This document shows positions 1 through 38,182 of a stretch of 38,182 nt of DNA, in pieces. The translations under genes were made by a program, and so were the position numbers. The notes beneath the pieces are model-generated. The model saw nothing but the letters and a program-made list of their open reading frames with translations, searched no databases and was not told where the DNA came from. Numbering within the stretch: position 1 is the stretch's first letter; each line of letters starts with the position of its first letter. The DNA comes from a candidate division TA06 bacterium ADurb.Bin131 (GTDB lineage Bacteria > Ratteibacteria > UBA8468 > B48-G9 > DTJG01), in assembly GCA_002070645.1 (NCBI GenBank), contig MWDQ01000066.1, positions 1 through 38,182 on the forward strand, written 5' to 3'.

Positions 1-1949
1 TTCAAAAATACATTTTCATCCATCACAAGTTTTTTCTCAAATCTTAAAAGTTTACCTGTGGTTGGGATATAGATTCTCAATGGTAAAAACCCTCCTACCG
101 TTTCTGGTGCATTAGACGGTTGTGAGACCTTGTCCCCTATTCCTGCAGCAACATTTCTTTCAAGCGCACTTTGTTGAACCAAATAAATCTCTGACTGGGA
201 GATGGAACTTGGTTTCTTGCTTGTTTCTTCTTTCCCGACAGATTTTCCAACAGGTACAGTTTCTGCAGAAATAGAAAAATTATCAACCTTTTCAAGGTTT
301 CCCCCAAAAGTATCAAGCATTAGTTTTTCTGGAATATAAAGTGAATACATAAGATGCATAATTGGGACATCAATTGCAGGCAAATTTATTTGAAAATCAC
401 CGATTTTTCCAAACCCAACTCCTGGTTGAAAATAGATAATCTCTATTGGAAGTGCGGAATCTGTTTTTACAGAAGTTCTACGTAATGGAATAAGAACACT
501 ACCTGATTTACCCGCAAGTGGCTTTACTGGCGAATTTGCGATGTATACACTCCATATCTGACTTTTTTCAGGAAGTTTTACTGTAAGGAATTGCTTGGCA
601 TTATTTCTAATATGATAGATAACCCGTGTTATGGTTTTACCATCGAGGGTTACCGCTGTAATGGCATTTGCTGAATCACATGTTGCTTCGAGAATAGGCA
701 TTTCTTCATATCTTGTTATTTTTAATGAACCAATAAATGGTATCTGATTAAACCTGAATGCAAGTGCAGTGCTAATGGATGCCGAAGGCACTTCTCTCGG
801 GTCAATCATTGAAAGCCCTTCATAACCGGAAACACTTACTCCAAGATTTGTTGCTGTAGAAATAGTCAAATACCCTGTTATCTTTTCTGCGTCAACAATT
901 ACAGGATTTTTAATGATTACCTCCTGGGTATCTGGTTTCAACTCTTGTTCATAAGAAACATCAATATTCATGCTTCCTTTTGTATCAGGTTTCAGTTCTA
1001 TTTGTATAGTGGAATCAGTTAGTTTCCATTCAAGAAAGTTTCCAGAAATATTGTTTAGTCTTGAACCTTCGGGCATCAGTATTTTCAAAAATCTGACAGG
1101 TTGATAAAGTATCTCGTACCTTATCGATGCATTTGTTTTAAGAAGATCTGTCTGAATATAACTTGATATCAAAGCATTTGCGAGAATCTTTGATTCTGAT
1201 GGTTCTTTTGAAATAAGAGTCCAGTTTGCTTCTATAGAGGATCCTGGTGCAAAAACAAGTTCCGCTTCGGTTTTATCCACAGTATGATTTACCTTAATTG
1301 TGCTAACATAGGAAGATGAAATCTGGTAATCCTTCGGTAGTTTAAGTTTAAGAACACTCGATGTATTTGGAATTGGTGTAAATCTGAGATTCTCACCGTA
1401 TAATCTGATCTGCAATTTACCTTCAATGGTAAAACTTCCCTGTTCATTGGTAATAATCTGATAATTACCATCTGAGCTGTAGACATTAACTGGCTTTCCA
1501 TTAAAACTAACATCTGAAACAAAAACCTGAGATGATGGCCAGAGTTTGATTGTTGTCCATCCATCAGAAGGATTTTTCAGAATAACAAGATTTCCAGAAA
1601 ACTTAAGGGTGCAAAAATTACCTTCTGGTTCTCCTGTATAGAAAAAAGAGGAAACTATGTAATCAACAGGCGGTTTTACGGGCTTTGTAGTCATTGCTGG
1701 TTCAATATATTTCAACAGAATTTCCCATGGAATTGTTATGTGCTTTATTCCTGCCTCTGCTGTCAGAAATTTTTCAAAATCAGCCCATGGAAGAGAAATC
1801 TTCGCATCACTTACAAATTTACTAAATTCCTCCACAGGAATCGAAACCGTTGTGCCTTTTATAACAGGCAAACCTTTTGCTGTTTGCGCATTCAACAGTA
1901 TACTAAACAGTGCAGAAAAAACAATAAACATCAGAATTTTTCCCCGCAT
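1..1949 (-). CDS. Large secreted protein of unknown function (C-terminus beyond window)
   Basis: This reading frame is open from an ATG at 1949 to the left edge of the window, giving 649 residues with no stop. The start is chosen because GGAGGG lies just upstream with good spacing; an in-frame ATG at 1961 lies upstream of that ribosome site and is less likely. Residues 1-22 form a signal peptide (positive N-terminus, hydrophobic core, LLNAQ near the cleavage site), so the product is exported. Three short related motifs follow, at residues 35-46 (VSIPVEEFSKFV), 51-62 (ISLPWADFEKFL) and 71-82 (ITIPWEILLKYI). The rest is rich in alternating hydrophobic and Ser/Thr residues and looks like repeated beta-sandwich domains. 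There is no obvious membrane anchor and few cysteines. I do not recognise the family. Extracellular or periplasmic location is well supported; function is not. Confidence 0.8.
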   Translation of the reverse strand, partial: MRGKILMFIVFSALFSILLNAQTAKGLPVIKGTTVSIPVEEFSKFVSDAKISLPWADFEKFLTAEAGIKHITIPWEILLKYIEPAMTTKPVKPPVDYIVSSFFYTGEPEGNFCTLKFSGNLVILKNPSDGWTTIKLWPSSQVFVSDVSFNGKPVNVYSSDGNYQIITNEQGSFTIEGKLQIRLYGENLRFTPIPNTSSVLKLKLPKDYQISSSYVSTIKVNHTVDKTEAELVFAPGSSIEANWTLISKEPSESKILANALISSYIQTDLLKTNASIRYEILYQPVRFLKILMPEGSRLNNISGNFLEWKLTDSTIQIELKPDTKGSMNIDVSYEQELKPDTQEVIIKNPVIVDAEKITGYLTISTATNLGVSVSGYEGLSMIDPREVPSASISTALAFRFNQIPFIGSLKITRYEEMPILEATCDSANAITAVTLDGKTITRVIYHIRNNAKQFLTVKLPEKSQIWSVYIANSPVKPLAGKSGSVLIPLRRTSVKTDSALPIEIIYFQPGVGFGKIGDFQINLPAIDVPIMHLMYSLYIPEKLMLDTFGGNLEKVDNFSISAETVPVGKSVGKEETSKKPSSISQSEIYLVQQSALERNVAAGIGDKVSQPSNAPETVGGFLPLRIYIPTTGKLLRFEKKLVMDENVFL

Positions 1950-2034
1950 ATAACCCTCCATTATAGTAAGTTAATGCTGACAGAACTCTGACAATTTCTT
2001 TTCGTTTTTTAATGAACAAGAGATTAATGTTTAT

Positions 2035-2375
2035 CGGGAGTAGCTCATAAGCCGGGTTCTGTTTCAAGGCGACAATTCATCTGGGACAGGAATCACTTCC
2101 TGACTCAAGCAACCTACCCGGGTCTTTATAATGTGCAGGCACCAGACCCTGCTCGGTTTTTCTCCTGATGGGGTTTGCCTTTGCCACTGACATTACTGAC
2201 AGTGCGGTGAGCTCTTACCTCGCCATTCCACCCTTGTTTCGGCTTTTACCGAAACGGTATGATTTCTGTGGCACTTTCCAGAACTTGCATCCTGCTCCTG
2301 TTAGGAGCCATCATGCCTGCTGGAGCCCGGACTTTCCTCCCTGATATAATCAGGGTAGTCGCCTGGCTACTCCCG
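2035..2375 (-). ncRNA. rnpB: RNase P RNA (bacterial class A-like)
   Basis: This is the catalytic RNA that trims tRNA 5' leaders. On the minus strand it begins CGGGAGTAGC and ends GCTACTCCCG, a perfect 10-bp P1 helix that sets both ends. The 5' universal element GGAAAGTCCGGGCTCC lies at 2337-2322. The 3' partner ACAGAACCCGGCTTAT at 2062-2047 completes the P4 region. A GGTAAGAGCTCACCG-like segment near 2222-2206 matches the usual internal conserved region. The length of about 341 nt is ordinary. RNase HI and a zinc-ribbon protein lie immediately upstream on the same strand, a neighbourhood I recall from other bacteria. I see no convincing separate promoter in the 50 bp between the RNase HI stop and the RNA, so cotranscription is possible. 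Confidence 0.95.
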
Positions 2376-2425
2376 AATTGTTAAAGATCACTAAAAATTG
2401 GACGGTTGCAAAAAACTTTTGTTTA

Positions 2426-2833
2426 TCAATCAAATAATCCTGTTTCAAGATAGGACTGCGCTATAGAATGGGCTATATTTTTCTCGTGAGGTATGTATTC
2501 AATCTTTACTTCAGAAAAAAATTTCAAAATCTCTGTAGCAATAATATATAATTTTTTAAGGTCAATATCCTTAACCCTGTAGTTTCCTCTTATCTGCTGT
2601 ATAACAAGATTGCTATCGGAATAAATCAAGATTCTATCAGAATCATATCTCAATACTCTAATAAGACCAAGAATCAACCCGAGATACTCTGCGATATTAT
2701 TTGTTCCATCTCCGAGATATCTTCCCTGTTTTTCTATTTCATGCCCGGTTTCGTCACAAATAACAAATGCACAGGCACTTTTCCCGGGATTTGGTTTGCT
2801 TGTACCATCGAAATGCAAAATAATGGATTTCAT
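2426..2833 (-). CDS. Ribonuclease HI (RVT_3-like, short form)
   Basis: Predicted to cut the RNA strand of RNA:DNA hybrids. The 135-residue protein is a complete compact RNase H fold without a hybrid-binding domain. Metal-binding positions are D9 (FDGTSKPNPG), E49 (NNIAEYLGL) and D73 (YSDSNLVIQQ). The expected fourth carboxylate is replaced: where the family usually has A-D-x-L-A this protein reads A-H-S-I-A, giving H122. In the well-studied E. coli enzyme the equivalent Asp134 tolerates substitution, so the protein may still be active. Its ATG overlaps the stop of the upstream zinc-ribbon gene (ATGA at 2830-2833), so the pair is translationally coupled. It differs from classical RnhA and is closer to the archaeal/actinobacterial-style short RNase HI, so no symbol is given. 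Confidence 0.85.
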   Translation of the reverse strand: MKSIILHFDGTSKPNPGKSACAFVICDETGHEIEKQGRYLGDGTNNIAEYLGLILGLIRVLRYDSDRILIYSDSNLVIQQIRGNYRVKDIDLKKLYIIATEILKFFSEVKIEYIPHEKNIAHSIAQSYLETGLFD

Positions 2834-3552
2834 TCTATTAGAATTCTACCGCAGTTTTCACACTGAACTATTTCTGTTTTCCTTTTTATTTTCTCAGTCA
2901 AATACCCTGGAATATAAACATAACACCCACCACAGATATTGCCGTTTGAACCTTTTGTAATCCTGCAAATTGCTATACCATCCTTCTTTGATTGTTTAAC
3001 CCTTATGTACAGATTAAGTATTGCTTTATCAATCTGTGGAAGATATTCCTGTCTTTTTTGTTCAAGAATTTTTTTATTTTCTTTCAATTGGTTAATCGTA
3101 TTCTCCAGATCTTTCTGTTTTTCTTGTTTTTTCTTTTTGTATTCTTCTGCCTTTACCTTAAGTTGTTTTTCCTTTTCCTTAAACTGTTCATCATTATCCA
3201 TAAGAAGTAAAATCTCGTCTTCAAGTGATGATTTTTTTTCTTTTAGAGCTGAAATTTCTTTCTGGATAGCCTGATATTCTTTGTTTGTTTTAACATCATT
3301 GGTTCTGGATTGAAGGTTTTTTATCTGTTCTTCAATTGCCTTAAGTTCATTATCCTTCTGTCTTCTTTCAACCTTAAAATGAGTGAATGCTTTTTCAAAT
3401 TCTTCTAGTTCCTTTCCAAGCAGAATATCTTCTTTTTCAAGTATATTTATCTGACCTGGAAGCTCTTTTAACTGATTATTAATCTCAAGAAGTTGAGCAT
3501 CCAATATTTGCAACTCCATCAATTTTTCAAGTTCTTCTTTAAGCGTTGCCAT
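2830..3552 (-). CDS. Coiled-coil protein with C-terminal C4 zinc ribbon
   Basis: The protein has 240 residues. Residues 1 to about 185 are an almost uninterrupted antiparallel coiled coil, rich in Lys, Glu and Gln with heptad leucines. The last ~50 residues carry two CxxC pairs (ICGGC and QCENCG), a treble-clef-like zinc ribbon. This architecture matches the C4-type zinc-ribbon family (zf-RING_7; CdsZ/CT398- and HP0958-like). Members have been linked to nucleic-acid binding or to secretion and flagellar chaperoning; neither role can be assigned here, and no secretion or flagellar gene is nearby. It is encoded directly upstream of RNase HI and RNase P RNA, with an ATGA overlap to RNase HI, so a link with RNA metabolism is suggested by position only. 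Confidence 0.85.
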   Translation of the reverse strand: MATLKEELEKLMELQILDAQLLEINNQLKELPGQINILEKEDILLGKELEEFEKAFTHFKVERRQKDNELKAIEEQIKNLQSRTNDVKTNKEYQAIQKEISALKEKKSSLEDEILLLMDNDEQFKEKEKQLKVKAEEYKKKKQEKQKDLENTINQLKENKKILEQKRQEYLPQIDKAILNLYIRVKQSKKDGIAICRITKGSNGNICGGCYVYIPGYLTEKIKRKTEIVQCENCGRILIE

Positions 3553-3634
3553 ATATTTAATTTTAGCAGATTTTCAATCACAGTCAAAAAAAATATTATT
3601 GGTTCAGATCATGGCAAAAAATAACTCTCTTATG

Positions 3635-5065
3635 TTAATGAACCACAGGGTTCCTAACAGGTAATTGAATTGTAAAGGTTGTGCCCTTGTTAATTTCTGA
3701 TTCTACCTCAATTTTTCCTTCGTGTTCTTTTACAACCTTCTGAACAATTGCAAGCCCAAAACCAGTTCCTCTTGTACCCTTTGTCGAATAAAAAAGGTCA
3801 AAAATTTTATTCAGGGCATTTTTGGGAATTCCCTTACCATTATCTGAAACCTTAAGTTCAATTACTTTTGCCTCTGGAATATACCTTGTTGATATGCTAA
3901 CAATCCCTTTATTTTCTTCAACTGCATCTATTGCATTTACAACAATATTAGAGATCATCCTATCTATTCTCTCAGGATCGATCCCTACACTGGGCAGGGA
4001 TTGATCATAGTCCTCAATAATTTTAATATTTTTATCCTTGAATGATTCTTTTATTACTGCTATGGAATCAGCGACTGTTTTATTAAAATCTGAAATCTTC
4101 AAATTTGGAGCCCTGTCTCTTGCATAATCAAGCATAGAAAGAACCATTGTCTTCATTTTTTGGTAACTTCTGTTAAGAACAATTGATGCTGTTTCTATTG
4201 TTTTAAAATCTTTATCTTTTAGCCCATCGTTTATCATTTCAATACTTCCTTCGAGCCCTGTAAGAATGTTTTTAATATCATGAGAAATACTTCCGATTGT
4301 CTGACCCAAAAGTACAAGTTGCTTATCTCGAAGAATCTTCTGGTTTAGCCTAAAATTACTCAAAGCAAAACTTACCATTGTACAACCAGCAATAATAAGT
4401 GTTGTATCTTCTGCGGAAAAAGTTCCCCTTGAAGATTTCTTGCCGACAAAAAAAATCCCGAATTTTTCAGAGGTCGTTCTCAATGGACTTACGATAAGAT
4501 TAAACTTTCTGTTTCCTATTGGGGTATTTTCATAAAGTTTAACCTCTCCAGAATGGAATTGCTCCTTCGCAAATGAGTAAAATTCTTCTGGAAGCAGGAA
4601 ATTATCCGGTAGAAATTTATAACCAGGAACTAAATTTTTCTGCTCCTCGTTAAATAAAAATCCAACAATAAAATCAACCTTCATTGTTTTTTGAATCTGA
4701 GCGCCGAGAATATTCAAAAGTTCAAGATCATTGGCTAATTCAGCCAGACCCTCTGCAAGGCTATGAATAAGAACAACCTCGCTCAATAAAGGATAATAAC
4801 TTTTTTCAACTGTCTTCATACTATTAAGAAGATTATCTACAAATCCGTCAACCTCAGACACTTTCTCACTGGAAGTAATCTTATGTTCAAGTTCTTTAAC
4901 TAAAACATTAAACCTGTCTGCAAGAAACTCAACAGGCTTAATAACCACAGGATTTACCACTGCTTCAATTGGTTTAACCATTATTTCAAATGGTTTTATA
5001 ACAGATTCAAGTGCTTCTGCAAAAGTATTCTTTCTCTTTTTCCTTGATTTTTTCTTCATAGCCAT
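3635..5065 (-). CDS. Cytoplasmic GAF-domain sensor histidine kinase
   Basis: This is a 476-residue histidine kinase. The first ~60 residues are unusual: a basic tail (MAMKKKSRKKRK) followed by amphipathic KPxE/KPVE turns, with no membrane segment. A GAF-like sensor region spans about 95-240. The dimerisation/phosphoacceptor helix carries H262 in SISHDIKN. The ATPase domain has an N box (NIVVNAIDAVEE), a G1 box (DNGKGIP) and a G2 box (GTRGTGFGLAIVQ). The HDIKN-type H box and closed C-terminus resemble the NtrB/ZraS-like group. No response regulator lies within the window, so it is an orphan here. The ~270-bp upstream region holds a TATAAT-like -10 at 5174-5169 (minus strand), but I see no matching -35. 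Confidence 0.88.
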   Translation of the reverse strand: MAMKKKSRKKRKNTFAEALESVIKPFEIMVKPIEAVVNPVVIKPVEFLADRFNVLVKELEHKITSSEKVSEVDGFVDNLLNSMKTVEKSYYPLLSEVVLIHSLAEGLAELANDLELLNILGAQIQKTMKVDFIVGFLFNEEQKNLVPGYKFLPDNFLLPEEFYSFAKEQFHSGEVKLYENTPIGNRKFNLIVSPLRTTSEKFGIFFVGKKSSRGTFSAEDTTLIIAGCTMVSFALSNFRLNQKILRDKQLVLLGQTIGSISHDIKNILTGLEGSIEMINDGLKDKDFKTIETASIVLNRSYQKMKTMVLSMLDYARDRAPNLKISDFNKTVADSIAVIKESFKDKNIKIIEDYDQSLPSVGIDPERIDRMISNIVVNAIDAVEENKGIVSISTRYIPEAKVIELKVSDNGKGIPKNALNKIFDLFYSTKGTRGTGFGLAIVQKVVKEHEGKIEVESEINKGTTFTIQLPVRNPVVH

Positions 5066-5337
5066 TTTTTAAGATTCCTCTGTTTACATCATATTTTAAT
5101 TTTTTAGTTGCTACTTCTTGGGAGGAAGGTTCAAATAAAAACCTCATTACCTTCGCGGATATCTATTTATTATAATCCTTATTCAGAAATAATTTAGCCG
5201 ACTTTTTACAGATTATCTGAATAAATTCAATTTTTTGAGCCCTTATTTCAGATGCCCTGAGTATAGCAAAGTAAGTCAATAGAAAATCCTGGAGTTTCCC
5301 TGCACACAATTTCCCCTTGTTTCTTATTATGCAAATT

Positions 5338-6393
5338 TCATTTCTGGCGTTGCCTTACTATTTCATTGAGATCGTGTAATAGTTTTCCATCTTTTGTTTG
5401 CCAGTACCTGGGTCCTGCTACACCATGTTCATCACGCTTAAAACCAAGTTTTATATCTATAATCTTAGCCAGTTCTGAAATCGAGTAAATTCTACCATCA
5501 CCCTTGTATTTTAATTTGTTTTGATTTGCCACTACTTCGGCCCGTTCATTCTTAAACACCTTACCATGAAAAAAATATAGGGTTTGCCCATTTCTTATCA
5601 TGCCAGCATCCACCAATTCTTGCAAGTTCACCTTCCTGGCTTTTCCCGTATATTTTAAAGATGGACCAGTAGATATTTTTATATCATCATATGTTGGAAT
5701 TTCAAAAAGATCAAAAGGTAAGCCAAGAGCGTTCCAAATCTCTGATATTTTAGATTCTGCCTCCTTTGCAAGATTTTCCCTCTTTATTTTTAGTTGTTCA
5801 ATTTTTTCTTCCTTTGTTTTTATATCACTGTTGATATCCTCAATTTTATTATCGTACTCTTGCTTGAGACGTTCTTCATCTGACATAGCTTTTTTTATTT
5901 CCATCTCCCGTTCATCTATTTTTTTGAATACGTTTCTTTTCTGCAAGCTATCATTATGTAAAAGATCAGAAAGTATTTGCCAGACTGATTCCTTATTGAG
6001 GTCTTGTCTTTTAATGGAATATAATAACGACCTTTCAAACGCAACCCCCCGAAGTGGGCTATAAATCCTGATTTCAGTACCATTTGCTATCACTGCAATT
6101 AATGCACCTTCATCAAAAGTATAATTTTTTATCTGCTCAACATAGTCATTTAGGTTTTCACTATAGTTTTTAGTATCAATAATCACCTTACAATCAGTAG
6201 GCACATTCTTAATGTAAACATCTATTTTCCCTCCACTTCGTGTGCGGTATTCAAATTCGAGGTCTTCCCTTTTGTGACCTAACAATTCAAGTATTGGCAC
6301 AATGACTTTTTGTTTTACGTTTTCTTCAGTAGGTCCTATATCACTCTCTTTGAGTTTAGCAATCCTTTCTATTTCATATTTTATTTCAACCAT
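5338..6393 (-). CDS. Putative restriction endonuclease: PD-(D/E)xK nuclease with coiled coil and RAMA-like domain
   Basis: The protein has 351 residues from the ATG at 6393, which sits six bases after GGAGG; the frame stays open 32 codons upstream but that extension looks non-coding. Residues ~1-130 resemble the N-terminal nuclease domain of type I HsdR-like proteins. GGKIDVYI (D58) and VIIDTKN (D73, K75) form a plausible PD-DxK active site, with E47 or E49 in the preceding helix/strand. Residues ~160-215 are a charged coiled coil. Residues ~255-346 (LVDAGMIRNGQTLYF ... YSISELAKI ... RYWQTKDGKLLHDL) match the layout of the RAMA domain, a predicted DNA-binding module found in restriction enzymes and methyltransferases. 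No helicase motor is present, so it is not an HsdR. It closes the methyltransferase cassette, 135 bp after the HhH-GPD-like gene. Confidence 0.7.
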   Translation of the reverse strand: MVEIKYEIERIAKLKESDIGPTEENVKQKVIVPILELLGHKREDLEFEYRTRSGGKIDVYIKNVPTDCKVIIDTKNYSENLNDYVEQIKNYTFDEGALIAVIANGTEIRIYSPLRGVAFERSLLYSIKRQDLNKESVWQILSDLLHNDSLQKRNVFKKIDEREMEIKKAMSDEERLKQEYDNKIEDINSDIKTKEEKIEQLKIKRENLAKEAESKISEIWNALGLPFDLFEIPTYDDIKISTGPSLKYTGKARKVNLQELVDAGMIRNGQTLYFFHGKVFKNERAEVVANQNKLKYKGDGRIYSISELAKIIDIKLGFKRDEHGVAGPRYWQTKDGKLLHDLNEIVRQRQK

Positions 6394-6528
6394 TTTCCGC
6401 CTCCTTCTATTATGTACGATGAAACCTCGTATAGAACTCCAAATATATATGAAGTGCTGACTTCGCTGGGATATGGGTAAACAAGACAAACCATATTTGC
6501 TATCCTATGCAATACGGAGAAATTGTCT

Positions 6529-7737
6529 TCAAGATGAAATCCCACCTCCACCGCCCTCATTTGTCTTTCCACTTTTCCATCCTGTTCTTCCTTCAATTGA
6601 AATGCTATTTGGAGCATTTAATATTTTTCTCTCTAATTGACAAATACCGCTAAAAATACAATATCTATCATCCTTAAAAATCAGTCTGTCCTGTGGGATT
6701 AGACTTTCTAATTTCTTTTCATTCACTTCTTTCTCTGGTGGACAAAAGCGTTTATTAGGACGGCATGCTATCTTGCCAAGTCTGAAGATAAGGTAATCCA
6801 TTGATGCCGGTGTTGGAGGTCTATGATTATCTGGAATTTCACCCCATTCTTCCCATACTTTCCTCCATGCTTCACGGTTTAACCTATCCACCATAGAATA
6901 TTGATAACAAAAGACATCCAGGAAACTGGCAAGTAAAGGAATACGAAATTGAAGAATACCCGTTCTCAAAGATACTCTCATGGTATTTTTATCACTCATT
7001 ACATCTAATTTCTCGATGTTCCTTTTGTATTTCCATACGCCTAAGTCAGCCATGTCTCTCAGGAACATATGAGCCTTCTTAGTAGAAAAACCGTATCGTT
7101 CTTCAGCAGTTAATGCCTTGACGATTTCAATCACATCTCCACTGTGAACCTCATTAATTCTGTATGCAGACGAATCATATTTTTCTACCAGTAATTTTGC
7201 AGAATTCAACATCCAGGGTTTTCGTTTATCTCTCTGCGATTGTGCCCCAAGAAAATTGAGAAGTTCATCTACCAACAAGTCATTATCCTTTACTTTCTCA
7301 GGTTTGAAACAATCGGGGTGTCTTTTATAAAATTCAAAAGGATTGCTTCTTGCATGAACATCGATATTGAAATCTTGAATTGCAGTAAAAAACCTTACGT
7401 TGGCAATTTCCTCCTTATCCAAATCAAGGGTATCCAATTGAACTTTAATAGTATTACCCTGATAAATGTCCTCTAAAACCGTGGCTACCGCTAAACATTC
7501 TCTATTTGGATTGACCTTCGGAGCTAATACTTCCTCATGATGTTCCTTCCAATATTTGTGAAACTCAGAGATATATTCGGAAGGTAAAGTCGTTTTTTTC
7601 TGATAAAGAAATCTGTTAATCTCGTTCAATACATTGGCAGCCAATTCGTACTCACCTTCGCCTCTAAACCTTTCGGAATCGAACTTTACATCGCAATACT
7701 GTGCAAGTTTTTCAAGAAAATTGAGAAAATTAGACAT
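6529..7737 (-). CDS. HhH-GPD-like protein with four-cysteine (probable FeS) C-terminus
   Basis: This 402-residue protein appears to be a divergent member of the HhH-GPD DNA glycosylase superfamily. Residues ~208-230 (YGFSTKKAHMFLRDM) resemble the helix-hairpin-helix, with K220/K221 where lyase-type enzymes have lysine. Residues 248-260 (SDKNTMRVSLRTG) resemble the V-D-T-H-V-x-R segment, placing D249 at the conserved catalytic aspartate. Cysteines C325-X6-C332 and C360-X5-C366 mirror the two outer spacings of the endonuclease III 4Fe-4S loop, but 27 residues separate the pairs instead of two. The C-terminus is glycine-rich (GRTGW ... NEGGGGG). Residues 1-150 are unrecognised. Its ATG overlaps the stop of the upstream small gene by 8 bp. 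Base excision of damaged, mismatched or modified DNA is inferred; residues and spacing are observed. Confidence 0.6.
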   Translation of the reverse strand: MSNFLNFLEKLAQYCDVKFDSERFRGEGEYELAANVLNEINRFLYQKKTTLPSEYISEFHKYWKEHHEEVLAPKVNPNRECLAVATVLEDIYQGNTIKVQLDTLDLDKEEIANVRFFTAIQDFNIDVHARSNPFEFYKRHPDCFKPEKVKDNDLLVDELLNFLGAQSQRDKRKPWMLNSAKLLVEKYDSSAYRINEVHSGDVIEIVKALTAEERYGFSTKKAHMFLRDMADLGVWKYKRNIEKLDVMSDKNTMRVSLRTGILQFRIPLLASFLDVFCYQYSMVDRLNREAWRKVWEEWGEIPDNHRPPTPASMDYLIFRLGKIACRPNKRFCPPEKEVNEKKLESLIPQDRLIFKDDRYCIFSGICQLERKILNAPNSISIEGRTGWKSGKTNEGGGGGISS

Positions 7738-8164
7738 ATTTTGCCGCCCTGTTAAATTCTTTCCAACTCCTCATTCTTAAAATATAGATCCTCATATCAC
7801 TTACATTATTCTCCGAAAGCAATCTTTCCGATAAGAAAATATATTTAATGCTTTTGTCTCTTAATACCTTAACAACATCCTTAAATGCCAATTCTTTGAA
7901 ATGTCTACTTGTTATCAAAAGCACTTTATTCATATTCGCTAAATCAAATTTTAGTTCCTTAGGCGAACTCCATTCGTTTTCAAAAAGAGCCTTCTCTTCA
8001 TATTTACTAATATCTCGTGAACTTCCATAATTTCTAGGAACAATTAACTTGTTTTTTATATAAATTGATATGGCATCGAACTCAAAAACAACATTTCCAC
8101 AAAATTCAATAATCCCTTTTGTGATTCTATCGGATAAAGATATCAGCCCGTTTTTTCTCTGCAT
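7730..8164 (-). CDS. Small unrecognised protein of the methyltransferase cassette
   Basis: The protein has 144 residues and I do not recognise it. It has no signal peptide, membrane segment or cysteine pair; the single cysteine is C22. The composition suggests a compact alpha/beta fold with beta-strands such as NVVFEFDAISIYI, KVLLITSR and IKYIFLSE, and a basic C-terminus (RIYILRMRSWKEFNRAAKYV). The stop overlaps the start of the HhH-GPD-like gene by 8 bp, so the two are translationally coupled and probably act together. The gap to the upstream methyltransferase is 120 bp. The ribosome site is weak (AAGG about 10 bases before the ATG). A role as specificity subunit, inhibitor or scaffold is possible, but nothing in the sequence decides between them. 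Confidence 0.6.
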   Translation of the reverse strand: MQRKNGLISLSDRITKGIIEFCGNVVFEFDAISIYIKNKLIVPRNYGSSRDISKYEEKALFENEWSSPKELKFDLANMNKVLLITSRHFKELAFKDVVKVLRDKSIKYIFLSERLLSENNVSDMRIYILRMRSWKEFNRAAKYV

Positions 8165-8284
8165 ATAGATTTGCCTTTATTTGCAAGAATTTTCTAGTTG
8201 ATAAGAATTAGGGGCGTATTTTCTATAAAGATTGTATGGTAAAATACTGGCGGCAATTTAGATTTTTTCCACATTAATGTCAAC

Positions 8285-9853
8285 TCACCCATCTTTATTT
8301 CCCCTCTTTTCATAAACAAGCAAATAGTGATGAATTATCTTTAAATATTCGCTTTGAGTTTGAATTTCTGAGTTTTGCTTTTCCTTGGTAACGACTATTA
8401 TTTCCTTGAGCCATAAAATGTCAGACATTAATAAATCCACAATTCTTTTTGCAAGAGGTTCTACGTATCTATCTATTCTTATATCCTGAGTTTGGATCAC
8501 CAGAAATCCACCGTTGTTTATATTAGATAACTCTCCATCTACGATTTTTTTTATTTCATCTAAGTACTGTTCAATATTTGAATAGTGAGAACTATCATTT
8601 AAAAATGGGGCTCTGATGTAAAGCAACCCCTTACTTTTTTGTGTATTTCTTTTGGTACATTTTAATTTATTACTAAGAGATGGAACAAAAGATATAGATG
8701 AATAACCTCGTCCATTTGAATACCTATCAATTACATTCTTGTTCAACAATTTCTCAAAATCTTTCTCTGGAAATATCCACACTGTTGTGGTCTCAATTTC
8801 GTCTAATTTTCTCTTTAATGGAGGTTTTTCTAAAGTAGGGACAACCAAACTATAATCTGTTTTTCCTTCTCTTATACTCAAGGAAAAAGGTGTTTTAGGC
8901 TTTTCAAAAATTGGGAGATACTCATGAGCCAAAAGAAGAAAATTGTATTTTATGCTATTAGCATACCAAAACCCGGTGGTTTTGCAGTTATGCTGCCTTT
9001 TGATAACAAGTTCTCTTAATTTAAAGCCAGCATCCAGATAAACGTTTATCAGACTGAATCCCAAAGGAATTACATGTTTCTTACTACGGGTGTCTCCAAT
9101 TAAAATAGCACATTGTCTACCTGGTTTTAACACCCTAAAACTCTCTCTGGCAACTTTTGACATTTCTTTCAAAAAATTACCCATGTCAAAAAAAGATAAA
9201 TCTCCTTCCTTTGAATCAGTATAATGGATTATGTTCGCATAAGGAGGATGGGCGCAAATTAAGTCTATAGAATTATCCTCCAGAAATGATAGATCTCTGG
9301 CGTCACCAATTAATAGTGTTGGTTCATAAATCTTCCGGCAACTTTGTTCTTCGATAAAAGTTAATTGTTTTGATTCCATGCTAAAATTTACATTTTCCCT
9401 TGCCAATTCAATAGCTTTGTCGTTAATATCAAGCGCTATACACTTTCTTCCCAAAAGTTTACATTCTACAGCAGTAGTTCCCGCACCACAAAAATAATCT
9501 AAAATTAACTCACCTGGTTTTGAATACTTAAGAATAACATTTCTTGGAATATAAGGAGACCAATTACCTCTATATTCTCCACTATGAGTTGCCCATTTAC
9601 CCCTTTGTTTAAAACTCCAGACAGTGGTTTGCTCTTCCTTAAAATCCTTTGGATAAAGTGTTCTTATCTTTTTACAAGACCTCAAAGCACTAATATTTAA
9701 ACCTTTGGTCCTGGTAATAAGATGCTCAATATATCTGAATGTGACCCCATACTTCTGGCCAATTTCCAAATCAGGCGTCCCTTTCATTTTTTCCTGTAAG
9801 ATTGCTTCCTGAAGATCTCTCTCAGTTTTAAAACCTGCTTTCTGATTACGCAT
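8285..9853 (-). CDS. Amino-type (N4-C or N6-A) DNA methyltransferase with degenerate second lobe
   Basis: This 522-residue protein transfers methyl groups from SAM to exocyclic amino groups in DNA. Residues ~25-50 resemble a helix-turn-helix. Residues ~97-113 form motif X. Motif I is LDYFCGAGTT (118-127), followed by an acidic SAM-binding strand (IALDIN). The catalytic motif IV is HPPY (202-205), an allowed variant of D/N/S-PPY. The order X-I-IV resembles the gamma class rather than the common beta order. Residues ~247-318 and ~449-516 look like two copies of the same strand-helix pattern: an IGDTR/TQDIR turn, a PLxxx helix, LREIVI-like strands and an LLLAHEYLPIF versus IHHYLLVY ending. The second copy lacks its own SAM and catalytic motifs. 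The ATG at 9853 follows AGGGAG closely. It is the first gene of the cassette. Confidence 0.85.
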   Translation of the reverse strand: MRNQKAGFKTERDLQEAILQEKMKGTPDLEIGQKYGVTFRYIEHLITRTKGLNISALRSCKKIRTLYPKDFKEEQTTVWSFKQRGKWATHSGEYRGNWSPYIPRNVILKYSKPGELILDYFCGAGTTAVECKLLGRKCIALDINDKAIELARENVNFSMESKQLTFIEEQSCRKIYEPTLLIGDARDLSFLEDNSIDLICAHPPYANIIHYTDSKEGDLSFFDMGNFLKEMSKVARESFRVLKPGRQCAILIGDTRSKKHVIPLGFSLINVYLDAGFKLRELVIKRQHNCKTTGFWYANSIKYNFLLLAHEYLPIFEKPKTPFSLSIREGKTDYSLVVPTLEKPPLKRKLDEIETTTVWIFPEKDFEKLLNKNVIDRYSNGRGYSSISFVPSLSNKLKCTKRNTQKSKGLLYIRAPFLNDSSHYSNIEQYLDEIKKIVDGELSNINNGGFLVIQTQDIRIDRYVEPLAKRIVDLLMSDILWLKEIIVVTKEKQNSEIQTQSEYLKIIHHYLLVYEKRGNKDG

Positions 9854-10085
9854 TTCTCCCTTATTTCTGTTTTTTCTCTCGACACGACTCTTTAGTAGGG
9901 GGCAAGCCCCCTACCTAAGGATCCGCAAAGCATTGCGGACCCATTCTCCCCCAAACATGAGGGACTTCTTCCCTCATACTCCCTCACAGTATGCTGTACT
10001 GGGTTTTCAAATGTATCCTTGCTATCTGAACCAGCACACTGGAATTTCTGTGAATGTCTTCAGTTATAGACCCATCGTACAAAAT

Positions 10086-10183
10086 TCACCTTCTCGCGCT
10101 TAGTGCTATACGGTGCTCTTTCTTCATCGCACCAGCACCGCTCCATTCAAATCCTGCTTATAAAAAAATTATTGGGCGGTGCA
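10086..10183. repeat. Direct repeat, copy 1 (98 bp)
   Basis: This copy matches 10475-10572 at 95 of 98 positions without gaps; the offset is 389 bp. It starts in the loop of a degenerate hairpin (TCACCTTCTC) and includes the hairpin at 10103-10138. It ends with TGGGCGGTGCA, the last 11 bases of tRNA-Val in reverse complement. Homology stops exactly there: copy 1 continues into CCCGAC, whereas copy 2 continues into the intact tRNA. This looks like a partial duplication or an insertion event at the tRNA 3' end. Confidence 0.9.
10103..10138. repeat. Bulged hairpin, family HP2, member 1
   Basis: The arms are GTGCT and AGCAC (lower stem) and GGTGC and GCACC (upper stem). An ATAC bulge sits on the 5' side and the loop is TCTTTCTTCATC. 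Members at 10207-10242 and 10492-10527 share bulge and loop while the stem bases change together. Confidence 0.8.
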
Positions 10184-10243
10184 CCCGACTCACCTGCTCG
10201 TCGGGCCTGCTATACAACGCTCTTTCTTCATCGCGTTAGCAGG
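10184..10243. repeat. Double hairpin unit: HP1 plus HP2, member 2
   Basis: HP1 is CCCGAC, loop TCACCTGCTC, GTCGGG (10184-10205). HP2 follows without a gap: CCTGCT, bulge ATAC, AACGC, loop TCTTTCTTCATC, GCGTT, AGCAGG (10206-10243). Compared with member 1, the upper stem changes from GGTGC/GCACC to AACGC/GCGTT and the outer pair flips G-C to C-G. Pairing is preserved at every changed position. Confidence 0.8.
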
Positions 10244-10470
10244 GATTTGGCGCCCCGTCGCTCGGTCGCGATCTGCTCCTCGCTCCTTAAGGGGGATCTC
10301 CCCCTTAATCTTCCCCCTACCGCGTGGGGAACGCCTCTTTCCCCACTCCTCTTTCATCCAACCTATAAAATACCGGTTGGATGCTCCCACGACGCCTCAG
10401 CTCGGCCACCCGCATAGGTCTTCGCTTGCTCAGACCTATACATCGTCTTGCAAACTACGCTTCGGTCAGC

Positions 10471-10527
10471 GGGCTCACCTTCTCGCCCTTAGTGCTATAC
10501 AGTGCTCTTTCTTCATCGCATCAGCAC
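10471..10527. repeat. Double hairpin unit: HP1 plus HP2, member 3
   Basis: HP1 is GGGC, loop TCACCTTCTC, GCCC (10471-10488). HP2 is GTGCT, bulge ATAC, AGTGC, loop TCTTTCTTCATC, GCATC, AGCAC (10492-10527), with one wobble and one mismatch at the base of the upper stem. A fourth HP1-like hairpin with related loop TCGCTTGCTC lies at 10414-10439. Confidence 0.75.
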
Positions 10528-10572
10528 CGCTCCATTCAAATCCTGCTTATAAAAAAATTATTGGGCGGTGCA
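10475..10572. repeat. Direct repeat, copy 2 (98 bp), overlapping the tRNA-Val 3' end
   Basis: This is the partner of 10086-10183 with three substitutions. Its right end overlaps the 3' end of the tRNA-Val gene by 11 bp, so it forms the natural downstream flank of the tRNA. It contains TTCAAATCCTGC at 10535-10546, the perfect inverse of the tRNA T-arm at 10570-10581. Confidence 0.9.
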
Positions 10573-10634
10573 GGATTTGAACCTGCGGCCTCCTCCGTGT
10601 GAGGGAGGCGCTCTTGCCCCTGAGCCAACCGCCC
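10562..10634 (-). tRNA. tRNA-Val (anticodon CAC)
   Basis: The 73-nt minus-strand cloverleaf has acceptor stem GGGCGGT/ACCGCCC, D-stem GCTC/GAGC, anticodon stem CCTCC/GGAGG with loop CTCACAC (anticodon CAC, reading GUG), T-arm GCAGG-TTCAAAT-CCTGC and discriminator A. All four helices pair without mismatches. CCA is not encoded. The DNA just after the 3' end contains seven T residues, and then an exact inverse copy of the T-arm strand in the trailer (10546-10535). It is the last recognisable gene of the minus-strand block and ends inside the 98-bp repeat. Confidence 0.97.
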
Positions 10635-10657
10635 TTATATATGATTATTTTATCATA

Positions 10658-12298
10658 TCAAACCGAGATTGATACATTCTCCTGTCCTGTAAGTTTGTAT
10701 ATCATCATTAGGGCAATAAAACTAACGATCATTCCGAGTACACCGAGAGCAGATGCAATATATGGTCCATCTGTTACTCTTCCTGCAAGCTGATATATAC
10801 CCTTTGCAATAGGGAAATACTGCTGTTTGCTTACGAGTATTAAGCTACTTGAAACCTCCATCATTGAGAAAGCAAATGCAAAAATAAAACCAGCAACAAT
10901 TCCATTTTTAAGAACCGGCATAGTTATCTTCCTAAAGGTTGTCCATCTTGATGCCCCAAGATTTAGACACGCTTCTTCGCAAGAAATATCAATCTGTTGA
11001 AAGTTTGCCATAATAGACCTTGCAGAAAAAGGCATCCTTCTTAGCACATAGGCAATAACCAGCAAAAAAACAGGGAAATTTCTCGGATCAAGAATGGTCT
11101 CTGAAAAAACCAGCACAAAGGCAAAGGCAAAAACAATACCTGGAATAGCCATTGGAAAAATAACAAAACTCTCGAGAATCTGCCTTCCTTTTATCTGGGT
11201 TCTGTATATAATAAATCCTATTGCCAAACTTATTATTGTTGTGATAATTCCTGCTATTCCACTGTAAAGTGTACTATTTATCAGGCTGATTTTTGCTATT
11301 GGATGATGGAAAACCTCTCTATAATAGTGAAGTGTCCATCGTTCAGGTAACACTGTAAGAAACCATTTTTCTGAAAAAGAATTCAGAATAACTGCAGCGT
11401 GGGGTAGAATAGAAATAAAAAGGAGAATCCCAAGATATATCAATGAAATAGCCCTTAATGGTTTACCCACAGATAAAGGTTCTTTGGTGGTTTTATACCT
11501 CACAATCCCAACATAGGAAATTTTTTCAAGAAAGTATCGCGTGCTGAAGAATAGAATAATTGCAATAATACAAACAAATATTACAAGCACATATCCTGCA
11601 GGATTTGAATATATGTCGGTAAGAGATTGAAATATAGATACAGGAATAAGATCTGAATAATCAAAAACAAGGGGAGTCCCGAGATCAGTAAGAGACCATA
11701 TAAAAACAAGAAATGCTCCTGCAAAATATCCTGGCAAAGACATAGGCAAAATAATTTTCCTTAGTGTTTGCCAGAATGAAGCACCAATATTTTCTGCAGA
11801 TTCAATACACGATGCTTCTATGTTCTCGAGAGAAGCCGACATATTAAGGTAGATAATTGGGTAAAGATGAAGCACCTGTAATATAAAAATTCCTGTAAGG
11901 CCTGCACCAAGAAAATTAATGGGTTGCTCAATTACCCCTGCTTTCATCAAAAGCAGATTAACTGACCCAAAACGAGACAATATCTGTCTCATCCCTATTG
12001 CCGAAACAAAAGGTGGCGCGATAAGGGGTAAAAGAAATGCTTTTTTCCAGAAATTTCTGCCAGGAATTTTTATAAAACCCGTCATAAGAGCAAGCGGAAT
12101 TGCAATAACACTTGCTGCTATCGTAACAAATAGTGCAAGACTGATACTATTTATAAAACTATGTCTTACGGCAATATTTGACCATACAATAGGAAAAAGA
12201 TGTATAGAAACATTGGTGGACTTCCAGAATAAGAACACAATAGGATATACAGAGAATAAAAGAAAAAATATAAGAAGCAATAAAAATAATCCTGTCAT
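10658..12298 (-). CDS. ABC transporter permease, double-length (iron/polyamine-type FbpB-like)
   Basis: This is a 546-residue inner-membrane protein with about twelve hydrophobic segments in two homologous halves. Each half carries an ABC-permease EAA loop: ESAENIGASFWQTLRK in the first and EEACLNLGASRWTTFRK in the second. Fused double permeases of this kind are typical of Fe(III), thiamine and related importers (FbpB/SfuB/AfuB, ThiP). The start overlaps the ATPase stop (ATGA at 12295-12298), so the two are coupled. No periplasmic binding protein gene is in the window, so the substrate cannot be named; Fe(III) is the commonest for this layout. It is the 3'-most coding gene of the uvrA-led chain and is followed by tRNA-Val on the same strand. 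Confidence 0.85.
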   Translation of the reverse strand: MTGLFLLLLIFFLLFSVYPIVFLFWKSTNVSIHLFPIVWSNIAVRHSFINSISLALFVTIAASVIAIPLALMTGFIKIPGRNFWKKAFLLPLIAPPFVSAIGMRQILSRFGSVNLLLMKAGVIEQPINFLGAGLTGIFILQVLHLYPIIYLNMSASLENIEASCIESAENIGASFWQTLRKIILPMSLPGYFAGAFLVFIWSLTDLGTPLVFDYSDLIPVSIFQSLTDIYSNPAGYVLVIFVCIIAIILFFSTRYFLEKISYVGIVRYKTTKEPLSVGKPLRAISLIYLGILLFISILPHAAVILNSFSEKWFLTVLPERWTLHYYREVFHHPIAKISLINSTLYSGIAGIITTIISLAIGFIIYRTQIKGRQILESFVIFPMAIPGIVFAFAFVLVFSETILDPRNFPVFLLVIAYVLRRMPFSARSIMANFQQIDISCEEACLNLGASRWTTFRKITMPVLKNGIVAGFIFAFAFSMMEVSSSLILVSKQQYFPIAKGIYQLAGRVTDGPYIASALGVLGMIVSFIALMMIYKLTGQENVSISV

Positions 12299-13356
12299 TT
12301 CTTTTTCCTGAACGCAATTATATGTTCGGGATCCACAGATACAAGAAGTTTTCCTTTTTCTGGCATCTTAAAATACAAAGGTGAAAAAGCAGCCCTTAAA
12401 ATCTGGTCATTTGATTGTAGAATTGCATTTATAGTAGAGCCAACATATTCAATAGAAACAATCTCACACACAAAGGTATTCTCTGTTTTTTCAGAAACAA
12501 TATAAAGAAACTCTGGTCTGAATCCGACAATAACATCTTCACCTTTAGCAAAATTCGAGGATACTTTTGCCTTGAGCGTCCCTATAGAGGTCTTTATCAT
12601 ACAAAAATTATTCTCAGAGTTTAGAACCACACCCTCTACTTCATTAAGTTCTCCAAGAAATCTCGCAGTCTCAATGCATCCTGGTTCCTGATATAAAACG
12701 TCAGGGGAATCTGTTTCAATAATATTTCCATTCATCATTATCGCAATTACATCAGCAATCAGCATTGCTTCTCTTTGATCATGGGTTACATAAATTGTTG
12801 TAATTCCAAGATTTTTCTGTAATGTCCTGATTTCCTGTCTTAATTCATCCCTGAGATGGGCATCAAGATTGCTTAATGGTTCGTCGAGCAAGAGAATTTC
12901 TGGCTCAATTACAAGCGCCCTTGCGAGCGCGACACGTTGCTGTTGCCCTCCAGAAAGTTGCTGTGGCTTTTTTTCTGCATAATCAGCGAGATGTACCATT
13001 GAAAGAATTTTATATACCCTTTCTTTTATGGTTTTGTTTGGAATTTTTCTTAATCTTAATCCAAACGCGACATTTTCAAAAACATTCATATGTGGCCAGA
13101 GGCTGAAGTTCTGAAATACCATTGCTGTATTTCTTTTGTTTGGAGGAAGATAAGTAATATCTCTGTTTCCTATAATTATTTTTCCACTGTCAGGTTTCAA
13201 AAAACCAGCAATGATCCTTAAAAGTGTGGTCTTTCCACTACCTGATGGGCCGAGTAAAGCAAAAAACTGTGATTCTTCAACATATACGGAAACGTTGTTA
13301 AGAACATAGGCACGATCATATTTCTTTGTAATATTAAGAGCGGATAATTTAATCAT
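12295..13356 (-). CDS. ABC transporter ATP-binding protein (FbpC/PotA-like)
   Basis: This 353-residue ATPase energises the adjacent permease. It carries Walker A (GPSGSGKTTLL), a Q-loop (MVFQNFSLWPHM), the signature LSGGQQQRVALARAL, Walker B (ILLLDEP), a D-loop (SNLDAHLRDE) and the switch histidine (YVTHDQREAM). Residues ~240-350 form a TOBE-type regulatory domain, as in the CUT1/FbpC/PotA group of importers. It overlaps the GTPase gene upstream and the permease downstream by 4 bp each. The paired ATGA overlaps suggest fixed-ratio translation from one message. Confidence 0.9.
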   Translation of the reverse strand: MIKLSALNITKKYDRAYVLNNVSVYVEESQFFALLGPSGSGKTTLLRIIAGFLKPDSGKIIIGNRDITYLPPNKRNTAMVFQNFSLWPHMNVFENVAFGLRLRKIPNKTIKERVYKILSMVHLADYAEKKPQQLSGGQQQRVALARALVIEPEILLLDEPLSNLDAHLRDELRQEIRTLQKNLGITTIYVTHDQREAMLIADVIAIMMNGNIIETDSPDVLYQEPGCIETARFLGELNEVEGVVLNSENNFCMIKTSIGTLKAKVSSNFAKGEDVIVGFRPEFLYIVSEKTENTFVCEIVSIEYVGSTINAILQSNDQILRAAFSPLYFKMPEKGKLLVSVDPEHIIAFRKKK

Positions 13357-14330
13357 TTCATATCTTCTGCGTGAATTTCTACAAGGTCTTTATCCTCAAG
13401 AATATACTCTCTTCCTGCAATAATCGGGTTCCCCTTCCCCTGTTTCCATAATCTCGCATATTTGAAGGTTTTAACAAGATCTTTATGTATTGATTTTGCG
13501 AGGTCCTCAAGGGTTGACCTTGCAGATATTGTATATGGATTTTTCATTTCCGGAGGTTTACCCGGAATTTTTGTATAAACCCTTATAATATCGAGGGTCT
13601 TAAAAATTAATTCCCCGAGGGTATCTATATTCAACAAATGTTGTGCAGAGATTGTCAAAAGATCTTTATCCAGAGGGTAAAGTTCACAAAGAATATTCTT
13701 GATATCTTTCCACATAGGAATATCTATTTTGTTTCCAACCCACAGAATTTTTTTTGTAAACTCCCATGTATTTTGCTGTTTAATCTTGAACTGTTCAAGT
13801 ACATTCATTGTCTCATCCATCTTGTCGAGTATGTCATCATCTGTAAGATCAAGTAACATCAGAATCATATCAGATTTTCGTAAAAGATCTCCAAGCCAGT
13901 TTTCAGAAATACCAGATGAAAGAGCAGGAGTATCTACCATCTGAATTTGAATATCCTGATATTGAAACATCCCTGGCTGAGGAATTTTTGTAGTAAATGG
14001 ATAATCAGCAATATCTGGTTTTGCTTTAGTTATTGAAGCAAGAAGGGTTGATTTACCGGTATTTGGTGGACCGGCAATTATTACTTGTCCTGCGCCTTCT
14101 CTTTCTATTGTTGGAATAGGACTACCCCTCGAGATAACTTTTTTTTCTGTTGCCTCCTTTTTTAATCTCGCAATTTTTGATTTCAATTCCTTCTGAAGTT
14201 TTTCTGTACCTTTGTGTTTCGGCATTATTGCCATCATCTCAAGAAGTATGGCAATCTTTTCTTCAGGAGTTTTCGCATCCTTTAGTTCTGCTTCCTTCGC
14301 ATGATAATCCGGGGGAAGATTCGCCACCAT
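13353..14330 (-). CDS. DRG/Obg-like GTPase with TGS domain
   Basis: The protein has 325 residues. The start at 14330 (MVANLPPDY) follows AAGGAG at ideal spacing; a TTG five codons upstream would place the ribosome site inside the gene. Residues ~1-65 are a helical, charged N-terminal region. G motifs are G1 GPPNTGKST, G3 DTPA, G4 NKID and G5 SA, in the OBG/HflX branch. Residues ~245-325 (YTKIPGKPPEMKNPY ... KDLVEIHAED) fit a TGS domain, giving the DRG arrangement. DRG proteins associate with ribosomes and translation factors; that role is inferred for this bacterial relative. The gene is 11 bp after uvrA and overlaps the ABC ATPase by 4 bp. Confidence 0.82.
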   Translation of the reverse strand: MVANLPPDYHAKEAELKDAKTPEEKIAILLEMMAIMPKHKGTEKLQKELKSKIARLKKEATEKKVISRGSPIPTIEREGAGQVIIAGPPNTGKSTLLASITKAKPDIADYPFTTKIPQPGMFQYQDIQIQMVDTPALSSGISENWLGDLLRKSDMILMLLDLTDDDILDKMDETMNVLEQFKIKQQNTWEFTKKILWVGNKIDIPMWKDIKNILCELYPLDKDLLTISAQHLLNIDTLGELIFKTLDIIRVYTKIPGKPPEMKNPYTISARSTLEDLAKSIHKDLVKTFKYARLWKQGKGNPIIAGREYILEDKDLVEIHAEDMK

Positions 14331-14341
14331 AATATTCTCCT

Positions 14342-17173
14342 TCAAACAACATTTTCAATCTTCTGACAAAGAACTTTACTTAGGAACTGTCCTGTATATG
14401 ATTTTTTGTTTCTGGATATTTCTTCAGGACTTCCGGTACAAACCACTTCACCACCTTTATCCCCACCTTCTGGGCCAAGGTCTATAATATAATCTGCTGA
14501 TTTTATTACCTCTATGTTATGTTCTATAACCACAACAGTGCTCCCCTTATCAACAAGACGATTAAGAACTCCCAACAGTTTTTGTATATCATAAAGATGA
14601 AGTCCTGTGGTGGGCTCATCAAGGATATATAGAGTTTTTTCAGTGCCTTTTCTTGATAGTTCAGTAGCAAGCTTAACCCTTTGCGCTTCACCACCAGAAA
14701 GAGTGGTTGCTGGCTGACCAAGTTCAAGATAACCTAATCCAACATCGCATAATGTCTGAAGTTTTGCTGAAATTGCGATATTGTCCTTGAAAAATTCACT
14801 GGCATCTTCTATCTTCATTTCAAGAATCTCTGCAATATTTTTTCCGTGGTATTTAATTTCAAGGGTTTCTCTGTTATATCTTTTCCCTCCGCATACTTCG
14901 CACTGAATAAAAACATCAGGGAGAAAATGCATTTCAATCTTTGTTATACCTTCTCCCTGGCAGGCCTCACACCTTCCATCCTTCAGGTTAAAACTGAATC
15001 TTCCTGGTTTATACCCTCTTATTCTTGATTCCTGAGTTATACTAAACATTCTTCTTATAAGGTCAAATGCCCCTGTATATGTTGCGGGGTTTGATCTTGG
15101 CGTTCTTCCGATTGGAGATTGATCTATTATTACAACCTTATCAATATGTTCTACACCGAGTATTGCTTTATGTTTTCCAGGAACAACCTTACTCGAGTAA
15201 AGAATTTTTCTCAAACCCTGTGTGAGCACATCATCGATAAGACTACTTTTTCCTGAACCGCTTACTCCGGTCACACAAACAAACAGTCCGAGAGGAATAG
15301 ATACATCAATATTTTTTAGATTATTATGAGAAGCACCAACAATCAGAATATGTTTATCTCCTGGTTTTCTTCTTTTTTCTGGAACTACAATAAATTCTTT
15401 TCTAGAAAGATATCTTCCAGTGATGGATTTTTCAGAGGCAATTATGTCATGGATCGTTCCGCACCCAACAATTTCCCCACCATTTTTACCCGCGCCAGGA
15501 CCAAGGTCAATAATATAATCTGCATTTCTCATCATCTCCTCGTCATGTTCTATTACTATCACAGTATTTCCGAGGGAAGAAAGATGTCTGAGGGTTGCTA
15601 TTAACCTTTTGTTATCTCTCGGATGCAACCCTATACTTGGCTCATCGAGAATATAAAGTACACCAACAAGCCCTGAGCCTATCTGAGTTGCCAGTCGTAT
15701 CCTTTCTGCCTCTCCACCTGAAAGAGTATGGGTCATTCTGTCGAGGGTTAGATAATCAAGACCAACCTCCTGAAGAAAATCAGTACGGCTTATAATTTCT
15801 CTGAGAATTTGTTGAGCAATAATTTGTTGTCTTTGAGTAAGTTGAAGGTGCTGGAAAAAATTCTTAACAGCAGAAACACTCATTCTACACACGTCCATTA
15901 TTGATTTATCTCCCACAGTTACAGCAAGTGCTTCTGGTTTCAAACGATCTCCGTGGCAGGATGGACAAACAAGTTCCCTCATATACTTCATTATTTCTTC
16001 TCGTCTGAATTCGCTTTCTGTCTGATGAAAAAGGCGTTCAAGATTTGGGATAACACCCTCGTAAATCCCTTCATCATCACCATAGAGTAAAAAATCAATC
16101 TCTTTTTTTGATAGATCTTTTATCCTGTCATCAAGTTTTCTTCCAATATGCCGAAGCATATCTCTTAGAAGTCCTCTATAATAAAAAAATATATGCCTGC
16201 CTCCTGTATCCTGCCAGGGTTTTATTGCACCCTCTCTAAATGTTTTATCTCTATCAGGAATAACAAGATCAGGGTCTATCTTCATCAAAAACCCGAGTCC
16301 CTTACACTCAGGGCAAGCACCATAAGGACTGTTAAAGGAAAAATTCCTCGGTGCAAGTTCTTCGAAACTTATTCCACATGCAGGACAACTCAATCTTTCA
16401 CTGAATAGAAGGTCATTTCCATTTTGATGTATAACTATAAGTCCCTTCCCAATCTTTAAACCAAGTTCGATACTTTCTGCTATTCTCTGTCTATCAGAAA
16501 TAGGTTCAATCTCATCAATCACAACTTCTATAGAATGGGTTCTATACCTTTTAAGGGATACATCCTCATCAAGATCAAAAATTTTGCCATCTATTCTCGC
16601 CCTTAAAAATCCAGATTTTTTTATCTCATCAAGAATCTTTCGATACTCTCCTTTTCTCCCCCTAACAACCGGTGCAAGAACTATGATACTGTTTTCATTT
16701 GGCAGGGATACAATCCTATCGATAATCTCACTTGATGATTGTTTCGTTATTGGCCTATGACATTTTGGGCAATGACATTCTCCAATTCTTGCGTAAAGAA
16801 GTCGAAGATAATCGTAAATTTCAGTTGTGGTTGCTACAGTAGAACGAGGGTTTGATGCTGATTTCCTTTGTTCTATTGCAATTGCAGGAGGTAAACCAAA
16901 TATATGGTCAACATCTGGTTTTTTCATCTGCTCAAGAAACTGTCTTGCATAAGCAGATAAACTTTCAATATACCTGCGTTGGCCCTCAGCATAAAGCGTA
17001 TCAAAAGCAAGAGACGATTTCCCTGAACCAGAAATTCCAGTTATAACAATAAAACTGTTTCTGGGAATCTTCAATGAAATATTCTTAAGATTGTGCTCCC
17101 TTGCACCTTGAATAATTATATATCTGGAACTATCTTCAGGTATTACCTGTGATATTTTTACTTCCTGATCCAT
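14342..17173 (-). CDS. uvrA: Excinuclease ABC subunit A
   Basis: UvrA is the damage-recognition ATPase of nucleotide excision repair and loads UvrB at lesions. The 943 residues match the usual length. There are two ABC modules: Walker [15 protein letters not shown] and [14 protein letters not shown], and signatures [14 protein letters not shown] and [14 protein letters not shown]. Zinc-finger cysteine pairs are present (CPKC, CPAC-C, CPSC, CEAC/CEVC). The ATG at 17173 lies 16 bp inside the end of cysS, so the two genes are coupled. uvrB is in the same window on the opposite strand; uvrC is not seen. Confidence 0.97.
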
Positions 17174-18546
17174 CGTGTCCCGTATTTAGTATCCTCAAGC
17201 AAAATTCCTTGAGTAGAAAGATAACTTCTTATTTCATCTGCTTTCTTAAAATCCTTTTCTTTTCTCGCCTTTTCCCGTTCTTTGATTAAACTAATCTTAT
17301 CCTCTGATAATTCTTCTATATCTGGTTCAATAATCTCAATCACCTCATTTACCTTCTTCAAAAATTTCGTAATTTTTTTTGCATCCATGGCTGAAATCAT
17401 ATCCTTTTCAAAGAAATCATTTATATTGCTTATGAACTTAAAAATTTCAGACATTGCAGCAGAAATATTCAGGTCATCACTCATTGCGTCATAAAAGCCC
17501 TTTGATGCCGAATCAATAAATATTTCAATTTCCTTATTTTCCATCCCGGGTTTTTTTAAGGCAAAACAAACCCTTTGATAAAACGCCTGAAGATGGCTTA
17601 CGGTATTTTCTGCCTGCCTCAAAGATTTTTCTGTAAAATTTAATGGATCCCTGTAATGTGTTGTCATTAAAAGATATCTTATCGCTATTGGATTATACCC
17701 TTTACCCAAAAGGTCTCTCAACGTATAAAAGTTTCCTTTTGATTTTGACATTTTTTCTCCATTGACGAGAAGATGTGCACAATGAAGCCAATAGTTCACA
17801 AATTTTTTCCCCGTCGCCGCCTCACTCTGGGCTATTTCATTCTCATGATGTGGAAATATATTATCAATACCTCCTGTATGTATATCAAAAGTTTCACCAA
17901 GATATTTCATGCTCATTGCTGAACATTCAATATGCCAACCAGGTCTACCCTTCCCAATATCTGTTTCCCAGAAAAATGGTTCATCTTTCGATCCCTTCCA
18001 GAGGACAAAATCCTGTGCCTGCTCTTTTTCATATTCATCTTCATCCGTTTGAGAGGAAAGTATCTGTTCGAAATTATAGTGCGAAAGTTTTCCATAATCA
18101 GGAAATGAACTAATCCTGAAATAAATAGATCCGGCCTTCTCATATGCATGACCTTTTGCGAGAAGTTTTTTTATGAGTTCAACCATTTCTGGAATGTGTT
18201 GGGTTGCTCTCGGGAAATATGTCGCTTTCTTTAATTTTAGAGATTCCATATCCTGAAAAAATCCGTCTATGTATTTTTGTGTATACTGATTTAAGGAAAG
18301 ATTTTCTCTAACTGCACCTGCTATTGTTTTATCATCAACATCTGTTATATTCATAACCCTGATAACATGGTAACCTGCGTATTCAAGAAACCTGTGCAGG
18401 ATATCCTCAAAAACGTATGCACGGAAGTTTCCAATATGTGCATAATCATATACTGTTGGCCCACAGGTATACATTTTTATCTGCTTATCCTGTACTGGAA
18501 TAATCTGTTCCTTTTTCCTTGACAAGGTATTGAAAACTACTATCAT
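17158..18546 (-). CDS. cysS: Cysteinyl-tRNA synthetase
   Basis: CysRS charges tRNA-Cys. From the ATG at 18546, preceded by GGAGG with a 4-base spacer, the protein has 462 residues, normal for the family; the frame extends 29 codons upstream but that part is unlike any CysRS. Motifs are the class I HIGH box as HIGN (in YDYAHIGNFRAY), KMSKSKGN, and zinc ligands including the cysteine of MYTCGPTVY and C/H residues around GWHIECSAMSMK and GGIDNIFPHHENE. The C-terminal ~110 residues are the helical DALR-type domain. It starts a chain with uvrA, the GTPase and the ABC genes. A TATAAT-like element at 18650-18645 lies upstream without a good -35. Confidence 0.96.
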   Translation of the reverse strand: MIVVFNTLSRKKEQIIPVQDKQIKMYTCGPTVYDYAHIGNFRAYVFEDILHRFLEYAGYHVIRVMNITDVDDKTIAGAVRENLSLNQYTQKYIDGFFQDMESLKLKKATYFPRATQHIPEMVELIKKLLAKGHAYEKAGSIYFRISSFPDYGKLSHYNFEQILSSQTDEDEYEKEQAQDFVLWKGSKDEPFFWETDIGKGRPGWHIECSAMSMKYLGETFDIHTGGIDNIFPHHENEIAQSEAATGKKFVNYWLHCAHLLVNGEKMSKSKGNFYTLRDLLGKGYNPIAIRYLLMTTHYRDPLNFTEKSLRQAENTVSHLQAFYQRVCFALKKPGMENKEIEIFIDSASKGFYDAMSDDLNISAAMSEIFKFISNINDFFEKDMISAMDAKKITKFLKKVNEVIEIIEPDIEELSEDKISLIKEREKARKEKDFKKADEIRSYLSTQGILLEDTKYGTRWIRK

Positions 18547-18699
18547 ACAACCTCCATTTTTTCCTTTCAGTATAAGACCCGTGAATATATCTTTTACATC
18601 GATATTTGTTGAAAAAACTCTAAACCAATACAAAAGTTTTTTGCATTATAATAAACAATATAGAATTAAACTCGCCCAGATTATATCTAATTCTAATGG

Positions 18700-20127
18700 T
18701 TAATATTCCTTATTAACTAAAAATTTTTCTATTCTTTTTATTGAAACTTCTTTTCCAAGAATCTCCATCAATTCAAACAATCCCGGACCTTTTGTTACAC
18801 CAGTTAATGCAAATCTTAATAGATGAAAGACCTCTCCTGTTTTTACCTTTTTCTCTTCACAAAATTTTCTTATCATATCTTCAAGAACCGTTTTTTCAAA
18901 TGGTTCTATTTCCTTTATTTCAACGAGTATATCAGACAATATCCTTGTAGCCTCAGGACTTTTGAATTTCTGTGATAAACCCGAATTCCAGGTAATATCT
19001 TCTGTAATAAATGGCGATATTCTTTCGGGAACATCCTTAAGGGTTTTGAATTTTTCTTTTTCAAGATCTATAACTCTTTCAATAGTTTTCATATTTTTTT
19101 CAATGCTCGATTTTTCATATCCTGCTTTTTCGAGAAAAGGAATTGATAGTTTTGCTATTTCACTTGATGGTTTTATTTTCATATACTGACTGTTCATCCA
19201 GAGAAGTTTCGCAGGATCAAATATGGCATTGGATTTATTACAGGATTCAATTGAAAATTCTTGAATTAGTTTTTCTCTTGGAAATATTTCCTGATTATCT
19301 TTGCTACTCCAACCGAGAAGAGCCAAATAATTAAACATTGCATCTGAAAGAAAACCGTTTTCTCTGTACTGTCGAACGCTGGTCGCCCCGTGTCTTTTAC
19401 TCAAACGTGTCCTGTCTGGGCCGAGAGTCATTGACATATGCGCAAACTGTGGGGGTATTTGACCAAATGATTCAAATATAAGAATATGTTTCGGCGTGTT
19501 TGAAAGATGGTCTTCGCCTCTTATTACATGTGTAATTTTCATCTCAAAATCATCGATAACCACAGCAAAGTGGAATGTGGGAACTCCATTTGATTTCATA
19601 ATAACGAAATCATTTAGCGAACCTGATTCAAACCTTACAATACCACGGATAATATCATTTACAACAACATCTTTTTCAGGGACCTTAAACCTTAAGACAG
19701 GTTTTCTTCCCTCTGACTTAAATTTAGCAATCTGCTCATCTGTAAGATTTCTACAATAATTATCATATCCTTTTGCTTTCGTCCTTTCTTCAATTTCCTC
19801 TTTTGTACACCAACACTGATATGCCTTACCCTCAGATACAAGACGGGTTGCATATTCCCGATAAAGATTCAGCCTCTCTATTTGTCTATATGGCTGGTAT
19901 GGACCTCCAATATCAGGGCCTTCGTCCCAGGAAAGCCCAAGCCATCTTAAATCATCGAGAATACCTTTTTCAAACTCATCGCTCGATCTATCTAAATCTG
20001 TATCCTCTATACGAAGTACAAAGACCCCTTTATTTTTTCTTGCGAACAAATAATTAAAAAGTGCTGTCCTTGCGTTTCCTATATGAAGATAACCTGTGGG
20101 ACTTGGTGCAAATCGTACTCTTACCAT
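18700..20127 (-). CDS. gltX: Glutamyl-tRNA synthetase
   Basis: This class I synthetase charges tRNA-Glu. It has 475 residues. Motifs are RFAPSPTGYLHIGNARTAL (HIGH box as HIGN) near the N-terminus and RLSKRHGAT for KMSKS. The zinc-region-like cysteines CWCTKEE ... YCRN are present. The C-terminal half is the helical anticodon-binding cage. The ATG at 20127 is preceded by GGAGG. A good promoter lies 40-70 bp upstream on the minus strand, so gltX is probably the first gene of the minus-strand block; cysS starts 153 bp beyond its stop. No glutaminyl-tRNA synthetase or GatCAB gene is in the window, so whether it also mischarges tRNA-Gln cannot be judged. Confidence 0.96.
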   Translation of the reverse strand: MVRVRFAPSPTGYLHIGNARTALFNYLFARKNKGVFVLRIEDTDLDRSSDEFEKGILDDLRWLGLSWDEGPDIGGPYQPYRQIERLNLYREYATRLVSEGKAYQCWCTKEEIEERTKAKGYDNYCRNLTDEQIAKFKSEGRKPVLRFKVPEKDVVVNDIIRGIVRFESGSLNDFVIMKSNGVPTFHFAVVIDDFEMKITHVIRGEDHLSNTPKHILIFESFGQIPPQFAHMSMTLGPDRTRLSKRHGATSVRQYRENGFLSDAMFNYLALLGWSSKDNQEIFPREKLIQEFSIESCNKSNAIFDPAKLLWMNSQYMKIKPSSEIAKLSIPFLEKAGYEKSSIEKNMKTIERVIDLEKEKFKTLKDVPERISPFITEDITWNSGLSQKFKSPEATRILSDILVEIKEIEPFEKTVLEDMIRKFCEEKKVKTGEVFHLLRFALTGVTKGPGLFELMEILGKEVSIKRIEKFLVNKEY

Positions 20128-20167
20128 TGGTTTTTCCTCCTGAAATTTCCAAGCGGGTTAATATAAT

Positions 20168-20196
20168 AATTTACCTGTTTTTGAGATTTATGTCAA
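20168..20196 (-). promoter_or_regulatory. Sigma70-type promoter for gltX
   Basis: Reading the minus strand, TTGACA at 20196-20191 is followed after exactly 17 bp by TAAATT at 20173-20168 (4 of 6 consensus). Transcription would start near 20161, about 34 nt before the gltX ATG. Confidence 0.6.
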
Positions 20197-20321
20197 AGGT
20201 ATGTATAATAAGCAATATTATTCTAAGGGAAAAAACTGAATAATAAATTACATAGATTTATAAAAAACGAATGTATGTTAGAATATCAAGTAAGATTATT
20301 ACTCCCGATATACGCAGTTTT

Positions 20322-20350
20322 TTGACAATATGGCTGAAGATAGGTATAAT
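20322..20350 (+). promoter_or_regulatory. Fully consensus sigma70 promoter for the rpsF operon
   Basis: TTGACA (20322-20327), a 17-bp spacer and TATAAT (20345-20350) match the sigma70 consensus at all 12 positions. The start site would be near 20357, giving a leader of about 35 nt with GGAGGAG just before the rpsF ATG. Such strength fits a ribosomal-protein operon. Confidence 0.85.
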
Positions 20351-20391
20351 TTTATGTGCAATATTAACAAAGATGAACCACGGAGGAGTTA

Positions 20392-20721
20392 ATGATTAGA
20401 AAGTATGAGGCCTGCATTCTGATTGATCCTGGACTTGACCACAGTGAACTTGAAGAAGAGATAAATAACATTTTGGAAATCTTGAAATCTTCGGGTACAA
20501 ATGTTGTTCATCACGAATTATGGGGCAGACGCACACTTATGTATCCTATAAAGAAAAAAAACGAGGGGTATTATTATCTTTTTCACTTTGAAACAACACC
20601 CGATACATTAAAAAAAATAAATGATGGCTTGAAACATAGAGAAAAAGTTCTCAGAACTCTTATTTTGAATATAAAAGAATTCCCTGAATTTACAAAAAAT
20701 GGCGAGTCCGAATCTCAATAA
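20392..20721 (+). CDS. rpsF: 30S ribosomal protein bS6
   Basis: bS6 binds the central domain of 16S rRNA together with bS18. The 109 residues cover the usual ferredoxin-like fold: MIRKYEACILIDPGL opening, GRRTLMYPIKKKNEGYYYLFHFE centre, and HREKVLRTLILNI end. The C-terminal tail is short. The start has a GGAGGAG ribosome site. It is the first gene of rpsF-ssb-rpsR-rplI-dnaB, a classical bacterial order, and overlaps ssb by 23 bp. Confidence 0.97.
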   Translation: MIRKYEACILIDPGLDHSELEEEINNILEILKSSGTNVVHHELWGRRTLMYPIKKKNEGYYYLFHFETTPDTLKKINDGLKHREKVLRTLILNIKEFPEFTKNGESESQ

Positions 20722-21133
20722 GGTTTTTTTAATCGGAAGATTAACGAGGGATCCTGAACTAAGGTACACACCTTCTGGAAGTGCTGTCGCAGGTTTTGGC
20801 ATTGCTGTTAACAGGGAATATACTGCAAAGGATGGCAACAAGAAGGAAGACCCATGCTTTATCAATCTTGTCGTCTGGGGAAAAAGGGCTGAAATTTGTG
20901 CAGAATACCTCAGAAAAGGTTCAATGATTTTTGTTGAAGGACGTTTGAATTATCGTCAGTGGGAAACCACAGATAAGGAGAGAAGATCAACACTGGAAGT
21001 TTTTGTTGAAAACTTTCAATTTCTGGATAGATTAGTTCCGGATATACAGGGAGAAATGGAAAATGGAACAAAGAATGAAGGATTCAAAGAAGAAACAGAA
21101 ACCAAAAAGGAAGAAACGGGCGAGGGGATGTAA
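20699..21133 (+). CDS. ssb: Single-stranded DNA-binding protein (atypical C-terminus)
   Basis: SSB coats single-stranded DNA in replication and repair. Residues 1-~110 are the OB fold, with the family opening [21 protein letters not shown] and [20 protein letters not shown]. The tail is short, charged and ends EETGEGM; the acidic tip ending in DIPF-like residues that recruits partner proteins in most bacteria is missing. The 3' end overlaps rpsR by 71 bp, which constrains it. The start overlaps rpsF by 23 bp and has no obvious ribosome site of its own, so translation probably depends on coupling. The total of 144 residues is slightly short for SSB. Confidence 0.95.
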
Positions 21134-21320
21134 GTTTTGTGAGGAAAAAATTCATGAGGTTGACTACAAGGATGTCGGACGAATAAGAAGGTATATGAGC
21201 GGTAGAGGAAAGATCCTTTCATGTAAACTTACAGGTGTTTGTGCACGACATCAACGGTCTCTTACAAGGGCTATAAAACGAGCAAGGTACATGGCACTTC
21301 TTCCATATATTCAGGTATAA
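21063..21320 (+). CDS. rpsR: 30S ribosomal protein bS18
   Basis: bS18 pairs with bS6 on the 30S platform. The 85 residues have a basic N-terminus ([14 protein letters not shown]), the family core [17 protein letters not shown] and [21 protein letters not shown], ending [12 protein letters not shown] near the front and GVCARH later fit the zinc-binding (C+) type. ATG 21063 follows GGGAG at 8 bases; an in-frame ATG at 21075 is an alternative. The gene begins 71 bp before ssb ends, in another frame. Confidence 0.95.
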
Positions 21321-21331
21321 GGAAAAATATT

Positions 21332-21790
21332 ATGAAAATCATCCTTACAAAAGACATAAAAGGTTTAGGACAGGAGGGAGAAATTCACGAGGTCAGAGAT
21401 GGATACGCAAGGAATTATCTTTTGCCGAAAGGACTTGCCATTGAGGCGAGCGGAAAAAATATAAAAAAGATTGAACAGATTAAAAAATCCGCGGATTTGA
21501 AGAGAGAAAAACTTCTAAGAGAAACAGAAGAACTCCAAAAAAAATTGGATAAGATTTCAATTACCATTGAAGCAAATGCAGGCGAAGAAGAAAAATTGTT
21601 TGGTTCTATTACCGCAGAAGATATTGTAAATGCACTAAAATCTCAGCATGATATTCAAATAGATAAACACCAGGTTAATATTGAAGAACCAATAAAAAAG
21701 CTTGGTATCTATAAGGTCAATATCCATCTTATTGGTGAAATCAGGGCAGAATTAAAGGTGTGGATTGTGCAGAAGCAAAACCCTGCCTAA
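21332..21790 (+). CDS. rplI: 50S ribosomal protein bL9
   Basis: bL9 is a two-domain ribosomal protein bridging the 50S surface. From the ATG at 21332, with AAGGA upstream, it has 152 residues, normal for the family; the open frame extends 31 codons upstream through rpsR but that part is not bL9. The N-terminal domain has the signature GQEGEIHEVRDGYARNYLLP, followed by a long linker helix and the C-terminal domain (LFGSITAEDIVNAL). It lies 11 bp after rpsR. Confidence 0.96.
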   Translation: MKIILTKDIKGLGQEGEIHEVRDGYARNYLLPKGLAIEASGKNIKKIEQIKKSADLKREKLLRETEELQKKLDKISITIEANAGEEEKLFGSITAEDIVNALKSQHDIQIDKHQVNIEEPIKKLGIYKVNIHLIGEIRAELKVWIVQKQNPA

Positions 21791-21818
21791 CAGGGTAATA
21801 ATACCTCACAATATATCA

Positions 21819-21847
21819 TTGTTTTTATCTTGCCTGGCGGATATAAT
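21819..21847 (+). promoter_or_regulatory. Possible internal promoter upstream of dnaB
   Basis: TATAAT at 21842-21847 lies 17 bp after TTGTTT at 21819-21824 (half of the -35 consensus). It would start transcription close to the dnaB ribosome site (AGAGGGA). A small ACCCTG/CAGGGT hairpin at the end of rplI lacks a T-run, so I do not call it a terminator. Confidence 0.4.
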
Positions 21848-21863
21848 AATTTAAGAGGGAACT

Positions 21864-23210
21864 ATGGCAAAAAAAAATCTACCTGTTAGTGAACAGGTAC
21901 CACCCCAGAATACTGAAGCAGAAAAGGCTTTTATTGCATCAATGCTTCTTGAAGAAGATGCCCTTATAAGAGGTCTTGAAATTATTAAAAAAGATTTTTT
22001 TTATGACAATCGCCATCAGTTAATATTTAGCGCTATGCAGGATCTCTTTGAAAAAAATATCAAATGTAATCTTATTACACTTTCCAATTATCTTAAAGAA
22101 ATTAACAAGATAGATCAGGCAGGAGGTATTGAATATTTAACCTCGCTTTTCGATTTTGTCCCTACTGCTGCTCATATAGAGGATTATGCAAAGATTGTGA
22201 AAGATACCTTTGTACTTAGAACGCTCATTAACACATCTACAAAGATTATTACAGAAGCATACTCAGGTGTTCAGGATGTTGACGGTCTTCTTGATCGTGC
22301 AGAAACAATGATATTCGATGTTTCTGAACATATGATTTCACGAGAGGCATATCCAATATCCACGCTTGTTAAAGAAAATCTTGATCTTTTTGAAAAGATA
22401 CACGCAAGACAGGATCGTGTAACAGGTTTACCTACTGGTTATATTGATCTTGATAATATCACATCAGGATTCCAAAGATCTGATTTTATTGTTATTGCTG
22501 CAAGACCTTCAATGGGGAAAACAGCATTTGCCTGTAATATCGCTCAAAATCTTGCAGTAACGCAGAATGTTCCTGTTTTGATATTCAGCCTCGAAATGTC
22601 AAAAGAACAACTTGTCCAGAGAATGTTATGTTCAGAAGCACGTATTGATTCGTCCCTGATGAGAAAGGGCATTCTTTCAGATAGAGACATGGGCAAACTA
22701 ATTCAAGCGGCTGGCATACTCGAAAAAACGCCTATATTCATCGATGATACACCAGCACTTTCTATTTTTGAGTTAAGAGCAAGGGCAAGAAGATTAAAAT
22801 CACGAGAAAACATTCAGATGGTAATAGTTGACTATCTTCAGTTGATGAGAGGCAGAGCAAGGTATGAAAACCGTCAACAGGAAATTACTGATATATCTGC
22901 TTCGTTAAAAGCAATGGCAAAAGAACTATCAATACCAGTGATAGCACTGTCTCAAATGAACAGATTGATTGAAAGAAGAGAAGATAAAAAACCTATTCTC
23001 GCAGATCTTAGAGAAAGCGGTTCTATTGAACAGGATGCAGATCTTGTTCTATTTCTACACAGAGACGAACAGTATGATGACTCTGAAGAAGCAAAAGGAA
23101 TTACAGATATTCTTATAGCCAAACATAGGAATGGCCCACTTGGTCAGGTACGATTAACCTTTCTTAAACAGTATCTAAGGTTTGAAAATTACACTCAAAA
23201 ACACCCATGA
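21864..23210 (+). CDS. dnaB: Replicative DNA helicase
   Basis: DnaB is the hexameric 5'-3' helicase of the replication fork. The 448 residues comprise the N-terminal helical domain (PPQNTEAEKAFIASMLLEEDA), a linker and the RecA-like C-terminal domain: Walker A ARPSMGKTAFACNIA, EMS motif IFSLEMSKEQLVQRM, Walker B MVIVDYLQLMRG, and the arginine-finger region near KHRNGPLGQVRL. No intein is present. Its TGA overlaps the mlaE ATG (23207-23210), tying the replication and lipid-transport genes together on one message. Confidence 0.97.
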   Translation: MAKKNLPVSEQVPPQNTEAEKAFIASMLLEEDALIRGLEIIKKDFFYDNRHQLIFSAMQDLFEKNIKCNLITLSNYLKEINKIDQAGGIEYLTSLFDFVPTAAHIEDYAKIVKDTFVLRTLINTSTKIITEAYSGVQDVDGLLDRAETMIFDVSEHMISREAYPISTLVKENLDLFEKIHARQDRVTGLPTGYIDLDNITSGFQRSDFIVIAARPSMGKTAFACNIAQNLAVTQNVPVLIFSLEMSKEQLVQRMLCSEARIDSSLMRKGILSDRDMGKLIQAAGILEKTPIFIDDTPALSIFELRARARRLKSRENIQMVIVDYLQLMRGRARYENRQQEITDISASLKAMAKELSIPVIALSQMNRLIERREDKKPILADLRESGSIEQDADLVLFLHRDEQYDDSEEAKGITDILIAKHRNGPLGQVRLTFLKQYLRFENYTQKHP

Positions 23211-23989
23211 TTATAAGGTTTATCCATTTACTTGGAACACTTTTTTTTGAAGTAATATCTTATATTGGTGAAATTACTTTTATAATTTTGAATGCATCAA
23301 AAAAAATATTCTCACGCGGATATCGCAGAAAAAAAATAGTGTTCGAGAACATGGCAAAGATTGGAATTGATTCATTCCCTCTCGTTGGAACAATAGCAAC
23401 ATTTACAGGAATGATAATGGTTATGGAAACAGCTGTAACATTAAAAAAATTCGGAGGAGAAAGTTATGTAGGTGGAATTGTAAGCATCTCTATGGTCAGA
23501 GAGCTAGGCCCTGTTATAGTAGCATTAATTGTTGCAGGCAGAGTTGGAGCATCTCTTGCAGCAGAGATTGGAAGTATGAAGATTACAGAACAGATAGATG
23601 CCCTCGAGGTTCTCGGGGTTAATCCTATTTCCTACCTTGTTACACCCAGATTATTATCGTCTATGGTAATGCTTCCTGTGCTTACACTAATGGCGAATTT
23701 TCTCAGTATTATCGGGGGATATATTATTGGCGTATATCTTGTTCATATTGGCTCGGGCGTATATCTACACCAAAGTTTTGCGCTTATTAAAATGAAGGAT
23801 CTTTTTGTAGGAATTACCAAGGCATTTGTATTTGGTATTTTAATCACCGGGGCTTCATGTCTTGAAGGTTTAAAGGCATCCGGCGGAGCAAAAGGTGTAG
23901 GAAACGCTACGACCGCTGCTGTTGTCAACTCATTTTTTCTCGTTATTCTTGCAAATCTTGTATTAACTGCAATTTTTTATTTTTTATAA
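23207..23989 (+). CDS. mlaE: MlaE-family phospholipid ABC transporter permease
   Basis: This is the inner-membrane permease of an MCE-type lipid transport system that moves phospholipids between inner and outer membranes. The 260 residues carry about six hydrophobic segments. Family signatures include GTIATFTGMIMVMETA, SMVRELGPVIVALIVAGRVGASLAAEIG and the MKITEQIDALEVLGVNPISYLVTPR segment. It is followed by mlaF 1 bp later and by mlaD. MlaB and MlaC partners are not present here. Confidence 0.93.
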   Translation: MIIRFIHLLGTLFFEVISYIGEITFIILNASKKIFSRGYRRKKIVFENMAKIGIDSFPLVGTIATFTGMIMVMETAVTLKKFGGESYVGGIVSISMVRELGPVIVALIVAGRVGASLAAEIGSMKITEQIDALEVLGVNPISYLVTPRLLSSMVMLPVLTLMANFLSIIGGYIIGVYLVHIGSGVYLHQSFALIKMKDLFVGITKAFVFGILITGASCLEGLKASGGAKGVGNATTAAVVNSFFLVILANLVLTAIFYFL

Positions 23990-23990
23990 A

Positions 23991-24740
23991 ATGGTTATAC
24001 AAATCGAAGATCTAGTCGTGATGTTAAAGGAGTATGAAATATTACATGGAATCAGCCTTAATATTCCCGAGGGTAAAACATTTGTCATACTCGGGCAATC
24101 AGGTTCCGGTAAAACAGTCCTCTTAAAAACACTCCTCGGACTTATTCAACCATATAAAGGAAAACTTGTAATTTTTGGGCAGGATATGTTTAAGATTAAG
24201 GATGACAACCTCTTTGACATTCGCAGAAAAACAGGTATGGTATTTCAATCCTCTGCCCTTTTCGATTCCATGAGTGTATGGGAAAATGTCGGATTTTTTC
24301 TTCTCGAACACTCCGACCTGTCTGAAGGAGAAATACGTAAACAGGCAGAGAATGTACTTATGGCAGTTGGTCTCGAAGGCATTGCAGATAAAATGCCTGA
24401 AGAATTAAGCGGCGGAATGAAAAAAAGAGTTGGCATAGCAAGAGCGCTAATCAGCAAACCGCAGTTGCTATTATATGACGAGCCAACAGCAGGGCTTGAT
24501 GTACTCATATCCTCGAGTATTATAAAACTTATGAAAAAAATCCACACGGAATTTTCCACAACAGAACTAATAGTAACACATGATCTCGCAATTGCAAGAA
24601 ATCTTGCCAATGATATCGCCGTCATCCATGAAGGAAAAATTCTTGCTGTAGGAAGATGGGAAGATCTTAAGAATTCAAAGATTGAGTTTGTAAGATATTT
24701 CTTAAACATCGGAGAATATTATGAAAACAAAAATATCTGA
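23991..24740 (+). CDS. mlaF: MlaF-family phospholipid ABC transporter ATPase
   Basis: This 249-residue ATPase drives the MCE lipid transporter. It has Walker A GQSGSGKTVLLKT, Q-loop GMVFQSSALFDSM, signature LSGGMKKRVGIARAL (the GGM variant typical of MlaF/Ttg2A), Walker B LLLYDEPTAGLD and switch His VTHDLA. It begins one base after mlaE ends and overlaps mlaD by 20 bp. Confidence 0.93.
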   Translation: MVIQIEDLVVMLKEYEILHGISLNIPEGKTFVILGQSGSGKTVLLKTLLGLIQPYKGKLVIFGQDMFKIKDDNLFDIRRKTGMVFQSSALFDSMSVWENVGFFLLEHSDLSEGEIRKQAENVLMAVGLEGIADKMPEELSGGMKKRVGIARALISKPQLLLYDEPTAGLDVLISSSIIKLMKKIHTEFSTTELIVTHDLAIARNLANDIAVIHEGKILAVGRWEDLKNSKIEFVRYFLNIGEYYENKNI

Positions 24741-25857
24741 TATTCAATTCAAGGTTGGACTTTTTATTTTTCTCGGATTGGTTATATTTTTTGTGTTTAT
24801 TTTTTCACAGGGAAAATTTATGCGCGGAAGAGGTTATGAACTGAAAGTTGTTTATAACTATGTAGGTGGACTTGATACAGGTGCACCAGTAAGAGTAAGC
24901 GGATATAAGGTTGGCGAGGTAAAGGATATAGATCTATCCATAGAACAAGAAAAACCAAAGATTGTTGTAACTGTGCGCATAAACCCAAAAATTCATCTTG
25001 GCAGACACAGCAGATTTACAGTAAGAAACTATGGAATTATTGGAGAAAAATATATGGAAATAATGCCAACGGGATTAAACGATACCCCGATTATAAAACC
25101 AGGAGAAAGGGTAATAGGTGAAGATCCTCTTCCTCTTGAACGATTCCTTAGCACAGGAGAAGATATCCTCAAAAACTTAAATAGTATTCTTATTTCCATA
25201 AATAAGGTTACACAGGATGAAAACCTGAAAACACAAATCTCTCAGATCATCGAAGGAACAAAAAATCTTGTTTTAAAAACATCAGATACTGTTGGTAGTT
25301 TTAATGATCTTGCTTCAACATGGGATAGTGCCATCGCAGAAATTGGACCTGATTTAAAGGATCTTATTTCAAATGTAAATTCTTCTTCCAAGGAAGTAAA
25401 CTCAATACTTATAGATAACAGAAAAAAAATTGACAATATTATTACTAATCTCGACCATACCGCGCTCGAATTAAATAGAACTATTCCCATAGCATCAGAA
25501 CAGATTAAAAATTCAGGTGAGGCATTTATAAAAACAAATAATAAAATAACCCAACTTATTGAAAAAACAGAAAGCCAGGGCTTATTTGCAGATTTAATAA
25601 CAGATACTGAAATAGCGAGAGAGATTAAGGAAACAATTAAGGGATTAAAACAAACATCAACAGATCTTGATATTTCTTTCGCGAAATTAGAATATGTAAG
25701 CGACCAAATATCCAGTATTCTATCTAATATACAAGAAGGCAAAGGCACTGTGGGAAAACTTTTTATGCAGGATGAACTTTATAATGAAATTTTTGAGATG
25801 GTGCAAGATCTCAAGGCGCATCCCTGGAAAATCCTTTTCAGAGGCAAAGAAAAATGA
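24721..25857 (+). CDS. MCE-domain substrate-binding protein (MlaD-like)
   Basis: The protein has 378 residues with one N-terminal membrane helix (FKVGLFIFLGLVIFFVFIF, residues ~10-30) and a single MCE domain (YVGGLDTGAPVRVSGYKVGEV ... RNYGIIGEKYMEI, ~40-120). A long helical, Asn/Ser/Ile-rich region runs to the end (EGKGTVGKLFMQDELY near the C-terminus). MCE proteins form hexameric periplasmic rings that carry lipids. The long helical tail is longer than in E. coli MlaD and more like the PqiB/YebT or Mce type needle, so I withhold the mlaD symbol. GGAG precedes the ATG inside mlaF, and the stop overlaps radA (ATGA). Confidence 0.88.
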   Translation: MKTKISDIQFKVGLFIFLGLVIFFVFIFSQGKFMRGRGYELKVVYNYVGGLDTGAPVRVSGYKVGEVKDIDLSIEQEKPKIVVTVRINPKIHLGRHSRFTVRNYGIIGEKYMEIMPTGLNDTPIIKPGERVIGEDPLPLERFLSTGEDILKNLNSILISINKVTQDENLKTQISQIIEGTKNLVLKTSDTVGSFNDLASTWDSAIAEIGPDLKDLISNVNSSSKEVNSILIDNRKKIDNIITNLDHTALELNRTIPIASEQIKNSGEAFIKTNNKITQLIEKTESQGLFADLITDTEIAREIKETIKGLKQTSTDLDISFAKLEYVSDQISSILSNIQEGKGTVGKLFMQDELYNEIFEMVQDLKAHPWKILFRGKEK

Positions 25858-27197
25858 CAAAAGAGAAAAAAATTTTTGCCTGCCAGGAATGTGGATATCT
25901 ATCTGTTCGGTGGTTGGGTAAATGTCCCTCCTGTGGAGCATGGAATTCCTTTTATGAAGAATTAACCCATCAAAAGGTATCTTTTAACGAAAACCAGAAA
26001 CCACATCTGATCAGTGAGATAAAATCATCAGACAGCATACGAGTATCAACAACAATTGGCGAACTTGACAGAACCCTCGGCGGAGGCATTGTTGAAGGCG
26101 CAGTTGTACTTCTTTCAGGGGAACCAGGCATAGGAAAATCAACACTTGTTCTTCTTGTTGCTGCTGGGCTTTCAAATCATGGGAAAAAGGTCCTTTATGT
26201 GTCTGCTGAAGAATCACTTCAGCAGATAAAAATGCGTGCAGAACGTCTCGGAATAAAAAATTCAGAGGGACTTTTCTTTTTACCCGAAAATGAGCTAAAA
26301 GCAATAGGTAACGTACTTGAATCTATTATACCAGACACCCTTATTATTGATTCTATTCAGATGATTTATGATTCGGAATTTGAATATCCTTTTGGCTCTG
26401 TATTTCAGGTAAGACGGGTTGCTCAATTCCTTATAGAATGGGCAAAAAAAGGAAATCATTCGGTTTTTTTGATAGGACATATTACAAAAGAAGGAAGTAT
26501 TGCTGGACCAAAAATCCTTGAACATCTTGTTGATGTTGTTCTTTATTTTGAGGGCGATAAATTGTCAAATCTGAGAATACTGCGCAGCATGAAAAATCGG
26601 TTTGGTTCAACAGATGAGATAGGTGTATTTAGAATGGATGTCTCTGGATTGATAGAGATCCCTGATTCGAGTCACCTTTTTATAAACAATATCCTTGCTA
26701 CTCATCCTGGCCTTGTCTTTTTCCCAACACAAGAAGGAAGAAGAACCATTCTTGTTGAAATTCAATCCCTCGTTACAACAAGTTATCTTGGAATTCCAAG
26801 ACGTACATTCACGGGACTTGATTATAACAGAGTTAATCTGATTCTCGCGGTTCTCGAAAAAAAACTCAATATGAATCTTGCTAATAAAGATGTGTATTTT
26901 AATGTATCAGGCGGGCTCAAAATAACGGAACCAGCCGCTGATCTAGCAATTGCAGTTGCCACTATTTCATCATGCAGAGACATTCCATCTCCTTCAGAAA
27001 CTGTTTTTATCGGAGAGATTGCGCTTACTGGCGAAATAAGACCAGTTCAACATATTACGTCTAGAATTAAAGAAGCAGCGCGACTCGGATTTAAACAAGC
27101 ATTCGTACCTATTGGCTGTGGAGATAGTTTTTCTGAAATAAAAACAATGGAGGTTGGGTGGCTCGGAGAAGTTTCTCATACTATATTTAAGGGTTGA
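25854..27197 (+). CDS. radA: DNA repair protein RadA
   Basis: RadA (Sms) is a RecA-like ATPase that helps branch migration and processing of recombination intermediates. The 447 residues comprise an N-terminal C4 zinc finger (CQECGYLSVRWLGKCPSCG), the ATPase core with Walker A GEPGIGKSTLVL, the RadA-specific KNRFGSTDE motif and a C-terminal Lon-protease-like domain (NVSGGLKITEPAADLAIAVA). It overlaps the MCE gene by 4 bp and is followed by a yacL-like gene and ispD, an order resembling radA-disA-yacL-ispD of Bacillus but without disA. Confidence 0.96.
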   Translation: MTKEKKIFACQECGYLSVRWLGKCPSCGAWNSFYEELTHQKVSFNENQKPHLISEIKSSDSIRVSTTIGELDRTLGGGIVEGAVVLLSGEPGIGKSTLVLLVAAGLSNHGKKVLYVSAEESLQQIKMRAERLGIKNSEGLFFLPENELKAIGNVLESIIPDTLIIDSIQMIYDSEFEYPFGSVFQVRRVAQFLIEWAKKGNHSVFLIGHITKEGSIAGPKILEHLVDVVLYFEGDKLSNLRILRSMKNRFGSTDEIGVFRMDVSGLIEIPDSSHLFINNILATHPGLVFFPTQEGRRTILVEIQSLVTTSYLGIPRRTFTGLDYNRVNLILAVLEKKLNMNLANKDVYFNVSGGLKITEPAADLAIAVATISSCRDIPSPSETVFIGEIALTGEIRPVQHITSRIKEAARLGFKQAFVPIGCGDSFSEIKTMEVGWLGEVSHTIFKG

Positions 27198-27223
27198 TAT
27201 TCTGACTGATAGTATTGTATAAT
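27194..27223 (+). promoter_or_regulatory. Sigma70-type promoter upstream of the yacL-like gene
   Basis: TTGATA (27194-27199; 5 of 6) and perfect TATAAT (27218-27223) are separated by 18 bp. The start near 27230 would give a ~20-nt leader containing AAGGAGG before the ATG at 27250. Confidence 0.65.
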
Positions 27224-27249
27224 ACAGGTAAATAGTAAGGAGGATATAT

Positions 27250-28221
27250 ATGGGTTTATATTTTATTCGTGCAACGTTTGTTCTTATAAGTGCATTTGCG
27301 GGTTCTGTTTTCTGGATAGAAAATAAAATTGGCGGTGTAATAATTGGCCTGGTAGGAAGTCTTTTTATAGTTGGGATAGAACTGTTGATGCAAAAAATTC
27401 CGTTCAGAAAATTTATCATGGGTGTGGTCGGCCTTATTGTTGGTCTAATTACTGCAATTCTAATTGCAAATTTCGTTCTACTTGTTCCGTTTGCCACACC
27501 AAGACAGGAAAACGGGGTAAGGTTCATCCTTTATTTTATTTTCAGTTATCTTGGTATTATGATTGGAATCAGAGGCGTAGGTGAACTCGGATTTCTTTTT
27601 CCATATCTGCATCAGTTCAAAGGAGAAGCAATGAAGGCAATCGTCATTGATAGCAGTGTAGCAATAGATGGCAGAATATATGAACTTGCAACAAGTGGAT
27701 TTGTTGAGGGAACAGTTATAATCCCAACATTTATTATAAGAGAACTTCAGGAACTTGCAGATTCTGCAAGCGAGATGAAACGCCAGAGAGGAAGAAGAGG
27801 GCTTGAAACACTAAACAAAATGAGAAATGATAGTAATCTTGATGTAAAGATTTATGATGTCGATTATCCTGATATTGATGAAGTTGACGCAAAACTGGTG
27901 AAACTTGCATCTTCAATCGGAGCAAGAATTCTTACAAATGATTTTAATCTTACAAAGGTTGCTGAAGTAAAAAATATAAAGGTCTTGAATTTGCATAACC
28001 TTGCAACACTGATGAGAGCAAAACTAATGGCTGGTGAGACACTTCAACTGAAAATCGTGAGAGAGGGAAAAGAACACGGGCAGGGTGTCGGGTATCTTGA
28101 AGATGGGACGATGGTCGTTATTGAAGATGGTGCAAAACATATTGGAAAAACAGTCGAAACAGTAATAGATAGCACAATACAAACAGTGAGTGGCCGTATT
28201 ATTTTTGCCAAGTTAAGATGA
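27250..28221 (+). CDS. PIN and TRAM domain membrane protein (YacL-like)
   Basis: The protein has 323 residues. Residues 1 to ~115 hold four hydrophobic segments. A PIN nuclease-like domain follows (KAIVIDSSVAIDGRI ... IIPTFIIRELQELAD ... ARILTNDFNLTKVAE), with the conserved aspartates D of VIDSS, E of RELQ and D of TNDF. The C-terminal ~65 residues are a TRAM-like RNA-binding domain (GYLEDGTMVVIEDGAKHIGKTV). This is the conserved YacL layout. A membrane-tethered RNA-processing role is inferred from domains. It has its own promoter and a strong AAGGAGG site, and overlaps ispD by 4 bp. Confidence 0.9.
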   Translation: MGLYFIRATFVLISAFAGSVFWIENKIGGVIIGLVGSLFIVGIELLMQKIPFRKFIMGVVGLIVGLITAILIANFVLLVPFATPRQENGVRFILYFIFSYLGIMIGIRGVGELGFLFPYLHQFKGEAMKAIVIDSSVAIDGRIYELATSGFVEGTVIIPTFIIRELQELADSASEMKRQRGRRGLETLNKMRNDSNLDVKIYDVDYPDIDEVDAKLVKLASSIGARILTNDFNLTKVAEVKNIKVLNLHNLATLMRAKLMAGETLQLKIVREGKEHGQGVGYLEDGTMVVIEDGAKHIGKTVETVIDSTIQTVSGRIIFAKLR

Positions 28222-28901
28222 TATGCTGCATTGTTGTTGCCGCCGGCAAAGGAAAGCGTTTTAAAAGCAAGATACCAAAAACATTATTTTTGATGCAGGA
28301 TGTTCCAATCGTTGAGTATTGCCTTCAGACGCTTTCTAAATGTCCTTTAATAGACGAGATCATTCTCGTAATGCAGAAAAAATTTATTGAAACTACCATT
28401 GTTTCTAAGTGGAAAATGTCTTTCAGTAAGATTGGCAGTATTGTCCCAGGTGGCAGATTTAGAGAAGAATCAGTATTGAACGGATTTTCCTGTTGTTCAA
28501 AAAAATACGATACTATTTTAATTCACGATGGAGCAAGACCTTTTGTAAGTGAAAATCTTATTAAAAGGGTTATCAAAGCCACGATAAAATATGGGGCATG
28601 TATTCCAGTATATCCTGTGAACGGTTCTGTAAAATCAGTGAGAAAAAACAGGGTTATTTCAACAATCTTTGAGGAAGGACTTCAGGTTGCTCAAACACCT
28701 CAAGGATTTAAAAGAGAAATTATAGAAAAAATATTCAGCATTGACATAAGAAATCTTAAAAAATTTCCTGACGAAGCATCCTTGTGTATAAAACAAGGAT
28801 TTGATGTATATGCAATACCGGGAGAAGCAAAAAATATAAAAATTACAACAAAACAGGATCTACATCTCGCTCTTGCTATATTAAATTCATTTATTGATTA
28901 A
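28218..28901 (+). CDS. ispD: 2-C-methyl-D-erythritol 4-phosphate cytidylyltransferase
   Basis: IspD couples CTP and MEP in the non-mevalonate isoprenoid pathway. The 227 residues have the nucleotide-binding loop VVAAGKGKRFKSKIPKTL, the HDGARPFV motif and AQTPQGF, all characteristic. The protein is of normal length. The next pathway enzyme IspF is not adjacent. It is coupled to the yacL-like gene by an ATGA overlap. Confidence 0.94.
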   Translation: MICCIVVAAGKGKRFKSKIPKTLFLMQDVPIVEYCLQTLSKCPLIDEIILVMQKKFIETTIVSKWKMSFSKIGSIVPGGRFREESVLNGFSCCSKKYDTILIHDGARPFVSENLIKRVIKATIKYGACIPVYPVNGSVKSVRKNRVISTIFEEGLQVAQTPQGFKREIIEKIFSIDIRNLKKFPDEASLCIKQGFDVYAIPGEAKNIKITTKQDLHLALAILNSFID

Positions 28902-28916
28902 ACAAAAAGGATCTAT

Positions 28917-30116
28917 ATGGAAGAAAGAACTGGTGTATGTTTTCCTTTGGGTTTTAAGGCAGGAGGTATCAATTGTGGAATAAAGAAAGAAAAAAAGGAT
29001 ATCGCTGTCATTATTTCTGAAACTGATTGTATTGCCGAGGCGTGTTCAACGACAAACAGGATTAAATCATATTCGCTTTTATGGTCATTAAAAAATCTCA
29101 AAAATCCCATCAGGGCAGTCCTTATCAACAGCGGAAATGCAAATGTTCTCGGTGGCAAACAGGGCTGGGAAATAACATGTAATATTATGAATGAATTTTC
29201 AAATATCCTCAATACAAACAGAAAGCACGTTCTTTTTGCTTCCACAGGTATAATAGGGAAGATGCTTCCTGAACAAAAGATTATCACAGGATTAAAATCT
29301 TTGTTAAAATCTGCCTCCTGTTTTGGCGGGAATGACGCGGCAGAAGCAATTATGACCACTGATAGATTCCCAAAACAGATTGAATATAAAACAAACATTA
29401 AGGCACACAAAAAAAATCAGTTTGTTTGTCTTGGAGGAATGGCAAAAGGTGCAGGTATGATATGTCCCAATATGGCAACAATGCTCGCATTTATAACAAC
29501 AGATGCTGTTATTCAACGTACTGCGTTAAGACAGGCATTGAAAAAAGCAGTGAACAACAGTTTCAACATGATTACGGTTGATAATGATCAGAGTACAAAT
29601 GATTTTGTTGTATGCCTCGCGAATGGACTTGCTGGGAATAAAATAATAAAAGAAAATACTGAGGATTTTGAAATATTTTCTGATGGACTTTTAAATGTCT
29701 GCCAGTTTCTTGCAAAAAAAATAGCTGAAAATGGAGAGGGTGCAGATCGACTGATTGAGGTAAGAGTTGAGTCAGCATGGTCAGAAAAAGATGCAAGAAG
29801 AATTGCAAAAAAAATAGCAGGTTCAAATCTTGTAAAAGCAGCTGTAACTGGTATGTGGCCAAACTGGGGAAGAATTGCTGCAAGCGCTGGTTCTGTCTGT
29901 GGCAGATTTAACCCCCAGGCAATGAAGATTTTTATAGGAGATTACCTTGTATTTGATGGATTTCCTTGCAATGTTGATGAACCCATTTTAAGAAAAGAAT
30001 TATCAAAAAAACAGGTAATTATCAAAGTTGTTTTGAAATCTGGAAATAAAAGTGCGGTTGCATGGGGATGTAACCTAACAGAACAATATGTAAAAATAAA
30101 CATGGAGAAAGAGTAA
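28917..30116 (+). CDS. argJ: Bifunctional ornithine/glutamate N-acetyltransferase
   Basis: ArgJ recycles the acetyl group from N-acetylornithine to glutamate in arginine synthesis. The precursor (399 residues) cleaves itself into two chains; the site is visible as [14 protein letters not shown], with cleavage expected before T188. Upstream [10 protein letters not shown] and the oxyanion-region STGIIG are typical. Whether it also uses acetyl-CoA (fully bifunctional) cannot be told. The rest of the arginine pathway is not in the window. It lies 15 bp after ispD and 2 bp before dnaJ. Confidence 0.95.
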
Positions 30117-30118
30117 AC

Positions 30119-31240
30119 ATGGCAGAGAAAAGGGATTATTATGAAATTTTAGGAGTTGATAAAAATGCGTCTCTCGATGAAATAAAAAAGGCTTATAGAG
30201 ATCTTGCATTAAAACATCATCCGGATAGAAACCCAGGCGACAAACAGGCAGAAGAAAAATTTAAAGAAATTACAGAAGCATATGAGGTCCTAAGTGATCC
30301 TGAAAAAAGAAAGACATATGACCAGTTTGGACATGCTGGATTCGGTCCTCAGGGATTTGACTGGAGACAGGACTTCGGCAGGGTGAGAATGGATTTCTCT
30401 GATATATTCGGGGATTTTTTTGGTGATTTTTTCTCTGATATTTTTGGAGGTCAGGAATCCACAACCTCAGCATCCTCAAATCGTGGAGAAGACGTTGAAA
30501 TGCGAATTTCTATTCCTTTACGAGACGCCGCCAAAGGCATAGAAAAAACGATTAATGTTTCTGTCTACGAAAAATGCTCTGCCTGCGACGGAACAGGAAG
30601 CAAAAATAAAAAAGGTACGATGGAATGTCTCCAGTGTCATGGGACAGGCAAGGTTAGATACTCACAGGGATTTTTAACAATAAGTCAGCCATGTCCAAGA
30701 TGTAGGGGCGAAGGCTCAATTATTGCAGACCCCTGTGTAAACTGTCGTGGGACAGGAAGAGTAAAAGAGATGCACAAAATAAATGTAAAAATCCCTGCAG
30801 GTATTGAAAGCGGAACATCGCTTCGATTAAAAGGCATGGGAAACACTGGCTATAGAGGAGGCCCTCGAGGTGATCTTTATGTAACTGTTTTTGTTGAAGA
30901 TGATGATTTTTTCAAAAGAAAAGGGTACGATCTTTACTGCGAGGTACCAGTTTCTGTTATAACTGCTGTTTTAGGTGGGGAAATAGAAATCCCCACATTG
31001 ACAGGGAAAGTAAAAGCAAGGGTTTCCCCAGGGACACAGGACGGTACAGTTCTAAGGTTAAGAAATCTTGGAATGCCAAGGGGCTCTGGAAAAGGGAATC
31101 TTTTTGCGACTATAAAGGTCATTATGCCAAGAGGTCTTTCGAGGGAAGAAAGGCGACTCTGGGAACAACTTAAAACACTCGAGGATGAAAGGAACTACCC
31201 TGAGGTTCATAGATACCGTCAGAGAATTTCAGGTTTATAA
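30119..31240 (+). CDS. dnaJ: Chaperone DnaJ
   Basis: This full-length Hsp40 stimulates the DnaK ATPase and holds unfolded substrates. The 373 residues comprise a J domain with HPD ([10 protein letters not shown]), a Gly/Phe region ([17 protein letters not shown]), four CxxCxGxG zinc repeats ([32 protein letters not shown]) and C-terminal substrate-binding domains. dnaK and grpE are not nearby; it sits between argJ and uvrB, with only 2 and 6 bp of spacing. Confidence 0.97.
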
Positions 31241-31246
31241 GCAATT

Positions 31247-33253
31247 ATGGAAAGAAAATTTAATTTGATATCTCATTTTCAGCCATCAGGAGATCAACCG
31301 CAGGCAATCGATGCACTGGTAAATAATCTCAACAATGGGGCAAAATGGCAGGTTCTTCTCGGGGTTACTGGAAGTGGAAAAACATTTACAATGGCAAATG
31401 TTATTGAGAGACTCCAGAGACCAACCCTCGTGATATCCCACAATAAAACTCTTGCTGCACAGTTATACAGTGAATTCAGGCAATTTTTCCCTGAAAATAA
31501 GGTAAGATATTTTGTCAGTTATTATGACTACTACCAACCAGAAGCATATATACCTGCGACAGATACCTATATTGAAAAAGATGCCTCCATTAACGAAGAC
31601 ATAGATAGACTACGACTTGCTGCAACAAGCGCAATCCTATCAAGTAGAGATGTCATTGTTATTGCAAGTGTTTCTTCGATATATCCACTTGGTAGTCCTG
31701 AAGACCACAAGCATTTAATGCTTAACCTTTATGTAAATCAAAAAATTGGAAGAACAGACATCCTGAGAAGATTTGTCGAGATTCAGTATGAAAGAAATGA
31801 CTTTGACCTTGAGAGAGGAAAATTTCGGGTAAGAGGAAATATAATAGAATTAATACCCTCGTATGAGGAAATAGGAGTAAGAATAGTTTTAGGTCCACAG
31901 GAAATTAGTACCCTTGAAAGATTTGACCCATTCACAGGTAAAACAATATCAGAAGAACAGCAAATTTCGATTTATCCCGCAAAGCATTTTGTAAGTCCTC
32001 CTGATAAACTTGAAAGAGCATTGAAAACAATAAGAGAAGAACTTGAAATAGAACTCGAAAAATTTAGAAAACAGGGAAAACTTCTCGAAGCCGAACGACT
32101 TGAAACAAGAACAAAAAATGATATTGAGATGCTCGCGGATCTCGGTTATTGCCATGGAATTGAGAACTATTCAAGGCACTTAGCAGGCCGTCTTCCTGGA
32201 GAAAGACCTGAATGTTTAATTGATTATTTCCCAGATGATTATCTGCTTTTTCTTGATGAATCACATATGACGATACCACAAATCCGTGGTATGCATGCTG
32301 GCGATAGGTCAAGAAAAGAAACGCTTGTTCAGTATGGTTTCAGATTGCCATCCGCACTTGATAATAGACCCCTTACCTTTGAAGAATTTGAAAATATGAT
32401 AAATCAGGTAATATGTGTTTCTGCAACACCAGGTCCCTATGAACTTGAAAAAATTGGTGTCAGAAAACTCGGGGAAAAATCTTTATTTCTTGTTCAACAG
32501 GTTATTCGTCCAACAGGCCTTGTTGATCCTCCAATAAATGTACTACCAACTATGAATCAACTTGATGATCTTGTAGAAAGGATTCATGAAAGAATAAGGA
32601 AAAATCAAAGAGTTCTTGTCCTTACGATAAGTAAACAACTTGCAGAACAGTTGAACGATTACCTAAAGGACCTTCAAATTAAGGTTATGTATCTTCATTA
32701 TGAGATTGATACCCTGGAAAGAATGGAAATCTTAAAAAAATTGAGAGAGGCAACATTTGATGTTCTTGTTGGTATAAATCTTCTACGTGAGGGGCTTGAT
32801 CTTCCAGAAGTAAGTCTTGTTGCCATACTCGACGCTGATAAAGAAGGATTTTTAAGATCAGAAAGATCCCTGATTCAGATTGCAGGAAGAGCATCCCGCA
32901 GCATTGATGGAGAGGTTATTATGTATGCAGACAGGATGACTGATTCAATGAAATCAGCAATTGAAGAAACAGAACGAAGAAGAAAAATCCAGCAGGAATA
33001 TAATCAAAAAAATAATATAATTCCACGACCAGTGACAAAACCAATATACCAGACAATAGGCGATATTATTGGAAGCAAAAAGAAAAAAGAACAGGAACTT
33101 CTTGTTCTTGAAGAAGAAAATTATTATGGGAAAAATCTCTCAAGAGTTCTCAGAACACTTGAAAAAAAGATGATGGTATCTGCGAAACAACTTGACTTTG
33201 AAACTGCTATCCAGTATAGAGAAAAGATAAAAAGGTTAAAAAACGAAAAATGA
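31247..33253 (+). CDS. uvrB: Excinuclease ABC subunit B
   Basis: UvrB verifies damage with a helicase-like core and recruits UvrC. The 668 residues have Walker A GVTGSGKTFTMANV, the beta-hairpin YYDYYQPEAYIP, DEAD-like DESH, the C-terminal helicase motifs (GINLLREGLDLPEV, QIAGRASR) and a terminal UVR motif (ETAIQYREKIKRL). Length is standard. uvrA is in the same window but on the other strand, so their expression is not operon-linked. Confidence 0.98.
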   Translation: MERKFNLISHFQPSGDQPQAIDALVNNLNNGAKWQVLLGVTGSGKTFTMANVIERLQRPTLVISHNKTLAAQLYSEFRQFFPENKVRYFVSYYDYYQPEAYIPATDTYIEKDASINEDIDRLRLAATSAILSSRDVIVIASVSSIYPLGSPEDHKHLMLNLYVNQKIGRTDILRRFVEIQYERNDFDLERGKFRVRGNIIELIPSYEEIGVRIVLGPQEISTLERFDPFTGKTISEEQQISIYPAKHFVSPPDKLERALKTIREELEIELEKFRKQGKLLEAERLETRTKNDIEMLADLGYCHGIENYSRHLAGRLPGERPECLIDYFPDDYLLFLDESHMTIPQIRGMHAGDRSRKETLVQYGFRLPSALDNRPLTFEEFENMINQVICVSATPGPYELEKIGVRKLGEKSLFLVQQVIRPTGLVDPPINVLPTMNQLDDLVERIHERIRKNQRVLVLTISKQLAEQLNDYLKDLQIKVMYLHYEIDTLERMEILKKLREATFDVLVGINLLREGLDLPEVSLVAILDADKEGFLRSERSLIQIAGRASRSIDGEVIMYADRMTDSMKSAIEETERRRKIQQEYNQKNNIIPRPVTKPIYQTIGDIIGSKKKKEQELLVLEEENYYGKNLSRVLRTLEKKMMVSAKQLDFETAIQYREKIKRLKNEK

Positions 33254-34062
33254 AAATAGGGAGATTTAGATATAAAAATACAGTATTTACTGGAATTGTA
33301 AGAGATGATATGGTGGGTTCTGTCGGTGATATACCCATTGAAGAGATTATTGAATCCAACAGGATATTAACAATTGAATCTCTGATATCCAGATGGGTTT
33401 CCCTTAAAGATGTGGAATACCTTCAACTCTTAAGACCCATAAATATCATATGTCTGGGATTAAATTATAGAAGCCATGCCATTGAAGGCAACTGGCAGGT
33501 TCCAGATGAACCAATTTATTTTGAAAAAGCGTCCTCCTGCATTATACCAAACAAATCACCGATTATCATACCAAAAAATATAGGAAGGGTTGATCCAGAA
33601 GTTGAACTTGCACTTATTATAGGAAAAACGTGTAGAAAAGTGTCCAGTAGTAATGTTATGCCGTACATTGCGGGATATACAATTCTTAATGATGTTACAG
33701 CACGTTCAATCCAAAAATCTGACCAGGAGAAAAAATATCCCTGGTTCAGGTCAAAAAGTATGGATACGTTTTGCCCTATAGGTCCATGGATGATTACATC
33801 TGATGAGATTGATATAAACGAAGGGTTAAAAATAGAATTACGCATCAATGGCGTGGTCAAACAAGCATCAAAAACAGATTCTATGCTTTTCGGTATACCA
33901 AAAATTATTGCCTCAATAACAAAATATCTCACACTATACCCCGGTGATATTATCTCTACTGGAACACCTGAAGGTATAAGTCCAATCAACCCTGGGGATG
34001 TTGTGGAGTGTGAAATTGAAAAAATTGGTATTCTTTCTAACTCTGTAATTACCAATGACTGA
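33250..34062 (+). CDS. Fumarylacetoacetate hydrolase (FAH) family protein
   Basis: The protein has 270 residues. The core has LNYRSHA, metal-binding acidic residues in VDPEVELALIIGK (E-x-E) and ILNDVTARSIQ (D), and the family ending LYPGDIISTGTPEG. FAH-fold enzymes include fumarylpyruvate hydrolases, oxaloacetate decarboxylases/tautomerases and catechol-pathway hydratases, so the substrate is open. No aromatic-degradation genes are nearby; a housekeeping oxaloacetate-related role would fit the context but is inference. It overlaps uvrB (4 bp) and the TsaC fusion gene (8 bp). Confidence 0.88.
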   Translation: MKIGRFRYKNTVFTGIVRDDMVGSVGDIPIEEIIESNRILTIESLISRWVSLKDVEYLQLLRPINIICLGLNYRSHAIEGNWQVPDEPIYFEKASSCIIPNKSPIIIPKNIGRVDPEVELALIIGKTCRKVSSSNVMPYIAGYTILNDVTARSIQKSDQEKKYPWFRSKSMDTFCPIGPWMITSDEIDINEGLKIELRINGVVKQASKTDSMLFGIPKIIASITKYLTLYPGDIISTGTPEGISPINPGDVVECEIEKIGILSNSVITND

Positions 34063-35059
34063 TATTCTTAAACTTACCAGAGATAACAGAAAAATAATAG
34101 TTGAAAAAATTGGCAATGTGCTCAAAAATTCAGGTGTTGCGATCATCCCGACAGATACAGTATATGGTATTGTTTGTAATGGCGAAGATGATACTGCCAA
34201 AACATATATATACACCATCAAAAACAGACCAGAACATAAACCTCTTATTGCTTTTGTCAGGGATATAGAACAAGCAAACAAAATTGCATATATTCAGCAA
34301 TCATCTCTTAACTTCGTGAGTAACCGTTGGCCAGGAAAAAATACCTTTATTTTCAAATCAAAAATCAAAAGTAAATATATCGTATCATCTGACAATACAA
34401 TAGGTATTAGAATACCTGATTTTGATTTGATAAACCACCTGACCAGTATTTTTCCCTACCTCGCTTCAACAAGTGCAAATATTTCCTTTAGAGGTAGCAC
34501 CTCAAGTATAGATGAAGTTGAGCCAGAATTAATCAATAGCGTTCAGTTGGTCGTTGATGCAGGAAAACTTTATGGGAAAGAATCAGCAATATGGGATACA
34601 ACAACATCATTGCCAAAACTTCTAAGAGGAAAAGTTCTTTTTGTTTGTTCCGGAAATTCCTGTAGAAGCCCAATGGCACAGTGTATTCTGAAACATATTA
34701 TTGGTAATCAACTAATAGATGTTATTTCTGCAGGGACATCCGTGATTAAAGAAAACCCTTCTCTGGAATCCATTGTTGTTATGAAGGAAATTGGACTTGA
34801 TATCAGTAATTTTACCACAAATATTCTAACAGCAGATATTATTGATTCTTCGGATATTATTTTTGCGATGGAGGATAGGCATAGAAATATAATACTCGAG
34901 ATGTCCCCTTCATGTTATGATAAAATAACTGTACTCAATATACCTGATCCAGCAGGGAAAGATATTTCTTATTACAGAGAAATAAGGGATATCATCAGTG
35001 ATAAGATCAAAACACAGGTATTAACAAGGATAAAAAATGAAAATAGGGATAGCAAGTGA
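34055..35059 (+). CDS. Fusion protein: TsaC/YrdC domain plus low-molecular-weight phosphatase
   Basis: The 334 residues hold two enzymes. Residues ~10-190 are a TsaC/Sua5-type domain that makes threonylcarbamoyl-AMP for tRNA t6A37: IPTDTVYGIVC, KNRPEHKPL and STSANIS are the ATP and substrate motifs. Residues ~192-330 are a low-molecular-weight phosphatase with P-loop C198-SGNSC-R204 (CSGNSCRSPMA) and the general acid D298 in DPAG. The residue before the second Cys is Ser; in the arginine phosphatase YwlE it is Thr and in tyrosine phosphatases often Ile, so phosphoarginine is possible. rpiB follows with a 23-bp overlap; Bacillus has the separate genes ywlC-ywlE-rpiB in like order. Confidence 0.9.
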   Translation: MTDILKLTRDNRKIIVEKIGNVLKNSGVAIIPTDTVYGIVCNGEDDTAKTYIYTIKNRPEHKPLIAFVRDIEQANKIAYIQQSSLNFVSNRWPGKNTFIFKSKIKSKYIVSSDNTIGIRIPDFDLINHLTSIFPYLASTSANISFRGSTSSIDEVEPELINSVQLVVDAGKLYGKESAIWDTTTSLPKLLRGKVLFVCSGNSCRSPMAQCILKHIIGNQLIDVISAGTSVIKENPSLESIVVMKEIGLDISNFTTNILTADIIDSSDIIFAMEDRHRNIILEMSPSCYDKITVLNIPDPAGKDISYYREIRDIISDKIKTQVLTRIKNENRDSK

Positions 35060-35492
35060 TCATGCTGGATTTGAAATGCGATTGTATCTTATTTCCTATC
35101 TAAAAAAAGAGGGATACAATGTTGTGGACTATGGTCCTTCTGTCTTAAAAAAGGTTGACTATCCTGATTATGGTGCAAAGGTTGCCTTTGACCTATCTAC
35201 GAATAAAATTGACAGAGCAATTTTGATCTGTGGAACAGGAATAGGTATGAGCATTGTCGCAAACAGATTTCCTCGGGTTCGGGCAGCACTTTGTTATAAT
35301 CCATTTCTTGCGGAAATAGCCAGGATTCATAATGATGCAAATGCCCTGGTTCTCGGTGGTAGAATAATTGCAAATGAACTCGCCTGCGAGATTGTTCGCA
35401 TCTTTCTTGAAACAAAGTTCGGAGGAGGAAGACACCTTCGAAGAATAAAAAAAATTGAAAAAATTAACCCAGAAAAGTTAAAAAATGACTGA
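35037..35492 (+). CDS. rpiB: Ribose-5-phosphate isomerase B
   Basis: RpiB interconverts ribose-5-phosphate and ribulose-5-phosphate in the pentose phosphate pathway. The 151 residues have IASDHAGFEMR, the catalytic CGTGIGMSIVANR (Cys base) and HNDANALVLGGR. The length is normal. Its ATG lies 23 bp inside the preceding fusion gene, and its stop overlaps the pyrE start by 8 bp. Ribose-5-phosphate supply just before pyrE, which uses PRPP, is functionally neat. Confidence 0.95.
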   Translation: MKIGIASDHAGFEMRLYLISYLKKEGYNVVDYGPSVLKKVDYPDYGAKVAFDLSTNKIDRAILICGTGIGMSIVANRFPRVRAALCYNPFLAEIARIHNDANALVLGGRIIANELACEIVRIFLETKFGGGRHLRRIKKIEKINPEKLKND

Positions 35493-36045
35493 TAACGAAA
35501 TATTGAGAATTTTTAAGGAAACAGGTGCAATCATCGAAGGACATTTCCTTCTTTCATCAGGACTCCACAGCAATAGATATTTTCAAATGGCGAGGGTTCT
35601 GCAATTTCCTCCATTAGCGCAAGTTCTCTCAGCAGAATTAGCAAAAAAATATATTAACACAAGCATAAATACTGTGATTGGACCCGCTCTCGGAGGCATC
35701 GTGCTTTCATATGTTCTTGCAGAACAACTCGGAGCAAGAGCAATATTTTCTGAAAGAGAAAAAGGCGTTATGACCATTAGAAGGGGCTTCAATATTGAGG
35801 AAGGTGAAAATATTCTTATCTGTGAAGATGTTATAACCACAGGTGGTTCGGTCTCAGAGGTAATTGATATAGTCAGTTCATATAAAGCCAATATTATAGG
35901 TGTGTGCTGTCTTGTGCAAAGGGGCATTCATAATATTAAGTTTCCAGTCCATTATCTTGTGAAAATGGATATTAAAAACTATGAACAATCTCTATGTCCT
36001 ATGTGCATGGAGAAAATTCCCCTTGTTAAACCAGGCAGCCGTTAG
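35485..36045 (+). CDS. pyrE: Orotate phosphoribosyltransferase
   Basis: PyrE joins orotate and PRPP to form OMP in pyrimidine synthesis. The 186 residues have the PRPP-binding motif ILICEDVITTGGSV and the catalytic-loop region SEREKGVMTIRRGF. The N-terminal GHFLLSSGLHSNRYF is typical of the short form used by many bacteria. It is the last gene of the long plus-strand block, and its stop overlaps the convergent metallopeptidase gene by 4 bp. Confidence 0.94.
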   Translation: MTDNEILRIFKETGAIIEGHFLLSSGLHSNRYFQMARVLQFPPLAQVLSAELAKKYINTSINTVIGPALGGIVLSYVLAEQLGARAIFSEREKGVMTIRRGFNIEEGENILICEDVITTGGSVSEVIDIVSSYKANIIGVCCLVQRGIHNIKFPVHYLVKMDIKNYEQSLCPMCMEKIPLVKPGSR

Positions 36046-36374
36046 TAGTCAAGATCTCTTAATTGTTTTTCACTAAACCCAAAATAATGACCTATCTCAT
36101 GAAGCAAAACTTTTTCAACCTTATCCTCAAGTTCTTTTCTATTCCTGCATATTTTTTCAAATGCCCTTTTGTAGATAATAATCTTGTCAGGCATCGCAAG
36201 ATTATAATTACTCCTTTTATTAAATGGAACCCCGTGATACAATCCGAGAAGACGTAGAGAATTACCTTCATCAACAAAAAATTCAACATTATCAAGTTTT
36301 TTCTTGAAAAACTCTGGCAATTTTTTTATCTTCTGATATACTATTTCTTCAAGGTCTTTGCGATCGATTTCCAT
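36042..36374 (-). CDS. Zincin-type metallopeptidase family protein
   Basis: The protein is 110 residues long. It carries HEIGHYFG (HExxH) near the C-terminus preceded by a KVEKVLLHE helix, and it matches the small 'metallopeptidase family' (Zincin_1, PF06262-like) in length and arrangement. It has no signal peptide and is cytoplasmic. Substrates of this family are not established to my knowledge. It is convergent with pyrE, tail to tail with a 4-bp overlap, and no terminator separates the two. Confidence 0.85.
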   Translation of the reverse strand: MEIDRKDLEEIVYQKIKKLPEFFKKKLDNVEFFVDEGNSLRLLGLYHGVPFNKRSNYNLAMPDKIIIYKRAFEKICRNRKELEDKVEKVLLHEIGHYFGFSEKQLRDLDY

Positions 36375-36521
36375 AAATTTATTTTACCATACAGATATTG
36401 TGTTAAAAACTGCACCTCCTGTTATTTTTACCTTCAGTGTGTACATTAAAATACAAGATAAAATATTTCGCATAAGATTAATACAATTCAAAGAAATAAC
36501 ACCTTTGTTCAATAAAAAATA

Positions 36522-36551
36522 TTGATAAAACATGTCTTTTAAGGTTATAAT
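36522..36551 (+). promoter_or_regulatory. Sigma70-type promoter for the GAF-ANTAR gene
   Basis: TTGATA (36522-36527), an 18-bp spacer and TATAAT (36546-36551). The expected start near 36558 is within two or three bases of the ATG at 36560, which implies either a leaderless message or use of a downstream ATG. Confidence 0.6.
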
Positions 36552-36559
36552 TATAGAAA

Positions 36560-37768
36560 ATGGATAAAAATAAAACATCTGAAAGAACGGATATGAAATT
36601 CTGGAAAAATCTACTTAATATCGTTATAGAAAGCAAAGACATTAAAGAATTCTGCAGCCAGTTGATAGATAATGTTGTTTCTGAATTCAAAAGCGATGGT
36701 GGTTTTGTTTATCTTATTGATAGAAAACACGATCTTCTTAAACTTGTTGCAAGTTATAATCCATACCCAAATCTTATTGAAAAACTGAGTTTTCCCATAA
36801 ATGAAGGTCTTACAGGGTGGATCGTTAGAACAGGAGAAACTCTTGTTTTTAAGAATGCCTGTTACAGGGATGATAGATTTAAATTAATTGATAAACTCGC
36901 AGAGGAAACATACGAAGCATACCTTGGAGTACCCATCAAGGATGATTCAATAATTATAGGTGCTCTTTCCATAAAAAAAAGACGACCGCATCAGTGGAAG
37001 GAAAAAGAAATAAAAACACTCGAAGAGATTTGTACACTTGCGGGGAAAGCACTTGCAAAACTACAGGAAATTGAGAACAGCAAAAAAAAGATTCAAATGT
37101 TTGATTCTTTAAGTCAGATAAGTACAACTATTATATCAGATAGATACCTGCAGGAGATATTAAATCTTATTGTTTCAATCACTGCAGAAGCAACTGGCTC
37201 AAAAATCTGTTCAATTATGCTTCTCGATGAAAACAAGAATGAACTCGTAATAAAGGCAAGCCAGAGTTTATCTCCGTCATATCTTAATAAACCAAATCTT
37301 AAGGTTGGTGAAAGTGTCAGCGGGAAGGCGGTACTTGAGAAAAAATCCATTGCAGTGTTTGATGTTACAAAGGATGTTTTATACAGATATCCTGAGATTG
37401 CAAAAAAAGAAGGACTTGTTTCCCTCCTTGCAGTACCCATGATGATAAAAGGAAAGGTAATAGGTGTTATTAATAGTTATACTGATTATCCCCACCAGTT
37501 TACTGAAGAAGAGATTAACATGCTAATGTCGGTCGCGGCCCAGGCGGCTATTGCGCTTGAAAACACAAAACTTATGGAAGAAAAACTTGCAATACAGGAA
37601 GCCCTTGAATCAAGGAAATTAGTCGAAAAGGCAAAGGGCATTCTTATGAAACAGAAAAATATTTCTGAAGATGAGGCATATAACATATTAAGAAAACAGA
37701 GTATGGATAGAAGAAAATCTCTTAAAGAAGTTGCAGAAGCAATCATCCTGGCTAATGAATTGAAATAG
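36560..37768 (+). CDS. GAF-GAF-ANTAR signal-responsive RNA-binding regulator
   Basis: The 402 residues hold two GAF sensor domains (~15-170 and ~185-335), each with the usual GLTGWIVRTGE / GESVSGKAVLEKKS core and PMMIKGKVIGVI strand. A short helix leads to a C-terminal ANTAR domain (KLVEKAKGILMKQKNISEDEAYNILRKQSM). ANTAR domains bind paired hexaloop hairpins and prevent transcription termination, so this is a predicted antiterminator controlled by ligand or redox state through GAF. The annotated ATG abuts a promoter; the in-frame ATG at 36593 (MKFWKNLL) is an alternative start that keeps both GAF domains. No kinase or receiver domain is present, and no target RNA is recognised nearby. Confidence 0.9.
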   Translation: MDKNKTSERTDMKFWKNLLNIVIESKDIKEFCSQLIDNVVSEFKSDGGFVYLIDRKHDLLKLVASYNPYPNLIEKLSFPINEGLTGWIVRTGETLVFKNACYRDDRFKLIDKLAEETYEAYLGVPIKDDSIIIGALSIKKRRPHQWKEKEIKTLEEICTLAGKALAKLQEIENSKKKIQMFDSLSQISTTIISDRYLQEILNLIVSITAEATGSKICSIMLLDENKNELVIKASQSLSPSYLNKPNLKVGESVSGKAVLEKKSIAVFDVTKDVLYRYPEIAKKEGLVSLLAVPMMIKGKVIGVINSYTDYPHQFTEEEINMLMSVAAQAAIALENTKLMEEKLAIQEALESRKLVEKAKGILMKQKNISEDEAYNILRKQSMDRRKSLKEVAEAIILANELK

Positions 37769-38182
37769 GTAATTCAAGAAATTATACTCAAATACTCAGT
37801 CAACCCACTCACTAACAAGAAAAGTACTCACCCAGTGAAATAGTAAAAGATGTATTATATCAAAGGGATATATTGCAACCTAAAGAAAATAAATTCCAGT
37901 CTTAATTTTATACATTTACAATCAATATGCCCAATAAAAATTTTGTTGAATATCAGGTGTCTTTTTTGGTTACTTACTGATTCCTACTAAATGTACTAAG
38001 TATTTTCAGATGGTGCAAAAGTTGAGATACATAGGTAACACCTCAATGGTCTTAGAAAAGGTATCAGATATTGGTAAAATAAGGGATGACCAGGAAGGTG
38101 AAAATGTGTGAAATAAGAAAAGGAATTTTGGGAGAAGATTGTTCCTCAAAAAGAGAAAATATTTCTTTTGGCACTCGAGATA
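37769..38182. other. Apparently non-coding right end of the window
   Basis: This is 414 bp of AT-rich sequence after the GAF-ANTAR gene. I find no rho-independent terminator, tRNA or gene of convincing length. Short frames exist at 38010 (about 33 codons) and a frame open to the right edge from about 38104, but neither resembles a family I know. A gene beginning beyond the edge is possible. Confidence 0.5.

Follow-up and report, generated by a model that had tools for sequence, protein, structure and literature searches.

Restriction enzymes acting as DNA glycosylases are known from R.PabI and the HALFPIPE enzymes (R.CcoLI and the H. pylori homologs), which recognize GTAC; the literature covered describes no restriction glycosylases other than these PabI-type enzymes (PMC4357717, PMC10273834). 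A 2023 review of the group makes no mention of "HhH" or "helix-hairpin-helix", and no account of an HhH-GPD protein serving as the restriction component was found in the literature covered, most subscription papers lying outside its scope. Brig1 and Brig3 are anti-phage DNA glycosylases with an AAG/UDG-like fold that act on modified phage cytosines and have no protecting methyltransferase (MTase) (PMC13160076). A further relevant group comprises the GATC-specific systems: LlaDCHI, carried by pSRQ700 (PMC6458302), is an isoschizomer of DpnII (PMC4190342), and in S. pneumoniae the second-methylase slot is occupied by DpnA, which methylates single-stranded DNA (PMC3573125).

The locus described here lies within a 38,182-nucleotide stretch of DNA, the whole of which is referred to as the window. 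It forms part of an insertion of approximately 5.5 kb (positions 5070–10562) located between the 3′ end of a tRNA-Val(CAC) gene (10562–10634, minus strand; identified by ARAGORN), which marks its upstream edge, and a histidine-kinase gene. In six genomes of the same genus the tRNA-Val and kinase genes are adjacent and the site is empty. No integrase or transposase was found in the inserted segment. ORF calling confirmed the four minus-strand ORFs at 5338–9853 that had been reported in the sequence-only reading, which described them as a single cassette. The four-gene cassette is not conserved and was rejected, since the nuclease is missing from every other locus. The expectation that the glycosylase homologs adjoin such MTases proved correct (16 of 18 loci, see below), while the nuclease does not accompany them and the small gene varies. 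The conserved unit is thus the pair consisting of MT (8285–9853, minus strand; a 522-aa amino-MTase) and G402 (6529–7737, minus strand; a 402-aa FeS HhH-GPD/Qng1-like protein, the predicted restriction glycosylase). The nuclease N351 (5338–6393, minus strand) is a neighbor within the same insertion, outside the conserved unit.

Among the 84,980 species genomes scanned, 17 G402-type loci were identified, most of them encoding G402 at 83–90% identity. They occur in MAGs titled Caldisericia, Zixibacteria, Chloroflexi/Dehalococcoidia, Cloacimonadota, Deltaproteobacteria, Atribacteria, Coatesbacteria, Planctomycetota, Actinomycetota and others, i.e. in about 10 phyla. Distant forms of the protein (445–449 aa, 35–37% identity) were detected in six further genomes, one of which is from the same class. 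Binning errors are possible at single loci, and cannot account for the whole pattern. The pairing was counted in loci where the G402-type gene is intact and the sequence upstream of it available (n = 18, window included). An MTase gene lies directly upstream in 16 of these (the window, L005, L006, L008–L013, L015, L019, L024, L066, L067, L069 and L070; frameshifted in L010), which is far beyond chance. The intact gene lacks an adjacent MTase in L007 and in L065, where it accompanies a HARE-HTH nuclease and two small genes. In many loci (L006, L012, L013, L019, L024, L066 and L067) an intact pair is present without an adjacent nuclease.

MT+G402 is a compact, mobile pair that has spread horizontally and is often inserted among unrelated housekeeping genes, within their operons: outside the window it was found between folE and folP (L006), between a LeuA-like gene and valS (L019), between leuS and a methyltransferase gene (L012) and adjoining purA (L013). 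Synonymous sites are nearly saturated (mean pS 0.64) while G402 remains ~85% identical, so its conservation results from selection and not from very recent transfer. No G402 was found in phages, plasmids or viral contigs. The near-invariant C-terminal coding sequence of G402 was also considered as a mobile-element end, as its borders are sharp and some loci have short stretches downstream of it in common; a search for a recombinase or a terminal repeat shared consistently by the loci found neither.

The gene between MT and G402 differs by locus, encoding a 190-aa protein (S), a 96-aa protein or a zinc-ribbon protein, or being absent. In relatives S is a protein of ~190 residues, full length in L006, L010, L011 and L015. 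Comparison of these proteins with the window by tblastn showed that the window copy (7730–8292, minus strand; start at 8292) is decayed, with an in-frame TAG at 8194–8196 and a frameshift at an A-run (8151–8156), and that only its final 144 residues (7730–8164) stay open. The unrecognized 144-residue protein noted earlier is therefore the remnant of a broken accessory gene and was rejected as an intact one. The S protein had no family match in Pfam, NCBIfam or PADLOC, and its matches in the PDB were weak and unconvincing; by eye it might have an ADP-ribosyltransferase-like fold, which we do not claim.

N351 combines a PD-(D/E)xK (HSDR_N-like) domain, a coiled coil and a RAMA-like domain. Its first description as such a nuclease was confirmed by matches to HSDR_N_2 (PF13588, E 1.8e-4) and RAMA (PF18755, E 1.2e-5), both below the gathering thresholds. 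Its start had to be corrected: translation very likely begins at the ATG at 6393, behind GGAGGCGG (a good ribosome site), giving 351 aa instead of 383. No homolog was matched in any other G402-type locus and N351 is known from this window alone. RAMA and HARE-HTH domains have been suggested, no more, to be readers of DNA methylation (PMC11037411).

G402 itself has no match in Pfam, NCBIfam or PADLOC (none to HhH-GPD, PF00730, at E ≤ 1), and sequence searches of the PDB gave none. A family profile (12-row alignment A3) matched a Chloroflexota family of FeS proteins of ~330–350 aa (hhalign E 1.1e-8), one member of which (L051) passes Pfam Q_salvage (PF10343; 31.3 bits, cut-off 25); only these linking proteins, and not G402, match PF10343. 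The match of the profile to EndoIII-type proteins was not significant. An AlphaFold2 model built from 27 aligned sequences (pTM 0.78, pLDDT 77), which superseded a poor 13-row model (pTM 0.44), is an all-helical HhH-GPD structure. Foldseek placed DUF2419/Qng1 first (E 4e-4, prob 1.0), followed by MUTYH and MutY (prob ~1.0, TM by target up to 0.63), AGOG and a phage PUGT; all confident matches are of the HhH-GPD-superfamily type and no unrelated fold scored well.

Residues invariant over the 27 sequences include K220, K221, D249, R258 and cysteines 325, 332, 360 and 366. The assignment of K220/K221 to the hairpin and of D249 as the catalytic Asp is based on the alignment rather than on an experimentally solved structure of the active site. 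The cysteines fit the C-x6-C...C-x5-C FeS set of EndoIII and MutY, with a 27-residue insert that makes the spacing between the second and third longer than in those enzymes; the long forms of the protein carry a zinc-finger-like insert between the first and second. The N-terminus contributes a helical part of ~110 residues. The last ~30 residues (ISIxGxTGW...EGGGG; near-invariant over codons 379–402, positions 6532–6603, minus strand) were modeled at low confidence, and this tail is the last piece to survive in decayed copies at other loci. G402, which is under purifying selection (dN/dS 0.04–0.07), is more strongly conserved than MT (0.09–0.12). On the evidence of profile and model, G402 belongs to the HhH-GPD superfamily, of which it is a divergent branch and not a member of the EndoIII family. 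The profile match, the model and the Foldseek results thus bear out both the superfamily with its FeS cysteine set and the fold that had been read from the sequence.

MT is a DNA MTase of the N6_N4 type with an HPPY motif (PF01555, E 9e-33), as had been recognized, and it matches the PADLOC model MTase_II (E 6e-99). Residues 1–60 form an HTH-like N-terminus. In the catalytic core (~61–320) an FxGxG-type motif I precedes HPPY (gamma order), and the C-terminal ~170 residues (350–517) repeat the second half of this core in degenerate form (hhalign E 1.4e-9). The core is 53–55% identical over ~250 aa to the product of the last gene of a Fusobacterium D12-MTase/DpnII operon. Relatives of the core lie within D12-MTase/DpnII operons (L129, L131 and L132), and two viral contigs show a compact D12-DpnII-MT-core order, in which DpnII and the MT core overlap by 4 bp. 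In DpnII-type (GATC) operons, the second methylase comes from this core family. The C-terminal part of the core with the presumed target recognition residues (KRQHNCKTTGFW and neighbors) is conserved between MT and the DpnII-operon group. One G402-type locus (L069, genome G904) contains the D12 MTase, DpnII (PF04556, E 1e-91), MT, a small gene and G402 in a row.

A different partner is found in L070 (genome G878), where the G402-type gene shares a 4-bp overlap with the gene for a beta-class MTase (CcrM/DpnA-like, m6A) that is not homologous to MT, and no MT homolog was found in this genome. The effector therefore retains an MTase partner, though no particular one. The substitute shows 51–57% identity to second methylases from D12/DpnII operons, that of LlaDCHI among them. 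Since two unrelated MTases of one functional slot each accompany G402-type proteins, GATC is our best guess for the site, drawn from operon association and homology, and the predicted product of MT is m6A at GATC. The 38-kb window shows no special depletion of GATC compared with relatives without the system (0.61 vs. 0.39), and GATC frequency lends no support to the site.

A 60-kb phage-like contig carries an MT core at 82% identity as one of four MTases, together with a polymerase A fused to UDG, a DnaB-type helicase and an SbcC-like protein; no G402 gene lies in the 22 kb of this contig that were covered. Orphan MTases that block restriction enzymes are known from phages (PMC4190342). MTases of this type without G402 may be common. 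Five loci (L016, L017, L021, L071 and L074) have been invaded by a HARE-HTH restriction-type nuclease module and carry truncated copies of both MT and G402, which would be expected if G402 were harmful in the absence of MT. L065, with its intact G402-type gene beside a HARE-type nuclease, is a counter-example. The HARE-HTH nuclease differs from the RAMA nuclease of the window and recurs mostly where MT and G402 have decayed.

These observations suggest a restriction-modification (R-M) system, and we give a probability of about 0.6 to the reading that MT+G402 is a two-gene, type II-like system, with a DNA N-glycosylase as its restriction component and GATC as its predicted site. In such a system, MT would mark self DNA by methylating adenine within a short palindromic site, most likely GATC. 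G402 would bind the same site if unmethylated, flip out a base (probably adenine) and hydrolyze its N-glycosidic bond by means of Asp249 with Lys220/221. The abasic site would then be broken by a lyase activity of G402, by AP endonucleases of the host or in the course of replication, with the small gene and nearby nucleases as optional accessories. Base excision, sensitivity to methylation, the site and the base removed are all what we infer from the comparisons above. An effector role had already been proposed for the glycosylase-like protein, and it is favored by the strict pairing with MTases, the MTase swap and the orphan viral MTase. The accompanying idea, that excision is followed by cutting by the cassette nuclease, is not supported: the nuclease occurs in this window only, and at many loci none of any kind adjoins the pair, so that scission would fall to G402 or host AP endonucleases, or would not occur at all.

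Most FeS HhH-GPD enzymes function in DNA repair, R-M loci carrying a repair gene are known, and the mismatch glycosylase Mig.MthI as well as Vsr serve m5C systems as repair companions. Together with the Foldseek match to MutY/MUTYH, this raises the possibility that G402 is a base excision repair glycosylase removing lesions that the MTase makes or favors (deaminated or mis-methylated bases). We consider this unlikely. The partners are of the N6/N4 type or, in the alternative case, CcrM/DpnA-like m6A enzymes, which create no m5C-to-T problem, so the deamination argument fails, and the earlier remark that m5C-type repair does not fit the locus was sound. Moreover, many loci contain no other adjacent restriction gene, hence no system for an accessory to serve, and G402 is better conserved than MT. 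The MTase swap, the phage MT core without G402 and the DpnII-operon link favor restriction-modification over repair. It is similarly improbable that G402 supplements a GATC (DpnII-like) defense as a second effector instead of being the restriction component on its own, acting with or after DpnII, HARE-HTH or RAMA nucleases, e.g. on modified or hemimethylated phage DNA. The D12-DpnII-MT-G402 order of L069, the HARE-HTH nuclease, two small genes and intact G402-type gene of L065, and the RAMA nuclease of the window would suit such a role, but the many intact pairs without an adjacent nuclease would not.

Two other functions can be derived from the structural matches. Foldseek also links G402 with PUGT gp46 (8z2n, prob 0.97), an enzyme of phage thymine hypermodification, and we know of no counterpart of the Gly-rich C-terminal tail in repair glycosylases; G402 might therefore add or exchange a base at sites marked or unmarked by MT. 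This appears very unlikely, given that companion biosynthetic genes are absent, that the glycosylase Lys/Asp pair and the FeS cluster are kept, and that G402 is nearer to the hydrolytic Qng1 and to MutY than to PUGT. Least probable is a nucleotide hydrolase resembling queuosine-salvage enzymes, metabolic or nucleotide-depleting and linked to the MTase incidentally. The closest fold is that of Qng1/DUF2419 (E 4e-4) and the related Chloroflexota family touches PF10343, but the MTase gene beside it in 16 of 18 loci, the MTase swap and the horizontal spread argue against it, as does the finding of no Q-salvage genes beside the annotated loci.

The MT+G402 pair is thus probably a self/non-self immune system that removes a base from foreign DNA instead of cutting its backbone. 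Whether it represents a second, independent invention of a restriction glycosylase, i.e. an FeS HhH-GPD/Qng1-like enzyme excising an undamaged base from unmethylated GATC under the protection of a solitary DpnA-slot methylase, in a mobile pair of ~10 bacterial phyla whose methylase can be exchanged and whose accessory nucleases are optional, is in our estimate an evenly balanced question. If so, immunity by base excision has more than one origin and is widespread among uncultured bacteria, and a second, unrelated restriction fold, containing an FeS cluster, has been drawn from a repair or nucleotide-salvage superfamily. Profile libraries overlook it, as PADLOC, NCBIfam and Pfam have no model matching G402. 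The R-M reading predicts abasic-site formation that depends on GATC and is blocked by methylation.

Compared with known proteins, G402 shares with Qng1/DUF2419 (queuosine-5′-monophosphate N-glycosylase) the closest structure, an equivalent Lys and Asp and N-glycosidic chemistry. The substrate of Qng1 is a free nucleotide and not DNA, which counts against the restriction reading, as do the two loci whose intact G402-type gene has no MTase beside it and the missing direct matches of G402 to Pfam HhH-GPD and EndoIII; to our knowledge, Qng1 has neither an FeS cluster nor a linkage to an MTase. MutY/MUTYH and EndoIII resemble G402 in the HhH hairpin, the catalytic Asp and the FeS cysteines (C-x6-C and C-x5-C), whereas the insert between the second and third cysteines, the N-terminal helical part, the Gly-rich tail, the MTase partner and the mobility distinguish it. 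Companions of the Mig.MthI/Vsr kind have an m5C MTase as partner instead of an N6_N4-type or CcrM/DpnA-like one. Brig1 and Brig3 provide a precedent for a DNA glycosylase as an anti-phage effector, but differ in fold and in the MTase partner. The locus resembles the DpnII/LlaDCHI systems in that both the MT core and the swapped beta-class MTase come from families of the second-methylase slot. Unlike these systems, the window contains no DpnII endonuclease or D12 MTase, the extra gene encodes a glycosylase-fold protein, and among G402-family loci only L069 combines G402 with DpnII. The adjacent cognate MTase typical of type II R-M systems is found in 16 of 18 loci, its class being exchanged in L070. 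With PabI the proposed MT+G402 system would share a palindrome protected by an MTase, base excision, a weak lyase activity and organization as a mobile two-gene unit (PMC4357717, PMC10273834), but G402 is an all-helical FeS HhH-GPD/Qng1-like protein and not a half-pipe, and its predicted site is GATC and not GTAC.

At several loci homologous to the pair formed by MT (a 522-aa N6_N4-type DNA methyltransferase) and G402 (a 402-aa FeS HhH-GPD/Qng1-like protein), a protein with HARE-HTH and PD-(D/E)xK-type parts was identified (L016, L017, L021, L071 and L074; also L060/L072 and L065). This protein, which matches PADLOC REase_II (lowest E value 4.5e-7), is accompanied by one or two proteins of 70–92 aa, and together they take the place of the C-terminus of MT and the N-terminus of G402. 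The degree of decay of the flanking MT and G402 genes differs; in L065, the module is present with an intact G gene, without any methyltransferase.

In two loci, L073 (genome G1285; ~6.2–6.7 kb) and L074 (G177; ~7.4–7.8 kb), only the final ~22–31 codons of G402 (EGRTGWKSGKTNEGGGGG...) remain. These relics could reflect either chance decay or retention of a recombination end.

A dispersed repeat adjoins tRNA-Val in the window (positions 10078–10572; see also L110 and L116). It comprises a 98-nt pair (97% identity) and a 60-nt third copy, and includes a duplication of the tRNA-Val 3′ end. Genus relatives without the cassette carry related repeats close to the same site.

The phage-like contig L128 (IMGVR_UViG_3300005573_000104) encodes four DNA methyltransferases and a UDG domain-polymerase A fusion. 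In the Chloroflexota copies L009 and L010, the upstream neighbour of MT is a DUF763 gene, which has a helix-hairpin-helix motif. Other Chloroflexota loci (L046–L055) encode an FeS/Q_salvage-like protein family (~330–350 aa), present in a minority of the sampled genomes of this phylum, which is an uncharacterised bridge between FeS HhH-GPD enzymes and DUF2419 (the Qng1 family).
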